Origin: Lautropia mirabilis
GTDB lineage: Bacteria > Pseudomonadota > Gammaproteobacteria > Burkholderiales > Burkholderiaceae_E
DNA: 64,000 nucleotides
Assembly: GCF_900637555.1 (NCBI RefSeq)
Contig: NZ_LR134378.1
Span: 1,994,001 to 2,058,000 of the forward strand
Direction of reading: 5' to 3'
Position numbers and translations under genes: made by a program
The notes under the pieces: model-generated
Told to the model about the DNA's origin: nothing
The model's input: the letters and a program-made list of their open reading frames with translations, nothing else
Databases searched by the model: none
Part shown: positions 1 to 64,000 of the stretch, one piece after another
Numbering within the stretch: the first letter of the stretch is position 1
Layout: each line of letters starts with the position of its first letter

Positions 1-1
1 G

Positions 2-280
2 GTACGCCGCCTGCGTGAGGCCGACAAGAAGATCGAGACGCTGGCGCTGCTGGATGTCTACGGCCGTGTTGCCCGCGTGCTGCTGGACATGTCCGAGAAG
101 GTCGGCGAGGAACGCATGATCCGCAGCCGTCTGCCGCGCCAGGAGATCGCCAAGATGATCGGTGCCTCCCGCGAGATGGTCTCGCGCGTCATGAAGGGTC
201 TGGAAACCGAGGGCTACATCGTGCCGCTACCCGAGGGCAAGGTGCTGCTGCGCGAGAAACTCAGCAGCTATCTGGCCTGA
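2..280 (+). CDS. Crp/Fnr-family transcription regulator, C-terminal part (5' end outside window)
   Basis: The reading frame is open at the left edge and ends at a TGA, leaving 92 residues. They are the end of the dimerisation helix followed by a winged helix-turn-helix (HTH_Crp type): the helix pair around 'RQEIAKMIGASREMVSRVMKGLE' leads into a short wing ('GYIVPLPEGKVLL'). The recognition helix reads S-R-E-M-V-S-R. It contains the E-x-x-S-R pattern that FNR-type proteins use to read TTGAT half-sites, plus the CRP-like Arg before the Glu. The effector domain lies outside the window, so whether it senses cAMP, oxygen or NO cannot be told. A TTGAT-type site in front of frdA at 8.85 kb is a possible target, which is inference. 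Confidence 0.85.
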   Translation, partial: VRRLREADKKIETLALLDVYGRVARVLLDMSEKVGEERMIRSRLPRQEIAKMIGASREMVSRVMKGLETEGYIVPLPEGKVLLREKLSSYLA

Positions 281-383
281 ACGATAGCCCACACACGACC
301 GAAACCCCCGGAGGATTCGTCCCGTCCCCGGTCAAGGCGGTATGATCAGGGGTTCCACCCAATTTCCGGAGGACAAGGGAACG

Positions 384-3300
384 ATGGCGCGCAGCGCAGC
401 TCAGGCAACCGCCAATGAACACTGGGCCAGTCGGCACATCGGGCTTTCCGGGCGGGCCATCCGCCTGTTGCGGGAAGCCCGCTGGATCGTCCTGTGCTTC
501 CTTGCCATCTTTCTCTTTCTGATCCTGCTCAGCTACAACCCGGTCGATCCGGGCTGGTCGCACGCCGTCACCACCCGCCAGGTCCACAACCTCGGCGGGC
601 GCATCGGTGCCTGGTTTGCCGACCTCATCCTGTACCTGTTCGGGCTCTCGGCCTACCTGTTCTCGTTCTTTCTCATGCTGCGGGTGCTGGCCAGCTACCG
701 GCGGCTGCATCAGGAAGCCCAGCTGGCGCGCACGCTGCCGCTGGCCGATGCCAAGCCGGTCAGTCGCGCCCGCACGGTCAGCCAGAGCGCCGACACGCCG
801 GAGGCCCTGCCGCCTTCCCGTTTTGCCTGGGAACGCTGGATCGGCTTCATCCTGCTGCTGGTCGGGTGCAGCGCCCTGGAAGGCTCGCGTCTCTACAACC
901 TGAGCGCCAATCTGCCCTTGGCCCCCGGGGGGCTGCTGGGGGCACTGGTTGCCGGGCCCGTCCACGTCATGCTGGGAGCCGTCGGCGGCACGCTGGCGCT
1001 TCTGCTGCTCATTGCCATCGGCTTCAGCCTGGCCACCGGCGTCTCCTGGATGTCCATTTTCGAGCGCACCGGGGCCGTCCTGGAAGGCAGCGTCGACTAC
1101 ATCCGTCAGAAACTCGTTGCTCGTGCCGATCGTCAGGCTGGTGCGCGTGCGGCCCGTCAGCGGGGCAACCTGCTGGGGCGTGCGCCCGTGGACCTGGACG
1201 GTGACGAGAGCGGTGCGCCGCTGATCCGTCCTGCCCGACTGACCCAGGGCAGCACCGCCAGCGCCGACGAACCCGACGAAGACGACATCTATCTGGATGA
1301 CGATACCCTGCCGGCTCAGGGCCGCAGGGCAGGGCGCAGCAGCCGCGATGCTGGTGCTCCCGATGCCGTGGTCGGCAGCATGGCCAGCGCATCGTCCAGC
1401 CTGGATGGTCTTGTCACCGGAACGGCCCAAGGGGGGCAGGGCGTGCATGCCGCCGACCCTGATGATGCCGATGGCGCACCGGGCAGTCACCTCGCGGGCG
1501 CGGCAGATGCCGACGAGACCCCGGCCCGTGGAGGCCTGTTCGGCGGCCTGCTGAGTCGCGTCGCCGGCGCTGCCAAGGACGCCGTCTCCGGTGGCCGTGA
1601 AGGCGTCACCGATCGCCATGGCGCGGTCGAGCCTACCATTGCCGGCTTTGGCGAGCCCGGGCTGGATGACGATCCCGACATGCCTGCCACCCGCGGCGGC
1701 ACCGCAGGCGCAGCATGGCAGGAACCGCATCCTGCCCCTTCGGGGCGCGGATCGGAGGGCGCAGCCCAGTCCCTCGGTGCCAGCCACGCACCCACCACAA
1801 ACGTTTCGCATGGCGGCGCATCGCACGGCAACGCCTACGTCGGCCAGACCGTCGGGGTCCAGCGCGAACCCGTGCGTGAAAGCACCACCATCAGCAAGCC
1901 TCAGCCCGCCCCGGTGTACCGTCACCAGGGCGAAGATTCCCCGCTGCCCGACCTGGCGCTGCTGGATGCGCCGCCGGCCACCGTCGAGACGATGTCGCCC
2001 GAGACGCTGGAATACACCTCGCGCCTCATCGAGAAGAAGCTGTCCGACTTCGGCATCTCGGCTACCGTGGTCCATGCCTACCCGGGCCCCGTCATCACCC
2101 GCTACGAGATCGAGCCCGCCACCGGCGTCAAGGGCAGCCAGATCGTCAACCTGGCCAAGGACCTGGCCCGGTCGCTCTCCGTCATCTCGTTGCGTGTGGT
2201 CGAGACCATCCCCGGCAAGAACCTCATGGGCCTGGAGCTGCCCAACCCCCGCCGCCAGGGCGTGCGCCTCTCGGAGATCATCGGCTCGCGCGTCTACGTC
2301 GACGCCAAGTCCCCCGTCACCGTCTCGCTGGGCAAGGACATCGCCGGCAACCCGGTCGTGGCCGATCTGGCCAAGATGCCCCACCTGCTGGTGGCCGGTA
2401 CCACCGGCTCCGGCAAGTCCGTGGGCATCAACGCCATGCTGATGTCCATCCTCTACAAGGCTGACCCCTCCCAGGTCCGGATGATCCTCATCGATCCCAA
2501 GATGCTGGAGATGAGCGTCTACGAGGGCATTCCCCACCTGCTGGCGCCCGTCGTGACCGACATGCGCCAGGCGGGCCACGCCCTGAACTGGTGCGTTGGC
2601 GAGATGGAGCGTCGCTACAAGCTGATGAGCAAGCTTGGCGTGCGCAACCTGGCCGGCTACAACGCCAAGATCGCCGATGCCGAGAAGCGCGAAGAGTTCA
2701 TCCCCAACCCCTTCTCACTGACCCCGGACGCACCCGAGCCGCTTTCCAAGCTGCCCATCATCGTCGTCGTCATCGACGAGCTGGCCGACCTGATGATGGT
2801 CGTCGGCAAGAAGATCGAGGAACTCATCGCCCGTCTGGCGCAGAAGGCCCGTGCCGCCGGCATCCATCTTGTCCTGGCCACCCAGCGGCCTTCCGTCGAC
2901 GTCATCACCGGCCTCATCAAGGCCAACATCCCGTCGCGGATTGCCTTCCAGGTTTCCTCCAAGATCGACTCGCGCACCATCCTTGACCAGATGGGGGCCG
3001 AGACCCTGCTGGGCCAGGGCGACATGCTCTACCTGCCTGCCGGTACCAACCTGCCGCAGCGCGTTCACGGCGCCTACGTCGCCGACGACGAAGTCCACAA
3101 GGTCGTCACCAGCTGGCGCGAAGTCGGCGGCGAGCCCGACTACATCGAAGGCATCCTCGAAGGCGGCGTTCCCGAAGAGACCAACACCGGCAGCGCCGTC
3201 GGCTTCGGAGGCCTGTCCAGCACCCTGGCCGAAGCCGGCATGGACGGCGAAAGCGACCCCATGTATGACCAGGCTGTTGCCATCGTCCTGCAGCACCGTC

Positions 3301-3467
3301 GCGCCTCCATCTCGCTGGTGCAGCGTCACCTGCGCATCGGCTACAACCGCGCTGCCCGCCTGCTGGAACAGATGGAGCGCTCCGGCATCGTCTCGCCCAT
3401 GACCAGCAACGGCAACCGGGACATCCTGGTCCCGGTCAATGGGGGGCGGGGCGAGGCAGAGGGCTGA
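384..3467 (+). CDS. ftsK: DNA translocase FtsK
   Basis: Septal DNA translocase of 1027 aa that pumps chromosome ends and activates XerCD recombination at dif during division. Residues about 30-230 hold several membrane helices. About 235-520 is an acidic Gly/Ala/Asp-rich linker. The RecA-like motor carries Walker [10 protein letters not shown] near residue 670 and Walker B '[12 protein letters not shown]' near 790. The C-terminal gamma winged helix (about 960-1005, '[22 protein letters not shown]') reads KOPS sites. An ATG at 342 is in frame, but GGAGG at 368-372 sits 11 nt before the ATG at 384, so 384 is preferred. In many Burkholderiales ftsK is followed directly by lolA and rarA. Here mipA and frdABCD lie between them. 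Confidence 0.97.
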
Positions 3468-3861
3468 TGCGCGCCCGGGCTGCCGACAGTCCGTCCGGCA
3501 GCCTGATAGCCCGGTAGCCTGGCCGGGCCCCGTCCCCATCATTTCCACCCGTCACGCTTCTGCCCGGCATCCTGCACTGACCGGGCCGATGCCTCTGCGC
3601 GTTCAGCCGACGGGCAGACGGCCTGATATGAAGCACGCTGCCTCCCGGGTCTGCGTTGACCTACCTGTTTTATCGGGTCCGCGGGAGGGCGGCGCGGCTG
3701 CGCTGTTTGCAGCGTGTGACAATCGACCTTTTGCCCTTCGCGGGCTGCAATCTCCATGTCGCTGGCCCGGCGGGGCCGATCCAGCCTTGCTTCAGGCGAC
3801 ATGACGGATCGATGAAATGGCAGCCATGAAGGGGTATTGCGTTTCTGGAGGTCTGGTTGTC
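3468..3861. other. Intergenic region, no convincing gene
   Basis: About 390 bases between ftsK and the MipA-like gene. Small ORFs in it have no recognisable product. Overlapping inverted repeats just after the ftsK stop (3475-3514, arms CCGGGCT/AGCCCGG and CTGCCG/CGGCAG) could form a hairpin but lack a T-tract. TTGACC at 3656 resembles a -35 box without a good partner. GGAGG at 3847-3851 serves the next gene. Confidence 0.5.
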
Positions 3862-4881
3862 ATGAATGTCCTATCTCGTATCGTTGGCATGAAGAAGCTG
3901 TGTGTGGTGCTGGGCGGGCTTGGCCTGCTGAGTACTGGCGCCTGGGCGCAGGACGGCGGGTATTCAGGTCAGGTTGGTGGAGGTGGCGCCTATGGCCAAT
4001 CACCTTCCTACGGCGCGGAAGGCGTGCCGTCTGGCGAACAGGGCACACTGCAGGCTCCGGGATCAGGGGGCGAGGCGAGCGCGGCTGGTCAGGTTGAATC
4101 CGACGCGGGCACGGGCATCAAGCAGGATCGGGGACCCATCCAGAATCCGGCGGCGGCGCCGAAGGATGGGGTCCAGTTCGCGCTGGGCGTGGGTCTGGCC
4201 ACCGGGCCGCGCTACCTGGGGTCTGACGAGACGGCAACAGGCCTGTCGGGCATCTTCTCGGTGAAGTACGGACCTTTCTTCCTGGATTCGATGCGCGGGC
4301 TGGGTGCCGAGTACAGCACGCCCTTCGGACTGCACATGAGTGCGGCGCTCTCCTACGATCCCGGCCGTTCCGAGAAGGACGGGGGTGGGAACTACTGGAG
4401 CAGTGGCAGTGAGAAGCTTCAGGGCCTGGGCAAGATCAAGCGCAGTGCCACCATCGACGTGGAGCTTTCGCAGGACGTGGCCGATTGGCTGGCGGTGAAT
4501 GTGGGCGGAGAGTTTGCCATTTCGGGGCAGAAGCACCGCGGCAACCAGTACACGACCGGCTTGGCCCTGCGGCCGTGGACGACGGAAACCGACCAGGTGG
4601 AACTTGGGCTGTCGGCCATGTTCGGGGACAAGGACTACAACAAGACGTACTTTGGCGTGACCCCGGAGCAGTCACTGCGCAGCCGCTATGGCCAGTTCAA
4701 TGCTGAAAGCGGCGTGTATGCGTATTCACTGGGTGCCCAGTGGACGCACGTGATCGACGAGCACTGGGCGACGCTGGTTGCCGGTGAGTACCATCGGTTT
4801 TCCAGCAAGATCAAGAAGAGCCCGATCGTGCGGGACAGCTCGGGCGTGACGGCGGTGGTGGGGCTCCACTACACCTTCTGA
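3862..4881 (+). CDS. MipA/OmpV family outer-membrane protein
   Basis: Predicted outer-membrane beta-barrel of the MipA/OmpV family (MltA-interacting protein), 339 aa. A signal peptide is visible (MKKLCVVLGGLGLLSTGAWA, cleavage before QD), followed by a Gly/Ser/Gln-rich segment of about 90 residues. The barrel begins at 'FALGVGLATGPRYLGSDE', a typical MipA opening, and ends in 'GLHYTF' with the terminal Phe expected for BAM recognition. The ATG at 3862 has GGAGG 10 nt upstream. The in-frame ATG at 3889 would give a shorter signal peptide and is an alternative. In the family, MipA scaffolds murein hydrolase and synthase contacts; some homologues are tied to antibiotic or metal resistance. The exact role is unknown here. 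Confidence 0.85.
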   Translation: MNVLSRIVGMKKLCVVLGGLGLLSTGAWAQDGGYSGQVGGGGAYGQSPSYGAEGVPSGEQGTLQAPGSGGEASAAGQVESDAGTGIKQDRGPIQNPAAAPKDGVQFALGVGLATGPRYLGSDETATGLSGIFSVKYGPFFLDSMRGLGAEYSTPFGLHMSAALSYDPGRSEKDGGGNYWSSGSEKLQGLGKIKRSATIDVELSQDVADWLAVNVGGEFAISGQKHRGNQYTTGLALRPWTTETDQVELGLSAMFGDKDYNKTYFGVTPEQSLRSRYGQFNAESGVYAYSLGAQWTHVIDEHWATLVAGEYHRFSSKIKKSPIVRDSSGVTAVVGLHYTF

Positions 4882-4890
4882 GCATTCCGG

Positions 4891-4911
4891 CCCCTGTCCA
4901 GATGACAGGGG
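4891..4911. terminator. Stem-loop after mipA-like gene
   Basis: Perfect 8-bp stem CCCCTGTC/GACAGGGG with loop CAGAT, 10 nt after the stop codon and between convergent genes. There is no clear T-tract, so intrinsic termination is uncertain. Confidence 0.45.
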
Positions 4912-5038
4912 CTGTCGGAAGGCCATTGGAATCTTCCCGACAGGGGGCCGCGGGAACTCTTCTGCTCCCGCATGGGGGTCTGCCTCCCCATGGGAATCTG
5001 CCCCCATGCTTGGCGTCTCCGTCCAGGCTTCGGAAGGG

Positions 5039-5058
5039 CTTCCCTGCCGTGAGGGAAG
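5039..5058 (-). terminator. Stem-loop after frdD
   Basis: 7-bp stem CTTCCCT/AGGGAAG with a six-base loop, 15 nt beyond the frdD stop on the minus strand. It lacks a T-tract and could stabilise the 3' end or end the operon. Confidence 0.35.
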
Positions 5059-5073
5059 CCCGGATGGAACACC

Positions 5074-5457
5074 TCAGAACGTCAGCAGCAGCACGGCGCA
5101 GACGCCGGACATGACGGTGGCAAAGCCGTAGCAGACGATCTGGGCGCCCGTGCCCGTGTGAAAGCCCAGGTCGTGCAGCGAATGGCACAGACGGTGCATG
5201 GCGTGGTAGAGGAAGAGTGCCACCACGGCCAGGATGGCGATCTTGCCGGGCCACCACTGGGCGAAGGCCAGCACACGGGCGTAGCTGAGCGTGCCGGTGG
5301 GCAGCAGGATGCCCAGCGGCACCAGGATGGTGGTGACGAGGATGAGCATGGGGCCGAACATGGCCGAAAGCACGCCACCGGCACCGAACAGGGACCAGAC
5401 GATGGGTTCGTGGGTGCGCTTGAGCGGGGCTTCGTCGACGGTATGGGATGGGGTCAT
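5074..5457 (-). CDS. frdD: Fumarate reductase membrane anchor subunit D
   Basis: Small membrane anchor of quinol:fumarate reductase, 127 aa. Three hydrophobic helices are evident. The N-terminal part 'EPIVWSLFGAGGVLSAMFGP' and 'LSYARVLAFAQ' closely match the E. coli FrdD pattern, and 'HRLCHSLHDL' corresponds to the conserved HRMHHAMHDL segment. This is why I call FrdD and not SdhD. With FrdC it anchors FrdAB to the inner membrane and binds menaquinol. An in-frame TTG at 5463 lies two codons upstream of the chosen ATG. It is the last gene of frdABCD, 58 bp after frdC. Confidence 0.93.
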   Translation of the reverse strand: MTPSHTVDEAPLKRTHEPIVWSLFGAGGVLSAMFGPMLILVTTILVPLGILLPTGTLSYARVLAFAQWWPGKIAILAVVALFLYHAMHRLCHSLHDLGFHTGTGAQIVCYGFATVMSGVCAVLLLTF

Positions 5458-5515
5458 GGTCAACTGCCTGTCTGTTGTCTTGGGCTTGTGAAGGGTCTTT
5501 CCGCGCGTGGCGTGA

Positions 5516-5947
5516 TCAGGGCGCCGTCAGCAGGAAGAGCGCGAGCAGGACGATGCTGGCACCGGCAAAGCCGACCAGTGCGCCATTGACGATCAGCTTG
5601 TCGGGCACGGGCCGGCGCTTGATGAAGAGCAGCGGGGCCGTCTTGGGCATGACCAGGAACCAGGTGATGGCGTGATAGGTGACCAGGGCCAGGGTGGCAA
5701 GATTGATGATCATCCACAGCGGCGATCGCAGGCTGGCGATGAAGCCGTCGAAGGCTTCGGGACCGGCGTGCAGCTGGAAGAGGCCATACAGCACCAGCAG
5801 GGCGTAGTAGGCCACGGCCACCGAGGTGAGCTCACGCACCATGTAGCGCTTGTAGGTGTTGCGGCCGTGCATGTACCAGCCCGCCATGGGACGGTGGTAG
5901 GTCTTGACCTGTCGTAGGGGAGCGACTCTGCGTCGGGGTTGATTCAT
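5516..5947 (-). CDS. frdC: Fumarate reductase membrane anchor subunit C
   Basis: Membrane anchor of quinol:fumarate reductase, 143 aa with three transmembrane helices. It starts with a basic leader and the YHRPM motif. 'RYMVRELTSV' carries the Glu equivalent to E. coli FrdC Glu29, which acts at the quinol site. 'GPEAFDGFIASL' and the 'TYHAITWF' segment also match FrdC. It lies between frdB (66 bp gap) and frdD. It has no haem-binding His pair like that of SdhC, which fits a haem-less enterobacterial-type QFR. The start has TGGAG upstream. Confidence 0.93.
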   Translation of the reverse strand: MNQPRRRVAPLRQVKTYHRPMAGWYMHGRNTYKRYMVRELTSVAVAYYALLVLYGLFQLHAGPEAFDGFIASLRSPLWMIINLATLALVTYHAITWFLVMPKTAPLLFIKRRPVPDKLIVNGALVGFAGASIVLLALFLLTAP

Positions 5948-6013
5948 GGTCTTCGGACTCCAATGCGGTTTCTGTCGATTGCTTCCCGGGGGCGGACAGG
6001 GCCGCCCCCGCCG

Positions 6014-6973
6014 TTACTGCGGGGCCTTGTTCGTCGCCTTCTTCTTGGCGCCGGGCATCAGGAAGCGGAAGAAATAGTCCTGGGTGGAGTTGACCTTGTT
6101 GAGGTTGATGGCGCGGGCGGGGTCGACACCCTTGGGGCAGACCACCGAGCATTCACCCACCAGCGTGCAGCCCCAGACGCCGCTTTCGGCGTTGATGACG
6201 GGCATGCGCTCGGCCTTGCCCTCATCCCGGGAGTCGGCGTTGTAGCGCTGCAGAAGCGCCAGCGCAGCAGGGCCGGTGAACTCGGGGTTGAGCCCGTACT
6301 GCGGACAGGCGGCATAACACAGCATGCAGTTGATGCACTGCGAGAACTGGTAGTACTGGTCCATCTGCGCAGGCGTCTGCAGATTGGGACCGTCTGCCGG
6401 CGTCCTGGGCTCTTCGGTGATGATGTAGGGCTTGACGCGCTCGAGCTTGGCCAGGAAGTCGCTCTGGTCCACGGCCAGGTCGCGCACGATGGGGAAGTGC
6501 GACAGGGGCGCGATGCGCAGGGTGCCGGGGTAGTAGTCGCGCAGGAAGGCCTGGCAGCTGAGCACCGGCATGTCGTTGGCCATCATGCCGCAGCTGCCGC
6601 AGACCGCCATGCGGCACGACCACCGGTAGGTGATGGTGCCATCCAGATGGTCCTTGATGTACTGCAGGCCATCGAGCACCGACATGTCGTGCGTGAAGGG
6701 GACTTCATACGACTGGTAGCGCGGGGCGCTGTCGGTGTCGGGGTTGTAGCGCATGCACTCGATGGTGATGGTGCGCGTCTCCGCACGCTGACCATGCGTG
6801 GCTGCTGCGGCCTGGCCCGTCGAGGACTGGGGCGCGCTGCCGGCCGATGCCGGGGCCGCGGCGCTGGACGCGGCGGGCCGCTGGTGTCCGGCAGCCTCGG
6901 TCTCGTCGTGCCGCACCCGGCGCAGGACGGTTTCCTGCAGGGTTTCCATTGCTGTCACGGTGGCTGTCGTCAT
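6014..6973 (-). CDS. frdB: Fumarate reductase iron-sulfur subunit
   Basis: Iron-sulfur subunit, 319 aa, carrying electrons from menaquinol to the FrdA flavin. The [2Fe-2S] motif is 'SCRMAVCGSCG' with a later Cys in 'PVLSCQAF'. The [4Fe-4S] and [3Fe-4S] ligands are in 'CINCMLCYAACP' and 'CTLVGECSVVCPKGVDP'. The core aligns end to end with the E. coli protein (about 244 aa). The first 75 or so residues are an extra Ala/Gly/Ser/Gln-rich leader with no Cys and no signal-peptide character. The start codon lies 2 nt after the frdA stop, so translation is probably coupled. A start inside the extension is possible, but no better-placed ATG precedes the core. Confidence 0.95.
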   Translation of the reverse strand: MTTATVTAMETLQETVLRRVRHDETEAAGHQRPAASSAAAPASAGSAPQSSTGQAAAATHGQRAETRTITIECMRYNPDTDSAPRYQSYEVPFTHDMSVLDGLQYIKDHLDGTITYRWSCRMAVCGSCGMMANDMPVLSCQAFLRDYYPGTLRIAPLSHFPIVRDLAVDQSDFLAKLERVKPYIITEEPRTPADGPNLQTPAQMDQYYQFSQCINCMLCYAACPQYGLNPEFTGPAALALLQRYNADSRDEGKAERMPVINAESGVWGCTLVGECSVVCPKGVDPARAINLNKVNSTQDYFFRFLMPGAKKKATNKAPQ

Positions 6974-6975
6974 GG

Positions 6976-8760
6976 TCAGGACATCTCCGCTTTCTTGCCG
7001 GCGCCACCATAGACGCGGGCACGGGGTTGGGACTTGGTGATCACCACGGGTTGCAGGGTGATGTCGGGGGCGCCATCGCCGGTGTAGTGGGCCAGCGAGT
7101 GCTTCATGAACTGGGCGTCGTCACGCTCGGTGTAGCCGTCCAGTCGCTGGTGGGCGCCCCGGGATTCCTTGCGCAGCAGGGCCGAATGCGCCATGGCCTG
7201 CGCCACTTCCAGCGAGTAGCCCAGCTCCAGGGTGGTGAGCCAGTCGGTGTTGAAGGCCAGGCTGTGGTCGTCGATGCGCACGCGGCGATAACGTTCACGC
7301 AGTTCGGCCAGCTTGTCGCAGGTGGCCTGCATGCCTTTCTCGTCGCGGTAGATGCCCACGCCGTCTTCCATGGCCACCCGCATCTCGTCGCGGATGGTGG
7401 CGGGCCGCTCGGCACCGGCGCCAGAATTACGGGCCGGATCCAGCCAGGCCAGGATGCGCCGTTCGGCATCTTCGGCCTGCTTCAGCATGGCGGTGTCAGC
7501 CTTGCCACGGCCGCGCTCGGCAGCCACGGTGGCCGCGCCTTCACCGGCCAGGCGGCCGAAGACCAGCAGCTCGGCCAGCGAGTTGGAACCGAGGCGGTTG
7601 GCGCCGTGGATGCCGACGCTGGAGCACTCGCCGGCGGCGAAGAGCCCCTGGATGGGGGTCTGGCAGCGGCCGTCGGTGAGGATGCCGCCCATGGTGTAGT
7701 GCACGGCCGGGCAGACGGGGATGGGATCCTTCACCGGGTCGACGCCGGCAAAGGTCTCGGCGGCCTCGGCAATGAGCGGCAGGCGCTCGTGGATCTTCTT
7801 CTCGCCCAGGTGGCGCAGGTCCAGGTGGACGGCCGGGCCATGGGGGGTGTCGACGGTGCGACCTTTCTGGCGCTCGTGCCAGAAGGCCTGCGAGAGCCGG
7901 TCACGCGGGCCAAGCTCCATCGCCTTCGGACGCGGCCAGGGGTCCAGCGGGCCCAGGCCGTAGTCCTGCAGGTAGCGATAGCCGTCGCGGTTGACCAGGA
8001 TGCCGCCTTCGCCGCGGCAGCCTTCGGTCATGAGAATGCCGGAGCCCGGCAGGCAGGTGGGGTGGTACTGCACGAACTCCATGTCGCGCAGCGGCACGCC
8101 GGCCCGGTAGGCCATGCCCATGCCGTCGCCGGTGAGGGTGCCGGCGTTGGTGTTCTGCCGGAACACGCGGCCTGCGCCGCCGGTTGCCATGACCACGGCA
8201 TTGGCAAAGAGTGCCAGACGCTCGCCGCTGGCGATCTCGACGGCCAGCACGCCACGCACGCGACCGTCCTCGACCAGCAGGTCGGTACAGAAGAACTCGT
8301 CGTAGCGCCGGATCTGCGGGTACTTGAGCGAGGTCTGGAAGAGGGTGTGCAGGATGTGGAAGCCGCTGCGGTCGGCGGCGAACCAGGTGCGCGGGGTTTT
8401 CATGCCGCCGAAGTAGCGGACGTTGATGCTGCCGTCGTCCTTGCGGCTCCACGGACAGCCCCATTGCTCGAGCTGGACCATCTCTTCGGTACAGTGCTCG
8501 ACGAAATATTCGACCACGTCCTGTTCACAGAGCCAGTCACCGCCGGAGACGGTGTCGTCGAAGTGGTTGTCCAGGCTGTCGTCGGGGCGAATGACACCCG
8601 CCGAGCCGCCTTCGGCCACGACGGTGTGTGAACGCATGGGAACAACCTTGGAGACCAGTGCGATCTCCAGCCCGGGGTTGAGTTCGGCGGCCGCGATGGC
8701 GGCGCGCAATCCGGCACCGCCGCCCCCGAGGACGATGATGTCTGCCGTTGCTGTATGCAT
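6976..8760 (-). CDS. frdA: Fumarate reductase flavoprotein subunit
   Basis: Catalytic flavoprotein, 594 aa, reducing fumarate to succinate at the end of anaerobic respiration. FAD-binding 'IIVLGGGGAGLRAAIAAAE' opens the protein. 'RSHTVVAEGG' contains the His that binds FAD covalently in this family. Substrate-site motifs 'GGDWLCEQDVV', 'HPTCLPGSGIL', 'TEGCRGEGG' and 'HGANRLGSNSLAE' are present. Similarity to E. coli FrdA runs over the whole length, with closely similar size (602 aa there). I chose ATG 8760 (MHTATADI), preceded by AGGGAG; an in-frame GTG at 8796 would add 12 residues. It is the first gene of frdABCD, divergent from lolA, with an FNR-like site upstream. Confidence 0.96.
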   Translation of the reverse strand: MHTATADIIVLGGGGAGLRAAIAAAELNPGLEIALVSKVVPMRSHTVVAEGGSAGVIRPDDSLDNHFDDTVSGGDWLCEQDVVEYFVEHCTEEMVQLEQWGCPWSRKDDGSINVRYFGGMKTPRTWFAADRSGFHILHTLFQTSLKYPQIRRYDEFFCTDLLVEDGRVRGVLAVEIASGERLALFANAVVMATGGAGRVFRQNTNAGTLTGDGMGMAYRAGVPLRDMEFVQYHPTCLPGSGILMTEGCRGEGGILVNRDGYRYLQDYGLGPLDPWPRPKAMELGPRDRLSQAFWHERQKGRTVDTPHGPAVHLDLRHLGEKKIHERLPLIAEAAETFAGVDPVKDPIPVCPAVHYTMGGILTDGRCQTPIQGLFAAGECSSVGIHGANRLGSNSLAELLVFGRLAGEGAATVAAERGRGKADTAMLKQAEDAERRILAWLDPARNSGAGAERPATIRDEMRVAMEDGVGIYRDEKGMQATCDKLAELRERYRRVRIDDHSLAFNTDWLTTLELGYSLEVAQAMAHSALLRKESRGAHQRLDGYTERDDAQFMKHSLAHYTGDGAPDITLQPVVITKSQPRARVYGGAGKKAEMS

Positions 8761-8796
8761 GAGGCTCCCTGTCCTGTGAGTGACATAGTTTTTCAC

Positions 8797-8802
8797 ATTA
8801 TC
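8797..8802 (-). promoter_or_regulatory. frdA: Candidate -10 box for frdABCD
   Basis: GATAAT on the minus strand, 37 nt before the frdA ATG. It predicts transcription starting near 8790. No good -35 hexamer is seen, which is usual for an activator-dependent promoter. Confidence 0.5.
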
Positions 8803-8844
8803 AGGGAGGATCAGAGGCCTAGGGGGATGGTCGGGTTTGTTGGC

Positions 8845-8858
8845 TTGATGGGGGTCAA
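8845..8858 (-). promoter_or_regulatory. FNR-type binding site upstream of frdA
   Basis: The minus strand reads TTGAC-CCCC-ATCAA, one mismatch from the FNR consensus TTGAT-N4-ATCAA. Its centre is about 61.5 bp upstream of the start predicted from the -10 box, the class I activator distance. It lies in the 145-bp frdA-lolA divergent gap, so an effect on lolA cannot be excluded. Confidence 0.6.
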
Positions 8859-8905
8859 GGAGTGTCTGTTAAGCTAGACCATTCGCTCACTTTCTACCTG
8901 GATCC

Positions 8906-9724
8906 ATGCCTGACATCTCTCGCTTCTCTGTCATTGTTTCCGGTATTTCCGGTGTTTTCCGATCGTTTCAGGGGCGTGCGCACCCTGTTGCTGAAAGGCA
9001 ACGGACAGGGCTTGTGCTGTCGCTGATGGTGGCGGGCAGCCTGGGTGTCGGGAGCGTTCAGGCTCAGACGACGGTGCTGCCATCCGGGAAGGTGATGGAG
9101 GTGCAGGCGGCTGATGGAACCGCGGGGGCCGGGAAGGCGGCGGCTTCCAGGATGACGGCAGCCCAGGGGCAGGGAATCGCCCAGCTGCGGCGCTTTGCCA
9201 CCCGAACGCCGGCCGCGACGGGCACGTTCGTGCAGACGCAGCTGGCAGGTGGCGGGCGCGGCGGTGCGGCGCGTTCCAGCGGCAGCTTTGCGTTCGCGCG
9301 GCCGGGCAATTTCCGCTGGGAAATCGACAAGCCTGATCCGCAGCTGATCGTGACGGACGGGAAGAAGCTGTATTTCTACGATGAAGGACTTCGGCAGGTG
9401 ACGGTCCGCGAGGCCAGCGAAGCGATCCAGGCCACGCCGGCGGCGGTGCTGTTCGGCGTGGGCGATCTGGACGAGGCGTTCAAGCTGTCGGAAGTGGGCC
9501 AGTACAACGGGGTCGCCTGGGTGGAAGCGGTGCCCCGCTCGGCCGACAGCGGTTTTGACCGGATCCGGATCGGGATGCGGGACGGGCTGCCGGTGGTGAT
9601 GGAGGTGGTGGATGCATTTGGGCAGATCAATCGCTTCGAGTTTTCCAAGCTGGCCACGAATGAGCGGATTCCGGCTGAGCGCTTCCATTTCAAGGTACCG
9701 GCCGGCGTGGATGTGCTGGAGTGA
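8906..9724 (+). CDS. lolA: Outer-membrane lipoprotein carrier protein LolA
   Basis: Periplasmic chaperone, 272 aa, that takes lipoproteins released by LolCDE to LolB. The mature part shows the LolA pattern: 'GTFVQTQL', then 'SSGSFAFARPGNFRWEID', 'LIVTDGKKLYFYDEGLRQV' and a C-terminal 'RFHFKVPAGVDVLE'. The signal peptide ends 'GSVQA' before QTT, but about 35 residues precede its hydrophobic core and no better in-frame start is visible. The ribosome site before ATG 8906 is poor. A Gly/Ala-rich stretch of about 30 residues separates signal and domain, which explains the length above the usual 200 or so. It is followed 24 bp later by rarA. A strong lipoprotein sorting system suits the lipoprotein cluster at 24-31 kb. 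Confidence 0.92.
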   Translation: MPDISRFSVIVSGISGVFRSFQGRAHPVAERQRTGLVLSLMVAGSLGVGSVQAQTTVLPSGKVMEVQAADGTAGAGKAAASRMTAAQGQGIAQLRRFATRTPAATGTFVQTQLAGGGRGGAARSSGSFAFARPGNFRWEIDKPDPQLIVTDGKKLYFYDEGLRQVTVREASEAIQATPAAVLFGVGDLDEAFKLSEVGQYNGVAWVEAVPRSADSGFDRIRIGMRDGLPVVMEVVDAFGQINRFEFSKLATNERIPAERFHFKVPAGVDVLE

Positions 9725-9748
9725 CTGGCGCATCAGGGAGCAAGCGTG

Positions 9749-11221
9749 ATGGATGGTGATCTGTTCGACGATCTGCCCGAGGCGGTGCCGGAACAGGTAC
9801 CGCTGCAATCGCGGACACAGACCCAGGTTGAGGCTCAGACCGCCACCCAGGCACGAGGGGCTGCGACCGGAAACAGCAGTGGCGTGCCGCTGGCCGAGCT
9901 GCTGAGGCCGGCGACGCTGGATGAGGTGATCGGGCAGAAGCACCTGCTGGGACCGGAGAGGCCGCTGCGACTGGCATTCGAGTCGGGGCAGCCGCATTCG
10001 ATGATCCTCTGGGGGCCGCCGGGTGTGGGCAAGACCACGCTGGCACGGCTGACGGCGAACGCCTTCGGGCATGAATTCATTGCGCTGTCGGCTGTCTTTT
10101 CGGGGGTGAAGGATATCCGCTCCGCGATGGAGCAGGCTGAGCGCAACCTGCAGGCGGGACGGCACACCATCCTCTTCATCGACGAGATCCACCGTTTCAA
10201 CAAGGCGCAGCAGGATGCCTTGCTGCCTTATGCGGAATCAGGGCTGATCACGCTGATCGGGGCAACGACCGAGAATCCGTCCTTTGAGGTGAATTCCGCG
10301 CTGCTGTCGCGCGCTCAGGTCTATGTGCTGAAGTCGCTGGACGATGAGGAGCTGAAGGCCCTGGTCGAGCGAGCGCGGGCACGCGCACTGCCGGAACTGG
10401 AGTTCGAGCCGGCGGCCATCGACACGCTGGTGGGCTATGCCGACGGCGACGCGCGACGGATGCTGAACCTGCTGGAGCAGACGGCAACTGCCGCGCGGGC
10501 AGCCGGGGTGGCGCAGATCACGCCGGCCTTCCTGGAGCAGGCGCTGTCCCTGAATGCGCGGCGCTTCGACAAGGGCGGCGACAGCTTCTATGACCAGATC
10601 TCGGCCCTGCACAAGTCGGTGCGGGGATCCAACCCGGATGCAGCGCTGTACTGGCTGTGCCGGATGCTGGATGGCGGAGCAGATCCGCGCTACCTGGCAC
10701 GTCGCATCGTGCGGATGGCGTGGGAGGACATCGGGCTGGCAGACCCGCGCGCCATGCAGCTGGCCAACGATGCGGCGGCCACCTATGAACGCCTGGGCAG
10801 CCCCGAAGGCGAGCTGGCCCTGGGGCAGGTCGTGATCTATCTGGCCATGGCGGCCAAGAGCAATGCAGGCTACATGGCCTACAACCAGGCGGCTTCCTTC
10901 GTGAAGAAGGACAAGTCACGACCGGTGCCGGTCCACCTGCGCAACGCACCCACCAAGCTGATGAAGGAGCTGGGTTACGGCCATGCCTATCGTTACGCGC
11001 ATGACGAGCCCAATGCCTATGCCGCCGGTGAAACCTATCTGCCGGAAGGGATGCGCGAGCCGGGCTGGTACAAGCCTGTGCCGCGCGGGCTGGAGCTGAA
11101 GATCGGCGAGAAGCTGACGCAGCTGCGGGCGTGGGATGCGGAGGCTCGGCGTCGTGAAAGAAGCAAGGCAAGAAGCACTGCGTCGCCTCATGATACGGTA
11201 TCGAACCAGGAAGAGCAGTAG
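9749..11221 (+). CDS. rarA: Replication-associated recombination protein RarA (MgsA)
   Basis: AAA+ ATPase, 490 aa, of the RarA/WRNIP1 family that acts at stalled replication forks. Residues 1-45 or so are Gln/Thr-rich and variable. Walker A is 'GPPGVGKTTLARL' and Walker B 'LFIDEIHRFNKAQQDALLP'. Sensor 1 is 'GATTENPSFEVNSALLSR', and 'DGDARRMLNLLE' follows. The C-terminal MgsA tetramerisation part includes 'SAMEQAE' neighbours and 'GYMAYNQA'. ATG 9749 has AGGGAG 8 nt upstream; the GTG one codon earlier is less likely. The lolA-rarA pair followed by serS is a conserved betaproteobacterial order, here interrupted by aroG and a lipoprotein gene on the other strand. Confidence 0.96.
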   Translation: MDGDLFDDLPEAVPEQVPLQSRTQTQVEAQTATQARGAATGNSSGVPLAELLRPATLDEVIGQKHLLGPERPLRLAFESGQPHSMILWGPPGVGKTTLARLTANAFGHEFIALSAVFSGVKDIRSAMEQAERNLQAGRHTILFIDEIHRFNKAQQDALLPYAESGLITLIGATTENPSFEVNSALLSRAQVYVLKSLDDEELKALVERARARALPELEFEPAAIDTLVGYADGDARRMLNLLEQTATAARAAGVAQITPAFLEQALSLNARRFDKGGDSFYDQISALHKSVRGSNPDAALYWLCRMLDGGADPRYLARRIVRMAWEDIGLADPRAMQLANDAAATYERLGSPEGELALGQVVIYLAMAAKSNAGYMAYNQAASFVKKDKSRPVPVHLRNAPTKLMKELGYGHAYRYAHDEPNAYAAGETYLPEGMREPGWYKPVPRGLELKIGEKLTQLRAWDAEARRRERSKARSTASPHDTVSNQEEQ

Positions 11222-11262
11222 AGCAAGTAGTAGAGCAGCTCGTTTCAGGTGCTTTTCGATGT

Positions 11263-11286
11263 TGCAGGGGCCGCGTTGCCCCTGCA
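11263..11286. terminator. Stem-loop between convergent rarA and aroG
   Basis: 9-bp perfect stem TGCAGGGGC/GCCCCTGCA with loop CGCGTT, lying between two convergent genes. T-tracts are poor on both sides. Confidence 0.45.
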
Positions 11287-11320
11287 CGGCCCTGTCGCGA
11301 CTGAAAGGGCCTGAACCGCT

Positions 11321-12427
11321 TTACCGTCCCTGTGTCTGGCGCCGCTTGCGCACCGCCTGCGCCAGTGTCTGCAGCACGGGAATGGTCTGTTCCATGCTCA
11401 GGCAGGCGTCGGTGACGGAAACGCCGTATTGCAGCGGCTGGCCGGGCACAATGTCCTGCCGGCCTTCGTTCAGGTGGCTCTCGATCATCACGCCGGTGAT
11501 GCGGGCATCGCCTGCGGCGATCTGGCCGGCCACGTCCTGGGCCACATCGATCTGGCGACGATGCTGCTTGCTGCTGTTGGCGTGCGAGAAGTCGATCATC
11601 ACCTGTTCGCGCAGGCCGTTCTTCGCCAGCAGCTGGCAGGCAGCATTCACGTCGGCAGCGCTGTAGTTGGGGGCCTTGCCGCCGCGCAGGATGATGTGGC
11701 AGTAGGGGTTGCCGTGGGTCTCGAAGATGGCGGCCACGCCCATCTTGGTGATGCCCATGAAGGCGTGTGAGGCCTGGGCGGCCAGAATGGCGTCGGCTGC
11801 CACTTTCACGCCGCCGTCGGTGCCGTTCTTGAAGCCCACGGGACAGGACAGGCCGCTGGCCAGCTGGCGGTGGCTCTGGCTTTCGGTGGTGCGTGCGCCG
11901 ATGGCGCCCCAGCTGATGAGTTCGCTGATGAACTGGGGCGAGAGCAGGTCGAGGAATTCGGTGGCGACGGGCATGCCGAGCTGCAGCACGTCCAGCAGCA
12001 GCCTGCGGGCCATTTCCAGGCCCTGGTTGATGGCGTAGCTGTCGTCCATGTGCGGGTCGTTGATGTAGCCCTTCCAGCCGACGGTGGTGCGGGGCTTCTC
12101 GAAGTAGACACGCATCAGGATGAGCAGGTCGTCGGAGAGGGCGTCGGCCTGCGCCTTGAGCTGGCGGGCGTAGTCCATGGCCTGGGCGTGGTCATGGATG
12201 GAGCAGGGGCCGACGACGACCAGCAGGCGATCATCCTGGCCGGAGAGGATGCGGCAGACGGCTGCACGGCTGTCCTCGACAAGCTGGGTGGTGGTGTCGG
12301 GGGCAGGCAGCCATTCCTGCAGCAGGGCCGGGGTGATGAGGGGGCGTATCGCCTTCATGCGGGTGTCGTCCACCCGGCGGGTGCTGCTGGGGTCGAGCGG
12401 GGTGGCCGTGCGTGCTGCGGTGGTCAT
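11321..12427 (-). CDS. 3-deoxy-7-phosphoheptulonate synthase (DAHP synthase), class I alpha type
   Basis: First enzyme of the shikimate pathway, 368 aa, condensing phosphoenolpyruvate with erythrose 4-phosphate. Family motifs are visible: 'VVVGPCSIHD' (metal-binding Cys), 'RVYFEKPRTTVGWKGYINDP', 'WGAIGARTTESQ', 'GFKNGTDG', 'HIILRGG' and 'DFSHANSSKQ'. The N-terminal region fits the AroF/AroG/AroH type with a feedback-inhibitor site, but which amino acid controls it cannot be read from sequence. The gene stands alone, convergent with rarA. A -10 box and a 14-bp palindrome lie upstream. Confidence 0.95.
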   Translation of the reverse strand: MTTAARTATPLDPSSTRRVDDTRMKAIRPLITPALLQEWLPAPDTTTQLVEDSRAAVCRILSGQDDRLLVVVGPCSIHDHAQAMDYARQLKAQADALSDDLLILMRVYFEKPRTTVGWKGYINDPHMDDSYAINQGLEMARRLLLDVLQLGMPVATEFLDLLSPQFISELISWGAIGARTTESQSHRQLASGLSCPVGFKNGTDGGVKVAADAILAAQASHAFMGITKMGVAAIFETHGNPYCHIILRGGKAPNYSAADVNAACQLLAKNGLREQVMIDFSHANSSKQHRRQIDVAQDVAGQIAAGDARITGVMIESHLNEGRQDIVPGQPLQYGVSVTDACLSMEQTIPVLQTLAQAVRKRRQTQGR

Positions 12428-12459
12428 GGTCTGGAAGCCCTGGATGTCGTTTTGCTTCC

Positions 12460-12465
12460 AGTATA
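12460..12465 (-). promoter_or_regulatory. Candidate -10 box for the DAHP synthase gene
   Basis: TATACT on the minus strand, 33 nt before the start codon. It predicts a short leader of about 26 nt. The matching -35 is weak. Confidence 0.5.
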
Positions 12466-12506
12466 TTGCTCTGCAGCACTCATCGCCTCCCTCGGCGCGT
12501 GCGAGG

Positions 12507-12520
12507 AAGGGTTAACCCTT
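12507..12520. promoter_or_regulatory. 14-bp palindrome, possible operator
   Basis: Perfect palindrome AAGGGTTAACCCTT about 60 bp upstream of the transcription start predicted for the DAHP synthase gene. It does not resemble a TyrR box. The binding protein, if any, is unknown. Confidence 0.4.
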
Positions 12521-12674
12521 GGGGAAGTGGTCTGGGCGCAGGGGGCCCAAGGTGGGGCTGGGCAGGCCATGACCGAAGGTATGATCCGGGCGGGCATGGG
12601 CCGCCCGCCTTTGGCCTTACGACGTGTCCTGCCCGGGCATGAGGAATGGCCCGGGCGTGCAGGTCGGAAACGGT

Positions 12675-14075
12675 TCAGTCGGTCAGTTCGAGAATGACGA
12701 CGTGCTTGTCGGCCAGCGGCCAGGTGCGGCCGGCGATGCGCTCGTTGTTGAAGCGGGCGACGACGGTCTCGGGCGTGTCGCTGAGCGACTTCATGCGCGA
12801 GGTGGAGACACCCGCAGCGCCACGGGGCGGAATGCCCGGGGGCGGAACCGCGCGGCCGAAGGACATGGTGTCGCGGCGCACGTCGAAGTAGCCGCGCGGC
12901 CGGCTCATGATGACCATGGCCCGGGCGTCCGGGTCGGCATGCACGATCCGCTGCAGGCGGAAGTTGACGATGTCGCTGCTGCGCGGGAAGGGGCTCCGGT
13001 AGATGTGGTGCGTGGGGTAGCCCGGCGCACTGATCACGAATTCATAGGTCTGGCTGCCGCTGGCCTGGAAGCCGCCCCAGCGGCCGTTGGTGCCGGTGCG
13101 CTGGCTGTGGACCGGGGTCTGGCTGGTGCGGATGCCGGTGTTGGCATCGACGGTGTAGACCTCGACCTGAGCGCCCTTGAGCGGCAAGTTGGTGGGAAAG
13201 CCGCCGTTCTGGCCTTCCACGCCGCTGACCATGCCATCCAGCGTGACGTCCTGTTCAGCCACGATCTCGGGCTGGGCAGGCGCCTTGCCGGTGATGAACT
13301 GATGCATGACGCTGAAGGCTGCCGCGGAATGGGCCACTTCACGGTGGTCGGCGCCGGGCAGGATCTGGTTCCGGGCGCCCTTGAGTGCCTGGCTTTCGGG
13401 GCGGATGTTGGTGCTGAGCAGCGGGTTGCCGATCCACTCGCCGGTGGGCTGGGCGTACTTGTCGTTGTTGTCGGAACGCAGGGTGAGCCACTGGATGCCG
13501 GTGGGCACTTCGTTGCCCTGGGCGTCCTTGGGCCGGTTCAGGCCCTTCAGGAAGTTGGACAGGCCCGAGAACTCGCTCTGTTCGCGCAGGCCCTTGACGG
13601 CCCAGACGCCATGGGCGGGCGTGCCGGCCAGAATGGCGTGGCTGACGCTGGCCTGGCCATCGCCGTTCTGGATGTAGTTGCGGATGGCGTTGCCGCCACG
13701 GCCGCTGCCGATGAGGATGACCTTGTCGGTCTTGTCCCGGGCCTTGATGGCGGCGACTTCGGCTCTCAGGTAGGCCATGTAGTCGGCGCTGCTGCTGCGG
13801 CCGGCCTGGGGCTGGGTGTCGTCGTCACGCGCGTAGGGGTAGGGCAGATTCAGCGTGTGCAGCTTGGCGGTGGGCCAGCCGTTGGACTCGAAGCGCCACA
13901 GCATGGTCTGCCAGCTGGCGGCGCTTTCGCCGTTGTCGTGCACGAACAGGATGGACGGGTGTGTATCGAGGGCTGCGGGCCTGATGACGTTGCAGCCTGC
14001 CAGCAGCAGGACGCCGAGACCCGCGGCTTGCAGGGTTCGGCGTTTCGGGGCTCGAAACTGGGGTTTCGATGACAC
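12675..14075 (-). CDS. Lipoprotein with alpha/beta-hydrolase-like fold, nucleophile apparently lost
   Basis: Exported lipoprotein of 466 aa. The leader has a KRR pair and a lipobox LLAGC near residue 28, so Tat export is possible. The body looks like an alpha/beta hydrolase: 'SILFVHDNGESAASW' early, the nucleophile-elbow region 'VILIGSGRGGNAIRNYI', and 'GADHREVAHS' as a candidate catalytic His. At the elbow the G-x-S-x-G centre is Gly125, so the usual serine nucleophile is absent or shifted by one. The last 170 or so residues form a beta-rich domain. I chose GTG 14075 because GGAGG lies 5 nt upstream; ATG 14096 has no ribosome site. The gene sits between aroG and divergent serS. Substrate and function are unknown. 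Confidence 0.7.
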   Translation of the reverse strand: MSSKPQFRAPKRRTLQAAGLGVLLLAGCNVIRPAALDTHPSILFVHDNGESAASWQTMLWRFESNGWPTAKLHTLNLPYPYARDDDTQPQAGRSSSADYMAYLRAEVAAIKARDKTDKVILIGSGRGGNAIRNYIQNGDGQASVSHAILAGTPAHGVWAVKGLREQSEFSGLSNFLKGLNRPKDAQGNEVPTGIQWLTLRSDNNDKYAQPTGEWIGNPLLSTNIRPESQALKGARNQILPGADHREVAHSAAAFSVMHQFITGKAPAQPEIVAEQDVTLDGMVSGVEGQNGGFPTNLPLKGAQVEVYTVDANTGIRTSQTPVHSQRTGTNGRWGGFQASGSQTYEFVISAPGYPTHHIYRSPFPRSSDIVNFRLQRIVHADPDARAMVIMSRPRGYFDVRRDTMSFGRAVPPPGIPPRGAAGVSTSRMKSLSDTPETVVARFNNERIAGRTWPLADKHVVILELTD

Positions 14076-14374
14076 GGTTTCCTCCGGATCGGGCATTCGG
14101 GTGATGCAGGGGCGCAGACCAGCACCTGCCGGTCCCGGCCGGCGGCGCTGCGGGCATTATGCCCGATCCCCCCCGGGGAGATCCGGACAAGCCCTCGGAA
14201 AGGCGCCGAGCAGTCCTGGCCCTCCATGTCCCGGCATGGGGGAGAGGCTGGACATCCGTGCCGGGGTCACGCCCCGGCAGGCCTGGGCCCGGCAGGCCTT
14301 TCCTTGGTGAAGATGATACGTTGGGTGCAGCCGACGGGCAGCGGCAGCGCCTGAATGGGCCGACAAGCGACTAG

Positions 14375-15745
<1,371 letters not shown>

Positions 15746-15765
15746 GGCGCAGCATCATGGAAGCG

Positions 15766-15797
15766 GAAACGGCCCCATCAGGGGCCGTTTCTGTTTT
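15766..15797 (+). terminator. Intrinsic terminator of serS
   Basis: 11-bp stem GAAACGGCCCC/GGGGCCGTTTC with loop ATCA, followed by TGTTTT. The hairpin core recurs at 16473-16498. Confidence 0.85.
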
Positions 15798-15836
15798 GAG
15801 TCTTTCCGGTACAGAGCAGCGTGGCCAGTGCCGCCC

Positions 15837-15998
15837 GCCAAGGGCATGAGCGAGCTGGCGCGCCAGACCGGGCTGTCATGTGAGCAGCTCTATCGCTCCT
15901 TCAGCGAGGAAGGCAACCCTACGTTGCGCACCCCGCTGGCAGTGATGAAAGCGCTTGGTGTGGAAATGTCGGCGCGACCGGCCGGTGTGCGCAAGTAA
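15837..15998 (+). pseudogene. Remnant of an addiction-module antidote gene (HigA-like, HI1420 family), 5' truncated
   Basis: An open frame of about 53 codons ending at TAA encodes 'AKGMSELARQTGLSCEQLYR', then 'EEGNPTLRTPLAVMKALGVEM'. This is the helix-turn-helix half of HI1420-family antitoxins, which normally run to about 95-100 aa. The N-terminal half and the toxin (RelE/HigB type) are missing. Just upstream a second frame reads V-A-S-A-A-R, suggesting a lost base at the join. The fragment abuts the serS terminator. No promoter or ribosome site is obvious, although ATG 15846 could in principle start a 50-residue peptide. It is probably the scar of an integrated module. Confidence 0.6.
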
Positions 15999-16158
15999 GA
16001 AGCCGAGGCGCATGCGCCTGCCATGCGCAATCGGGGAGGTCAGGATGTTCATGCGGTCGTTTATTCAGGGTCGCGAGGCCGCTTGTCTGATACCGTGGAT
16101 ATCACGCGCACCACGTCCTTCATAATGCCCGCCCAAGGCAAGGTGACTAGGGCACGGC

Positions 16159-16362
16159 ATGGACCCACGAAACGAAGAGCAGTCAGACCTCCTTCGGAGA
16201 GCTGATGAAGCAATTGCAAGATCCAAAGCAACGCGCGCCGATATCGATCGGATGCTTTTCTGCCATAGCCTGGGTGTCATCCTCCGTTTCGTGGGCTTCG
16301 TCGTCTGCTGCTACCTGGGAGGCGTACTGCTCCACGGGAAATGGCTGTGGTGGTCCGGATAG
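16159..16362 (+). CDS. Small membrane protein, hypothetical
   Basis: Possible 67-residue protein: a charged helix of about 30 residues ('EEQSDLLRRADEAIARSK') followed by one or two hydrophobic segments ('GVILRFVGFVVCCYLGGVLL') and a Trp-rich end. I recognise no family. Codon use (AGA, GGA, CGA, TCA) and lower GC differ from the neighbours, suggesting foreign origin. CATAAT near 16120 may be a -10 box; the ribosome site is weak. It lies between the antitoxin remnant and tRNA-Ser. It could also be non-coding. Confidence 0.4.
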   Translation: MDPRNEEQSDLLRRADEAIARSKATRADIDRMLFCHSLGVILRFVGFVVCCYLGGVLLHGKWLWWSG

Positions 16363-16466
16363 GCGTGGCCCGTCGCGTGTGACGGATCCAAGGAGCGCTT
16401 CATCATGAATGGTCACGCCGGCTGAGCACCTTGGTCCGGCTGACACGTTCATCCATCGAAGCCGCG

Positions 16467-16498
16467 AAAACAAAAACGGCCCCATCAGGGGCCGTTTT
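16467..16498 (-). terminator. Terminator of tRNA-Ser(CGA)
   Basis: The minus strand has an 11-bp stem AAAACGGCCCC/GGGGCCGTTTT with loop TGAT, then TTTTTGTTTT-like U-tract. It starts 8 nt after the tRNA CCA end. The core is identical to the serS terminator. Confidence 0.8.
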
Positions 16499-16503
16499 CA
16501 TGT

Positions 16504-16595
<92 letters not shown>

Positions 16596-16619
16596 GTGTC
16601 CTTGCGGTCAAGACATCGG

Positions 16620-16647
16620 ATTATGCCAGAACCTGCCCGCATGTCAA
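16620..16647 (-). promoter_or_regulatory. Promoter of tRNA-Ser(CGA)
   Basis: TTGACA (16647-16642), 16-nt spacer, CATAAT (16625-16620) on the minus strand. Transcription is predicted to start about 18 nt before the tRNA. This is a near-consensus sigma-70 promoter. Confidence 0.75.
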
Positions 16648-16770
16648 CGAGCAAGCCGGGGAAGGGTGGGCCGCTGTTGCAGCAGGGGCCGGGTAGCTCA
16701 TGCGGTTGGCGCGGCCCGGGCGGTCTGGGGGCCGCTTGTGTGGCGCTGGCCATACTCGGACAATAGAGGC

Positions 16771-17490
16771 ATGCACGGATCTTTCTACATCGTTCTGATT
16801 GCGCTGGGCATCTCGCTGGCTCTGCGTCCCTGGCGGATGTTGCGGGGGGGCGCACTGCTGACCCCGGTGCTGGCAACGCTGGTGCTCCTGCCCTGGATGT
16901 GGGCGCTGCCGCGCCTGCACATTGCGCCGGTGCAGCTGCAATGGTCGGGGGCCTGTCTGGTGCTGCTGATGCTGGGCTGGCCGCTGGCCATCCCGGTGCT
17001 GTGCCTGGTGGGCGTGCTGTCGGGATGGTTCGTGCCGCAGCCGTGGCCAGACGTGTTCGACAGCATCCTGTGGCTGGGCATGGCACCGGCCACCTTTGCC
17101 ATGCTGCTGGGGGCGTTGGTGCGCCGCCTGCTGGGCGAGCATCTGTTCGTCTACATTCTGGGCCGGGGCTTTCTTACGACGGTGATCTGCCTGTTCCTGA
17201 GCGGGGCGCTGGCGCAGTGGGCCGGCATGCGGCTGGGGCATGGCAGTGACGAGTTCTCGTCCATGGTGGCGCGCTGGCTGCTGGCCTGGGGCGATGGCTT
17301 CTTTACCGGGATGTGGACGGCCATCTTCGTGGCGTTCAAGCCCAGCTGGCTGGCCACGTGGTCGGACCGGCTGTACTTGCGTCGCCCTCCGCCGGATGCC
17401 GAGGCCGATGACCGTCCGGTGCCGCCGGCTCTCGATCTGGTGGAGCTGCACGAGAAGGACGAGGTGAAGGGCGCTTCCGATCAGCGGTGA
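16771..17490 (+). CDS. Multi-pass membrane protein, COG3235/CbiM-like (possible energy-coupling factor permease component)
   Basis: 239-residue integral membrane protein with about six hydrophobic segments and an acidic cytoplasmic tail ('LDLVELHEKDEV'). The patterns 'GLSLALRPWR' (here 'GISLALRPWRMLR') and 'EHLFVYILGRGFLTTVI' recall a family of predicted membrane proteins annotated as energy-coupling-factor transporter permeases related to CbiM. No ATPase or T-component gene is adjacent, so the transport role and substrate are unproven. ATG 16771 follows AGAGG closely; upstream in-frame ATG 16666 would add a Trp/Arg-rich leader that does not look like protein. It lies between tRNA-Ser and comEC. 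Confidence 0.6.
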   Translation: MHGSFYIVLIALGISLALRPWRMLRGGALLTPVLATLVLLPWMWALPRLHIAPVQLQWSGACLVLLMLGWPLAIPVLCLVGVLSGWFVPQPWPDVFDSILWLGMAPATFAMLLGALVRRLLGEHLFVYILGRGFLTTVICLFLSGALAQWAGMRLGHGSDEFSSMVARWLLAWGDGFFTGMWTAIFVAFKPSWLATWSDRLYLRRPPPDAEADDRPVPPALDLVELHEKDEVKGASDQR

Positions 17491-17734
17491 GCCCGCTTTT
17501 GGGGTGCTTGTGCACCGCACGGAACGACTTGTACGGCCTTGCATGACGCCCCCCGATGCACCCGCACCCCGACCGCCCTCATCGACGATCCCCTTGAGCG
17601 GTCTTGTGGTCCTGCTTTCGATGATGCCCAACCGGCCGAGCGCGCGGCGAGGCATCAGGCAATCCGCCATCCGGCCTAGGCCCGTCATCTTCCCTGAACC
17701 CCTTCAGGCAGGCGCTTTGCCCTAGCCTTGCGGG

Positions 17735-20311
17735 GTGATTCATCCTGCATCCTTCATTCCCCGTCTGACGCTGCTGGCTGGTTGCCTGCTGGTGTCGGCC
17801 TGCGCGCTGGAGTTCTCCGGCTGGCTGCCGCCTGTGGGCTGGCTGCCGGGGTGGGCATTGCTGGGGGCGTTGCTGGTGCTGCCGGCGCGGTTGCGGCCGC
17901 TGGGCATGGGGGTGATGGTCAGTGCGGCGCTGGCGTTGTCCATCCATCAGGCGCTTCAGATGCGGCTCGATCCGTCGCTGGAGGATGTGCCGCTGGTGGT
18001 GGAGGGCACGGTCAGCAGCCTGCCGTCGCGTCAGGGCTTTGGCGACCGGGTGCTGTTTGCGGTGCAGGCCTGCGGGCCGCTGGATGAGGCAGCATCCCTG
18101 CCTGGCTGTGAGGGTCTGGGGCAGGTGTCGCTATCGTGGGGCACGCCGAAGTCCGGGGCGCAGGATGAGGCGGACGGGCCGTCCGCGGATGACGTGTGGC
18201 CCGAACCGGGCCAGCGCTGGCGGTTGCTGGTGAAACTGCGCAGGCCGGTGGCGGCGGTGAATCCGGACGCTTTCGATACCGAACAGCGCATGCTGCAGCA
18301 GGGTATCGGGGCCGTGGGAAGGGTCGTGAGGCGGCAGCGCTTGCAGGATGAACCCGCCTGGCTGCAGGGCATGGCGGGGCTGATGCGCTGGGTCGAATCG
18401 GTGCGTGCGGTGTTGAGGCAGCATCTGGAGACGCTGCAGGCACGCATCGATCCGGCACGGGGACAGGATGAAGGACGCTGGGCCCTGATGGGCATCGTCA
18501 CAGGGCTGTCGCTGGGGGATCAGGCCGCCATGGGGGCCGAGCAGTGGGGGCTGTTCAGCCGGACCGGCGTGAGCCACCTGATGGCGATTTCCGGCATGCA
18601 TGTGACCTTGCTGGCCATGGTCGTGTCGGCGGGCTGCCTGGGGCTGCATCGCGCGCTGGCGCGTCGTGCGAGCGGACGGTGGCTGGCACGGATGTCGCGT
18701 GTTCCGCGTCAGTGGCTGGTGCTGGTGCCTGGTGTGCTGACGGCCTTTGGCTACGCGCTGCTCTCGGGGTGGGGCGTGCCGTCGCAGCGGACCTGCTTCA
18801 TGCTGCTGGCAGCTGCGGTGCTGAGTGTGGGAGGGCGCAGCCAGAATGCGGTGACGCCGGTGCTGCTGGCAGCGGCTGCCATTGTGGCGCTGGATCCGTG
18901 GTCGGTGGCCCAGGCGGGGTTCTGGCTTTCGTTCTGTGCGGTGCTGGCGCTGGTCTGGTGTGCGCAGCAGCCGCTGGGCGGGGGGATGGAAGAAGGTGAT
19001 GCGCTCTCCGGGACCCGATGGTGGCAGCAGGGTCGCGTGGGGCAATGGTGGGCGGCACTGCGTGACGGGGCCCGCAACCAGTGGGCGGCGACGGTGCTGC
19101 TCACGCCGCTGACGATTGCCTTCTTTTCCACTTGGTCGTTGATCGGTCCGGTGGCCAATGTGCTGGCTATTCCGTGGGTGGGGCTGGTACTGACGCCGAT
19201 GGCCATCGGGGTGATGCTGCTGGCACCGGTCTTTCCTTGGCTGGCCGGCTGGCTGCTGAAGGCGCTGTTGCTGCAGCTGGGCTGGCTGATGGCGTTTCTG
19301 CGCAGTCTGGATGCCTTGCCGCTGGCCAGTATCCAGCTGCCCCGGCCCGGGGTGTTCGCGCTGGGGTGTGCGCTGCTGGGGGCGGTGCTGATGCTGGCGC
19401 CCGTGGGGTTGCGCCGCCCGAGGCTGGGTGTCCTGTGCCTGCTGCCGCTGCTGCTGGCCAGCCCTCGGCACGCACCGCCGGATGCGCTGGTGGTGACGGC
19501 ACTGGACATTGGCCAGGGCAGCATGATTCTGGTGGAGCAGGGCGAGAAACGCCTGCTGTACGACACGGGGGCGTCCCGCCTTGGCGGGCGCAGCGCCATC
19601 GACGCGACCCTGGTGCCGTGGCTGAACAGCCGGGGGCTGAACGGGGTGGACGTTCTGGTGGTGTCGCATCTGGATGCGCACCATGCCGGCGGCGCAGCGC
19701 GTGCGGTGGCGGTGTTGAATCCATCGGTACTGCTGACGGCCATGGACTCGCGACTGCTGGGGATGGACGATTCGGTGGATGGACGATTCCAGCCCTGCCT
19801 GGCAGGCACCGTATTGCCGTGGGCTGATGGCGCCATCGAGGTACTGCAGCCGCAGCAGATGGCCCATACGACCGAGGATGCACGGCAGGACCAGAACAGT
19901 TGCGTGATACGGGTACGCAGTTCGGCAGGCAGCGTGCTGCTGGCTGGTGACCTGCCGGCACGGGCCGAGGCGGCGCTGGTGAAGGCGCAGGGGGATCGTC
20001 TGCCGGCGGACGTGCTGGTGGTTCCGCAGGAGGGCGGCCGCCAGGGGACGGGTAAGCACCTGCTGGAGGCTGTGCGGCCCGCGCTGGCGGTGGTGCAGAC
20101 GACGCATCGCCAGCAGCATGGAAGGCCGGATGCCGCGCTGGTGGAACGTCTGGAGAACCAGGGCACACGGCTGTTGCGCACGGATCGGGATGGTGCGGTG
20201 CGCATCGTGCTGCGTCAGGGACAGGCGCCCCAGGTCACGCGCAGCCGGATCGACGGCGCGCCCTACTGGCGGGTCCGGCTGGATGATGAGACTGACGGAA
20301 CAGGCGACTGA
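17735..20311 (+). CDS. comEC: DNA internalisation protein ComEC/Rec2 with degenerate metallo-beta-lactamase domain
   Basis: Inner-membrane channel for single-stranded DNA during natural transformation, 858 aa. N-terminal membrane and OB-like region, then the competence domain (about 235-510, 'TGVSHLMAISGMHVTLLAM', 'SQRTCFMLL'). The C-terminal metallo-beta-lactamase-like domain begins near 580 ('VVTALDIGQGSMILVE'). Metal ligands are altered. The usual H-x-D-x-D-H-x-G-G reads 'SHLDAHHAGG' (645-654) and the usual P-H-H-G-S reads 'VPQEGG' (762-767), although 'LLYDTG' and 'VLLAGDLPA' remain. Nuclease activity is therefore doubtful. The start is a GTG with a weak ribosome site. No other competence gene is adjacent. 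Confidence 0.93.
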   Translation: MIHPASFIPRLTLLAGCLLVSACALEFSGWLPPVGWLPGWALLGALLVLPARLRPLGMGVMVSAALALSIHQALQMRLDPSLEDVPLVVEGTVSSLPSRQGFGDRVLFAVQACGPLDEAASLPGCEGLGQVSLSWGTPKSGAQDEADGPSADDVWPEPGQRWRLLVKLRRPVAAVNPDAFDTEQRMLQQGIGAVGRVVRRQRLQDEPAWLQGMAGLMRWVESVRAVLRQHLETLQARIDPARGQDEGRWALMGIVTGLSLGDQAAMGAEQWGLFSRTGVSHLMAISGMHVTLLAMVVSAGCLGLHRALARRASGRWLARMSRVPRQWLVLVPGVLTAFGYALLSGWGVPSQRTCFMLLAAAVLSVGGRSQNAVTPVLLAAAAIVALDPWSVAQAGFWLSFCAVLALVWCAQQPLGGGMEEGDALSGTRWWQQGRVGQWWAALRDGARNQWAATVLLTPLTIAFFSTWSLIGPVANVLAIPWVGLVLTPMAIGVMLLAPVFPWLAGWLLKALLLQLGWLMAFLRSLDALPLASIQLPRPGVFALGCALLGAVLMLAPVGLRRPRLGVLCLLPLLLASPRHAPPDALVVTALDIGQGSMILVEQGEKRLLYDTGASRLGGRSAIDATLVPWLNSRGLNGVDVLVVSHLDAHHAGGAARAVAVLNPSVLLTAMDSRLLGMDDSVDGRFQPCLAGTVLPWADGAIEVLQPQQMAHTTEDARQDQNSCVIRVRSSAGSVLLAGDLPARAEAALVKAQGDRLPADVLVVPQEGGRQGTGKHLLEAVRPALAVVQTTHRQQHGRPDAALVERLENQGTRLLRTDRDGAVRIVLRQGQAPQVTRSRIDGAPYWRVRLDDETDGTGD

Positions 20312-20481
20312 CCTAGGGATCCTCTGAACAAGTTCCCGCGGCCGTCGCATCCCCGTAACGGGCGCGTGACTGCGTTGCCATTTGCTGTCAATAGCGCCGC
20401 TATTGACAGCAAATGTCGCCTTGTCCTGCATCCCTTTCCGTGGCGCGCCGGTTCGCGGGACTTATTCAGAGGATCCCTAGG
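20312..20481. mobile_element. MITE-like element with terminal inverted repeats
   Basis: 170-bp non-coding element bounded by perfect 17-bp inverted repeats CCTAGGGATCCTCTGAA (20312-20328) and its complement (20465-20481). Similarity continues inward with one mismatch and one indel (AAGT..CCCGCG). CTAG at each edge could be a 4-bp target duplication, as with IS5-family elements, or part of the repeats, because CTAG is itself palindromic. It begins one base after the comEC stop. No transposase is present, so it would be non-autonomous. Confidence 0.65.
20379..20415. repeat. Perfect 37-nt inverted repeat inside the MITE-like element
   Basis: 18-nt arms CATTTGCTGTCAATAGCG and its complement around a single central C. 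As RNA it gives a very stable hairpin on either strand, and it may stop transcription leaving comEC. Confidence 0.85.
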
Positions 20482-20624
20482 GAAAATCCGGTCGTCTCCA
20501 TGGTGCGTTCGGTACCTCGTGAGGGGCACGACGCAGGGCGGGGAATGGTAAGCTTCGGACGCGCGCCCTTTGGGGGCGCTTACATTCTTCATCTGTACAG
20601 ATGCCATCAAGGAGGAGCAATCAC

Positions 20625-20972
20625 ATGGAAATCAAGCGCCTGGAACCCGGCAAGCGCATGTCCGAAGCGGTGGTGTACAACCACGTGGCCTATCTGGCTG
20701 GCCAGATTCCGGAAGACACTAGCAAGGGCCCGGCCGACCAGACACGTCAGGTGCTGGCGGCCATCGACAGCGTGCTGGCCAAGCTGGGCAGCGACAAGAG
20801 CAAGCTGCTGAGCGCCACGGTCTACCTGTCCAACATCGGCAACTTTGCCGCCATGAATGAAGCCTGGGACGCCTGGGTGTCGCCCGGCAACCCGCCGGCA
20901 CGCGCCACGGTCGAGGCACGTCTGGCTTCGCCCGACATCCTGGTCGAGATCGTGGTGACGGCTGCGGTCTGA
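20625..20972 (+). CDS. RidA (YjgF/YER057c/UK114) family protein
   Basis: 115-residue protein of the RidA superfamily; characterised members hydrolyse reactive enamine/imine intermediates released by PLP enzymes. The hallmark region 'NPPARATVEARLASPDILVEI' carries the conserved Arg that binds the substrate carboxylate and the Glu that positions water. The shorter N-terminus and spacing suggest a YoaB/TdcF-like subgroup more than canonical RidA, but this is not certain. AAGGAGGAG lies just upstream of ATG 20625, a strong ribosome site. It stands alone downstream of the MITE-like element. Confidence 0.9.
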   Translation: MEIKRLEPGKRMSEAVVYNHVAYLAGQIPEDTSKGPADQTRQVLAAIDSVLAKLGSDKSKLLSATVYLSNIGNFAAMNEAWDAWVSPGNPPARATVEARLASPDILVEIVVTAAV

Positions 20973-21094
20973 TCCGTCGTGACGGCTGCGGTCCGATCGC
21001 CCGGGGCGAATCGCCGGGACGACTGCGGCCTGACTTCAGGCGGGGGGCGTCGAGGTGGGCGCCGTGTGGGGAGACCCGCGTGCGGAGACGTTTC

Positions 21095-21622
21095 TCAGAT
21101 CTTCACGGGACGGCGGCCGCCGTTGAAGCGCTTCATCCAGTAGCGCTTGTCGATGGCCTCGACGCGCACGATGCTGCCTGACGAAGGGGCGTGCACGAAG
21201 CGCCCCCGGCCGATGTAGATGCCGACGTGCGAGTTGGGATGTCGGCCCGTCTGAAAGAACACCAGGTCGCCCGGGGCCAGGTCTGCACGGGCCACCTTTG
21301 TGCCTCGCGTTCCCATCTCGCGGCTGGTGCGCGGCAGCTCGATGCCCAGCGCCTCTCGGTAGACGTGCTGGACCAGGCCACTGCAGTCGAAACCGTGGCG
21401 GGGGCTGGAACCGCCCCAGCGATAGGGCTTGCCCACCTGGGCCAGTGCTTCCTTCGTGACGTCGTTGGCAGCCCGCCGGGGCAGCGGTTCCGCCCGATGG
21501 CTGGCGCACGCAGCCAGCAGCAACGGGCCACCGCCCAGCATCAGGGTGGCCAGGCTGTGCAGCACCGTCCGGCGCGCCAAGGCGCCGGTGTGGTGGGGGG
21601 AAGGGGCTGTCCGGGACGTCAT
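21095..21622 (-). CDS. NlpC/P60 family peptidoglycan endopeptidase, lipoprotein
   Basis: Cell-wall hydrolase of 175 aa that is expected to cut the D-Glu-to-diamino-acid bond of stem peptides. The leader has an ARR pair, a hydrophobic core and lipobox LLAAC, so the mature form is probably a lipid-anchored outer-membrane protein. The catalytic Cys is in 'HGFDCSGLVQHVY'. The His is in 'NSHVGIYIG', and the third polar residue follows in 'FVHAPSSGSIV'. Size and order match the Spr/NlpC group. The start ATG has no evident ribosome site. It is divergent from the MFS gene. Confidence 0.93.
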   Translation of the reverse strand: MTSRTAPSPHHTGALARRTVLHSLATLMLGGGPLLLAACASHRAEPLPRRAANDVTKEALAQVGKPYRWGGSSPRHGFDCSGLVQHVYREALGIELPRTSREMGTRGTKVARADLAPGDLVFFQTGRHPNSHVGIYIGRGRFVHAPSSGSIVRVEAIDKRYWMKRFNGGRRPVKI

Positions 21623-21802
21623 GCGGCCAGTTTAGCGGGCATTTGCGGTACGATCCATCCGCCATGGCTGTCCTGCCGGTTTTTCCGGGCTGATGGTCGG
21701 CATACCTGATAGTCCGGTCGTGCAAGGCCGGCGTAGCCCGGTTTCCGCAAGGCCGGTGCGCTCGCCCCGTTCGCCGATCCGCTGCGTGTCGGGAGGGGCA
21801 CG

Positions 21803-23128
21803 ATGAATCTGTTCGATCAGCGCGCGCTGCGCGACGGCGTCACCAAAGGCGAGGTGCTGGCCTGGGCCGGCTACGACTTTGCCAATTCCGGCTACACCAC
21901 CGTGGTCACCACGGCGGTGTTCAGCGCCTATTTTGTGGGGGTGGTGGCCGGCAATGCCAGCTGGGCCACTTTCCTGTGGACCTTCATCCTGGGGCTTTCC
22001 AACCTGGCGGTGATGCTGACCATGCCCGCCATCGGCGCCCGGGTGGATGCCAGGGCCTCGCGCAAGGCGTGGCTGCTGTCGGTCACGCTGGTGTGCGTGG
22101 CCTGCGTGGTGGGGCTTTACTGGGTTCATGCAGGCGACATCCTGCCGGCGGTGCTGCTGATCATCGTCTCCAATTACTGCTACGCGCTGGGCGAGACCTT
22201 CTGCGCAGCCTATCTGCCGGAGCTGGCGCAGCCCGACGCGATGGGCCGCGTCTCGGGATGGGGATGGAGCTTTGGCTACGTGGGCGGGATGTTGGCACTG
22301 GGGGTCTCGCTGGCCTGGGTGAGCCATGTGCAGGCGGGCGGAGGCGATGCCGAAGCCTTTGTGCCCGGCACGATGCTGATCACGGCCATCATCTACCTGC
22401 TGGCGGCACTGCCGATGTTCCTTTTCGTGCGTGACCGGGCCGAGCCCTGCGTTCAGGATGCCGACAGCGCCGTGCTGTCCGTGTTCGACATCCGGACCTC
22501 CTGGCGGCGCGTCCGCGACTTCATCGACTTTCGGCGGCTGCTGCTGGTGGGCTTCTTCTTCAATGCCGGCGTGTTCGTGGTGATCTCGCTCACCGCCGTC
22601 TATGCCGAGCAGGTGATGCACTTCGAGCCGAAGCAGACCATGATGCTGTTCTTCGTGGTCAATATCGCGGCGGCTCTGGGGGCTTTCCTCTTCGGCTATC
22701 TGGAGGACCGCGTTGGCCACCGGCGTGCACTGGGCCTCACGCTGGTGGGCTGGATCGCCGTGGTGGCACTGGCGGTGATGGCTGACAGCGACACGGTGTT
22801 CTGGGCGGCGGCCATGCTGGCCGGTCTCTGCATGGGCTCCAGCCAGTCGGCGGGCAGGGCGCTGGCTGGCGCCCTGGCGCCCAGTCACCGGCTGGGCGAG
22901 TTCTATGGGCTGTGGGCCTTTGCCACCCGCAGTGCAGCCATTGTCGGGCCGCTGACCTATGGCATCATCAGCTGGGCCACCGAGGGCAACCATCGGGGGG
23001 CACTGCTGTTCACCGGCTGCTTCTTTGTGGCGGCGCTGGCACTTCTGGCCTACGTCGACATCGCGCGTGGCGTGTGCCGGGCGCGGGCTGACGATGCCTC
23101 GGCCATCCATGCGGAGGCCTCGTCCTGA
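21803..23128 (+). CDS. UMF1-type major facilitator superfamily transporter
   Basis: 441-residue exporter or permease with about 12 membrane helices, of the UMF1 (Atg22-like) MFS group. The opening 'WAGYDFANSGYTTVV' and the helix 'GRVSGWGWSFGYVGGMLAL' are characteristic of that group. 'GYLEDRVGHRRAL' is the MFS loop motif between helices. Substrate unknown; relatives in bacteria are uncharacterised and the yeast relative effluxes amino acids from vacuoles. GGAGGGG lies 5 nt before ATG 21803. The next gene is 170 bp downstream beyond a microsatellite. Confidence 0.85.
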   Translation: MNLFDQRALRDGVTKGEVLAWAGYDFANSGYTTVVTTAVFSAYFVGVVAGNASWATFLWTFILGLSNLAVMLTMPAIGARVDARASRKAWLLSVTLVCVACVVGLYWVHAGDILPAVLLIIVSNYCYALGETFCAAYLPELAQPDAMGRVSGWGWSFGYVGGMLALGVSLAWVSHVQAGGGDAEAFVPGTMLITAIIYLLAALPMFLFVRDRAEPCVQDADSAVLSVFDIRTSWRRVRDFIDFRRLLLVGFFFNAGVFVVISLTAVYAEQVMHFEPKQTMMLFFVVNIAAALGAFLFGYLEDRVGHRRALGLTLVGWIAVVALAVMADSDTVFWAAAMLAGLCMGSSQSAGRALAGALAPSHRLGEFYGLWAFATRSAAIVGPLTYGIISWATEGNHRGALLFTGCFFVAALALLAYVDIARGVCRARADDASAIHAEASS

Positions 23129-23170
23129 CGGAAACAGGCAACCGGGTGCGGAGGTGGCATCATCCTGCTT

Positions 23171-23224
23171 GCCGTGCAGCCGTGCAGCCGTGCAGCCGTG
23201 CAGCCGTGCAGCCGTGCAGCCGTG
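23171..23224. repeat. 8-bp tandem repeat (GCCGTGCA) x 6.75
   Basis: Six perfect copies plus six matching bases of the next unit, lying 75-130 bp upstream of the GlcG-like start codon. Octamer repeats of this kind change copy number by slipped-strand mispairing. Confidence 0.9.
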
Positions 23225-23299
23225 TTGCTGTAGCTGAGCTTTTTGAAATCCACGCCCGGCCAGATCGGGCATCTTCATTCATCAAGGGAGACATCAACC

Positions 23300-23713
23300 A
23301 TGAAAACCAAACCCACCCTCGAACTGCGCGACGTGGAGAATGGCCTGAAGGCTGGCCTGGCCAAGGCCGCCGAGAAAGGCTGGGCCGTGACCGTGTCCGT
23401 GGTCGACGATGGCGGCCATCTGCTGGGCCTCAAGCGCATGGATGGCTGCGCGGCCGTGGCAGCCTACATCTCGCCCGAGAAGGCGCGCACCGCTGCGCTG
23501 GGCCAGCGTGGCAGCGGCGGCTATGAAAAGATGATCAACGACGGCCGTACCGCCTTCCTGTGCGTGGACGTGCTGAAGGGCACCCTGGAAGGGGGGCTGC
23601 CCATCGTCATCGACGGCCAGGTAGCTGGCGCCGTGGGGGTTTCGGGCGTGAAGCCCAACGAGGACCTGGAAGTGGCGCAGGCTGCTGTCGACGCGATCGT
23701 CGCCGGGGCCTGA
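23300..23713 (+). CDS. GlcG/HbpS family protein (DUF336)
   Basis: 137-residue protein of the GlcG/HbpS (haem-degrading, DUF336) family: 'GWAVTVSVVDDGGHLLGLKRMDG', 'SPEKARTAAL', 'GGLPIVIDGQVAGAVGVSG' and a C-terminal 'DLEVAQAAVDAI'. Family members include HbpS, which binds haem, and GlcG of the glycolate locus; many have no assigned role. No glycolate oxidase or haem genes are nearby. ATG 23300 has AAGGGAG 9 nt upstream. The microsatellite upstream might influence its promoter. Confidence 0.9.
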   Translation: MKTKPTLELRDVENGLKAGLAKAAEKGWAVTVSVVDDGGHLLGLKRMDGCAAVAAYISPEKARTAALGQRGSGGYEKMINDGRTAFLCVDVLKGTLEGGLPIVIDGQVAGAVGVSGVKPNEDLEVAQAAVDAIVAGA

Positions 23714-23870
23714 TGGCAGAGGGCACCCTGGGGGCCGGCGCTTCGGCTCCTGGCTGCCGGGCTGCCATGCTACTTTTGGCCGTTTTACCGCTTTGCTGCT
23801 TTGCTGCGTCCCGGCCGTGGGGCGCGGCTTCACCCGATGAGGCGTGGCATTGTTGTTTAATTGAGACGTC

Positions 23871-23899
23871 GTGACATGCGGCTTAGCCTTTGTTATAAT
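23871..23899 (+). promoter_or_regulatory. Promoter of tRNA-Ser(GGA)
   Basis: GTGACA (23871-23876), 17-nt spacer, TATAAT (23894-23899). Transcription should start near 23906, four bases before the tRNA. Confidence 0.8.
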
Positions 23900-23909
23900 G
23901 CCAAATTCC

Positions 23910-24000
23910 GGAGAGATGGATGAGTGGTTTAAGTCGCACGCCTGGAAAGCGTGTAAGGGTTAATAGCCCTTCGGGGGTTCGAATCCCCCTCTCTCCGCCA
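23910..24000 (+). tRNA. tRNA-Ser (anticodon GGA)
   Basis: 91-nt class II tRNA: acceptor GGAGAGA/TCTCTCC, anticodon loop CTGGAAA (reads UCC/UCU), long variable arm, T-loop GGTTCGAATCC, encoded CCA. Confidence 0.96.
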
Positions 24001-24092
24001 CACATTCCGCGCTGAGATCCAGCCACTTCCTGTCAGCCTCCTTCGTTCTGATGGGAGAGCGGGCAGCTCAGATGGCCTTCTTCGGTGCCTTG

Positions 24093-24130
24093 AAACCCGG
24101 CTTGTCGTCATGGCAGCCGGGTTTTTTCTT
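24093..24130 (+). terminator. Intrinsic terminator downstream of tRNA-Ser(GGA)
   Basis: 9-bp stem AACCCGGCT/AGCCGGGTT with a 12-nt loop, then TTTTTTCTT. It is about 95 nt after the tRNA. Confidence 0.75.
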
Positions 24131-24202
24131 GTGCGCGCATGGCGTGCCGGGCTTGGCAATTTGCGTGGGGCCTGCCGCACGTTGCGCCACGCCCGCCAAG
24201 CG

Positions 24203-24228
24203 AGAACGCGCCCGGGTGGGCGCGTTCT
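24203..24228 (-). terminator. GC-rich hairpin after lipoprotein A
   Basis: 11-bp perfect stem AGAACGCGCCC/GGGCGCGTTCT with a 4-nt loop, 25 nt beyond the stop of the gene ending at 24254. There is no T-tract, but the position fits a 3' end. Confidence 0.45.
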
Positions 24229-24253
24229 GGTCATGCTCTGGGGTTTGGGTCGA

Positions 24254-26212
24254 TCAGCGGCTGGCCCAGTTACGTTCCTCGCCGGCCTTCACGTCCTTGA
24301 TGGTGTAGCCCAGGTGCACCAGCGGCTGGCCTTTCTTCCAGCCGGCAGGCACTTGCCACCGGTTGCAGTAGATGCGCTGGGTCTTCGGCAGCTTGTAGTT
24401 CCAGCAGAGATCGGCGATGTTCTTACCATTGACCATCACCATCAGTTGTACCGTGTTTCCGCCGTTCTTCCACTCGAAGATTTGGCTGGCTGAAGCCACC
24501 TGCTCCTCGTAGCCGATGGTCTCGGTCTTGCCGGTATAGCTCACGCCCTTGTCGTAGCTGAAGGTTGGTTCGTCGGTGGCTGTCAGCGTGCCGCCCAGGG
24601 TGACGCCATTTGCACCGTTGGTGACGGGCAGGGACATGGTGACCTGGTCCACGTCATAGTTCGCATCACCGCCTCCGTCGGTATCCTTGCCGCCGTTGAA
24701 GGTGAAGTAGGTATAGCTGCCTTCAGCCGGCGTGTAGCCGCCCGGGGTACCGTTGCGTTCGCCGGCATAGCCCTTGTCTCGGCTTTGGGTAGCACTGATT
24801 CGCGGGGCATTGGCCATGCCTTGCGGGTAGCCGATGGCTTTGGGGTCATTCGACTGCCCATCGCTGTGCTGGTCCAGCATGGTGGCCAGCACGGCACCGT
24901 TGACGCCACCCGAGCCGATCGGCTCGGTGGGGTGCCGCAGCGGCTTGCGGTTGATGGCCTCGACCTCACCGTTTGCGGTCTTGCCAGCATCGGTGGCTGA
25001 GTTGTCAGCCGTCTGGCCATCGGCAGCCGGTTTCTCGTCGGCAGCAGGCTTGTCGTTTGCGGCTGGCTTTTCCGCGGCAGCAGGCTTTTCCTCAGCAGCC
25101 GGTTTGTCGTTGGCCGCGGGCTTGTCGTTGGTTGTCGGCTTCTCGTCGGAAGCGGGTTTGTCGGTGACGGCCGGCTTTTCTTCGGTCGAGGGCTTGTCGG
25201 TGGCAGCCGGCTTTTCATCGGCAGCGGGCTTGACGTCCGCAGCGGGCTTGTCACTGGCGCCCTGGACGGCCGCGGCGTCTGCCTGCGGGTTGGGCGGTTG
25301 TTGAGCACTGGCCTGTGCCTGCCGTGCAGTTTGCTGCTGTTGCTGGGCTTGCTGGGCCTGGCGTTTCTGCTCGTCGGCTTTACGCGCGTCCTCGGCCTTG
25401 CGGGCCTCTTCTGCTTTGCGTGCTGCTTCCTGGGCCTTGGCCGACTCTTCTGCCTTGCGTGCCTCTTCGCGCTTGGCCTGCTCGGCTTCAGCATTGGCTG
25501 CGGCGGCACGCTCTTGGGCGGCCTTGGCAGCCGCGTCCTGATCGGCCTTGGCCTTGGCGGCTGCCTCGGCTTCAGCCTGCTTGCGTGCTTCTTCGGCCTT
25601 GGCGGCTTCGGCCCGGGCGGCCGCTGCATCCGCTTCGGCCTTCTGGCGTTCGGCAGCCAGGCGTGCTTCTTCGGCCTTGTGCGTTTCTTCCGCACGCTTC
25701 TGGGCATCGGCGCGCTCGGCGGCCAGGCGGGCCTCTTCGGCCTGGCGGGCAGCTTCGGCGGCCGCAGCCCGTTGACGGGCAGCTTCCTGGGCAGCCTGCT
25801 CACGGGTCAGCGCCTCGCGTGCGGCGGCTTCACGGGCTTGGGCTTCGCGAGCTGCTGCAGCCTGGGCGGCAGCGGTTTGCTCGGCCGCGATGCGGTTGGC
25901 TTCTGCCTGGGTGGCTGCCGCCTGGGCCGCGGCTGCCTGCACGGCGGCCGCCTGGGAAGCAGCCCGGGCAGCCGCGGTCTGTGCGGCGCTCGGAGCCGTA
26001 GTCGGGGTTGCTGCGTTTCCGGTCAGCGAGCTTCCGTTTGCGGACGTACTGTTCGTGATGACGTTATTCGAAGCGGTACTTGCCGGACTGCTGGCAGGCG
26101 CCAACGGCCTGGACGAGATGGCAGTCGGTGCATCGCTGCCATCACCGCCACATCCCGCCAGCAGGAGCAGGACGGCGGCACTGATCTGGATTCTGTGGTT
26201 CGTAGTCGACAT
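24254..26212 (-). CDS. Lipoprotein A of paralogous family: long TolA-like stalk, KP repeats, novel C-terminal domain
   Basis: 652-residue lipoprotein. Signal peptide with lipobox LLAGC (Cys21) followed by Gly, so outer-membrane sorting is expected. Residues about 22-78 are Ser/Thr/Asn-rich. About 79-310 is an Ala/Glu/Arg/Lys/Gln stalk with 'AEEARKAE'-type units, probably helical like TolA domain II. About 314-396 holds 13 hexapeptides of form K-P-A-A-(D/N/E)-(D/E). The C-terminal domain (436-652) starts 'GVNGAVLATMLDQ' and has 'GSYTYFTFNG', 'LCWNYKLP' (Cys603) and 'IYCNRWQVPAGW' (Cys616), shared with the four neighbours below. I know no family for this domain. It may display a binding domain at a distance from the membrane. 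The ribosome site is weak; the start is fixed by its match to paralogue B. Confidence 0.85.
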   Translation of the reverse strand: MSTTNHRIQISAAVLLLLAGCGGDGSDAPTAISSRPLAPASSPASTASNNVITNSTSANGSSLTGNAATPTTAPSAAQTAAARAASQAAAVQAAAAQAAATQAEANRIAAEQTAAAQAAAAREAQAREAAAREALTREQAAQEAARQRAAAAEAARQAEEARLAAERADAQKRAEETHKAEEARLAAERQKAEADAAAARAEAAKAEEARKQAEAEAAAKAKADQDAAAKAAQERAAAANAEAEQAKREEARKAEESAKAQEAARKAEEARKAEDARKADEQKRQAQQAQQQQQTARQAQASAQQPPNPQADAAAVQGASDKPAADVKPAADEKPAATDKPSTEEKPAVTDKPASDEKPTTNDKPAANDKPAAEEKPAAAEKPAANDKPAADEKPAADGQTADNSATDAGKTANGEVEAINRKPLRHPTEPIGSGGVNGAVLATMLDQHSDGQSNDPKAIGYPQGMANAPRISATQSRDKGYAGERNGTPGGYTPAEGSYTYFTFNGGKDTDGGGDANYDVDQVTMSLPVTNGANGVTLGGTLTATDEPTFSYDKGVSYTGKTETIGYEEQVASASQIFEWKNGGNTVQLMVMVNGKNIADLCWNYKLPKTQRIYCNRWQVPAGWKKGQPLVHLGYTIKDVKAGEERNWASR

Positions 26213-26727
26213 ATTTAACCCGGTCTGTCCGTCCTGTGGACGGCAAATACTGATAAATGGTCCGTTTTCGGTGAAGCAGGAGGCGAGTCTAGCGGTAAAC
26301 CCACGCCGTTCATCCGGGCTTTGCCGGGAAGAAACATTCATTAATGTTCGCTTCCTTAGAGTGTTGCTTGGCCGAAACTGGCTTGTGTCATGGGGGCCGA
26401 CGGCAGTAGGTAAGGTGTCGTCAATGAGCCCGTGAACGGCCAGGGCAGGGCACCTGGGCAGGCAGGGGGCGCACTGTCGGTAGATGTGACGATGGGCCTG
26501 AGTGGGCACGTCGCCATGCCGTCGGACCTCCGGTGTTCGGGACGGCGATCATTGGAATGAGCCATCCCGCGAATGGAAAGCAATCGGAAGGACGGCTAAC
26601 GAAAGGAAGATCAGCGAAACAGCAGCTATTGGGAAGACAGCCTTCGGGAAGAGAGGACGTCTTTCGGGAATAAGGGCGGGGAAGAGTACCCAGGAGGAAA
26701 TGAGGCTGAGAATGGAGCCTTGGAAAG
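26213..26727. other. Intergenic region upstream of lipoprotein A
   Basis: About 515 bases with no convincing gene. The right half (26550-26720) is purine-rich on the plus strand and lower in GC than the surroundings. A 6-bp inverted repeat AACATT/AATGTT lies at about 26333-26348 and could be part of a regulatory site for the gene ending at 24254. No clear promoter hexamer pair is seen. Confidence 0.4.
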
Positions 26728-26758
26728 AAAAAAGGCGCTCCGAAGAGCGCCTTTTTTT
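26728..26758 (-). terminator. Intrinsic terminator of lipoprotein B
   Basis: The minus strand reads GGCGCTC-TTCG-GAGCGCC followed by TTTTTT. The UUCG tetraloop and U-tract are typical. An A-run on the other side makes it potentially bidirectional. Confidence 0.92.
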
Positions 26759-26805
26759 GCCTGACACGGCGCGCGGATCAGACCGCGCGCCGTGGGACTG
26801 AGGTC

Positions 26806-28257
26806 TTAGCGGGTGTGCCAGTAGTAGTGCTTTTCGGCACCGTCCACGGTGCGGGACTCGTGAATGTAGTAACCCAGGAAGGTGAGAGCCTTGCCTGCCT
26901 TCCAGTCGGCAGGGACCTGCCAGCGGTTGCAATACAGGCGGGAGGTATCGGCTTGGGTATAGTTCCAGCACAGGGTGGCACTGCTTTCGCTACTCTCGGC
27001 CAGCACGAGCTGAACGCTCTGTTTGTTCGGACCATGCCAAGTCTGGATCACACCCGCATTGGCTGCCCGAGAAACCAGCGCGCCTTTCTGGAAGCTACGC
27101 TCTTCGCCAGAGGAGAAGGTGGGAGCGGCATCAATACTAGTGTCGCCGATGTTATTGCTGGCCTTCAGCTCGTCATCCAGTTCCACCTTGTCAGCGGTAG
27201 CTTCGACTTTCAGCTTGATACCCACGGTCGCCATCGGGAAGGCGTTATCCTTGCCAGCCTTGACCACACCACCATTGAACAGGTGATAGTAGTACTCACC
27301 GTTGGCAGGCTGATAGTTGCCCGCTTGTCCCTGGCCGCCGCCCACGTAGTTGCTCGGATCCGTGTACTGCGAAGCATTGACGGTCGGTGCGTCAGCATCT
27401 TCCAGAAAATCGCCAGTGACGCCTTCGGCCGGCAGGGCTTCAAGATTGGCCTGCTGGGTGCGGTTGGTGGTCATGGCCTGGTCCAGCATGGTGGCCAGCA
27501 GCAGGCCACTCACGCCGTCGCTGGAGCTGGCGGGCACGGCATTCCGTGCGGCTGCCTGACGGGCCTCTTCTTCTTTGGCTTTGGCTTCTGCTTCTGCTTT
27601 GGCTTTGGCCTCGGCTTCTTCCTTCGCCTTGGCTGCAGCTGCGGCCTCTTCCTTGGCTTTGGCTTCAGCTTGTGCAGCCTTTTCTGCGTCTGCCTTGGCT
27701 TTGGCGTCGGCTTCTTCCTTGGCCTTGGCAGCAGCTGCGGCTTCTGCCTGTTTGCGAGCGGCTTCTTCACGAGCAGCCTTGGCCAAGGCTTCTTCCGAAG
27801 CCCTGCGCGCGGTGGTGGCCTTCTGGAGTGCGGCCTCTGCCTCTGCTGCACGCTTGTTGGCGGCCTCGGCTTCGGTACGCTTGGCATTGGCTTCCTGAGC
27901 CGCAGCCTGGGCTGCCTGCAGCGCAGCGGTGGCTTGGGCGGCTGCGTTGCGGGCTACGTTGGCCTGAGCGGCAGCCTGGTTGGCAGCCTGTTCGGCTGTC
28001 CGCTGAGCGGCAGCGTTGGCTGCAGCGGTCGCAGCGGCGTTGGAAGCGGCAGCGGATGCAGAGTTTGCTGCAGCGGCTGCTGCGGCATTAGCTGCGGCCA
28101 CATTGGCTGTAGCTGTGCTGTTCGTTGCAGTCGTCGTCGCCGACGGGCTGGCCGAGACGGCCTTGGGTGCTTCGCTGCCGCCGCCTCCACCGCCGCAACC
28201 TGCCAGGAGAAGCAGCACGGCTGCACTGATCTGAAGTCTGTTGTTTGTCGTCGACAT
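26806..28257 (-). CDS. Lipoprotein B of paralogous family: helical Ala/Lys/Glu stalk and novel C-terminal domain
   Basis: 483-residue lipoprotein whose first 21 residues (MSTTNNRLQISAAVLLLLAG + Cys) are almost identical to lipoprotein A; lipobox LLAGC followed by Gly. Residues about 45-240 are Ala-rich then Ala/Lys/Glu repeats ('AKAKEEAEAKAKAEAEAKAK'), a probable long helix. The domain at 248-483 starts 'GVSGLLLATMLDQ' and contains 'GEYYYHLFNG', 'LCWNYTQAD' (Cys430) and 'LYCNRWQVPADW' (Cys443), matching the neighbours. No KP repeats. GAGGT lies upstream of the ATG. The DNA of the stalk has lower GC than the rest of the window. Function unknown. Confidence 0.85.
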   Translation of the reverse strand: MSTTNNRLQISAAVLLLLAGCGGGGGGSEAPKAVSASPSATTTATNSTATANVAAANAAAAAAANSASAAASNAAATAAANAAAQRTAEQAANQAAAQANVARNAAAQATAALQAAQAAAQEANAKRTEAEAANKRAAEAEAALQKATTARRASEEALAKAAREEAARKQAEAAAAAKAKEEADAKAKADAEKAAQAEAKAKEEAAAAAKAKEEAEAKAKAEAEAKAKEEEARQAAARNAVPASSSDGVSGLLLATMLDQAMTTNRTQQANLEALPAEGVTGDFLEDADAPTVNASQYTDPSNYVGGGQGQAGNYQPANGEYYYHLFNGGVVKAGKDNAFPMATVGIKLKVEATADKVELDDELKASNNIGDTSIDAAPTFSSGEERSFQKGALVSRAANAGVIQTWHGPNKQSVQLVLAESSESSATLCWNYTQADTSRLYCNRWQVPADWKAGKALTFLGYYIHESRTVDGAEKHYYWHTR

Positions 28258-28410
28258 GATCTACCTCGATGGGCTGCCCTGCGGTCTACGGGAGGCGACC
28301 AAGGGCTGTTCATAATGCGAAAGCGGCGAGTTTAATAGCCGAATTCACACTTTGATTCACTCATGTCGACGTGCAACATAATTTGATGTTCTTGTGTTGC
28401 ATTGTGGATA

Positions 28411-28444
28411 CAAAAAGAAAACCGCCAGCGCGGGCTGACGGTTT
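28411..28444 (-). terminator. Intrinsic terminator of lipoprotein C
   Basis: The minus strand reads AAACCGTCAGC, a 4-nt loop, GCTGGCGGTTT (one G-T pair), then TCTTTTTG. It lies about 95 nt after the stop codon. Confidence 0.8.
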
Positions 28445-28538
28445 CGACATCAGACGCTGTGGTGATCAGGGAACGGTCGGTGCGGGTTGTGCTCGACCGT
28501 CCTTCTGGCCTGTCAGCGTTGCTGCAAGGTGCAAGGTC

Positions 28539-29555
28539 TTACTGGCCCTGCTTCCGGGTGTGCCAGTAGGTCGTGTTGCCGTCGCGCACTTCCACCAGGT
28601 AGTGGCCGGCCTTGACCAGGGGCTGACCTTCCTTCCAGCCGTGGGGCACGGTCCACTTGTTGCAGTACAGGCGGTTGGTGTCGGGCAGGTGGTAGTTCCA
28701 GCACAGGGCAGCCTGGTCATCAGCCACGCGGTTCACCAGCAGCTGCACGTTGTGGGCACCGTGCTTCCATTCGGCCACGACGCTGCCGAAGTGGATCGAG
28801 TCCGATTTGCCGAGGGTGGCACCTGCGCCGGTGTAGGTCGGGCCTTGCAGGTAGTTGCCACCGTTTTCGTCCAGTGCCACCAGATGGGTGGCCAGCGTGA
28901 CGGCGTGCTCGGTGTTGGTCACTTCCAGGTCCATGCCGATCGAGTTGACCTCGAAATGCGGGTTGGTGCCGTCGCTGACCTTGGTGCCGTTGAAGGTGGT
29001 GTAGGTGTAGCTGCCCGTGGCCGGGGTGTAGCTGCCGCCGGCGCCCGGACGCTGGCCTTCACCGGCGTAGGGGGTGCTGCGGATCTGGACCGACTGCACG
29101 ACCGGGGCGGTAGCGCCGTCCAGGATCTTGCCTTCCAGCGTGGACGGGTAGGCGTAGGCGGCGTGCTCGTCATCACCCACGTCGATGCTGCGCTGGTCCA
29201 GCATGGTGGCCAGCACGGCGCCGGTGATGCCGGTGGCCGAGATGGCAGCGGCCGGGTGCTGGGCAGCCGGCTGGGGCGGCGTGACCTGGGCGTTGTTGTG
29301 GGACGCATCCGTGCGAGGAGCCGTCGGGACGGTCGGTTGCGCGGCAGGTTGCGTGCTCGGCTGCGACACCGTCGCTGCCGGCTGCGAGGGCGCGGGCTGG
29401 GCAGCAGCGGTGCTGTTCACCGTGGTCGTGGTGTTTGCAGCAGCAGGCGTGTTGGTGGCCAGGGGCTCGGAGCTGCCGTTGCTGCCGCCACCGCAGCCGG
29501 CCAGAAGCAGCATGACGGCAGCGCTGATTTGCAGTTTGCGGGTGTTGATCGACAT
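28539..29555 (-). CDS. Lipoprotein C of paralogous family: short linker and novel C-terminal domain
   Basis: 338-residue lipoprotein: leader 'RKLQISAAVMLLLAGC' (Cys21 or so), then about 85 residues of Ala/Pro/Thr/Gln-rich linker in place of a helical stalk. The shared domain (109-338) starts 'GITGAVLATMLDQ' and has 'GSYTYTTFNGTK', 'LCWNYHLPDTNRLYCNKW' and 'VPHGWKEGQPLV'. It is closest to lipoprotein A in the domain's first half. ATG 29555 was chosen because it begins the signal peptide, with AGGTG upstream; the frame is open 144 nt further up. It is separately terminated and divergent from lipoprotein D. Function unknown. Confidence 0.85.
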   Translation of the reverse strand: MSINTRKLQISAAVMLLLAGCGGGSNGSSEPLATNTPAAANTTTTVNSTAAAQPAPSQPAATVSQPSTQPAAQPTVPTAPRTDASHNNAQVTPPQPAAQHPAAAISATGITGAVLATMLDQRSIDVGDDEHAAYAYPSTLEGKILDGATAPVVQSVQIRSTPYAGEGQRPGAGGSYTPATGSYTYTTFNGTKVSDGTNPHFEVNSIGMDLEVTNTEHAVTLATHLVALDENGGNYLQGPTYTGAGATLGKSDSIHFGSVVAEWKHGAHNVQLLVNRVADDQAALCWNYHLPDTNRLYCNKWTVPHGWKEGQPLVKAGHYLVEVRDGNTTYWHTRKQGQ

Positions 29556-30106
29556 GGTGTGCACCTGTGTTCCGAAGGGCCGGTGCCAGCAGCAACCGGC
29601 GTGAGGGGAAGGGGGAGGCAGTGATCGAGAGCTTCTGGATCGGGACAGTGCAGGAAGGTCGAGTCGGCGACCTTTCGTCGGGCTGTCAGTGCCGTGCATC
29701 GTAGGGGCTGATCCCGAAGAGGGCGCGGCAATTGGTCACATCCGGATGAAGACGAGTGGCCGATGAAGGTGAATGAACGGCCGGGGTGTGACTTTTCTGG
29801 CACTTCGGGGGACCGTCCGTCGGGAAAAGACGGACGCGGAACAGGCGCCGTGCATGGGGGGCAAAAGCGGAAGAAGGCGGGCGCAAGCCGTGTGTTGCTT
29901 GATGGCACGGTGGTGGTGACGACTTCGTCATGCAGGCCGAAAGGACGAGCATGCGGGTGCCGTTCGTCGCCCCGAAGTTGGCCGCTGGTGACGGGTTGGT
30001 TAAGGTTTCTGCCTTCGTCGGCAGCGCCTGTCCGCCAGGAGCGGGTGCTGCATGACGCGATGACGTGTTTCTGAAGTTCCTTTTCAACCGGGTAGAAGGA
30101 AAAAAG
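29556..30106. other. Divergent regulatory gap between lipoproteins C and D
   Basis: 550 bases without a convincing gene; ORFs here lack family features. It should hold promoters for both directions, but I see no strong hexamer pair. A 7-bp stem GTCCGTC/GACGGAC with a G/A-rich loop (29815-29835) may be a regulatory hairpin. AAGGA just before 30107 is the ribosome site of lipoprotein D. Confidence 0.45.
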
Positions 30107-31231
30107 ATGAGCAAGCGCAATCAATTCACGATGGGGGCAGCGCTGTTGGCGTTGCTGGCAGGCTGCGGTGGCGGTGATGGTGCCGATGCCGGCATGAGCA
30201 CGTCGTCGACCAAGGCCGTGGAGGGCCGTTCGGCCCAGCTGGCCGCCTTCACGGGTGAGGCGGCCGAGGCTGCGACGCTGGCGGCCGTGGTGAAGGCCGC
30301 CGGTGGTACGGATGCCGATGCCGCCGAACTGCAGGCGAACGTGGATCGGGCTGCCGGCCAGGAGCTGCAGGCGTCCGCACCGGGTCAGACCGAGGTGTCG
30401 GTTGCGCCGGCCTCGGCACATGCCGTGAAGGCAGTGTCGCCGTACTCGGTGTCGGGTGTGAGCGGTGCGCTGTTGTCGGCCATGCTGGATCAGCGGGTGG
30501 GCAATCGTCTGGACGAGATTGGACCGACCGACCGCACGATGCTGGTTCCGGTGACGGCCCGCAATGCCGGTCAGGTGAACGATGCGGCGCTGCCGTTCGT
30601 GACGGCGGGCTACAGCCTGACGCCCGACAACTACGTGGATGGGCAGTACCGCGCAGCCAGCAGCCGCCAGCAGCTGCAGATGTACATGCGGGTGCAGAAC
30701 CTGGGCCGCGCCAGCGCGCAGGCCACCACGCCGTTTGGCGAGTTCAACATGAACACCGCGGTGTCCACCGACGAGAACAGCGTCTCGGTGGGTGGCATGC
30801 TGCATGTGCTGTCGTGGACGCCGGAAAAACGCGCCAATGGCACGTTCAGCCGTGCTGGGGTGCCGGGCGTGACGGTGCAGCCGGGCGATTCGCGCATCGC
30901 CTTCCATCAGAGCAACCTGTATGCACCCATCGGCTTTGCGGCGCGCAAGGATCAGCTGGTGCCCTACGGCAGCATGATCCAGCAGTGGAGCGCCGACAAT
31001 ACCTACGTGCAGCTGTGGCTGCTGAAGAACGGCAGCAGCAGCCAGCCGCAGCTGTGCTGGAACTTCTGGCTGCCCAAGCTCAAGCGTACCTACTGCCAGG
31101 CCTGGCAGGTGCCGGCCGGCTGGATTGCAGGCAGCATGCTGCAGAACGGTGGCAACTTCGTCAATGACAACCGCGAGCCGCAGGGCGGTTCGGGCAATCT
31201 GTACTGGCAGCAGCTTTCGGCCGCTCAGTGA
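30107..31231 (+). CDS. Lipoprotein D of paralogous family
   Basis: 374-residue lipoprotein: leader 'MGAALLALLAGC' with lipobox LLAGC followed by Gly. About 90 residues of Ala/Glu/Thr-rich linker. The shared domain (117-374) starts 'GVSGALLSAMLDQ' and ends with 'VQLWLLKNG', 'LCWNFWLPKLKRTYCQAW' and 'VPAGWIAGSMLQ'. The middle of the domain differs from A-C ('YVDGQYRAASSRQQLQMYMRV') and is nearer to protein E, so D and E form a subgroup. ATG 30107 has AAGGA upstream. The gene is followed after 26 bp by protein E, suggesting one transcript. Function unknown. Confidence 0.85.
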   Translation: MSKRNQFTMGAALLALLAGCGGGDGADAGMSTSSTKAVEGRSAQLAAFTGEAAEAATLAAVVKAAGGTDADAAELQANVDRAAGQELQASAPGQTEVSVAPASAHAVKAVSPYSVSGVSGALLSAMLDQRVGNRLDEIGPTDRTMLVPVTARNAGQVNDAALPFVTAGYSLTPDNYVDGQYRAASSRQQLQMYMRVQNLGRASAQATTPFGEFNMNTAVSTDENSVSVGGMLHVLSWTPEKRANGTFSRAGVPGVTVQPGDSRIAFHQSNLYAPIGFAARKDQLVPYGSMIQQWSADNTYVQLWLLKNGSSSQPQLCWNFWLPKLKRTYCQAWQVPAGWIAGSMLQNGGNFVNDNREPQGGSGNLYWQQLSAAQ

Positions 31232-31257
31232 TCAACACACGGATCAGGGATACACAC

Positions 31258-32115
31258 ATGTTCAAGATGAGCAAGAAAGGGTGGGTGACGGCTGCTGCAC
31301 TGGCTGTGCTGGCAGGCAATGTCCAGGCGCAGACGGTGGCACCGTTCAGCAATACCGGCGTGAGCGGTGCGGTGCTGGCCACGATGCTGGATCAGAGTGC
31401 AGGCAGCGCCAGCAGCCATGCTGACGCCGTGAGCGGCGAGAAGGGTTCGGCCACGAACGATGTGGCGGTTCCGCCGGTCAATGCCCGCAGTGGCGTGACG
31501 CGTTATTCGCGTCCGTCCAATCCGACGATGCCGCCGCTCTACAACGTGGCCGAGCGCTATGCGTCGCTGTCGGGCACGTTCCGCTACGACCAGCGCCACC
31601 AGGTCCAGAACGACAACAAGCTGAGCACGCAGGCCACGAAGCCTTTCCGCGACCTGTGGGTGCTGACCTATCTGGCCGAGGGCCCCAACAACGTGGTGCT
31701 GGGCAACTGGTTGGCCACGCGCACGATGCTCTCGACCAACGTGGGCTTCCAGTATGGCACGCAGTTCTGGTCGCCGGCGCCGGCCGCCACCAGCTCGCTG
31801 ATGCTGACCACGCACAGTGCCTATCGCGTCCGCAAGGATGAGGAGGTGCCGTTCGGCAAGGTGCTGCAGCAGTGGCGCAACGACGAGTCCTTCGTGCAGC
31901 TGATGCTGCGCCGGGGCGAGGGCGAGAACGAGGCCCAGCTGTGCTGGAACTATGCGCTGCCCACGCTGGGCCGTCTGTACTGCCAGACCTGGCAGGTGCC
32001 GTCGGGCTGGCAGGCCGGTCAGCCGCTGGTGGATCGTGGCGTCTTCATCGATGATGACCGCGAGTACTACCACGGCGAGAGCGGCCACGTGTACTGGCGT
32101 CGTGACGTGCGCTGA
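31258..32115 (+). CDS. Secreted protein E of paralogous family (no lipobox)
   Basis: 285-residue exported protein. The signal peptide 'KKGWVTAAALAVLAGNVQA' is cleaved before QT. At the position of the lipobox Cys in its paralogues (LAGC) it has Asn (LAGN), so it should be processed by signal peptidase I and be soluble in the periplasm or outside. The shared domain starts almost at once ('GVSGAVLATMLDQ', residue 34) and ends 'LCWNYALPTLGRLYCQTW' and 'VPSGWQAGQPLV'. AGGGA lies 8 nt before ATG 31258; ATG 31267 is an alternative. It lies between lipoprotein D and a TRAP binding protein, 51 bp before the latter. Confidence 0.85.
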   Translation: MFKMSKKGWVTAAALAVLAGNVQAQTVAPFSNTGVSGAVLATMLDQSAGSASSHADAVSGEKGSATNDVAVPPVNARSGVTRYSRPSNPTMPPLYNVAERYASLSGTFRYDQRHQVQNDNKLSTQATKPFRDLWVLTYLAEGPNNVVLGNWLATRTMLSTNVGFQYGTQFWSPAPAATSSLMLTTHSAYRVRKDEEVPFGKVLQQWRNDESFVQLMLRRGEGENEAQLCWNYALPTLGRLYCQTWQVPSGWQAGQPLVDRGVFIDDDREYYHGESGHVYWRRDVR

Positions 32116-32166
32116 TCGGCGATCGGACACGATGATGTACAGGATTCTCCAGCAGGTGCCGATGCC

Positions 32167-33384
32167 ATGAAGCAGGATCAGGTCATGCCACGTTCCCGGG
32201 ATGCCGTTCCCGAGGGTAGTGTGCCGGGACGGCGGCAGATCCTGAAGGGCGCCGGTGTCGGTGCCGCCGGCATGGCGGCACTGGCGCTGTCGTCCCCGGC
32301 GCTGGCACGCAGTCGTGCGGCGGCCAGCCAGGGCACGATGCCGGCCCAGGAGCCGGTGGTCTGGCGCTGCCAGACCGCCTGGTCGCTGGAGGATGATTTT
32401 CAGTCCTACATCAAGACGCTGGCCGATGTCCTGGGCATGCTGACCGAGGGTCGGCTGCAGCTGGAGATTCTGCCAGCCGGCAAGGTGGTTCCCACCGATG
32501 CGCTGGCCGAGGCCGTTTCCAGTGGCCGGCTGGATGCCTGTCACCGCACGCTCACGCTCGACAGTCTGCGCCAGCCATCGATCGGGCTCTGGGGCAGCGG
32601 GCCCGCGTTCGGCATGGATGCGCTGACGTTGCTGTCCTGGCATCGGTACGGCGGTGGCGAGGCGCTGCTGCAGGAGATCTATGCAGCGTCCGGCCTGAAG
32701 GTGCATTCGCTGCTGTACGGGGCGTTGCCCACGCCGGCCTTTGGCTGGTTCAAGCGTCCCATCGCGCGGGTGGAGGATCTGAACGGCATGCGCTTCCATG
32801 CCGGGGGGCTGGCCGCGCAGATCTATCAGGAGCTGGGGGCGACCGTCTTTCAGCTGCCCATCGACGAGATCATCCCGGCCTTGCGCCGGGGCGAGATCGA
32901 GGCGGCCGAGTTCAGCACGCTCTCCGGTGACCGTGCGCTGGGTCTGCCCGAGGTGCTGAAGGTGTGCATGCTGCAGAGCCATCACCAGGTGGCCGAGCAG
33001 ACCGAGCTGCTGATCAATGCCGAGCGCTGGGCCGCGCTGCCGCCTGCCTGGCAGGCCGTGGTGGAGCAGGCGACGCAGGCGGTGACGGCCACGCTGATCG
33101 GGCAGCAGATCAACAAGGGGGCGACGCATTACATCGAGATGCGTGAGGTGCAGGGCGTGCGCTTCTACAAGACACCCGAGTCGGTGCTGCGCGCCCAGCT
33201 GCAGGCCTGGGATCGGGTGACGGTGCGCAACAGCAATGGCGACCCGGTGTTTGCACGGGTACTGGATTCGATGCGCCGCTACGCCCAGCGTTGTGTGGGC
33301 TGGTATACGGACTCGACCGCTGACCGGCGCATGGCCTACAACCATTACTTCATGCAGCGTTCGCCCAAGGGCTCAAAGGAGTGA
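32167..33384 (+). CDS. TRAP-type transporter substrate-binding protein (DctP family), Tat-exported, orphan
   Basis: 405-residue periplasmic binding protein. The leader 'PGRRQILKGAGVGAAGMAAL' has a twin-Arg motif. The body follows the DctP/TakP pattern: 'WRCQTAWSLEDDF', 'GRLQLEILPAGKVVP', 'FGWFKRPIARVEDLNGMRF' and 'LPIDEIIPALRRGEIEAAEF'. TakP-type members bind organic acids such as 2-oxo acids, but the substrate here cannot be assigned. No DctQ or DctM permease gene lies nearby, so the partner is encoded elsewhere or it serves another role. It starts 51 bp after protein E and may share its transcript. ATG 32167 has AGGTG upstream. Confidence 0.88.
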   Translation: MKQDQVMPRSRDAVPEGSVPGRRQILKGAGVGAAGMAALALSSPALARSRAAASQGTMPAQEPVVWRCQTAWSLEDDFQSYIKTLADVLGMLTEGRLQLEILPAGKVVPTDALAEAVSSGRLDACHRTLTLDSLRQPSIGLWGSGPAFGMDALTLLSWHRYGGGEALLQEIYAASGLKVHSLLYGALPTPAFGWFKRPIARVEDLNGMRFHAGGLAAQIYQELGATVFQLPIDEIIPALRRGEIEAAEFSTLSGDRALGLPEVLKVCMLQSHHQVAEQTELLINAERWAALPPAWQAVVEQATQAVTATLIGQQINKGATHYIEMREVQGVRFYKTPESVLRAQLQAWDRVTVRNSNGDPVFARVLDSMRRYAQRCVGWYTDSTADRRMAYNHYFMQRSPKGSKE

Positions 33385-33647
33385 GGCTGCCTCGGGGCTG
33401 GGCGTGGGGATGGGGCGCTGTTTTCCTCCGCGCGGCACGACGCTGCCCGACGTATCCGGCGGTTGCGACATCCGGCCGGTTTGCCGTCCAGGGGGCGAGG
33501 CTGGTCGATTGTCGGCCGGGGCCGGATGGCGGGTGGCGACATCGGTACGATGCCCTTGTCTGCAATCTGAAACAATGGGTTTCCCGGGTGAATCGAATGC
33601 AAGGGGCTGTCCAGTCCGGACACGCTACGGTACCCCGGGGTCGATGA

Positions 33648-33830
33648 ATGGCTGCTTGGGCTCGCTTTCTCGTCAAGGCACTGGTTCTGGTGCCGTCGGT
33701 GTTCGTGGCCGCGGCTTCGCCCCTGTGGGGTTCGCTGCTGCTGGCGGCACCCGTGGCCTTCGGCGTGCTCTCGTGTGCCCATCGAGCGGTGAAGGCGGCC
33801 CGCCGCGACGGCTGGCTGGCCGAGATCTGA
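33648..33830 (+). CDS. Small hydrophobic protein, hypothetical
   Basis: 60-residue protein with two hydrophobic segments ('FLVKALVLVPSVFVAAAS' and 'WGSLLLAAPVAFGVLSC') and a basic end ('RAVKAARRDGWLAEI'). Third codon positions are strongly G/C, as in real genes of this window, which supports coding. A GGGG stretch lies about 8 nt before the ATG. I recognise no family. It stands alone between the TRAP protein and ppiD. The 33385-33647 segment before it holds nothing I can identify. Confidence 0.55.
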   Translation: MAAWARFLVKALVLVPSVFVAAASPLWGSLLLAAPVAFGVLSCAHRAVKAARRDGWLAEI

Positions 33831-33965
33831 ACAGGATCTGACCGGGGGCTGAGCGCGCCCTGTTGCATCTGGCAGTGCGCGGGCCATGATGTTCCGTGCA
33901 GTTGCCGACATCTCGAATAAACTACGGGGATCTACGTTCCTTTTCACGATCGGATCCCCATCTCC

Positions 33966-35915
33966 ATGTTTGATTTCGTCCGAACCCACCAGCGCCTGGC
34001 CCAGGGGCTGCTGCTGGTGCTGATCATGCCTGCCTTCGTCTTCTTCGGCATCTCCGGCTACGACCGGATGTTCGGCGATGGCGACTCGGTGGCATCCGTT
34101 GACGGCGAGCCGGTGCCGCGTGCCTATTTCGAGCAGACGTACCGGCAGCAGGTGCAGCAGATGCAGCAGATGATGGGCGACAACTACGACGCCGCCGTCT
34201 TCGACAATCAGGCCACGCGCATGGAGGTGCTGGAGAACCTGATCACCCGCCAGGCCCTGCTGGCCGATGCACGCCGTGCCCGCATCACGGTCACGCCAGG
34301 TGAGATCCAGAAGGCCATCCTGGATCAGCATGCCGATCTGCGGGATGCCAATGGCAAGTTCGACATCGAGGGCTACAAGCGGCTGCTGGCGGCCAATGGC
34401 CTGACGCCGGCGCAGTACGAGGCGCAGATGGGGCAGATGCTGGCTGTGGGCGCCGTCGAGCGTGCCGTGGCGGATTCGGCGATGGTGCCGCAGACCGTGG
34501 TGGATGGCGTCTTTGCCTCCCAGGAGAACCGGCGGGTGGTTCGCACGCTGCTGGTGACCCCGCGTGACTACGAGAAGGGGCTGGCCCCCACCGATGAGCA
34601 GCTCAAGGCCTATTACGACGCCCATGCGTCCGCCTTCGACCTGCCCGAGTCGGTGGACATCAGCTATGTGGCGCTGCGCCGCACCGACATGCTGCCCAAG
34701 GATGTCGAGCCGTCCGAGAAAGAGCTGGAAGCCTACTACCAGAAGCACCGCAACCAGTTCAACGAGGCTGAGGAGCGTCAGGCCAGCCATATCCTGCTGA
34801 AGGTGCCGGAAGGAGCCGATGCAGCGGCCAAGGAGAAGGTGAAGGCTCGCGCCGAGGCGCTGCTGGCTGAGGCCAAGGCCCATCCGGACAAGTTTGCCGA
34901 GCTGGCGAAGAAGAACTCCGAGGACCCGGGCTCGGCCGAGCAGGGGGGCGATCTGGGCTTCTTCGAGCGTGACACGATGGTCAAGCCCTTTGCCGATGCG
35001 GCTTTCGGGCTGGACAAGCCGGGCTTCACCGATGTGGTGGAGACCGAGTATGGCTTCCACGTCATCCAGGTGACGGGCGTGAAGGGCGGTGGCGAAAAGC
35101 CGCTGGCCGAGGTCAAGCCCCAGCTGGTGAAGATGTGGCGTGAGGAAGAGGCGGCACGGCGCTACAACCAGGCAGCCGAGGCCCTGTCCAACATGGTCTA
35201 CGAGCAGGCCGAGTCGCTCAAGCCGGCTGCCGAGCGCTTCAAGCTGAACATCGAGCAGGCCAAGGGTGTGGGCCGCAAGCCGGCCGCCAATGCGCCGGAG
35301 GGTTCGCCGCTGGCCAATGCCCGCCTGCTGGAGCAGCTCTACGCGCCTGACGCGCTGGAAGAGAAGCGCAACACCACCGCCATCGAGGTGAGCCCGGGCG
35401 TGCTGGTGTCAGCCCGGGTGGATGCCCATCATCCGCAGCGTCGCCAGACCCTGGACGAGGTGAAGGACACGGTGCGTCAGCGCTGGATTGCCGATGAGGC
35501 TGCACGACTGGCCCGCGAGGCCGGCGAGAAGCGCCTGGCCGAGCTGCGTGAGGCCGCAGGCGCCAAGGATGCGAAGGCCGCGCTGCCGTCGGGTCTGAGC
35601 GAGGAAAACACCATCAGCCGTTCCCAGCCGGGCCGTCTGCAGCAGCCGGCCCTGAAGGCCGCCTTTGGCGTGTCGGCCGATCAGCTGCCTGCCTGGGTAG
35701 GCGCCGATCTGGGCAAGGACGGCTATCAGCTCATCCATGTGGAGAAGGCCCTGCCGCCTGATGAAGCGGCCCGTCAGCGTCTGGACACCTACCGTACCCA
35801 GCTGCGGCAGCTGATGGCCAACGCCGAGCGCCAGGCCTGGGTGGATACCCTCAAGAGCACCCTGAAGATCGACCGCCATCTGGAGAAGGACAGCGGTTCG
35901 GGCGATGCGGAGTGA
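33966..35915 (+). CDS. ppiD: Peptidyl-prolyl isomerase PpiD (SurA-N/parvulin fold protein)
   Basis: Inner-membrane-anchored periplasmic chaperone, 649 aa, assisting proteins as they leave the Sec translocon. The N-terminus has one membrane helix ('LAQGLLLVLIMPAFVFFGI'), then a SurA-like chaperone region. A parvulin domain lies at about 271-367 ('ASHILLKVPEG', 'FAELAKKNSEDPGSAEQGGDLGFF', 'TEYGFHVIQVTG'). The C-terminal half completes the PpiD pattern. Length matches the family (about 620-650). It is followed after 12 bp by a DUF1178 gene, so the two are probably co-transcribed. Confidence 0.94.
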   Translation: MFDFVRTHQRLAQGLLLVLIMPAFVFFGISGYDRMFGDGDSVASVDGEPVPRAYFEQTYRQQVQQMQQMMGDNYDAAVFDNQATRMEVLENLITRQALLADARRARITVTPGEIQKAILDQHADLRDANGKFDIEGYKRLLAANGLTPAQYEAQMGQMLAVGAVERAVADSAMVPQTVVDGVFASQENRRVVRTLLVTPRDYEKGLAPTDEQLKAYYDAHASAFDLPESVDISYVALRRTDMLPKDVEPSEKELEAYYQKHRNQFNEAEERQASHILLKVPEGADAAAKEKVKARAEALLAEAKAHPDKFAELAKKNSEDPGSAEQGGDLGFFERDTMVKPFADAAFGLDKPGFTDVVETEYGFHVIQVTGVKGGGEKPLAEVKPQLVKMWREEEAARRYNQAAEALSNMVYEQAESLKPAAERFKLNIEQAKGVGRKPAANAPEGSPLANARLLEQLYAPDALEEKRNTTAIEVSPGVLVSARVDAHHPQRRQTLDEVKDTVRQRWIADEAARLAREAGEKRLAELREAAGAKDAKAALPSGLSEENTISRSQPGRLQQPALKAAFGVSADQLPAWVGADLGKDGYQLIHVEKALPPDEAARQRLDTYRTQLRQLMANAERQAWVDTLKSTLKIDRHLEKDSGSGDAE

Positions 35916-35927
35916 ACGGAGGCCCGT

Positions 35928-36401
35928 CTGAAAGTCTTCGATCTTTGCTGCGAGCAGCAACACCAGTTCGAGGGCTGGTTCTCCTCTGCCGAGGACTTCG
36001 AGCGGCAGCAGGAGCATCAGCTCATCGAATGCCCGATGTGCGGGTCCCGACAGGTGAAGAAGCTCCTGTCGGCGCCCCGGCTGAACCTGTCCCATGGCAG
36101 CCCGTCAGCTGACGAAGCAGCCGGGGCTCGTGGCGAGAAGGCAGCGCGTTCCGGCCCGGTGACGGCCGAGATCCGCGAGCTGCAGGGGCAGCTGATGCGG
36201 GGGCTGCGCAAGCTGATCGACGCGACCGAGGATGTGGGTGACCGTTTTGCCGAGGAGGCTCGGCGCATCCATTTTGACGAGGCGCCGGACCGCCCCATTC
36301 GGGGCGTGGCCACGCCTGAGGAGACCAAGGCGCTGCACGAGGAGGGCATCGAGGTGCTGACGCTCCCCCTGCCGCCGGCGCTGAAAGGGCGGCTTCAGTA
36401 G
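35928..36401 (+). CDS. DUF1178 family protein, apparent CTG start codon
   Basis: 157-residue protein of the DUF1178 family, whose role is unknown. The conserved N-terminus 'KVFDLCCEQQHQFEGWFSS' and the half zinc ribbon 'ECPMCGS' followed by 'VKKLLSAPRLNLS' are present. The family begins M-K-V-F-D-L. Here that Met position is CTG at 35928, in frame with the ppiD stop and with no ATG, GTG or TTG between. GGAGG ends 5 nt before this CTG, an ideal ribosome site. The first ATG, 36036, would remove the conserved N-terminus. A CTG start or a point change in this strain (or a read error) are the alternatives. Confidence 0.85.
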   Translation: MKVFDLCCEQQHQFEGWFSSAEDFERQQEHQLIECPMCGSRQVKKLLSAPRLNLSHGSPSADEAAGARGEKAARSGPVTAEIRELQGQLMRGLRKLIDATEDVGDRFAEEARRIHFDEAPDRPIRGVATPEETKALHEEGIEVLTLPLPPALKGRLQ

Positions 36402-36410
36402 GCGGAAAGC

Positions 36411-38438
36411 CTAGCCTTCCGCCGCCTGGCGCTCGATTTCCTCGATTTCCGCCTGGCGTTCCAGCCAGTCGTTTTCCAGATTCTCCAGCTCGGTGGCGAT
36501 CTGGGCGCGTTCGCGCTGGCGCTCGGTAGCTGCCGCGCGGTCAGCAAACGCATCAGGGGCAGCCAGCTGCTCGTCCAGCGTCGTGGCGCGGGCCTGCAGG
36601 CTTTCCATCTGGCGCTCTATCTTCTGAATGGCCTGCTCGACAGGCTTCTTGCGGGCAGCCAGGGCCGCACGTTGCTGGGCACGCTCGCGCCGGTTGTCGG
36701 CGCGCGAGCCCCCCGTGGAGGCGCCTTGCTGGCTGGACGCGCCGCTGCCTTCCTGAGCACTTCCCGCCGAACGGGAGGCGTCACTGCCGGCCGCATTCGC
36801 GCCTTCCGACCCGGCCTGTTCCGACGCGCTGCCCGACGGGTCGGCATCCGTGCCACGCTGACGCGCGCTGCGTTCCTTCTGCAGCCACTGAGCGTAGTCG
36901 TCCAGATCGCCGTCGAAGGGACGCAGGATGCCGTCGTCCACCAGCCAGAACTCGTCCACCGTGCTGCGCAGCAGATAGCGGTCGTGCGAGACCAGCAGCA
37001 GCGGTCCCTCGAACTCGGCCAGTGCGTCGGCCAGTGCGTCGCGGGTGTTGGCGTCCAGGTGGTTGGTGGGTTCGTCCAGCACCAGAAAACCGGGCTTCTT
37101 CCAGGCCAGAAGCGCCAGGCACAGTCGCGTCTTCTCGCCCCCCGACATGGGGCCGGTGGGACGCAGGGCGTCGTCGCCGGGGAAGCCGAAACGTCCCAGC
37201 CAGCCGCGCAGCACCTGCTCGCGCTCCTGCGGGGCCAGCCGCGACAGATGCTGCAGCGGGGATTCATCCGGGCGCAGGTCCTCGATCTGCTCCTGGGCCA
37301 GATAGCCGGTGTCCAGTGTGCTGGCGCGGGTCAGCTCGCCGGAAAGCGGGGGAAGCTCGCCGATCAGGGTGCGGATGAGGGTGGTCTTGCCGGTGCCGTT
37401 GCGCCCCAGGATGCCGATGCGGGCACCGCGCCGCACGATGAGTTCGGGTAGGGTGACGACGGTCTGGCCGGCCGTGTGGCCGCAGGCCAGGTGGTGGGCA
37501 CGGATCAGCGGATCCGGTCCCTCGGGGGGCTGGGCAAACTCGAAGTCGATGCCGCGTGCGGCGCGCAGTGGCGCAATGGCCTCCATGCGCTCCAGGGCCT
37601 TCAGGCGGCTCTGCGCCTGGCGGGCCTTGGTGGCCTTGGCGCGGAAGCGTGCGATGAAGCGGTTGAGGTGCTCGATGCGGGCCTGCTGATCTCGGCGGGC
37701 ACGCTCACGCTGGGCGGCGCGCTCGGCACGGATGTTCTCGCTGGCGGTGTAGCCGCCGGGATAGCGCTCAAGCCGGCCATCCTCGATGACCAGGCTGGCG
37801 TTGGCCACGCGGTCAAGGAAGTCGCGGTCGTGCGAGACGATGAGCTGGATGGCCGGATGGCGCAGCAGCTGGCGCTCCAGCCACAGCACGGCGTCCAGGT
37901 CCAGGTGGTTGGTGGGTTCGTCCAGCAGCAGCAGGTCGCTGGGCGCCATCAGCACGCAGGCCAGGTTCAGGCGCATCTTCCAGCCGCCCGAGAGTTCGTC
38001 CACCGTGCGTGCCAGCTGCGCCTGTCCGAAGCCCAGACCGTCCAGCAGTTCGGCAGCGCGGGCCTCGGCAGAAGGCCCGCCGGCATCGACCCAGCGGGCA
38101 TAGGCCTCGCCCAGCGCCTCGCCGTCGTGGCGGGCCTCGGCCTGCTGGATGGCCTGTTCGGCGGCCACCAGGGCGGCATCGGCGTTCATCACGAAGCGTA
38201 CCGGGTTGATGCTGGCGCGCGGCGCATGTTGGGCCAGCCAGGCGATGCGCAGCCTGGGCAGGTCGACGTTGCCCTGTTCGGGGGCGAGATCGCCGCGCAG
38301 CAGCGCCAGCAGCGAGCTCTTGCCGCTGCCGTTGGCGCCGATGAGGGCAACGCGCTCACCGGGGTTGATGATGAGCGAGGCGTGAGAAAAGAGAGGGCGC
38401 CCGGCGCGGGCCAGGCTGAGGTCGTCGAAGCGGATCAA
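36411..38438 (-). CDS. ABC-F family ATPase, YheS/Uup-like
   Basis: 675-residue soluble protein with two ABC ATPase modules and no membrane segments; ABC-F proteins act on ribosomes. Module 1: Walker A 'GANGSGKSS', signature 'LSGGW', Walker B 'LLLLDEPTNHLDLDA'. Module 2: Walker A 'GRNGTGKTT', signature 'MSGGEKTRL', Walker B 'FLVLDEPTNHLD'. Between them lies the basic linker typical of the family. After module 2 there is a Gly/Ser/Ala-rich stretch of about 70 residues and a C-terminal coiled coil ('KKPVEQAIQKIERQMESL'). The start is TTG at 38438 (family begins M-I-R-F); no strong ribosome site is visible. Confidence 0.9.
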   Translation of the reverse strand: MIRFDDLSLARAGRPLFSHASLIINPGERVALIGANGSGKSSLLALLRGDLAPEQGNVDLPRLRIAWLAQHAPRASINPVRFVMNADAALVAAEQAIQQAEARHDGEALGEAYARWVDAGGPSAEARAAELLDGLGFGQAQLARTVDELSGGWKMRLNLACVLMAPSDLLLLDEPTNHLDLDAVLWLERQLLRHPAIQLIVSHDRDFLDRVANASLVIEDGRLERYPGGYTASENIRAERAAQRERARRDQQARIEHLNRFIARFRAKATKARQAQSRLKALERMEAIAPLRAARGIDFEFAQPPEGPDPLIRAHHLACGHTAGQTVVTLPELIVRRGARIGILGRNGTGKTTLIRTLIGELPPLSGELTRASTLDTGYLAQEQIEDLRPDESPLQHLSRLAPQEREQVLRGWLGRFGFPGDDALRPTGPMSGGEKTRLCLALLAWKKPGFLVLDEPTNHLDANTRDALADALAEFEGPLLLVSHDRYLLRSTVDEFWLVDDGILRPFDGDLDDYAQWLQKERSARQRGTDADPSGSASEQAGSEGANAAGSDASRSAGSAQEGSGASSQQGASTGGSRADNRRERAQQRAALAARKKPVEQAIQKIERQMESLQARATTLDEQLAAPDAFADRAAATERQRERAQIATELENLENDWLERQAEIEEIERQAAEG

Positions 38439-38532
38439 GGGCGGGCCCGAAGTGTGTCAGGACGGCAGAAGGCAGGCCCAAGGCGGCCTGCAAGCCCTTG
38501 ATTATCCCAAATTTTCGAGGCCTTTCGGGGAC

Positions 38533-39600
38533 TCAGCCCAGCGGCTGCTGCTCGCGCCACTGGCGCAGGTCGTCGGCCGTGATGAGCACGATGCGGTCAT
38601 CACCCTGCGCCACCGGGATGCTGGTCCAGGTGAGCGTGGGGAAGCGTGCCTGGAAGTTGGGCATCTCGTGGCCGATCTCCAGGGCCAGCACGCCGCACGG
38701 CCACAGGTGCTCGGGCGCCTCGTGCAGCAGCCGGGTGATCAGGTCCATGCCGTCGGGGCCGGACCCCAGTGCCTTCTCGGGCTCGGCACGGTACTCACTG
38801 GGCAGCGCCGCCATCGATTCGGCATTCACGTAGGGCGGGTTGCACAGGATGAGCTTGAAGCTCTCGCCCTGCAGGTTCTGGAACAGGTCGCCCTGTACCA
38901 GGCGGATGCGATTCTCCAGCCCGTAGTCGGCGATGTTCTCGGCGGCCAGTTGCAGGGCGTCGGCCGAGATGTCGCTGGCCACCACCTCCGAATCCGGCAG
39001 GTAGTGGGCGGCGATGATGGCCAGGCTGCCACCCCCCGTGCACAGGTCCAGGACGCGGTAGGGCGCCGAGGCCGGCGGCTGCGCGCCCAGGCCCTGGTCC
39101 AGCTCCTCGGCCAGGTCATGGAAGGGCTGCAGCATCTCGCGGTTCAGCCACGGATCGAAGGCGTGGTTGACCAGCGCCTCGGCCAGCAGCGAACGCGGCA
39201 CCAGGGCGCGGGCGTCGGCGCGGAAGCGGAAGCCCATCAGCCAGGCTTCGCCGATCAGGTAGGCCAGCGGCTGGTCGCACTGGGCACGCGCGTCGATGAG
39301 GTTGCGCAGCTTGCGGCGCTCGTCGGGCAGCAGCGTGGCGTTGGCCAGCTCGTCGTACTGCTCCACGGGCAGGTGCAGGCACCAGCAGACCAGCCAGACG
39401 GCTTCATCGAAGGGGTTGTCGGTGCCGTGTCCGAACGAGGCGCCAGCTGCCTGCATGCGGCTGATGGCATAACGCACCCAGTCGCGCAGCGTGCGCAGGC
39501 TTTCCTGCGCGTCGATCAGGCTGGCCGACTGGGGGCTGTAGTTGGCTCGGTACGGGGAAAACGGGGCCACCGGGGCAAACGGAAACTTGTCGGAACTCAT
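38533..39600 (-). CDS. prmB: Ribosomal protein L3 N5-glutamine methyltransferase
   Basis: SAM-dependent methyltransferase of 355 aa that modifies a glutamine of ribosomal protein L3. The SAM motif is 'VLDLCTGGGSLAIIAA', the acidic ribose-binding residue follows in 'VVASDISADAL', and the catalytic 'LILCNPPYVN' (N-P-P-Y) binds the substrate glutamine. 'EPEKALGSGPDGMDLI' matches PrmB and PrmC. PrmB is preferred over PrmC because of length and the N-terminal 'LRDWVRYAISRM' region. It lies 10 bp downstream of the Spx/ArsC-like gene on the same strand. Confidence 0.92.
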   Translation of the reverse strand: MSSDKFPFAPVAPFSPYRANYSPQSASLIDAQESLRTLRDWVRYAISRMQAAGASFGHGTDNPFDEAVWLVCWCLHLPVEQYDELANATLLPDERRKLRNLIDARAQCDQPLAYLIGEAWLMGFRFRADARALVPRSLLAEALVNHAFDPWLNREMLQPFHDLAEELDQGLGAQPPASAPYRVLDLCTGGGSLAIIAAHYLPDSEVVASDISADALQLAAENIADYGLENRIRLVQGDLFQNLQGESFKLILCNPPYVNAESMAALPSEYRAEPEKALGSGPDGMDLITRLLHEAPEHLWPCGVLALEIGHEMPNFQARFPTLTWTSIPVAQGDDRIVLITADDLRQWREQQPLG

Positions 39601-39610
39601 GGGGTGGGGC

Positions 39611-39982
39611 TCAGGGCAGTCGCAGGAAGGCGTGCAGTTCGTCTTCCTGAAAGCCGATCTGCAGTTCGTCGGGCCGGGCGTCGGTGGTGACGATGGGGCG
39701 CTTGATCAGCGTGGGATGGGCCAGCAGCAGTTCATAGGCGGCGTCGGTGCTGACGTCGGCCACGGCCTTGCGCTGCGCCTCGTCCAGCGTGCGCCAGGTC
39801 TGGCTGCGGGTATTGATCACCTCGGAAAGGCCTACCCGCGCCTGCCAGTCCTCCAGTGTGGCCCGGTCCAGGCCATCGCTGCGGTAGTCGTGGAATCGAT
39901 AATCGACGCCGTGCTGGTCGAGCCAGCGTCGGGTCTTGCGGATCTGGTCGCAGTTGGGAATGCCGTAGACGGTGACTGTCAT
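39611..39982 (-). CDS. ArsC/Spx family protein (YffB-like)
   Basis: 123-residue thioredoxin-fold protein of the ArsC/Spx family. It opens 'TVYGIPNCDQIRKTRRWL', with a single Cys in the position of the ArsC nucleophile, then 'HDYRSDGL'. It ends with 'LIKRPIVTTDARPDELQIGF', the typical RP(I/V) segment. True arsenate reductases have extra Arg residues that I do not see clearly, so it is more like the YffB branch, of unknown role. Its ATG overlaps the pilU-like stop (ATGA), implying translational coupling. Confidence 0.88.
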   Translation of the reverse strand: MTVTVYGIPNCDQIRKTRRWLDQHGVDYRFHDYRSDGLDRATLEDWQARVGLSEVINTRSQTWRTLDEAQRKAVADVSTDAAYELLLAHPTLIKRPIVTTDARPDELQIGFQEDELHAFLRLP

Positions 39983-41724
39983 TCGAGCTTGATGAGGAAC
40001 TCTGCAAAGGAGGCGCCCTGCGTGGGGGCGGGCGCTTCATGGGCAGCCGGCCCACCCTGGCCAGGCGTGGGCGCACTGGCTGCCTGGGCTGGCAGTGTGC
40101 CATGTTTTGCCGCGTTGCGGGTCGGGTCCGTCATGAAGATGCCAGTGGGCGGGTTGCTTGCAACCGGCGGGCTGGACTGGATGCCGGTGGGCGCAAAGGC
40201 CGGGCTGGACGAGGGGAAGGCCGTGCTGGCGGCCGCCGGGGCGGCGTTGCCTGCCGGGCTGGCGGTGCTGGTGGGGGCCGTTTGCGTGGCCGGACCCTGT
40301 ACGCTGTCGGTGGCCGCAAACGTGGCGGTGCTGGGCCACCCGCCCGCCTGTGCAGGCTGGGGAGCCGGGGCAGCATTCATGCCGGACGGCACGGCCATGG
40401 CAGCCTGGCTGACCGCGCTGGCGAAGGGGTGAGCGGACGGTGCGGCCGCGGCAGCGGGCGCCTCACCGGCAGCATCCATGTCGGCCAGCGTCTGGCGTGC
40501 CACCGAGCCGCCACGCGCTGACGGGCCGGTGCGCCGGCTCTCGAAGCTGGAAGCCTGCTTCTGCAGCAGGTCGGGCAGCGTCAGGCCTGACGCGGTTTCC
40601 TCCGTGGTGGGGGCGTCCTGTGCCAGGTCCTCCGCGTTGTTGTCCAGCAGCCACAGCAGGTTGGTGGGCGAATCGCTGTGCTGCAGCGCGTCCTCGCGGG
40701 AAATGCGGCCGGCGCGCAGCAGCCGGGTCAGTGAACGGTCAAAGGACAACGAGCCGGCTGCCAGGCTGTTGGCGATGGCGTCCGGAATCTCGGAAAGCCG
40801 TCCGGTGGAGATCAGTTCAGCCACGTGGTGGGTGTTGATCAGCACCTCGGCGGCCGGCACCCGGCCACCGTCGGTACTGGCCAGCAGTCGCTGCGAGACG
40901 ATAGCCTTGAGCGTGGTGGACAGGTCGGCCAGCAGCGCACCCCGGTTCTCGGGGGCATAGAAGCTGAGGATGCGGTTCAGCGCATGGGCGGCATTGTTGG
41001 CGTGCAGCGTGGCCAGCACCAGGTGGCCCGACTGGGCGTAGGCAATGGCCGCGCCCATCGCTTCCATGTCCCGGATCTCGCCGATCAGGATGCAGTCGGG
41101 CGCCTGGCGCAGCGCGCTCTTGAGTGCCGTGTGCAGGTCCTTCGTGTCCGAGCCGATCTGGCGCTGGTTGACGATGGATTGCTGGTTGCGGAAGACGAAT
41201 TCGATGGGGTCTTCCAGCGTGAGGATGTGGCCGGTACGGTTGGCGTTGCGGTAGTCGATGAGCGAGGCAAGCGTGGTGGTCTTGCCCACGCCGGTGGCAC
41301 CCACCATCAGGAAGAGGCCGCGCGGCTGCAGGATCAGCTCCTTCAGCACCGGCGGCATGCCCAGCGTGTCGAACTCGGGGATGTCACCCGGGATGTAGCG
41401 CACCACGGCGGCGGCCGTGCCGCGCTGACGGAAGAGCGAGATACGGAAGCTGCCCACGTCCTTCACGCCGTAGCCGATGTTCAGCTCGTTCTCTTCCTGG
41501 AAGCGCCGCCATTGCTGGTCGTTGATGGCCGAACGCAGGAGCGCCTCGGCCTGCTGCGGCATCAGGCGCTTGTCGGCTGCCGTCACGGCCACCATGTTGC
41601 CGTTGATCTTCATCTGCACCGGTGAACCCACCGAGATGAACAGATCGGAAGCCTTGTGCCGGGCCATCACTTCCAGCAGCTGGTTGAAGGGGCTGCTGGT
41701 GCTGCCGGGGTTGGTGCCGCTCAT
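39979..41724 (-). CDS. pilU: Type IV pilus retraction ATPase, PilT/PilU family, with long C-terminal extension
   Basis: Hexameric pilus-retraction motor of 581 aa. The core (1-365 or so) follows PilU/PilT: 'ASDLFISVGSPVQMKING', Walker A 'GATGVGKTT' (142-150), 'LTLEDPIEFVF', 'ALRQAPDCILIGEIRD' (Walker B) and the His box 'GHLVLATLHANNAAHAL'. PilU is favoured over PilT by the N-terminal pattern, but this is not decisive. Typical members have about 345-380 residues. Here about 200 extra residues rich in Ala, Pro, Ser and Thr follow and end in 'SFAEFLIKLE'. No other pilus gene is nearby. Confidence 0.85.
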   Translation of the reverse strand: MSGTNPGSTSSPFNQLLEVMARHKASDLFISVGSPVQMKINGNMVAVTAADKRLMPQQAEALLRSAINDQQWRRFQEENELNIGYGVKDVGSFRISLFRQRGTAAAVVRYIPGDIPEFDTLGMPPVLKELILQPRGLFLMVGATGVGKTTTLASLIDYRNANRTGHILTLEDPIEFVFRNQQSIVNQRQIGSDTKDLHTALKSALRQAPDCILIGEIRDMEAMGAAIAYAQSGHLVLATLHANNAAHALNRILSFYAPENRGALLADLSTTLKAIVSQRLLASTDGGRVPAAEVLINTHHVAELISTGRLSEIPDAIANSLAAGSLSFDRSLTRLLRAGRISREDALQHSDSPTNLLWLLDNNAEDLAQDAPTTEETASGLTLPDLLQKQASSFESRRTGPSARGGSVARQTLADMDAAGEAPAAAAAPSAHPFASAVSQAAMAVPSGMNAAPAPQPAQAGGWPSTATFAATDSVQGPATQTAPTSTASPAGNAAPAAASTAFPSSSPAFAPTGIQSSPPVASNPPTGIFMTDPTRNAAKHGTLPAQAASAPTPGQGGPAAHEAPAPTQGASFAEFLIKLE

Positions 41725-41799
41725 GGTCTTTGCGTATCCGGAAGGGAGGCGGCCCGAGGGCCGCCGTGCGTGGCCAGTCCGGATCAGGCCGGACCGGAA

Positions 41800-42651
41800 T
41801 CAGGCATCCGCCCCGCGCAGCAGGTCATTGATGGCGGTCTTGGCCCGTGTCTGGGCATCGACCCGCTTCACGATGACGGCACACGCCAGGCTGACGCTTC
41901 CATCCTTCGACGGCAGGCTGCCCGGCACCACGACCGATCCGGAAGGAACCCGGCCGTAGTACACCTTGCCGGTCTCGCGTTCGTAGATCTTCGTGGACTG
42001 GCTGAGATACACCCCCATGGCCAGCACCGAGTTTTCCTCGACGACGACACCCTCGACCACTTCGGAGCGGGCGCCGATGAAGCAGTTGTCCTCGATGATG
42101 GTGGGGTTGGCCTGCAGCGGCTCCAGCACGCCGCCAATGCCGACCCCGCCGGAAAGATGGACATTCCTGCCGATCTGCGCGCACGAGCCCACGGTGGCCC
42201 AAGTGTCGACCATCGTGCCTTCGTCGACATAGGCGCCGATGTTGACGTAGGAGGGCATCAGCACCACGTTCCGGCCGATGAACGAGCCGCGACGGGCGAC
42301 GGCGGGCGGCACGACCCGGTAGCCTGCCCTTGCAAAGTCCTCGGCACTCATGCCGTCGAACTTGGTGGGCACCTTGTCGAAGAACTGCAGCATGCCGGCC
42401 TGCATCGGCACGTTGTCGGCCAGTCGGAACGACAGCAGCACGGCTTTCTTGATCCATTGATGCACGTTCCAGCGTGCTGCGCCCTCGGCAGCGGCATCGG
42501 CCGAGCGGGTGGCCACGCGCAGCGTGCCGGCGTCCAGGTCGGCCAGCACCGATTCGACGGCCTGGCGCACGTCCTGCGGTGCGGCAGAGGGGCTGAGCGC
42601 CTGGCGGTTGTCCCAGGCGGATTCGATCAGGGCTTGTCTCGGGTCGGTCAT
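41800..42651 (-). CDS. dapD: 2,3,4,5-tetrahydropyridine-2,6-dicarboxylate N-succinyltransferase
   Basis: Succinylates tetrahydrodipicolinate in the succinylase branch of lysine/diaminopimelate synthesis. 283 aa, the usual length. The left-handed beta-helix hexapeptide pattern runs from '[42 protein letters not shown]' in consecutive turns, followed by '[29 protein letters not shown]'. AGGAG lies before ATG 42651. dapC, the next enzyme but transcribed separately, lies 0.9 kb away. dapE is not in this window. Confidence 0.97.
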
Positions 42652-42802
42652 GGGAAATCTCCTGAAGGGGCAAGGGTGGGCCGCCGGGATGGCCGATACG
42701 TGAACGGGGGGATACGGGCTGCCGTGGCGGCCATCGTGGCGGGGAGTATGGGCGGGATTCTATCGGGGATGGTGGGGCGGCGTTCTTTCGTATCATGTCC
42801 GC

Positions 42803-43471
42803 ATGGACGAGCATGCCGACAACCCGCCCTGTTTCCGCTACGGCCAGACCGAGCTGGACCACCTGCGCACCCGGGATCCCCGTCTGGCGGTGGCCATCGA
42901 CCGCATCGGGCTGATCCGGCGCGAGGTGCAGCCGGATCTCTTTCATGCGCTGGTGCACAGCATCATCGGCCAGCAGATTTCCACCAAGGCCCAGACAACC
43001 ATCTGGGGCAAGATGCAGACGCGGTTTCCCGGGGTGAGCCCCGAGGTCATGGCCTCATGCGAGCTGGACGAGCTGCAGGGCGTTGGCATCACCTTCCGCA
43101 AGGCGGGCTACATTCAGGACATTGCGCGCAGCATCGTCGAGGGTCGTACCGATCTGCATGCGCTGGCCCAGCTGGATGATGAGGCGCTCTGCCATGCGCT
43201 GTCGCAGTTCAGGGGCATTGGCGTGTGGACGGCCGAGATGCTGATGCTGTTCTCGCTGCAGCGCCCGGACATCGTCAGTTACGGGGATCTGGCCATTCTG
43301 CGCGGCATGCGCATGCTCTATCGCCACCGGTCCATCACGCCGCAGCTCTTTGCCCGCTACCGTCGCCGCTACAGCCCCTATGGCAGTACGGCCAGCCTGT
43401 ATCTGTGGGCGATTGCGGGCGGAGCGCTGCCGGAGCTGACGGATCCGGGCAGGCCGGGAAAGTCGAAATAA
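42803..43471 (+). CDS. DNA-3-methyladenine glycosylase II-like (HhH-GPD, AlkA type)
   Basis: Base-excision repair glycosylase of 222 aa that removes alkylated bases. HhH-GPD features are visible: 'HALVHSIIGQQISTKAQTTIW', the helix-hairpin-helix 'LSQFRGIGVWTAEMLMLF', and the catalytic Asp in 'DIVSYGDLAILRGMRMLY'. The length fits the short AlkA/MAG1-like group without the AlkA N-terminal domain. It lies between dapC and dapD on the opposite strand. No regulatory site is evident. Confidence 0.88.
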   Translation: MDEHADNPPCFRYGQTELDHLRTRDPRLAVAIDRIGLIRREVQPDLFHALVHSIIGQQISTKAQTTIWGKMQTRFPGVSPEVMASCELDELQGVGITFRKAGYIQDIARSIVEGRTDLHALAQLDDEALCHALSQFRGIGVWTAEMLMLFSLQRPDIVSYGDLAILRGMRMLYRHRSITPQLFARYRRRYSPYGSTASLYLWAIAGGALPELTDPGRPGKSK

Positions 43472-43473
43472 CG

Positions 43474-43491
43474 AGAGGGCGGTTGCCCTCT
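43474..43491. terminator. Stem-loop between convergent glycosylase and dapC
   Basis: 7-bp stem AGAGGGC/GCCCTCT with loop GGTT, placed 3 nt after the glycosylase stop. No T-tract. Confidence 0.4.
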
Positions 43492-43563
43492 GTCGGTTGA
43501 AGGCGGCGGGCAGACGCGACCTTCGCCCATCAACCTGACAAGCAGCAGGAACAGGGCGCGGCC

Positions 43564-44796
43564 TCACCCGATCAGCGCCGCAATCCGCCGTGCTCCTTCG
43601 ATGCAGGCTTCGGGCGGGGCCACCAGCGCGATGCGCACGAATCCGTGGCCAGGGTTGCTGGCGGGGTCGTCGGGGCGCAGGCTGGAGGGGCGGCCCAGGT
43701 AGCTGCCAGGCAGCACCTTCACGTGTGCTTCATGGAAGAGGCGGGCGGTGAAGGCCTCGTCATCGCCGCCGGGCACGGGCAGCCACAGGTAGAAGCTGGC
43801 GGCCGGCATCTGCAGGGCGGGGACCACCGGTTGCAGGATGGGCAGCACGGCGTCGAATTTCTGCCGGTACAGGCGACGGTTGTCCACCACGTGGGCCTCG
43901 TCGTTCCAAGCGGCGATGGAGGCCTGCTGGAACATCGGGCTCATGGCGCAGCCGTGGTAGGTGCGGTAGCGCAGGAAGCGCGCCAGCAGGGCGGCGTCGC
44001 CGGCCACGAAGCCGCTGCGCATGCCGGGCACGTTGGAGCGCTTGGACAGGCTGGAGAAGACCACCACGCCCCGATAGTCGGTGCGGCCCAGTTGCCGGCA
44101 CACCGCCAGGGCGCCCAGGGGCGGGGCGGATTCGTCGTGGTAGATCTCGGAATAGCACTCGTCGGAGGCGATGATGAAGCCGTGCCGGTCGGCCAGCGCA
44201 AACAGGGTGCGCCATTCGTCCAGGTCCATGACGGCACCGGTGGGGTTACCGGGTGAGCAGACGTAGACGAGCTTCACCTGCGGCCACAGGCTGTCGGGCA
44301 CCTGGGTCCAGTCCATCCGGAAGCCGTTGTCGGGGCGCTGGTCCAGCAGGTGCAGGCGGGCACCGGCCAGCAGCGCGGCGCCTTCATAGATCTGATAGAA
44401 GGGATTGGGGGCGATGACGACCTGGGTGCCCGCGGGCGCCGGGTCGAGCATGGCCTGCGCGAAGGAGAACAGGGCCTCGCGCGAGCCGTTGACGGGCAGC
44501 ACCTGGGTGGCCGCATCGACGGGGGTGTCGTAGCGGCGCCGGATCCAGGCAGCGATGGCCTCGCGTAGCGCCGGGGTGCCGGCGGTGGCCGGGTAGCTGG
44601 CCAGACCGTCCGTGGCATCGGCCAGGGCGTTCAGCACCACAGGCGGGGTGGGGTGGCGCGGTTCACCGATGGAGAGATCCACCAGCGGCAGGCTGGACGG
44701 CTGCAGGCCTGCGGGCTTGGCAGCCAGCAGCGCACGCAGGCGCTCGAACGGGTAGGGGTGCAGGAGATCAAGGCGGGGGTTGGCGGGCAGGCTCAC
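43564..44796 (-). CDS. dapC: Succinyldiaminopimelate aminotransferase
   Basis: PLP-dependent class I aminotransferase of 410 aa converting N-succinyl-2-amino-6-ketopimelate to N-succinyl-diaminopimelate. It opens 'NPRLDLLHPYPFERLRALLA', a DapC hallmark. 'VCSPGNPTGAVMDLDEW', 'ASDECYSEIYHD' and the PLP lysine in 'VVFSSLSKRSNVPGMRSGF' follow. Neighbouring dapD supports the pathway. The frame is open far upstream, but the family start corresponds to GTG 44796. A perfect -10 box (TATAAT) lies 35 nt upstream and also fits this start. Confidence 0.9.
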   Translation of the reverse strand: MSLPANPRLDLLHPYPFERLRALLAAKPAGLQPSSLPLVDLSIGEPRHPTPPVVLNALADATDGLASYPATAGTPALREAIAAWIRRRYDTPVDAATQVLPVNGSREALFSFAQAMLDPAPAGTQVVIAPNPFYQIYEGAALLAGARLHLLDQRPDNGFRMDWTQVPDSLWPQVKLVYVCSPGNPTGAVMDLDEWRTLFALADRHGFIIASDECYSEIYHDESAPPLGALAVCRQLGRTDYRGVVVFSSLSKRSNVPGMRSGFVAGDAALLARFLRYRTYHGCAMSPMFQQASIAAWNDEAHVVDNRRLYRQKFDAVLPILQPVVPALQMPAASFYLWLPVPGGDDEAFTARLFHEAHVKVLPGSYLGRPSSLRPDDPASNPGHGFVRIALVAPPEACIEGARRIAALIG

Positions 44797-44830
44797 GCGG
44801 GTGGATCGTCGTTTCAGGCAAGGGATTCTG

Positions 44831-44836
44831 ATTATA
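44831..44836 (-). promoter_or_regulatory. dapC: Candidate -10 box for dapC
   Basis: TATAAT on the minus strand, 34 nt before the dapC GTG, predicting a leader of about 28 nt. The -35 region (TTCTGC) is weak. Confidence 0.55.
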
Positions 44837-45144
44837 AGGAGCGAGAATTCGTCGCAGAATGAAACGAACGGTACAATGCTCGGAACAGGAGCGGGGCCGG
44901 TGAACGGCGGCGCTTCTGCAGCAGGCCTGATCCGGGGGATTGGCCCATTGCAGTACCGACATGCAGCGGATGGCACCCGGCAGCAGACCCGAAAAAGAAC
45001 ACATCGGCCAGACATTGGCCGCGACAAGCCGGGAGCACCAGCAGCGCAATGACCAGCAGACCACAGCCCACGGCATCCCACGGCGGATGCCTCCTGCCCG
45101 ATTTCATCGACACCGCCCTGTCCACTCGGAATGGCGATGTCCAG
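44837..45144. other. Divergent gap dapC / sulfide dehydrogenase
   Basis: About 310 bases. TACAAT at 44872-44877 on the plus strand could be the -10 box of the sulfur-oxidation locus, giving a long leader of about 260 nt. An in-frame ATG at 45049 would extend the next protein by 32 residues. Otherwise nothing recognisable. Confidence 0.4.
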
Positions 45145-46428
45145 ATGCAGACGGATGAGGCTTTCCGGCCCGGTCGCCGACAGGTGCTGGCCGCCGGGGC
45201 TGCCATGCTGGCCATGCCGGCATTCGTGCGTGCCCGGGCGGCCTCGGCTCATGTGGTGGTGGTGGGCGGCGGCTTTGGCGGTGCCACGGCGGCCCGCTAT
45301 CTGCGTCAGCTGGCCCCCGAGGTGAAGGTGACGCTGGTCGAGCCGGCGACGCGCTTCTATACCTGCCCGTTCTCCAATCTCTATCTGGGGGGCTTGCGCA
45401 CGTTCGAGAGCATCGGTCACGGCTATGACGGACTGCGGGCCGACGGCGTGGAGGTGGTGCATGCGCGGGCCGAGGACGTGGATGCGACGGCCAGGACCGT
45501 GCGCCTGTCCAACGGCCGCACGCTGAAGTGGGACCGGCTGGTGCTGTCGCCGGGCATCGATTTCCGCTGGGATGCGTTGCCGGGTTATGACGAGGCGGCC
45601 TCGTGGATTGCCCCGCACTCCTGGAAGGCAGGCAAGCAGACGCAACTGCTGTACAGGCAGCTGCGCGCCATGCCCGATGGCGGCACCTTCGTGATGGTGA
45701 TTCCCGACCTGCCGTATCGCTGCCCGCCGGGTCCCTATGAGCGGGCCTGCATGGTGGCGCACTACTTCAAGCAGAACAAGCCGCGCAGCAAGATCCTGCT
45801 GCTGGACGCAAAGGACAATTTTTCCAAGAAGGCGCTGTTCCAGCAGGGCTGGGCGGCCAAATACGGAAACATGATCGAGTGGGTGGGCCAGTCGGATGAT
45901 GGCCAGGTGCAGCGCGTGGATGTGAAGCGGGGCGAGGTGGAGACGCTCTTCGGCACCATCCACAAGGCCTCGGTGCTGAACGTGATCCCGCCGCAGCGGG
46001 CCGGGATCATCACCGAGCGGGCCGGCGTGGCCGATGCCAGCGGCTGGGTGCCGGTGCATCCTGATGGCTTCGAGTCCCGCCAGGTGAAGGACATCTATGT
46101 GCTGGGCGATGCCACGATTGCGGCGCCCATGCCCAAGTCGGGCTTCGTGGCCAACGTGCAGGGTCGCATGGCGGCGGGCGTGATTGCGGCCGACCTGACC
46201 GGGCAGCCGCGTCCGAAGCCGACCTATGCCAACACCTGCTACAGCCTGGTGGCGCCGGGCTATGCCATCTCGGTCTCGGGCCTCTACGAAGCGAAGGACG
46301 ACCAGCTGGTCGAGCTGCCGGGACTGGGCACCAGCCCGCTGGATGCAGATGCGGCCTATCGCGCCCAGGAGGCCAGCAACAGCATGGGCTGGTACGAGAG
46401 CATCAGCACGGAGATCTGGGATCAATGA
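45145..46428 (+). CDS. Flavocytochrome c sulfide dehydrogenase flavoprotein (FCSD type), first copy
   Basis: Periplasmic FAD enzyme of 427 aa that oxidises sulfide to sulfur in the FccB/SoxF family. The leader 'FRPGRRQVLAAGAAML' is a Tat signal. FAD-binding 'VVVVGGGFGGATAARYLRQL' follows. The two redox cysteines of the family fit 'PYRCPPGPYERACMVAHY' and 'YANTCYSLVAPGYAISVSG'. FAD ribityl contact 'DIYVLGDATIAAPMPKSG' is present. I chose ATG 45145 to give a normal Tat leader; ATG 45049 is in frame. The cytochrome c subunit (FccA/SoxE) is not adjacent. The stop overlaps the transporter gene (ATGA), so the two are coupled. Confidence 0.88.
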   Translation: MQTDEAFRPGRRQVLAAGAAMLAMPAFVRARAASAHVVVVGGGFGGATAARYLRQLAPEVKVTLVEPATRFYTCPFSNLYLGGLRTFESIGHGYDGLRADGVEVVHARAEDVDATARTVRLSNGRTLKWDRLVLSPGIDFRWDALPGYDEAASWIAPHSWKAGKQTQLLYRQLRAMPDGGTFVMVIPDLPYRCPPGPYERACMVAHYFKQNKPRSKILLLDAKDNFSKKALFQQGWAAKYGNMIEWVGQSDDGQVQRVDVKRGEVETLFGTIHKASVLNVIPPQRAGIITERAGVADASGWVPVHPDGFESRQVKDIYVLGDATIAAPMPKSGFVANVQGRMAAGVIAADLTGQPRPKPTYANTCYSLVAPGYAISVSGLYEAKDDQLVELPGLGTSPLDADAAYRAQEASNSMGWYESISTEIWDQ

Positions 46429-47498
46429 TGCCGTCGCTGGACCTTTTCTGGGCCACTTTCGCGCTGGGATGCGTCTTCGGCGTGGCGGCACGGGCTGGAA
46501 ACTTCTGCCTGCTGCGCGGGCTGCGTCAGACCCTGGCGCGTCCGGAGCCGTCGGACTGGGGCGAGGAGCAGGCGCCCCAGGGCGCGCCGGCGCTGCAGGC
46601 CTTCGCGCTGGCGCTGGCGGTGGCACTGGTCGGCACGCAGGTGCTGGCGATGCTCGGGGAGATCTCGCTGTCGCAGGTGCTGGTGGTGCGACCTCGCTTC
46701 TCGCCGCTGGGGGCGTTGACCGGTGGGTTGATGTTCGGCGTGGGCATGGCGCTGGCGCATTCCTGTGGCGCACGGGCGCTGGTGTTGCTGGCGGGCGGCA
46801 ACCTGCGGTCGCTGTGGGTGCTGCTGTGGCTGGGGCTGACGGCCCAGGCCACGATGACCGGCGTGCTGGCGCCGGTGCGACAGACGCTGCAGGGCCTGCT
46901 GGTGATCGAGCCGCAGGGCGCCACGCTGCCGGGCTGGCTGGCCGCCCTGGGTGTGCCCGAGTCGGTGGCCACGGTGGCGGTGACGGCCCTGATCGTCCTT
47001 CTGCTGCTGGTGTATGCGCTGCGGCGCCCGGCCCTGCGTCATGCGCCGCTGCAATGGGTGGGCGCGCTGCTGGTGGGGGCGATGGTGGTGGCGGGCTGGT
47101 GGATCAGTGCCCACATCGATGTTGATCCGTTCGAGGAACGGCCGCTCACCTCGCTCAGCTTCATCAGCCCGGTGGCCGAGAGCTGGCTGTATCTGCAGGT
47201 GGCGGTGGGGCGCGAGCTGGCGGCCGCGGTGGCGCTGGTGCTGGGTGTGCTGGCCGGAGCCTGCGTGACGGCATTGGTCAGCGGCACGGCCCGCTGGGAA
47301 GGCTTTGGCAGTCCGCGCCGGATGGCCAGCAGTGCGCTGGGGGGCATCCTGATGGGTCTGGGCGGGGTGGTGGCCATGGGCTGCTCCATCGGCCAGGGTC
47401 TGTCCGGGCTGTCCACACTGTCGCTGGCCAGCATGCCGGCCGCATTCGGCATCGTGCTGGGGGCGCTGTGCGTGCTGCAGTGGGGTCGCCGCTACTGA
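46425..47498 (+). CDS. YeeE/YedE family transporter (TsuA-like, probable thiosulfate or sulfur-compound uptake)
   Basis: 357-residue membrane protein with about nine hydrophobic helices, of the YeeE/YedE family; characterised TsuA members take up thiosulfate through a line of conserved Cys. The corresponding Cys motifs are seen: 'ARAGNFCLLRGL', 'ALAHSCGARALV' and 'VAMGCSIGQGLSGLS'. It overlaps the preceding FCSD gene by four bases. Position between two FCSD genes and upstream of soxYZ supports a role in moving sulfur compounds. Confidence 0.88.
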   Translation: MMPSLDLFWATFALGCVFGVAARAGNFCLLRGLRQTLARPEPSDWGEEQAPQGAPALQAFALALAVALVGTQVLAMLGEISLSQVLVVRPRFSPLGALTGGLMFGVGMALAHSCGARALVLLAGGNLRSLWVLLWLGLTAQATMTGVLAPVRQTLQGLLVIEPQGATLPGWLAALGVPESVATVAVTALIVLLLLVYALRRPALRHAPLQWVGALLVGAMVVAGWWISAHIDVDPFEERPLTSLSFISPVAESWLYLQVAVGRELAAAVALVLGVLAGACVTALVSGTARWEGFGSPRRMASSALGGILMGLGGVVAMGCSIGQGLSGLSTLSLASMPAAFGIVLGALCVLQWGRRY

Positions 47499-47524
47499 GT
47501 TTCATCCCGTCAGTCCTTCGGGCG

Positions 47525-47550
47525 GCAGCATCCTGTCGGGAGGGTGCTGC
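47525..47550 (+). terminator. Stem-loop between transporter and second FCSD gene
   Basis: 10-bp stem GCAGCATCCT/AGGGTGCTGC (one T-G pair) with a six-base loop. TCTTTT follows 13 nt later. It may attenuate more than end transcription. Confidence 0.35.
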
Positions 47551-47592
47551 ACAAAGGACCTGTCTTTTGCGAGTGTTATAGGAATCCGTGTC

Positions 47593-48924
47593 ATGAAACG
47601 CCGTCAAGCGCTTGCGCTGACTTCCATGCTTGCCGCCTCGGCGGCCCTGCCGCCGCTGGCATCGGCCGCACCGGCTGTGGTCTCGGGCAAGAGCAGCTTC
47701 ATTCCCCGTCGCGGCAAGGGGCCGCGCATCGTCATCTGTGGAGGCGGCTGGGGCGGGCTCTCGGCTGCCCGCTACCTGCGTGAGTGGATCCCGCAGGCCG
47801 ACGTGATCCTGGTGGATCGCAACCCGACCTTCTGGTCGGGGCCAATGAGCAACAAGTGGCTGGCGGACGTGGTCAGCACGGATTTCGTCAACCGCGACAT
47901 CCTGCGTCCGGCCCGTACCTGGGGCTACACGCTGCTGCAGGCCGAGGTGATGGCCTTCGAGCGCGACAAGCGCCGGGTGCAGACCTCGATGGGCTGGCTG
48001 GACTACGACTACCTGATCCTGGCCGGCGGCATCCGCGATGCCTTCGACGTGTGGTTCGGCAACGACCAGCGCACGATCGACTACACGCGCATGCACTATT
48101 CCAGCGCCTATCTGCCCAACCGCGAGATGATGTCGCTGAAGCAGCGCGTGCATGCCTTCAAGGGCGGCACGCTGGTGATGACCATGCCGCCGCCGCCGCA
48201 CCGCTGCCCGCCGTCGCCCTATGAGCGCGCCTGTCTCATTGCCGCGATCTTCAAGCGCAAGAAGATTCCGGGCAAGGTGGTGATCCTGGATCCGAAACCG
48301 CGTCTGGCGCCGATCAGCGCCGGCTATCAGCAGGCCTTCAAGGAGCTGTATCCGGACATCATCGTGCACGTGCCCAATGCGCAGGTGAAGTCGGTCGATC
48401 CGTACAAGCGCCACATCAGCACCAAGGCAGGTGACTTCGATTTCGACGAGGCCATCCTGATGCCGCCGCACCAGGCAGCCGACATGGTCTGGCACGCCGG
48501 CCTGATCGGCAAGGGACCGGACGGCAAGCCCACCACCTGGGGTGACATCGACAACAAGTTCTTCACGGCGAAGTCGGACGACCGGGTCTACATCATCGGT
48601 GATTCGATTGGACAGGTCTCGCCGCTGTTCGGCCATTATCCGAAGAGCGCGCACGTGGCATCCACCCTCGGCCGGATCGTGGCCAAGAACCTGTCGCAGC
48701 GCGTGGCCGGCAAGACGGTCGAGCGCATCCTGCCCGACAACCTGTGCTACATGATGGTGAATCTGGAGCCGCAGGAAGAGATCTCGGTGCTCTTTGACTA
48801 CGAGCTGGATGCGCTCGGACGTATCGTTCAGAACCAGGTGGACGTGGACGTGCGGTCGGCCGACATGGTCAAGGATGATTTCGCCTGGATCAACGGCAAG
48901 TTCAGCGAGTTCCTGGTGCCGTAA
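47593..48924 (+). CDS. Flavocytochrome c sulfide dehydrogenase flavoprotein (FCSD type), second copy
   Basis: 443-residue periplasmic flavoprotein related to, but clearly different from, the copy at 45.1 kb. Leader 'MKRRQALALTSMLAASAALP'. FAD-binding 'IVICGGGWGGLSAARYLREW'. Cys motifs 'PHRCPPSPYERACLIAAIF' and 'PDNLCYMMVNLEPQEEISV' match the family's redox pair. 'VYIIGDSIGQVSPLFGHYPKS' is the FAD contact. Some catalytic surroundings differ (bulkier substrate pocket segments), so it may act on another sulfur species, which is inference. AGGA lies before ATG 47593. soxY follows after 125 bp. Confidence 0.88.
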   Translation: MKRRQALALTSMLAASAALPPLASAAPAVVSGKSSFIPRRGKGPRIVICGGGWGGLSAARYLREWIPQADVILVDRNPTFWSGPMSNKWLADVVSTDFVNRDILRPARTWGYTLLQAEVMAFERDKRRVQTSMGWLDYDYLILAGGIRDAFDVWFGNDQRTIDYTRMHYSSAYLPNREMMSLKQRVHAFKGGTLVMTMPPPPHRCPPSPYERACLIAAIFKRKKIPGKVVILDPKPRLAPISAGYQQAFKELYPDIIVHVPNAQVKSVDPYKRHISTKAGDFDFDEAILMPPHQAADMVWHAGLIGKGPDGKPTTWGDIDNKFFTAKSDDRVYIIGDSIGQVSPLFGHYPKSAHVASTLGRIVAKNLSQRVAGKTVERILPDNLCYMMVNLEPQEEISVLFDYELDALGRIVQNQVDVDVRSADMVKDDFAWINGKFSEFLVP

Positions 48925-49049
48925 GATCGGGGCTTTTCAGGACATGGCCTCTTCGGCCATCTTCATTTCATCCAACCGTCCGGTTTCGTGAATCCGGCGG
49001 GGCATGCCCCGGCCACGGGGGCCCCGCCGACGAGCCGACCTTCAGGAAC

Positions 49050-49667
49050 ATGCAGACCCTTCATCCCCTTTCCGACATGAGCGGCCGCCCGGATGCGGAT
49101 ACCGCTTCTTCTCCGTCCCTGCGTGCGCAGCCCGGGACCGTGCATGACCGCGGCCGGCGCAGCCTGCTGGCTGCCGGTGCCGTGGCCGCGGGGGCCACGC
49201 TGGCATTGCCGCTGCGCGCCCTGGCGCAGGCCTCTTCCACAGCCGGCGTGCTGTCACCCGAGGTGCTGGCCAAGCGGCAGGCCGAGATGCTTCTGGCGCA
49301 TCCGGATGCGGTGCAGAACGTGATCACGGCCTTCGTGGATGGCAGGACGCCCAGCGCCAAGGGCCTTCTGCTGGACGTGGCCATGCTGGCCGACAACCCC
49401 AGCGCCGTGCCGGTGCGCGTCAGTGTCGATCCCTCTCTCATCACTGAATCGAACTGGTGCGAGGAACTGATCATCCTGGCCGAGAAGAACCCCATTCCGC
49501 TGGCCTGCCGGATGTACTTCACGCCGCTGGCCGGGGTGGCCGAGGCAGCGGTTCGGGTGCGGCTGGCGCGTTCTCAGGCCATCCACGCACTGGCGCGGAT
49601 GAAGGATGGGCAGATCCTGGAGGCCCGCAGGGACGTGACGGTGGCCGCCAGCGGCTGCGGCATGTAA
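49050..49667 (+). CDS. soxY: Thiosulfate-oxidation carrier subunit SoxY
   Basis: Periplasmic carrier of 205 aa; the Cys on its C-terminal swinging arm covalently holds sulfur intermediates in the Sox pathway. Tat leader 'RGRRSLLAAGAVAAGATLALP'. The SoxY core is 'ITESNWCEELIILAEKNPIPLACRMYFTPLAG'-like in consecutive segments. The C-terminus ends 'VAASGCGM', where the family normally has GGCGG, so the carrier Cys is kept but the glycine frame is altered. AGGA lies before ATG 49050; ATG 49077 is an alternative. The partner soxZ starts 12 bp downstream. Confidence 0.92.
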   Translation: MQTLHPLSDMSGRPDADTASSPSLRAQPGTVHDRGRRSLLAAGAVAAGATLALPLRALAQASSTAGVLSPEVLAKRQAEMLLAHPDAVQNVITAFVDGRTPSAKGLLLDVAMLADNPSAVPVRVSVDPSLITESNWCEELIILAEKNPIPLACRMYFTPLAGVAEAAVRVRLARSQAIHALARMKDGQILEARRDVTVAASGCGM

Positions 49668-49679
49668 GGGGGAAAGACG

Positions 49680-50012
49680 ATGAGCACATCCACACCACCG
49701 CGTATCTGGACCAGCACGCTCACGCCGAAGAAGGGCGAGATGGTGCGTGTGCGTGCACAGATCAGCCACCGCATGGAGACCGGCCTTCGGCTGGACGGGC
49801 ACGGGCAGATCAAGCCGCGCGACATCGTGACCCGCTTCGAGGCCCGTCTGGGCGAGGGGCTGCTGTACTCCTGGGAGCCTGGGCCGGCCACGGCGCGCAA
49901 CCCGTACATCGAGTTCACCTTCCTGGCGCGTGAAAGCGGCGAGCTGCGCCTGTCGTGGAAGGGTGACGGGGACTTCACGCTGGAGGCGACGCGCACCATC
50001 ACGGTGCAGTGA
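49680..50012 (+). CDS. soxZ: Thiosulfate-oxidation carrier subunit SoxZ
   Basis: 110-residue partner of SoxY, forming the SoxYZ heterodimer. Family pattern: 'GEMVRVRAQISHRMETGLR', 'KPRDIVTRFEARLGEGLLYSWE', 'NPYIEFTFLA' and 'SGELRLSWKGDGDFT'. No signal peptide, as expected, since it is exported bound to SoxY through the Tat route. GGGGGA lies before the ATG. It ends the locus. No soxA, X, B, C or D lies between here and smc. Confidence 0.95.
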   Translation: MSTSTPPRIWTSTLTPKKGEMVRVRAQISHRMETGLRLDGHGQIKPRDIVTRFEARLGEGLLYSWEPGPATARNPYIEFTFLARESGELRLSWKGDGDFTLEATRTITVQ

Positions 50013-50186
50013 GTCCGCGATTCTGTTGCCCCGGACACACGTGTCGAAAAACCGTGCAGTCCGGGGCGGGAACGGGCGGGGCCTTGCTATCATACGGGCC
50101 TTTCCCGGATGCGAAAGTGGGCTGTCCAGGCCCTCACGGCCCCATCGGCAGCGTTCGTCATCCGTCGTCTGTTCCAAAGGGTTTTC

Positions 50187-53100
50187 GTGCGCCTCAAGCA
50201 AGTCAAGCTCGCAGGCTTCAAGTCATTCTGTGATCCGACCACCTTCGAGCTGCCCAGCCAGCTGGTGGGCATCGTCGGTCCCAATGGCTGCGGCAAGTCG
50301 AACATCATCGATGCCACCCGCTGGGTGCTGGGTGAGTCGCGCGCCACCGAGCTGCGCGGCGAGTCGATGCAGGACGTGATCTTCAACGGCTCGCTGGAGC
50401 GCAAGCCCTCGTCGCGCGCCAGCGTGGAGCTGGTGTTCGACAACAGCCTGGGCCGCATCGGCGGGGCGTGGGGCGGCTTTGCCGAGATCTCGGTCAAGCG
50501 TGTGCTCACGCGTGAGGGGCAGTCCACCTACTACATCAACCAGCAGCCAGTACGTCGCAAGGACGTGCACGACATCTTCCTGGGCACGGGCCTGGGGCCA
50601 CGTGCCTACGCCATCATCGGGCAGGGCACCATCTCGCGCATCATCGAGGCCAAGCCCGACGAGCTGCGCGTGTTCTTCGAGGAGGCCGCCGGCGTCTCCA
50701 AGTACAAGGAGCGCCGCCGCGAAACCGAAAACCGCCTCGCCGACACGCGCGAGAACCTCACCCGTGTGGAGGACATCCTGCGCGAGCTGCACGGGCAGAT
50801 CAGCAAGCTGGATGCGCAGGCCGAGGTGGCGGGCCGTTACCGTGCCATGGAGGCCGAGCGGACACAGAAGCAGCAGTGGCTGTGGCTGATCAAGCGCGAT
50901 GATGCGCAGGCCGAGCAGCAGCTGCTGGAGAAGACGGCCGAGAGTCTGGATCTGGAGATCGAGGGGTTGCAGACCGGGCTGCGCTCGGCCGAGAACCGCA
51001 TGGAGACGCTGCGCGAGGCGGTGCACCAGGCCAATGACGAGGTGAGCCGCTGTCAGGCCGCCTACTATGAGGTCAACAGCGAGATCTCCACGCTGGAATC
51101 GCAGATCCGGATGATTGCGCAGAACCGCAATCAGGCCCAGGCTCGCCTGAAGTCGCTGGAAGAACAGATCCAGTCGGCGCGGGCGCTGTCCGAGGGCGGG
51201 CTGCAGCGCCGCCAGGAAGTGGAGGCGCAGCTGGAAGAAGCCCGCGAGCAGCAGGCCACGGCCGAGATGGCGCTGGCCGAGGCGGAAGAACAGCTGGCGG
51301 CCTGCGAGGACGAGGAGCGCGAACGGCGCGAAGCGCTGGAATCCGCGCGTCAGGCCGCGCACACGGCCCAGCAGGCGCTGCAGGTGGGGCGCGTGGAGCG
51401 TCGCTCCCATGAAGAGGCACTGGCGCAGATGCAGGAGCGCCGCCAGCGGCTGCAGGCTTCGCTGTCGCAGCTGGGTGACGATGCGTCGGATCAGCTGGAG
51501 CGGCTGGCGCTGGAGCTGGGCGCTGCGCAGGAGGAAGAGGCGCGCACGGCCGAGCAGCAGCAGACGCTGGAGGCTCGTCTGGCCGAGGTCCAGGCCGAGC
51601 GGGGCCCTGCACAGGAGGCCCTGCAGGCGGCCGTGACCAAGACCACCACCATCGAGGCGCGCATGGCGGTGCTGGAACAGCTGCAGGCGCGCATGCAGGG
51701 CGAGAACCAGATGCGCCCCTGGCTGGAGAAGCACGGCCTGGGCGAGGACACCGAGCGCATCTGGCAGTACATCCGCATCGAGCCCGGCTGGGAAACGGCC
51801 GTGGAAGCGGTGCTGCGCGAGCGGGTGCACGCGCTGGAAGCGAAGAGCGTGCAGCAGGTGGCTGCCATGCTGCAGGAGGCCCCCCCGGGCAAGGTGGGGC
51901 TGTTCCTGACGGACCTGCCTGCGGGGGCAGCGCCGCTGCCGGCCCGGCCGGCCGGGCGGCTGGTGCCGCTGGCCTCGCTGGTGCGCTGCCAGGATGCGCG
52001 GCTCAAGCCCATCATGGCCGAGTGGCTGGATGGCTTCTTCAGCGCCGAATCCACCGAGGCGGCCTTTGCCGGTCGGGGGCAGCTGCCCCCGGGCGGGCGC
52101 TTCGTGGTGCGGGAAGGTCATGCCATCGGCCGCTTCGACGTGGTGCTGTTCGCCATGGATTCGGAAGGCGAGGGCGTGCTGGCCCGCCAGCAGGAGCTGC
52201 AGAACCTGGAGCGCGAGCTGCGGGCGCAGCAGCTGCTGGGTGACGAGGCCCGCCAGCAGGCCGAGCGCATTGATGCCATGGCAGCACAGCTGGCCGAGCA
52301 GGTGCGCGCAGCGCGCGATGCCAGCGCCCGGGCGGTGCGACGGGTGTCAACGGCCACCATCGAGCATGAGCGGCTGGCCCAGGCGGTGAGAAGCCGCGAG
52401 GAAAGCCGTCAGCGGCTCTCGGAAGAGATCGAGGAGCTGGCCATGCGCCAGGCCGGGCGCGAGGAAGCGCTGCAGGCACTGGTGGACGGGCTGGCCGAGG
52501 CCGAGGAGAAGGCCGAGGTGGCCAGCGAGGAACTGGCGGCCGCGCGCGAGGCGGCCGAGATGCTGGAGACCACGCTGTCGAGCCGGCGCGACCATGCCCG
52601 CGAGAGCGAGCTGGCCGTGCGCGAGAGTGCCTACGCGGTGCGCTCGCTGGAGCAGGAGATCGACAACCTGCGCGAGCGCATCGCCCGCGCGGACGAGCAG
52701 CTGGCGCAGGCCGACGGCAACCGCGAGCGGCTGCTGGCCGATCTGGAAGGGATGTCGGACGAGGCGCTGCGCGAGCAGCTGGAAGTGATGCTGGAGCGGC
52801 GCATGGAAGCGGAGCAGGCGCTTTCGGAGGCCCGCGGGCTGGCCGACGAGCGTTCGGGCGAGCTGCGCCGGCTGGACGAGGAGCGGCTGCGTGCCGAGCG
52901 CGGCCAGGAGCCGCTGCGTCAGCGGCTGATCGAGCTGCGCATGAAGGAGCAGGCCGCACGCCTGACGGCCGAGCAGATGGACGAGGCGCTCGCCGAGGCG
53001 TCGGCCGATCTGGCCGAGCTGAAGGCGTCGCTTGAGGCGCAGCCGCAGCGGCCCAAGCCGTCGTGGCTGCAGAGCGAGGTGAGCCGGCTGGCGCAGGCGG

Positions 53101-53726
53101 TGGCCCGGCTGGGGCCGGTGAACCTGGCGGCGCTGGACGAGTTGACAGCGGCGCGCGAGCGCGAGGTGTTCCTGAACACCCAGTCCACCGACCTGCAGGA
53201 GGCGATGGCCACGCTGGAGAACGCCATCCGCACTATCGACCAGGAAACCCGGTCGCTGCTGCAGTCCACCTACGATACCGTCAACGCCGAGTTCGGTCGG
53301 CTTTTCCCGATGCTCTTCGGGGGCGGCGAGGCACGGCTGGTGCTGACCGGTGGTGAAATCCTGGATGCGGGGGTGCAGGTGTTCGCGCAGCCCCCGGGCA
53401 AGAAGAACGCTTCCATCCACCTGCTTTCAGGGGGTGAGAAGGCATTGACCGCCATTGCGCTGGTCTTTGGTATCTTCAAGCTGAATCCGGCGCCGTTCTG
53501 CCTGCTGGACGAGGTGGATGCGCCGCTGGACGACGCAAACACGGAACGTTACGCGAAGATGGTGGCGGCGATGTCCGAGGAAACGCAGTTCATCTTCATC
53601 TCGCACAACAAGATCGCCATGGAAATGGCCCATCAACTGATCGGCGTGACGATGCAGGAGAAGGGGGTTTCCCGCCTGGTGGCGGTGGACCTGACCTCTG
53701 CGGTCGAACTCGCCGAGGCCGCCTGA
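50187..53726 (+). CDS. smc: Chromosome segregation protein SMC
   Basis: Condensin ATPase of 1179 aa. Walker A 'VGPNGCGKSN' near residue 35, long coiled coils (about 170-500 and 670-1000), a hinge near 510-670 ('MRPWLEKHGLGEDTERIWQY'), signature 'LLSGGEKALTAIAL' near 1078 and Walker B 'CLLDEVDAPLDDAN' near 1106. The family begins M-R-L-x-x-I/V-K-L-A-G-F-K-S-F; this matches GTG 50187 (V-R-L-K-Q-V-K), which has AAAGGG upstream. The open frame continues 78 nt further, but that part is not conserved. It heads an smc, zipA, ligA array. Confidence 0.96.
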   Translation: MRLKQVKLAGFKSFCDPTTFELPSQLVGIVGPNGCGKSNIIDATRWVLGESRATELRGESMQDVIFNGSLERKPSSRASVELVFDNSLGRIGGAWGGFAEISVKRVLTREGQSTYYINQQPVRRKDVHDIFLGTGLGPRAYAIIGQGTISRIIEAKPDELRVFFEEAAGVSKYKERRRETENRLADTRENLTRVEDILRELHGQISKLDAQAEVAGRYRAMEAERTQKQQWLWLIKRDDAQAEQQLLEKTAESLDLEIEGLQTGLRSAENRMETLREAVHQANDEVSRCQAAYYEVNSEISTLESQIRMIAQNRNQAQARLKSLEEQIQSARALSEGGLQRRQEVEAQLEEAREQQATAEMALAEAEEQLAACEDEERERREALESARQAAHTAQQALQVGRVERRSHEEALAQMQERRQRLQASLSQLGDDASDQLERLALELGAAQEEEARTAEQQQTLEARLAEVQAERGPAQEALQAAVTKTTTIEARMAVLEQLQARMQGENQMRPWLEKHGLGEDTERIWQYIRIEPGWETAVEAVLRERVHALEAKSVQQVAAMLQEAPPGKVGLFLTDLPAGAAPLPARPAGRLVPLASLVRCQDARLKPIMAEWLDGFFSAESTEAAFAGRGQLPPGGRFVVREGHAIGRFDVVLFAMDSEGEGVLARQQELQNLERELRAQQLLGDEARQQAERIDAMAAQLAEQVRAARDASARAVRRVSTATIEHERLAQAVRSREESRQRLSEEIEELAMRQAGREEALQALVDGLAEAEEKAEVASEELAAAREAAEMLETTLSSRRDHARESELAVRESAYAVRSLEQEIDNLRERIARADEQLAQADGNRERLLADLEGMSDEALREQLEVMLERRMEAEQALSEARGLADERSGELRRLDEERLRAERGQEPLRQRLIELRMKEQAARLTAEQMDEALAEASADLAELKASLEAQPQRPKPSWLQSEVSRLAQAVARLGPVNLAALDELTAAREREVFLNTQSTDLQEAMATLENAIRTIDQETRSLLQSTYDTVNAEFGRLFPMLFGGGEARLVLTGGEILDAGVQVFAQPPGKKNASIHLLSGGEKALTAIALVFGIFKLNPAPFCLLDEVDAPLDDANTERYAKMVAAMSEETQFIFISHNKIAMEMAHQLIGVTMQEKGVSRLVAVDLTSAVELAEAA

Positions 53727-53808
53727 TGCCGCAGGATCGACAGCATCGTTACCGGATGCTCACACCTGCGGTGGAATCCGGTCGTCATTTACAGTCAGGG
53801 GAACACTT

Positions 53809-55548
53809 TTGAGCACGCTTACATGGAGCATCATCGCGCTGGTCGTCGTGGTGCTGGTCATCGTCATTGCCCACAACCTGTGGCAGGGCCGTCGTCGGCG
53901 CCAGCAGGCTTCCGCACTCGGCCTGCGCAAGGGGTATTTCGATGATGATCCCCAGACGCTGACCGGCGGGGCCGGTCCGGATGACGAGTCGTCCCCGCGC
54001 CGGGGGCGCGGTCGCCGCGAGCCCGTGATGCGGGGGGCAGCACGGCAGGTTCCGCCCGATCTGGCCGCCCGTCCGGCACGCTTCGAGGGCGAGGATTCGC
54101 GCTCGCTCCGCAAGGGTGGGCCGTCCAGTGATCCGGCCGATCGGCACCCGTCTCTGGCGCTGGATGACGAGGACTACATCGAGACGCCGTTCGAGAACCC
54201 GGCGGCCGTGCGCCCCTGGAGCAGTGCCGAGGATGGGGCCCGTGTCGAGGCCGCACGCCGGGCCGAGGCCCAGGCGCTGGCATCGCGCCGCATTCCGGAC
54301 AGTCTGCGCCGGGAGTCGGCCCGTGACGGGCATTCGCCCGTGCATGCCGGACAGACTGATGCTGGCCATGACCGTCACGGTGCACGGGACGAGGGGCGCG
54401 ATGCGCCGTTCGAGGCGGCCGGAACCCGGGTCGGCCGAGGCCGCACGGCCGGCGCTCACCGGGCGGATGCGGATGATTCCCGGATGGAGGCGTCAATGGC
54501 ACGCCCTGCGGTCGATCATGACGGCGGCGGGGCCGAGCATCCGGCAGAGGAGGATTCGTCGGCGGCACAGCGCATGACGCGTGGTGTGGCCAGCCAGGGG
54601 ACGCCGGAGGACGATGACCGGCGCGGCAGCCATCGGGACGCATCGCCCACATCGGTTGCGGCAGATGATGGCGAGGCCGACGGGCAGCGTCGAGTGGACG
54701 ACGTGTCGCCGGCTCAGGCAGATGACATCGAGGCCGAAGGGGCAGAGGCCGTACCGGCCGAGGTGGCCGAGCCCGATCCGCTGCCTGACGCCCAGGTCGA
54801 GCACGTGGTGATCCTGGAGCCGCCCGCTCCGGTCAATACCGACCGGCTGGTGGCGCTCACCTCGTCGCTGCGTCACGTGGGCAGCAAGCCGGTCCGCATC
54901 GAGGTCGAGCGGCTGGGCAGTCACTGGGGGCCGCTGACGGCGGGCGAGAAGGCGGTGCGCATCCGCTGCAGCCTGCTGCTGGCCAACCGCCAGGGGCCGC
55001 TCAATGCGGTCGAGCTGTCGGACTTCAACGCGGCCATCGAGTCGCTGGCCAGCAAGCTTCAGGCACCGGTCAACATTCCCGACATGGCGCCGATCCTGCG
55101 CAACGCGCGTGACCTGGATACGCTGGCGGCGCGGCTCGACACCCAGATTGAGGTGCGCGTCGAGCTGCCCGAGGCCGCCGAGCCCAATCGGGTGGCGGGG
55201 GTGGTGCGCCATCTGGGGCTGTCCGAGCGTGGCAACGGCCGCTACGAGGCCTTTGCCGACTCGGGGGATTCGCTGTTCACGCTGGCTTTCAACCAGACGC
55301 GCGATCAGATCGACTTCATGCTGGATGTGCCCCGCACGGCCGAGAAGTACGAGGCCTGGGAGGGCATGGTGGCCTGCGCCCAGAGCATGGCCCAGGCGCT
55401 GGGCGGACGGCTGGTGGACAGCAGCGGCCGTGGTCTGTCGGTCGGCATGATCGGCACCGTGTCGCGTCAGTTGGCCCGTCGCTACGCTGAACTGGCCCAG
55501 GTCGGCCTTGCGGCGGGAAATGCCGCTGCGTTACGAGTATTTCACTGA
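53809..55548 (+). CDS. zipA: Cell division protein ZipA-like
   Basis: 579-residue FtsZ anchor. One N-terminal membrane helix ('SIIALVVVVLVIVIAHNLW') is followed by a basic stretch ('RRRRQQ'). A long charged, disordered linker (about 30-325) follows, and a C-terminal domain (about 330-579) has the ZipA FtsZ-binding pattern ('GPLNAVELSDFNAAIESLASKL', 'FTLAFNQTRDQIDFMLDVPR'). The linker is longer than in E. coli ZipA (328 aa total). TTG start with AGGGGA upstream. Position between smc and ligA is conserved in betaproteobacteria. Confidence 0.88.
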   Translation: MSTLTWSIIALVVVVLVIVIAHNLWQGRRRRQQASALGLRKGYFDDDPQTLTGGAGPDDESSPRRGRGRREPVMRGAARQVPPDLAARPARFEGEDSRSLRKGGPSSDPADRHPSLALDDEDYIETPFENPAAVRPWSSAEDGARVEAARRAEAQALASRRIPDSLRRESARDGHSPVHAGQTDAGHDRHGARDEGRDAPFEAAGTRVGRGRTAGAHRADADDSRMEASMARPAVDHDGGGAEHPAEEDSSAAQRMTRGVASQGTPEDDDRRGSHRDASPTSVAADDGEADGQRRVDDVSPAQADDIEAEGAEAVPAEVAEPDPLPDAQVEHVVILEPPAPVNTDRLVALTSSLRHVGSKPVRIEVERLGSHWGPLTAGEKAVRIRCSLLLANRQGPLNAVELSDFNAAIESLASKLQAPVNIPDMAPILRNARDLDTLAARLDTQIEVRVELPEAAEPNRVAGVVRHLGLSERGNGRYEAFADSGDSLFTLAFNQTRDQIDFMLDVPRTAEKYEAWEGMVACAQSMAQALGGRLVDSSGRGLSVGMIGTVSRQLARRYAELAQVGLAAGNAAALRVFH

Positions 55549-55552
55549 GTAA

Positions 55553-57919
<2,367 letters not shown>

Positions 57920-57921
57920 TC

Positions 57922-58824
57922 ATGGCCAACAACCGCGTTCGCAAAGCTGTATTCCCTGTCGCCGGGCTGGGTACCCGCTTCCTTCCCGCCACCAAGGCGC
58001 AGCCCAAGGAGATGCTGCCGATCGTCGACCGACCGCTGATCCAGTATGCGGTGGAAGAGGCAGCGGCTGCCGGCATCACCGAGATGATCTTCATCACCGG
58101 GCGCAACAAGCGCAGCATCGAGGATCACTTCGACAAGGCCTATGAGCTGGAGTCCGAGCTGCAGGCCAAGGGCAAGGACAAGCTGCTGGAAACCGTCAAG
58201 GAATCGCTGCCCAGTGGCGTGAACTGTGTCTACATCCGCCAGGCCGAGCCGCTGGGCCTGGGCCACGCGGTGCTGTGTGCCCGCGAGGTGGTGGGCAACG
58301 AGCCGTTCGCCATCCTGCTGGCCGATGACCTGATGCAGCCGGCTCCCGGTGGCGATCCGGTGCTGAAGCAGATGGTCGACCTGCACAACCGGCAGCACGC
58401 CAGCGTGCTGGCCGTGCAGGAAGTGCCGCGCGAGGAAACCAGCGCCTACGGTATCGTGTCCAGCACGCCGTGGGCCGAGCGCACCAGCCGTATCACCGGC
58501 ATGGTGGAAAAGCCGAAGCCCGAGGAGGCTCCGTCCACGCTGGCTGTCGTGGGCCGCTACCTGCTGTCGCCGATGATCTTCGATCACCTGGCCAACGTGA
58601 AGCCGGGCGCCGGTGGCGAGATCCAGCTGACTGATGCACTGGCACAGCTCATCCATGACCAGCCGGTGCTGGCCTACGCCTTCGAGGGCCGTCGCTATGA
58701 CTGCGGTTCGAAGATCGGCTACCTGGAAGCCACGGTCGAGCTGGGCCTGCAGCACCCCGAGGTCGGTGCCGAGTTCCGTGCCTTCCTGGAAGCGAAGGCC
58801 GCCGAGCTGGGCCTGGTGAAGTGA
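57922..58824 (+). CDS. galU: UTP-glucose-1-phosphate uridylyltransferase
   Basis: Makes UDP-glucose from UTP and glucose 1-phosphate, 300 aa. Nucleotide-binding '[22 protein letters not shown]' and '[13 protein letters not shown]', then '[14 protein letters not shown]', 'LADDLM' with the metal-binding Asp, and '[13 protein letters not shown]' are hallmark segments. ATG 57922 was chosen; the TTG two codons earlier overlaps the ligA stop. The gene ends with GTGA overlapping the phosphorylase start. UDP-glucose feeds lipopolysaccharide and capsule sugars, but no such cluster is adjacent. Confidence 0.96.
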
Positions 58825-59729
58825 TCGACGGCATCGACGACAGCATGGCACCGGCACTGGCTGCGGCCAGCATGCCGGTGGACCGGCCGGTGGTCGGCAT
58901 CATCGGCGGCAGTGGCCTGCTGAATCTGGCTGGGCTGGAAGACGTGCACCGCAAGGTGGCGCGCACGCCCTGGGGCCAGACCTCCGGCGCGCTGTCGTTC
59001 GGGCGGCTGGCCGGGGTGCCGGTGGTGTTCCTGGCGCGGCACGGCTACGGCCACACCATCGCGCCGCATGACATCAACTACCGGGCCAACGTCTGGGCGC
59101 TGCGCGAGGCCGGCGTGAAGGCCCTGATCGCCTGCTCGGCGGTGGGGGGCATTCGTGATGACCTGCTGCCAGGCACGCTGGTGGTGCCCGATCAGATCAT
59201 CGACTACACCTGGGGGCGCGCTGTCAGCTACTTCAGTGGCGAGGACCAGCCCGTGGTGCACATCGATTTCAGCCATCCCTACGACGCCACGCTGCGTCGC
59301 CGGCTGATCGAGGCGGCGCAGGCCGTGGGGCAGCCGCTGGCGACTGATGGCTGCTACGGCTGCACCCAGGGCCCCCGCCTGGAAACGTTGGCCGAGGTGC
59401 GCCGCTACCGGCGCGATGGTTGCGACATGCTGGGCATGACGGCCATGCCCGAGGCGGCGCTGGCCCGTGAACTGGATCTGCCGTATGCGATGCTGGCGGC
59501 GGTGGCCAACCGTGCTGCCGGTCTGCCTGCAGCCGGCCTTGCGGCGGGTGATGCCGCTCAGACGGGCCACCCGGGGCGCATCGTGCCGGACGTGGCCATC
59601 GCCCAGGCCAACGGTGGGGCGAAGGATGAAACCCAGGATGACCTGGCGCTGCAGATCTCGGCTGCGCTGTCCGCTGCCATGCCCAAGCTGTTGAAGGTGC
59701 TGACGAGGGCCGTGACGCAGATGGCCTGA
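58821..59729 (+). CDS. S-methyl-5'-thioinosine/thioadenosine phosphorylase family protein
   Basis: Purine nucleoside phosphorylase of the MTAP/MTIP family, 302 aa, for methylthionucleoside salvage. '[16 protein letters not shown]' opens the fold; '[28 protein letters not shown]' and '[15 protein letters not shown]' bind phosphate. '[17 protein letters not shown]' and '[19 protein letters not shown]' follow. The TAMPEA segment and an Asn in place of the adenine-selecting Asp region point to the thioinosine (6-oxopurine) branch, but this is a judgement by eye. GTG 58821 overlaps the galU stop; ATG 58845 is an alternative. Confidence 0.88.
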
Positions 59730-59758
59730 AGAGGCCTGATTGTCCAGTCCCCGAAAGA

Positions 59759-59794
59759 TGCCTGCCCGGTGCCGATGCTGGCCCTGGGCGGGCA
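59759..59794 (+). terminator. Possible terminator between convergent phosphorylase and glnD
   Basis: 9-bp stem TGCCTGCCC/GGGCGGGCA (one wobble pair) with an 18-nt loop, followed by TTTCCGTTT. Weak evidence. Confidence 0.35.
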
Positions 59795-59854
59795 TTTCCG
59801 TTTCCGGGGCATGGATCCTTCCGGCAGGTCGCGGGCAGGCGCTGCCGCCCGGGG

Positions 59855-62653
59855 CTACAGGATCTCCAGCAGTTCCTTTTCCAGCTTCAGCCGCTCGGCC
59901 TCGGTGTGCAGGTTGTCGGAGCCGATGGTGAAGCTGTCTTCGGCGCGCTCGCCCAGCGTGGCGATGCGTGCCCCGAAAAGTTCCACCGCGTTGTTGGCCA
60001 GAATGCGCGCCAGGTCGTACAGCAGTCCGGGGCGGTCGGTGGCCGTGATCGACAGCAGGTAGCGCTGGCCGGCCTCATCGGGGCGCAGGTCGATGCGCGG
60101 GGGCAGCGGGAAGGCGCGCGAACGACGTGACAGGCGGCTGGGACCGGCGGGCTTGAGCTGTCCGGGGTCCAGGGGGGCATCCAGCAGACGGGTCAGTTCG
60201 GCTTCCAGGCGGGTGAGCTGTTCGGGAGGCAGGCGGCGCTGGTCGGTCGTCATCACCTCGAAGCTGTCCAGCGCCATGCCGTGGCGGGTGGTGTGCACGC
60301 GGGCCTCCAGAATGGAGAGCCGCTGCTGGTCGAAGAAGCGGCAGATGCGTGCGAAGAGCGCCGGCTTGTCCATCGTGAAGATCAGGAACTCGATACCGTC
60401 GCCCACGCCGCTGGCACGGGTATGCACGCTGGTGCGGCGCTCGTCGGCGTGCGCATGCAGCATCTCGGTGTGCCAGGCCAGGTCCTGCGGGTCATGGCGC
60501 AGGAAGTAACCGATATCCAGCGTGTTCCAGAAGGCCTGGTAGGCATCGTCGGGGATGCCCCGTTCGCGCAGCAGCCCGGCAGCCGCCTGGCGGCGCACGT
60601 CCATCTGCGTGGCGGGACGGGTGGTGTGGCCGCTGAGGTAGGCCAGCGTGGCCCTGTACAGGTCTTCCAGCAGCTTGCCCTTCCAGGCGTTCCAGACCCG
60701 GGCGCTGGTGCCGCGGATGTCGGCGACCGTGAGCAGATACAGGGCCGTGAGCCGACGGGGGGTCTGTACCCGCTGGGCGAACTCCGCAATCACCTCGGGG
60801 TCGGCCAGATCGCGTTTCTGGGCGGTCATCGACATGGTGAGGTGCTCGCGCACCAGAAAGCCCAGCAGACGCTGGTCGTCGCCGGTGATGCCGTGGGTAC
60901 GGCAGAAGCGCAGCACGTCGCGCTCGCCCAGCTTCGAGTGGTCGCCGCCGCGCCCCTTGGCGATGTCATGAAAGAGGGCCGCCACGATCAGCAGCCAGGG
61001 CGACTCGAAATCGCTCATCAGCTGGCTGCAGAACGGGTACTCGTGCACGTGCTCGGCCATCATGAAGCGGCGCAGGTTGCGCACCACCATCAGCGTGTGC
61101 TGGTCGACCGTGTAGACGTGGAAGAGGTCATGCTGCATGCGGCCCACGATGTGCCGGAAGGGCGCAAGATAGCGTCCCAGCACCGACCACTGGTTCATCA
61201 GCCGCAGCGTGTGGGTGATGCCGGGCGGGGTCTGCAGGATGGCCAGGAAGCAGGCGCGGTTGATCGGATCGTGCCGGTAGGCGCCGTCGATGCGGAAGCG
61301 CGCATGCCAGAGGGCGCGCAGCGTGCGCACCGTCATGCCGTTGAGCGAGCGGTTCTGCTGCAGCACGCGGAAGGCACGCAGGATCAGCCGGGGATCGCGC
61401 TCGAAGTCCTGCGGGTTGCGCAGGTCCAGCTGGTCGTCAATCTGGTCGAAATGGTCGTCCAGCCGGCGGGCCGGACCCGGATGCTGGCGCAGCAGGCGGA
61501 TCTCCAGCGACTGCAGCAGCAGCGTGCTCAGTTGCGTGATGCCCTTGGCCGCCAGGTAGTACTGCTGCATCAGCTTTTCCGAGAGCGCGCGCGGGCCTTC
61601 CCCCTTCAGGTGCATGGCCTGGGCCACGGCGGGCTGCAGGTCGAAGATCAGCCGATCCTCGCGCCGGCCCGACAGGATGTGCAGCCAGGCGCGGATGCGT
61701 TTGAGAAGTCGCTCGTAGCGCTGCAGCTGGCTGGCTTCCAGCGGTTCGATGACGCCGGCGCGCACCAGTGACACCCAGGCCTGCCCGAAGCCGGCGGCGC
61801 GGCTGATCCAGGCCACCACCTGCAGGTCGCGCAGGGCGCCCGGGCTTTCCTTGCAGTTGGGCTCCAGGCTGTAGGGAGTGTCTTCGTACTTCTGGTGACG
61901 CTGGCGCATCTCCAGCAGCTTGTCGCGCAGAAAGAGCGGCAGCTGCAGCTGGCCGGCCATGGCCTCGCTCAGCTGGCGTGCGGCCCGCCGGTGGCCGGTG
62001 AGCTGGCGGCGCTCCAGCAGTGCCGTCATCGCGGTGATGTCCTCGCGGGCGGCCTGAGCGCACTGGGCAGGCGTGCGCACGCTGTGGCCGATTTCCAGGC
62101 CAATGTCCCAGCAGGCGCCGATGAAGCGCTCGATGTGGGCGATGGTGTCGTCGGACAGGGCAGGGGCGGGAGAAGCCGTCGTTGCGTCTGCCGGGGCGCT
62201 GGCGGACGGAGTGTCGTGTGCGCCCACCGATGGACTGTTGGCCGGAGAGGCCTGGGGTACCGGAGGGACAGTGTTCGCCGACGTTGCTGCTGCATTGCGA
62301 GCCTGTTCGGGCTCCGGCGCCAGCAGCAGCAGGTCCACGTCGGAAGCGGGTTGAAGTTCGCCGCGGCCATAGCCCCCAACGGCGAACAGCGCCCAGTCGG
62401 GCGGCATGTCAGCCAGCTTCCAGAGCTTCTTCAGCAGGTGGTCGGTGTCACGGGCCAGTCCGTGCATCAGCAGCCCGATGCGCTGGTCGGCGCGGAAGCG
62501 CTCGATGCGCGCGGTGCGCATCCGTTCGCGCTCATCGCGCAGGGCGGCGATGTCGTCGGGCGTCAGGCCGGCAGTTCGGGTTTCGGCGGCGTGCCCGCCG
62601 ACACGGTCAGCACTTCGTAGCCGGTTGGTGTCACGCACAGCATGTGCTCCCAT
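59855..62653 (-). CDS. glnD: Bifunctional uridylyltransferase/uridylyl-removing enzyme GlnD
   Basis: Senses glutamine and adds or removes UMP on PII proteins; up to 932 aa. Nucleotidyltransferase motif 'VGGYGRGELQPASDVDLLLL', HD domain 'LFHDIAKGRGGDHS', and two C-terminal ACT domains ('FLIFTMDKPALFARICRFFD', 'LLSITATDRPGLLYDLARIL'). Directly after the catalytic Asp pair there is an Ala/Pro/Ser/Thr-rich insertion of about 55 residues (about 113-168). The first 90 bases overlap map. Possible real starts are ATG 62653, GTG 62638, a CTG overlapping the map stop (62566), or ATG 62521; none has a good ribosome site. Confidence 0.93.
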   Translation of the reverse strand: MGAHAVRDTNRLRSADRVGGHAAETRTAGLTPDDIAALRDERERMRTARIERFRADQRIGLLMHGLARDTDHLLKKLWKLADMPPDWALFAVGGYGRGELQPASDVDLLLLAPEPEQARNAAATSANTVPPVPQASPANSPSVGAHDTPSASAPADATTASPAPALSDDTIAHIERFIGACWDIGLEIGHSVRTPAQCAQAAREDITAMTALLERRQLTGHRRAARQLSEAMAGQLQLPLFLRDKLLEMRQRHQKYEDTPYSLEPNCKESPGALRDLQVVAWISRAAGFGQAWVSLVRAGVIEPLEASQLQRYERLLKRIRAWLHILSGRREDRLIFDLQPAVAQAMHLKGEGPRALSEKLMQQYYLAAKGITQLSTLLLQSLEIRLLRQHPGPARRLDDHFDQIDDQLDLRNPQDFERDPRLILRAFRVLQQNRSLNGMTVRTLRALWHARFRIDGAYRHDPINRACFLAILQTPPGITHTLRLMNQWSVLGRYLAPFRHIVGRMQHDLFHVYTVDQHTLMVVRNLRRFMMAEHVHEYPFCSQLMSDFESPWLLIVAALFHDIAKGRGGDHSKLGERDVLRFCRTHGITGDDQRLLGFLVREHLTMSMTAQKRDLADPEVIAEFAQRVQTPRRLTALYLLTVADIRGTSARVWNAWKGKLLEDLYRATLAYLSGHTTRPATQMDVRRQAAAGLLRERGIPDDAYQAFWNTLDIGYFLRHDPQDLAWHTEMLHAHADERRTSVHTRASGVGDGIEFLIFTMDKPALFARICRFFDQQRLSILEARVHTTRHGMALDSFEVMTTDQRRLPPEQLTRLEAELTRLLDAPLDPGQLKPAGPSRLSRRSRAFPLPPRIDLRPDEAGQRYLLSITATDRPGLLYDLARILANNAVELFGARIATLGERAEDSFTIGSDNLHTEAERLKLEKELLEIL

Positions 62654-63363
62654 TGTGCCGACAGGCTGTGGTCCTTGGTGACGACGGTCCAGCCATCGGC
62701 CAGTTGGCGAATCTCGCGGCGTCCGGCGTTCAGCATCGGCTCGATGGTGAAGATCATGCCGGGCTCCAGCTTGGGACCGGTGCCGGGGCGCCCGTAGTGC
62801 AGCACCTGGGGATCTTCATGGAAGTTGCGGCCGATGCCGTGGCCGCAGAACTCGCGCACGATGGAAAAGCCCTGTTTCTCGGCATAGGTCTGGATGACGT
62901 GGCCGATGTCGCCCAGGCGTGCGCCGGGCCGCACCTGCTCGATGCCCAGCCACAGGCACTGCCAGGTGACGTCCACCAGACGCTTGGCCAGCACCGAGGG
63001 CTGGCCGATCATGAACATGCGGCTGGTGTCGCCGTGGAAGCCGTCCTTGATGACCGTGACATCAATGTTGAGGATGTCGCCGTTCTTGAGCTTGCGCTCC
63101 CCGGGGATGCCGTGGCAGATCTGGTGGTTGATCGACGTGCAGATCGACTTGGGGTAGGGCGAATGGCCGGGAGGGGCGTAATTGAGCGGCGCGGGGATCG
63201 TGCCCTGCACGTCGGTCATGTAGGCGTGGCAGAGACGGTCCAGCTCCTCGGTGGTGGTGCCCGCCACCACGAAGGGGGTGATGTAGTCCAGAAGCTCGGC
63301 CGCCAGTCGGCCGGCAACACGCATTTTCTCGATTTCTTCCGGGGTCTTGATTCTGATGGACAT
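62563..63363 (-). CDS. map: Methionine aminopeptidase, type I
   Basis: Removes initiator Met from new proteins, 266 aa. Metal ligands: 'LNIDVTVIKDGFHGDTSRMF' (two Asp), 'CGHGIGRNFHEDP' (His), 'GMIFTIEPML' and 'QWEHMLCV' (Glu residues). It starts 'MSIRIKTPEEIEKMRVAGRL', the classic opening. Divergent from rpsB, a widely conserved arrangement. glnD follows directly and overlaps or abuts its 3' end, so both are probably one transcript. Confidence 0.97.
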   Translation of the reverse strand: MSIRIKTPEEIEKMRVAGRLAAELLDYITPFVVAGTTTEELDRLCHAYMTDVQGTIPAPLNYAPPGHSPYPKSICTSINHQICHGIPGERKLKNGDILNIDVTVIKDGFHGDTSRMFMIGQPSVLAKRLVDVTWQCLWLGIEQVRPGARLGDIGHVIQTYAEKQGFSIVREFCGHGIGRNFHEDPQVLHYGRPGTGPKLEPGMIFTIEPMLNAGRREIRQLADGWTVVTKDHSLSAQWEHMLCVTPTGYEVLTVSAGTPPKPELPA

Positions 63364-63795
63364 GGTGGGGAGCAAGGCGGGATCAGGACTGCATGTTAAC
63401 TGATTCGCCGTCGCAGGGCCGGCCGGCCCGGACCATGGGGGCTGCCGGCACGAGAAGTCCGGCTGGCCTCCTGTCTGGTTCTGCGTTGCAATCTGCAGCA
63501 TCCTGATGTCATCTCCCGTCAGATGGCATCGGCACGCGGGCGCATTGGATGCTAGAATCACGGGCGCTGCCGGGCGCGGTCTCCCTTCCAGGTGGGGCCG
63601 GGCACCGGCGGCTTTCAGAAGGCCCCGGGTCGATGCGACTTCCGGCCGCCGCCGCATCCCGCGGCGCAGCGGCCCCTGCCGCGGAACAAGGGTGCCCGTC
63701 CTGTCGGCCACACATCATTCAAGAGCTGCCGGGTGCGGGTTGGTTCCGTGCTGGTCCCGGGGTATTGTCAACCCTGTATCGGAGTTTTTCCCTTC
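63364..63795. other. map-rpsB divergent region with rpsB leader
   Basis: 430 bases without a gene. TAGAAT at 63553-63558, followed by a G/C-rich stretch, looks like the -10 box of rpsB and predicts a leader of about 230 nt. Such a long GC-rich leader with several short inverted repeats is compatible with autogenous S2 control, which I infer and do not see directly. The map promoter should lie at the left side but is not obvious. Confidence 0.45.
63553..63558 (+). promoter_or_regulatory. rpsB: Candidate -10 box for rpsB
   Basis: TAGAAT with start expected near 63565. The -35 region is not close to consensus. Confidence 0.45.
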
Positions 63796-64000
63796 ATGTC
63801 AGTCACCATCCGCCAGATGCTCGAAGCCGGTGTCCACTTCGGACACCAGACCCGGTTCTGGAACCCGCGCATGGCCCCCTACATCTTCGGCCATCGCAAC
63901 AAGATTCACATCATCAACCTGGAAAAGACCCTGGTCAAATACCAGGAAGCCACCCGCTACCTGCGTCAGCTGGCAGCCAATGGCGGCACCATCCTGTTCG
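63796..64000 (+). CDS. rpsB: 30S ribosomal protein S2, N-terminal part (runs off window)
   Basis: The first 68 codons of ribosomal protein S2: '[25 protein letters not shown]' style opening in short pieces ([22 protein letters not shown]), then '[10 protein letters not shown]' and '[17 protein letters not shown]'. The match to S2 is unambiguous. GGAG lies 11 nt before ATG 63796. The right end is cut by the window; tsf would normally follow. Confidence 0.97.

What the first reader, a model, noticed from the sequence alone, without database searches (positions are those of the whole stretch)
24254..32115. Cluster of five paralogous exported proteins with an unrecognised C-terminal domain
Seen: five proteins in 7.9 kb (three leftward, two rightward) share a 217-258 residue C-terminal domain. 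It always begins G-(V/I)-x-G-x-x-L-x-x-M-L-D-Q and ends with L-C-W-N-(Y/F)...Y-C-(N/Q)-x-W-x-V-P-x-x-W. Two Cys are invariant (possible disulfide), and Trp and aromatic residues are conserved. What precedes the domain varies from almost nothing to about 400 residues of stalk. The three leftward genes are each followed by their own terminator or hairpin. Known: I can place this domain in no family. Inference: expansion by tandem duplication of a surface or periplasmic binding module shown at different heights above the membrane, perhaps for adhesion, glycan or peptidoglycan contact. This is my best candidate for an undescribed system.
Basis: partly seen in the sequence, partly recalled or inferred. 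Interest (0 to 1): 0.85.

Follow-up and report, generated by a model that had tools for sequence, protein, structure and literature searches.

The report
Expanded stalked lipoprotein family of Lautropia
Five neighbouring genes of an oral Lautropia bacterium belong to an undescribed family of exported, mostly membrane-anchored proteins that share one probably disulphide-pinned all-beta head on stalks of very different lengths; the family counts 22 genes in this genome and may make surface binding proteins, but what they bind is not known.

The parts
24254..26212 (-). P0001, 652-aa lipoprotein: lipobox LLLLAG^CGG, 410-residue stalk, head domain
24923..26149 (-). Stalk of P0001: Ala/Glu/Lys/Arg/Gln-rich, probably helical, with two EEARKA strings, then PAADEKP-type repeats
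   Evidence: helicity inferred from composition
24257..24922 (-). Head domain of P0001
26806..28257 (-). P0002, 483-aa lipoprotein: LLLLAG^CGGGGGGSEAPKAVSASP, 222-residue Ala/Glu/Lys stalk, head domain
26809..27528 (-). Head domain of P0002
28539..29555 (-). P0003, 338-aa lipoprotein, 83-residue Ala/Pro/Thr/Ser linker, head domain
28542..29243 (-). Head domain of P0003; modelled (pLDDT 88.8, pTM 0.88), nearly all beta; C181 and C194 lie equally far from the turn of a predicted hairpin
30107..31231 (+). P0004, 374-aa lipoprotein, 92-residue linker, head domain
30443..31228 (+). Head domain of P0004
31258..32115 (+). P0005, 285 aa, signal peptide without lipobox Cys (LAGNVQA), almost no linker, head domain
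   Evidence: the orthologue in L041 has a lipobox
31345..32112 (+). Head domain of P0005
26720..26765 (-). Intrinsic terminator after P0002 (GGCGCTC-TTCG-GAGCGCC, T run)
28412..28450 (-). Intrinsic terminator after P0003
24195..24236 (-). GC hairpin after P0001 (a second, weaker one at 24080-24136)
23910..24000 (+). tRNA-Ser(GGA), landmark of the locus; also beside the cluster in L. dentalis (L040) and a Lautropia MAG (L042)

Best explanation
An undescribed family of exported proteins, greatly expanded in Lautropia. Sec exports them. Eighteen of 22 in this genome are lipidated and, by the Gly after the lipid Cys, should go to the outer membrane; four are made without an anchor. A low-complexity or helical stalk (45-410 residues here, 32-476 in all Lautropia stretches looked at) carries a C-terminal, probably disulphide-pinned, all-beta head (two heads in 4 of 22). 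Most likely the heads are displayed at the cell surface at different heights, and each paralogue binds a different ligand or partner surface (host glycan or protein, or a neighbouring plaque bacterium). Shown by computation: family, architecture, copy number, genus distribution, two fixed loci with differing content, Cys co-occurrence. Predicted: lipidation, outer-membrane sorting, disulphide, all-beta fold. Inferred only: surface exposure and binding.
For: Family and copy number. Lipobox in 18 of 22, Gly next in 18 of 18. Linker length differs even between orthologues (P0001 410; its two L. dentalis co-orthologues 476 and 188), unlike a part that must span a fixed gap. Cys pair both present in 55 of 56 and both absent in 1; even Cys number in 55 of 56; invariant also in the 37 rows of A6 with six sister-genus proteins. 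Model nearly all beta, calycin-like barrels as leading but weak neighbours. Heads diverge faster than the flanking genes: orthologous heads 58-74% identical against 73-82% for DctP and PpiD in L040 and L041. In the modelled head, orthologues are more alike in regular structure than in loops (64 against 57%, 66 against 48%). Two loci keep their flanks across species with variable content. Lautropia forms the centre of mixed 'cauliflower' consortia in plaque (PMC8306857, passages), where contact proteins would be expected.
Confidence: 0.45

Rival explanations
1. Periplasm-facing envelope lipoproteins: the lipid sits in the inner leaflet of the outer membrane, the long helical stalks cross the periplasm, and the heads contact peptidoglycan or inner-membrane partners.
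For: The default for lipoproteins sorted to the outer membrane is the inner leaflet (general knowledge). The stalk of P0002 has a sub-threshold match to tolA_full (E 0.023). No SlipAM gene lies at any of the 13 loci.
Against: Linkers of 45-120 residues in 13 of 18 lipoproteins of this genome are unlikely to cross the periplasm, and lengths vary between orthologues. The growth to 22 genes and fast divergence of heads are unusual for envelope housekeeping.
Confidence: 0.22
2. Type XI secretion (Slam) type surface cargo: a C-terminal barrel targets the lipoprotein, or the soluble forms, through a Slam-like outer-membrane protein, and the proteins capture haem, metal or host proteins.
Against: No sequence homology: none of 56 members hit TbpB_B_D or Lipoprot_C (name recalled) in Pfam at E <= 1; profile-profile comparison with 11 TbpB_B_D proteins gives probability 0.1%, the same as a reversed control. 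The weak PDB hit to haemophilin, E 0.78 with A5, is absent with A6 (31 of those rows plus six sister-genus rows), whose only hit is a glucanase at E 2.7. P0006 lies at none of the 13 loci and has its own neighbouring candidate cargo, P0007. P0006 relatives are in 19 of 52 genomes outside the genus; the A2 profile found no domain in any of the 52 and A5 later found remote ones in two of the 19. G005 has two remote pieces but no P0006 match.
Confidence: 0.15
3. Diversified surface coat under selection from phage, immunity or kin recognition: the value lies in the variety of heads rather than in binding a set of ligands.
For: Variable copy number and content at fixed loci; fast-changing heads.
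Against: Several members keep clear orthologues in other species (P0001, P0003, P0004, P0005), so slots are conserved. Signs of frame-shifting phase variation are absent in the five genes: their tandem repeats have periods of 15-72 bases, all multiples of three.
Confidence: 0.1

Closest known systems
Type XI secretion (Slam/DUF560) cargo with a C-terminal TbpB_B_D or Lipoprot_C barrel (TbpB, haemophilin, fHbp, Pls-like proteins; PMC12282271, PMC8406197)
   Same: Lipidated or soluble Sec substrates; low-complexity or EEARKA helical linker; C-terminal all-beta head, sometimes doubled
   Different: No detectable sequence homology; the head has its own conserved Cys pair and Trp set; genes not beside a SlipAM gene
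Calycin-like barrels (FABP, lipocalin-like DUF3598, nitrobindin)
   Different: Z within the background for models without a relative; identity 4-9% in the first ten rows; calycin motifs not tested
   Same: Lipobox and Gly run (Gly-Gly-Asp in the G015 protein), then AVSG or AISG in three and TVSA or AVSA in two of the five G011 proteins, Pro-rich linker in the G011 proteins, core with CW...P...R...C; profile-profile 97%, E 6.7e-11
   Different: 1-5 matches per genome instead of 8-34; three carry about 100 further C-terminal residues; the VP..W..G segment after the second Cys is missing

Membership tests
Outer-membrane lipoprotein (signal peptidase II) | Signal peptide ending in a lipobox | tested here: met
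   18 of 22 genes of this genome by a regular-expression rule; the other 4 show no Cys at the signal's end. No SignalP run
Outer-membrane lipoprotein (signal peptidase II) | No inner-membrane retention Asp at +2 | tested here: met
   Gly follows the Cys in 18 of 18. The rule would itself not accept Asp, but the four other N-termini read hold no such Cys
Outer-membrane lipoprotein (signal peptidase II) | Exposure at the cell surface | not testable with these tools
   Needs shaving or labelling of cells
Type XI secretion cargo | Sequence homology of the C-terminal barrel to TbpB_B_D or Lipoprot_C | tested here: not met
   Neither among the families matched by 56 members in Pfam at E <= 1; hhalign with 11 TbpB_B_D rows 0.1%, equal to the reversed control. 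Lipoprot_C was tested by Pfam only
[quoted passage not shown]
Type XI secretion cargo | Genes beside a DUF560/SlipAM gene | tested here: not met
   Only one SlipAM-like place in the genome at E <= 1, 2962435-2963157, sub-threshold and at none of the 13 loci
Type XI secretion cargo | Export depends on the Slam protein | not testable with these tools
   Needs a knockout or reconstitution
Calycin superfamily (FABP/lipocalin-like) | Up-and-down beta-barrel with calycin fold | tested here: inconclusive
Any described domain family in Pfam, NCBIfam or PHROGs | Profile match at a credible E-value | tested here: not met
   56 domains against three libraries: best single hit phrog_282, E 1e-5 in one domain, absent at E <= 1 when the whole protein was scanned

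The most novel reading that the evidence does not exclude
The family is a new kind of modular surface-recognition system of oral Lautropia: about two dozen disulphide-pinned beta heads on stalks of graded length, each matched to a different plaque partner or host ligand, which lets Lautropia act as the centre of multispecies plaque consortia.
Probability: 0.12. Interest if true: 0.78.

Novelty: new variant of a known kind. Interest (0 to 1): 0.52.

Why it matters
Large paralogous families of anchored surface proteins usually mark how a bacterium meets its surroundings. Lautropia mirabilis is called a health-associated oral species (abstract of PMC7573156 in the listing), and Lautropia sits at the centre of mixed plaque consortia, but I found no described contact protein. 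This family gives 22 testable genes in one genome, a domain boundary, a disulphide to check, and natural variants that are unanchored, single-headed, double-headed, short- and long-stalked. The domain itself deserves a family entry.

Tried and rejected
Rejected: haemophilin as a homologue (E 0.78 with A5; absent with A6; profile-profile with TbpB_B_D 0.1%). phrog_282 (E 1e-5 in one of 56 domains; absent when the whole protein was scanned; tblastn of that domain against phages gives only E 4 to an integrase). Matches of stalks to SMC, TolA, a YSIRK lipase (E 6.7e-5, 21 bits against a cut-off of 650) and DNA polymerase III tau: low-complexity, far below cut-offs. Haem or iron function from the FecCD transporter beside the uvrA-linked cluster: present in 3 of 7 genomes with that cluster in hand (own, G001, G003), absent in G002, G004, G006 and G007, where the stretches taken run about 6-8 kb beyond the last family gene. 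Phage or plasmid origin: no tblastn match of P0005 at E <= 0.01 in phages or plasmids; of 9 pattern matches for P0003 in viral contigs none encodes a relative. No search for integrases or mobile elements at the loci was made. A sorting role for the KAVSASP-type motif: my regular expression finds it in 5 of 17 family lipoproteins and 0 of 4 other lipobox ORFs, some probably not genes (that call missed one family member, L046), so undecided. Absence told here only: no solved fold stands out in the VIA list.

Literature: listings seen for 'Lautropia mirabilis' (30 of 234 papers), Lautropia with lipoprotein (15 of 62), with rosette (0), HMPREF0551 (2 of 2), Lautropia, cauliflower and plaque (8 of 8), 'Lautropia mirabilis' with adhesin (12 of 17), and any three of Lautropia, genome, paralog and surface protein (10 of 2,897, none with Lautropia). 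No title or abstract there concerns this family; the rest was not looked at. Passages were read in PMC12282271, PMC8406197, PMC8306857 and PMC5774410, and section 15 of PMC12282271 whole.

Rows dropped: of the 70 unique domain pieces, 51 went into A5; the 19 left out are 14 truncated pieces and 5 copies of the window's own domains; the five window domains were then added, giving 56. A6 uses 31 of those 56 plus 6 sister-genus rows. Of the 18 TbpB_B_D places, 16 loci were looked at and 11 kept; the five dropped were three wrong-frame picks, a duplicate and a long divergent protein.
Full report
WHERE IT IS. The window is a 64-kb piece of a single-contig 3.17-Mb genome, 99.87% complete. Its genus-mates are Lautropia: the contig length of G001 equals that of L. 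dentalis KCOM 2505 (NZ_RRUE01000001). The genus has two named species, so the window is probably L. mirabilis; that name is inference.

THE OBSERVATION. Five genes carry one C-terminal domain. Each domain is recovered by a profile of the other four with E between 4e-39 and 3e-53, against a best shuffle score of 8.1 bits in 5 x 200 shuffles. P0001-P0004 have a lipobox LAG^CG; P0005 has a signal peptide without the Cys. The three leftward genes are each followed by a terminator or hairpin, although the automatic scan of the region shows no excess of terminator-like sites.

NO KNOWN FAMILY. The five proteins were scanned against Pfam and NCBIfam, and 56 domains from eight Lautropia genomes against Pfam, PHROGs and NCBIfam. 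Nothing credible was found in the domain; single weak hits are discussed under Tried and rejected. A profile of the 56 domains against all PDB sequences gives one hit, haemophilin at E 0.78, which is absent with the profile A6 that adds sister-genus rows (its only hit is a glucanase at E 2.7).

HOW BIG THE FAMILY IS. A profile from the window domains, refined on the fetched loci, finds 22 genes with 26 domains in this genome, at 13 loci; the whole-genome search with the 56-domain profile also gives 26 matches. The nine Lautropia genomes have 26, 32, 8, 27, 33, 2, 34, 30 and 10 matches in the order G000 to G008; the genome with 2 (G005) is 81% complete in 720 contigs and its two pieces look like the remote type. 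Outside the genus: 1 of 369 class genomes, the window's own, at E <= 0.001; 2 of 398 phylum genomes at E <= 0.01, the own one and a 35-residue match with stops at E 0.003; in the family, 11 of 74 genomes: nine Lautropia plus G011 with 5 matches (best 5.4e-7) and G015 with 1 (0.005). In the order with A6, 5 of 399: four Lautropia and one at E 0.0048. In some searches the genomes are a sample and at most 7 candidates per genome were scored, so sparse remote relatives can have been missed. Six proteins read from G011 and G015 (5 + 1) are lipoproteins of the same build: lipobox with following Gly, AVSG or AISG in three and TVSA or AVSA in two of the five G011 proteins, a Pro-rich linker in the G011 proteins, and the CW...P...R...C core. 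Profile against profile the two sets match at 97%, E 6.7e-11. So the domain is probably older than Lautropia, and the great expansion was seen in Lautropia alone. No relative of P0005 was found in phages or plasmids at E <= 0.01.

ANATOMY. Eighteen of 22 genes have a lipobox followed by Gly, which predicts sorting to the outer membrane (the sorting rule is general knowledge). Four, including P0005, have a signal peptide without lipobox. The P0005 orthologue in L041 has a lipobox while that of L. dentalis lacks it, so anchoring has changed at least once. Between Cys and head lie 45-410 residues in this genome and 32-476 in all stretches looked at, mostly Ala/Ser/Thr/Pro/Gly-rich, in some members Ala/Glu/Lys-rich and probably helical. 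The head ends within 31 residues of the C-terminus in 21 of 22 genes; L053 has a 280-residue tail. Four genes have two heads. Several members share (K/R)AVS(A/S)SPxAP shortly after the Cys (5 of 17 by the narrow rule).

EVOLUTION. In a quick tree of the 56 domains (SH-aLRT support only) the window's P0003, P0004 and P0005 each group with orthologues from G001 and G002, and P0001 with two from G001, with support of 99-100, while P0002 stands apart. The duplications therefore predate those species. Two of the 13 loci were compared across the genus. The window locus lies beside DctP and PpiD in this genome, G001, G002, G004 and G008, with 5 genes here, 5 in L040, at least 3 in L041 (whose contig ends there), 2 in L042 and 3 in L130; tRNA-Ser(GGA) was found in the window, L040 and L042, and L130 was not scanned. 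The second lies beside a gene that I take for uvrA from its sequence (recalled, not scanned) in this genome and in G001, G002, G003, G004, G006 and G007; a G008 stretch with one family gene showed no uvrA. Flanking genes stay while the number and kind of heads differ. Orthologous heads are 58-74% identical against 73-82% for the flanking DctP and PpiD in L040 and L041. Whether mobile elements act at the tRNA was not examined.

MECHANISM, AND HOW SURE. Favoured: anchored, stalked binding heads on the cell surface (0.45). The length differences between orthologues argue against a part that must span a fixed distance. Fast-changing, multiplied heads fit contact with changing partners, and Lautropia forms the centre of mixed 'cauliflower' consortia in plaque (PMC8306857, passages). 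Against: nothing shows the outer face, and no ligand is known. Rivals: periplasm-facing envelope proteins (0.22), type XI secretion cargo (0.15), a diversified coat (0.10); the rest is unknown. The type XI rival deserves the test because the overall plan resembles that of predicted cargo (PMC12282271 section 15), down to an EEARKA helix in P0001, and because Slam-like P0006 relatives occur in 8 of 9 Lautropia genomes and in G011 and G015, though also in 17 other genomes without a domain match. Homology to the cargo barrels and linkage to a Slam-like gene were tested and not met, so it cannot be filed there.

VERDICT. Real, larger than reported, an undescribed domain family in a familiar role class. 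Interest 0.52: solid novelty of the family, weak knowledge of function.

Noticed in passing
L062:7857-9308 and 9557-13033 (G000:C1 about 2961856-2967032, outside the window): A Slam/type-XI-like TPR plus barrel protein (P0006, sub-threshold SlipAM) lies between miaB and a 1158-residue FecR plus Pro-rich protein (P0007) whose C-terminal part weakly matches TbpB_B_D (E 0.042): a candidate type XI pair in Lautropia.
   Followed up: partly
window 23171-23224: A perfect 8-base tandem repeat, 6.8 copies of GCCGTGCA, between an MFS permease gene and an HbpS-like gene; the period is not a multiple of three.
   Followed up: no
L043:1348-4489 (G000:C1 about 971347-974488): A FecCD-type ABC uptake system sits beside the uvrA-linked cluster of four family genes here and in G001 and G003, but not in the stretches from four other Lautropia genomes.
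   Followed up: yes
L054:7771-9621: A GNA1162-like and a CsgG-like gene lie, on the opposite strand, directly after the two double-headed family genes.
   Followed up: no
L053:4249-6201: One family member carries a 280-residue Ala-rich tail after the head, the only such case among 22.
   Followed up: no
L097, L099 (G005): The one same-genus genome without the expansion has two pieces that resemble the sister-genus type; it may mark when the expansion began.
   Followed up: partly
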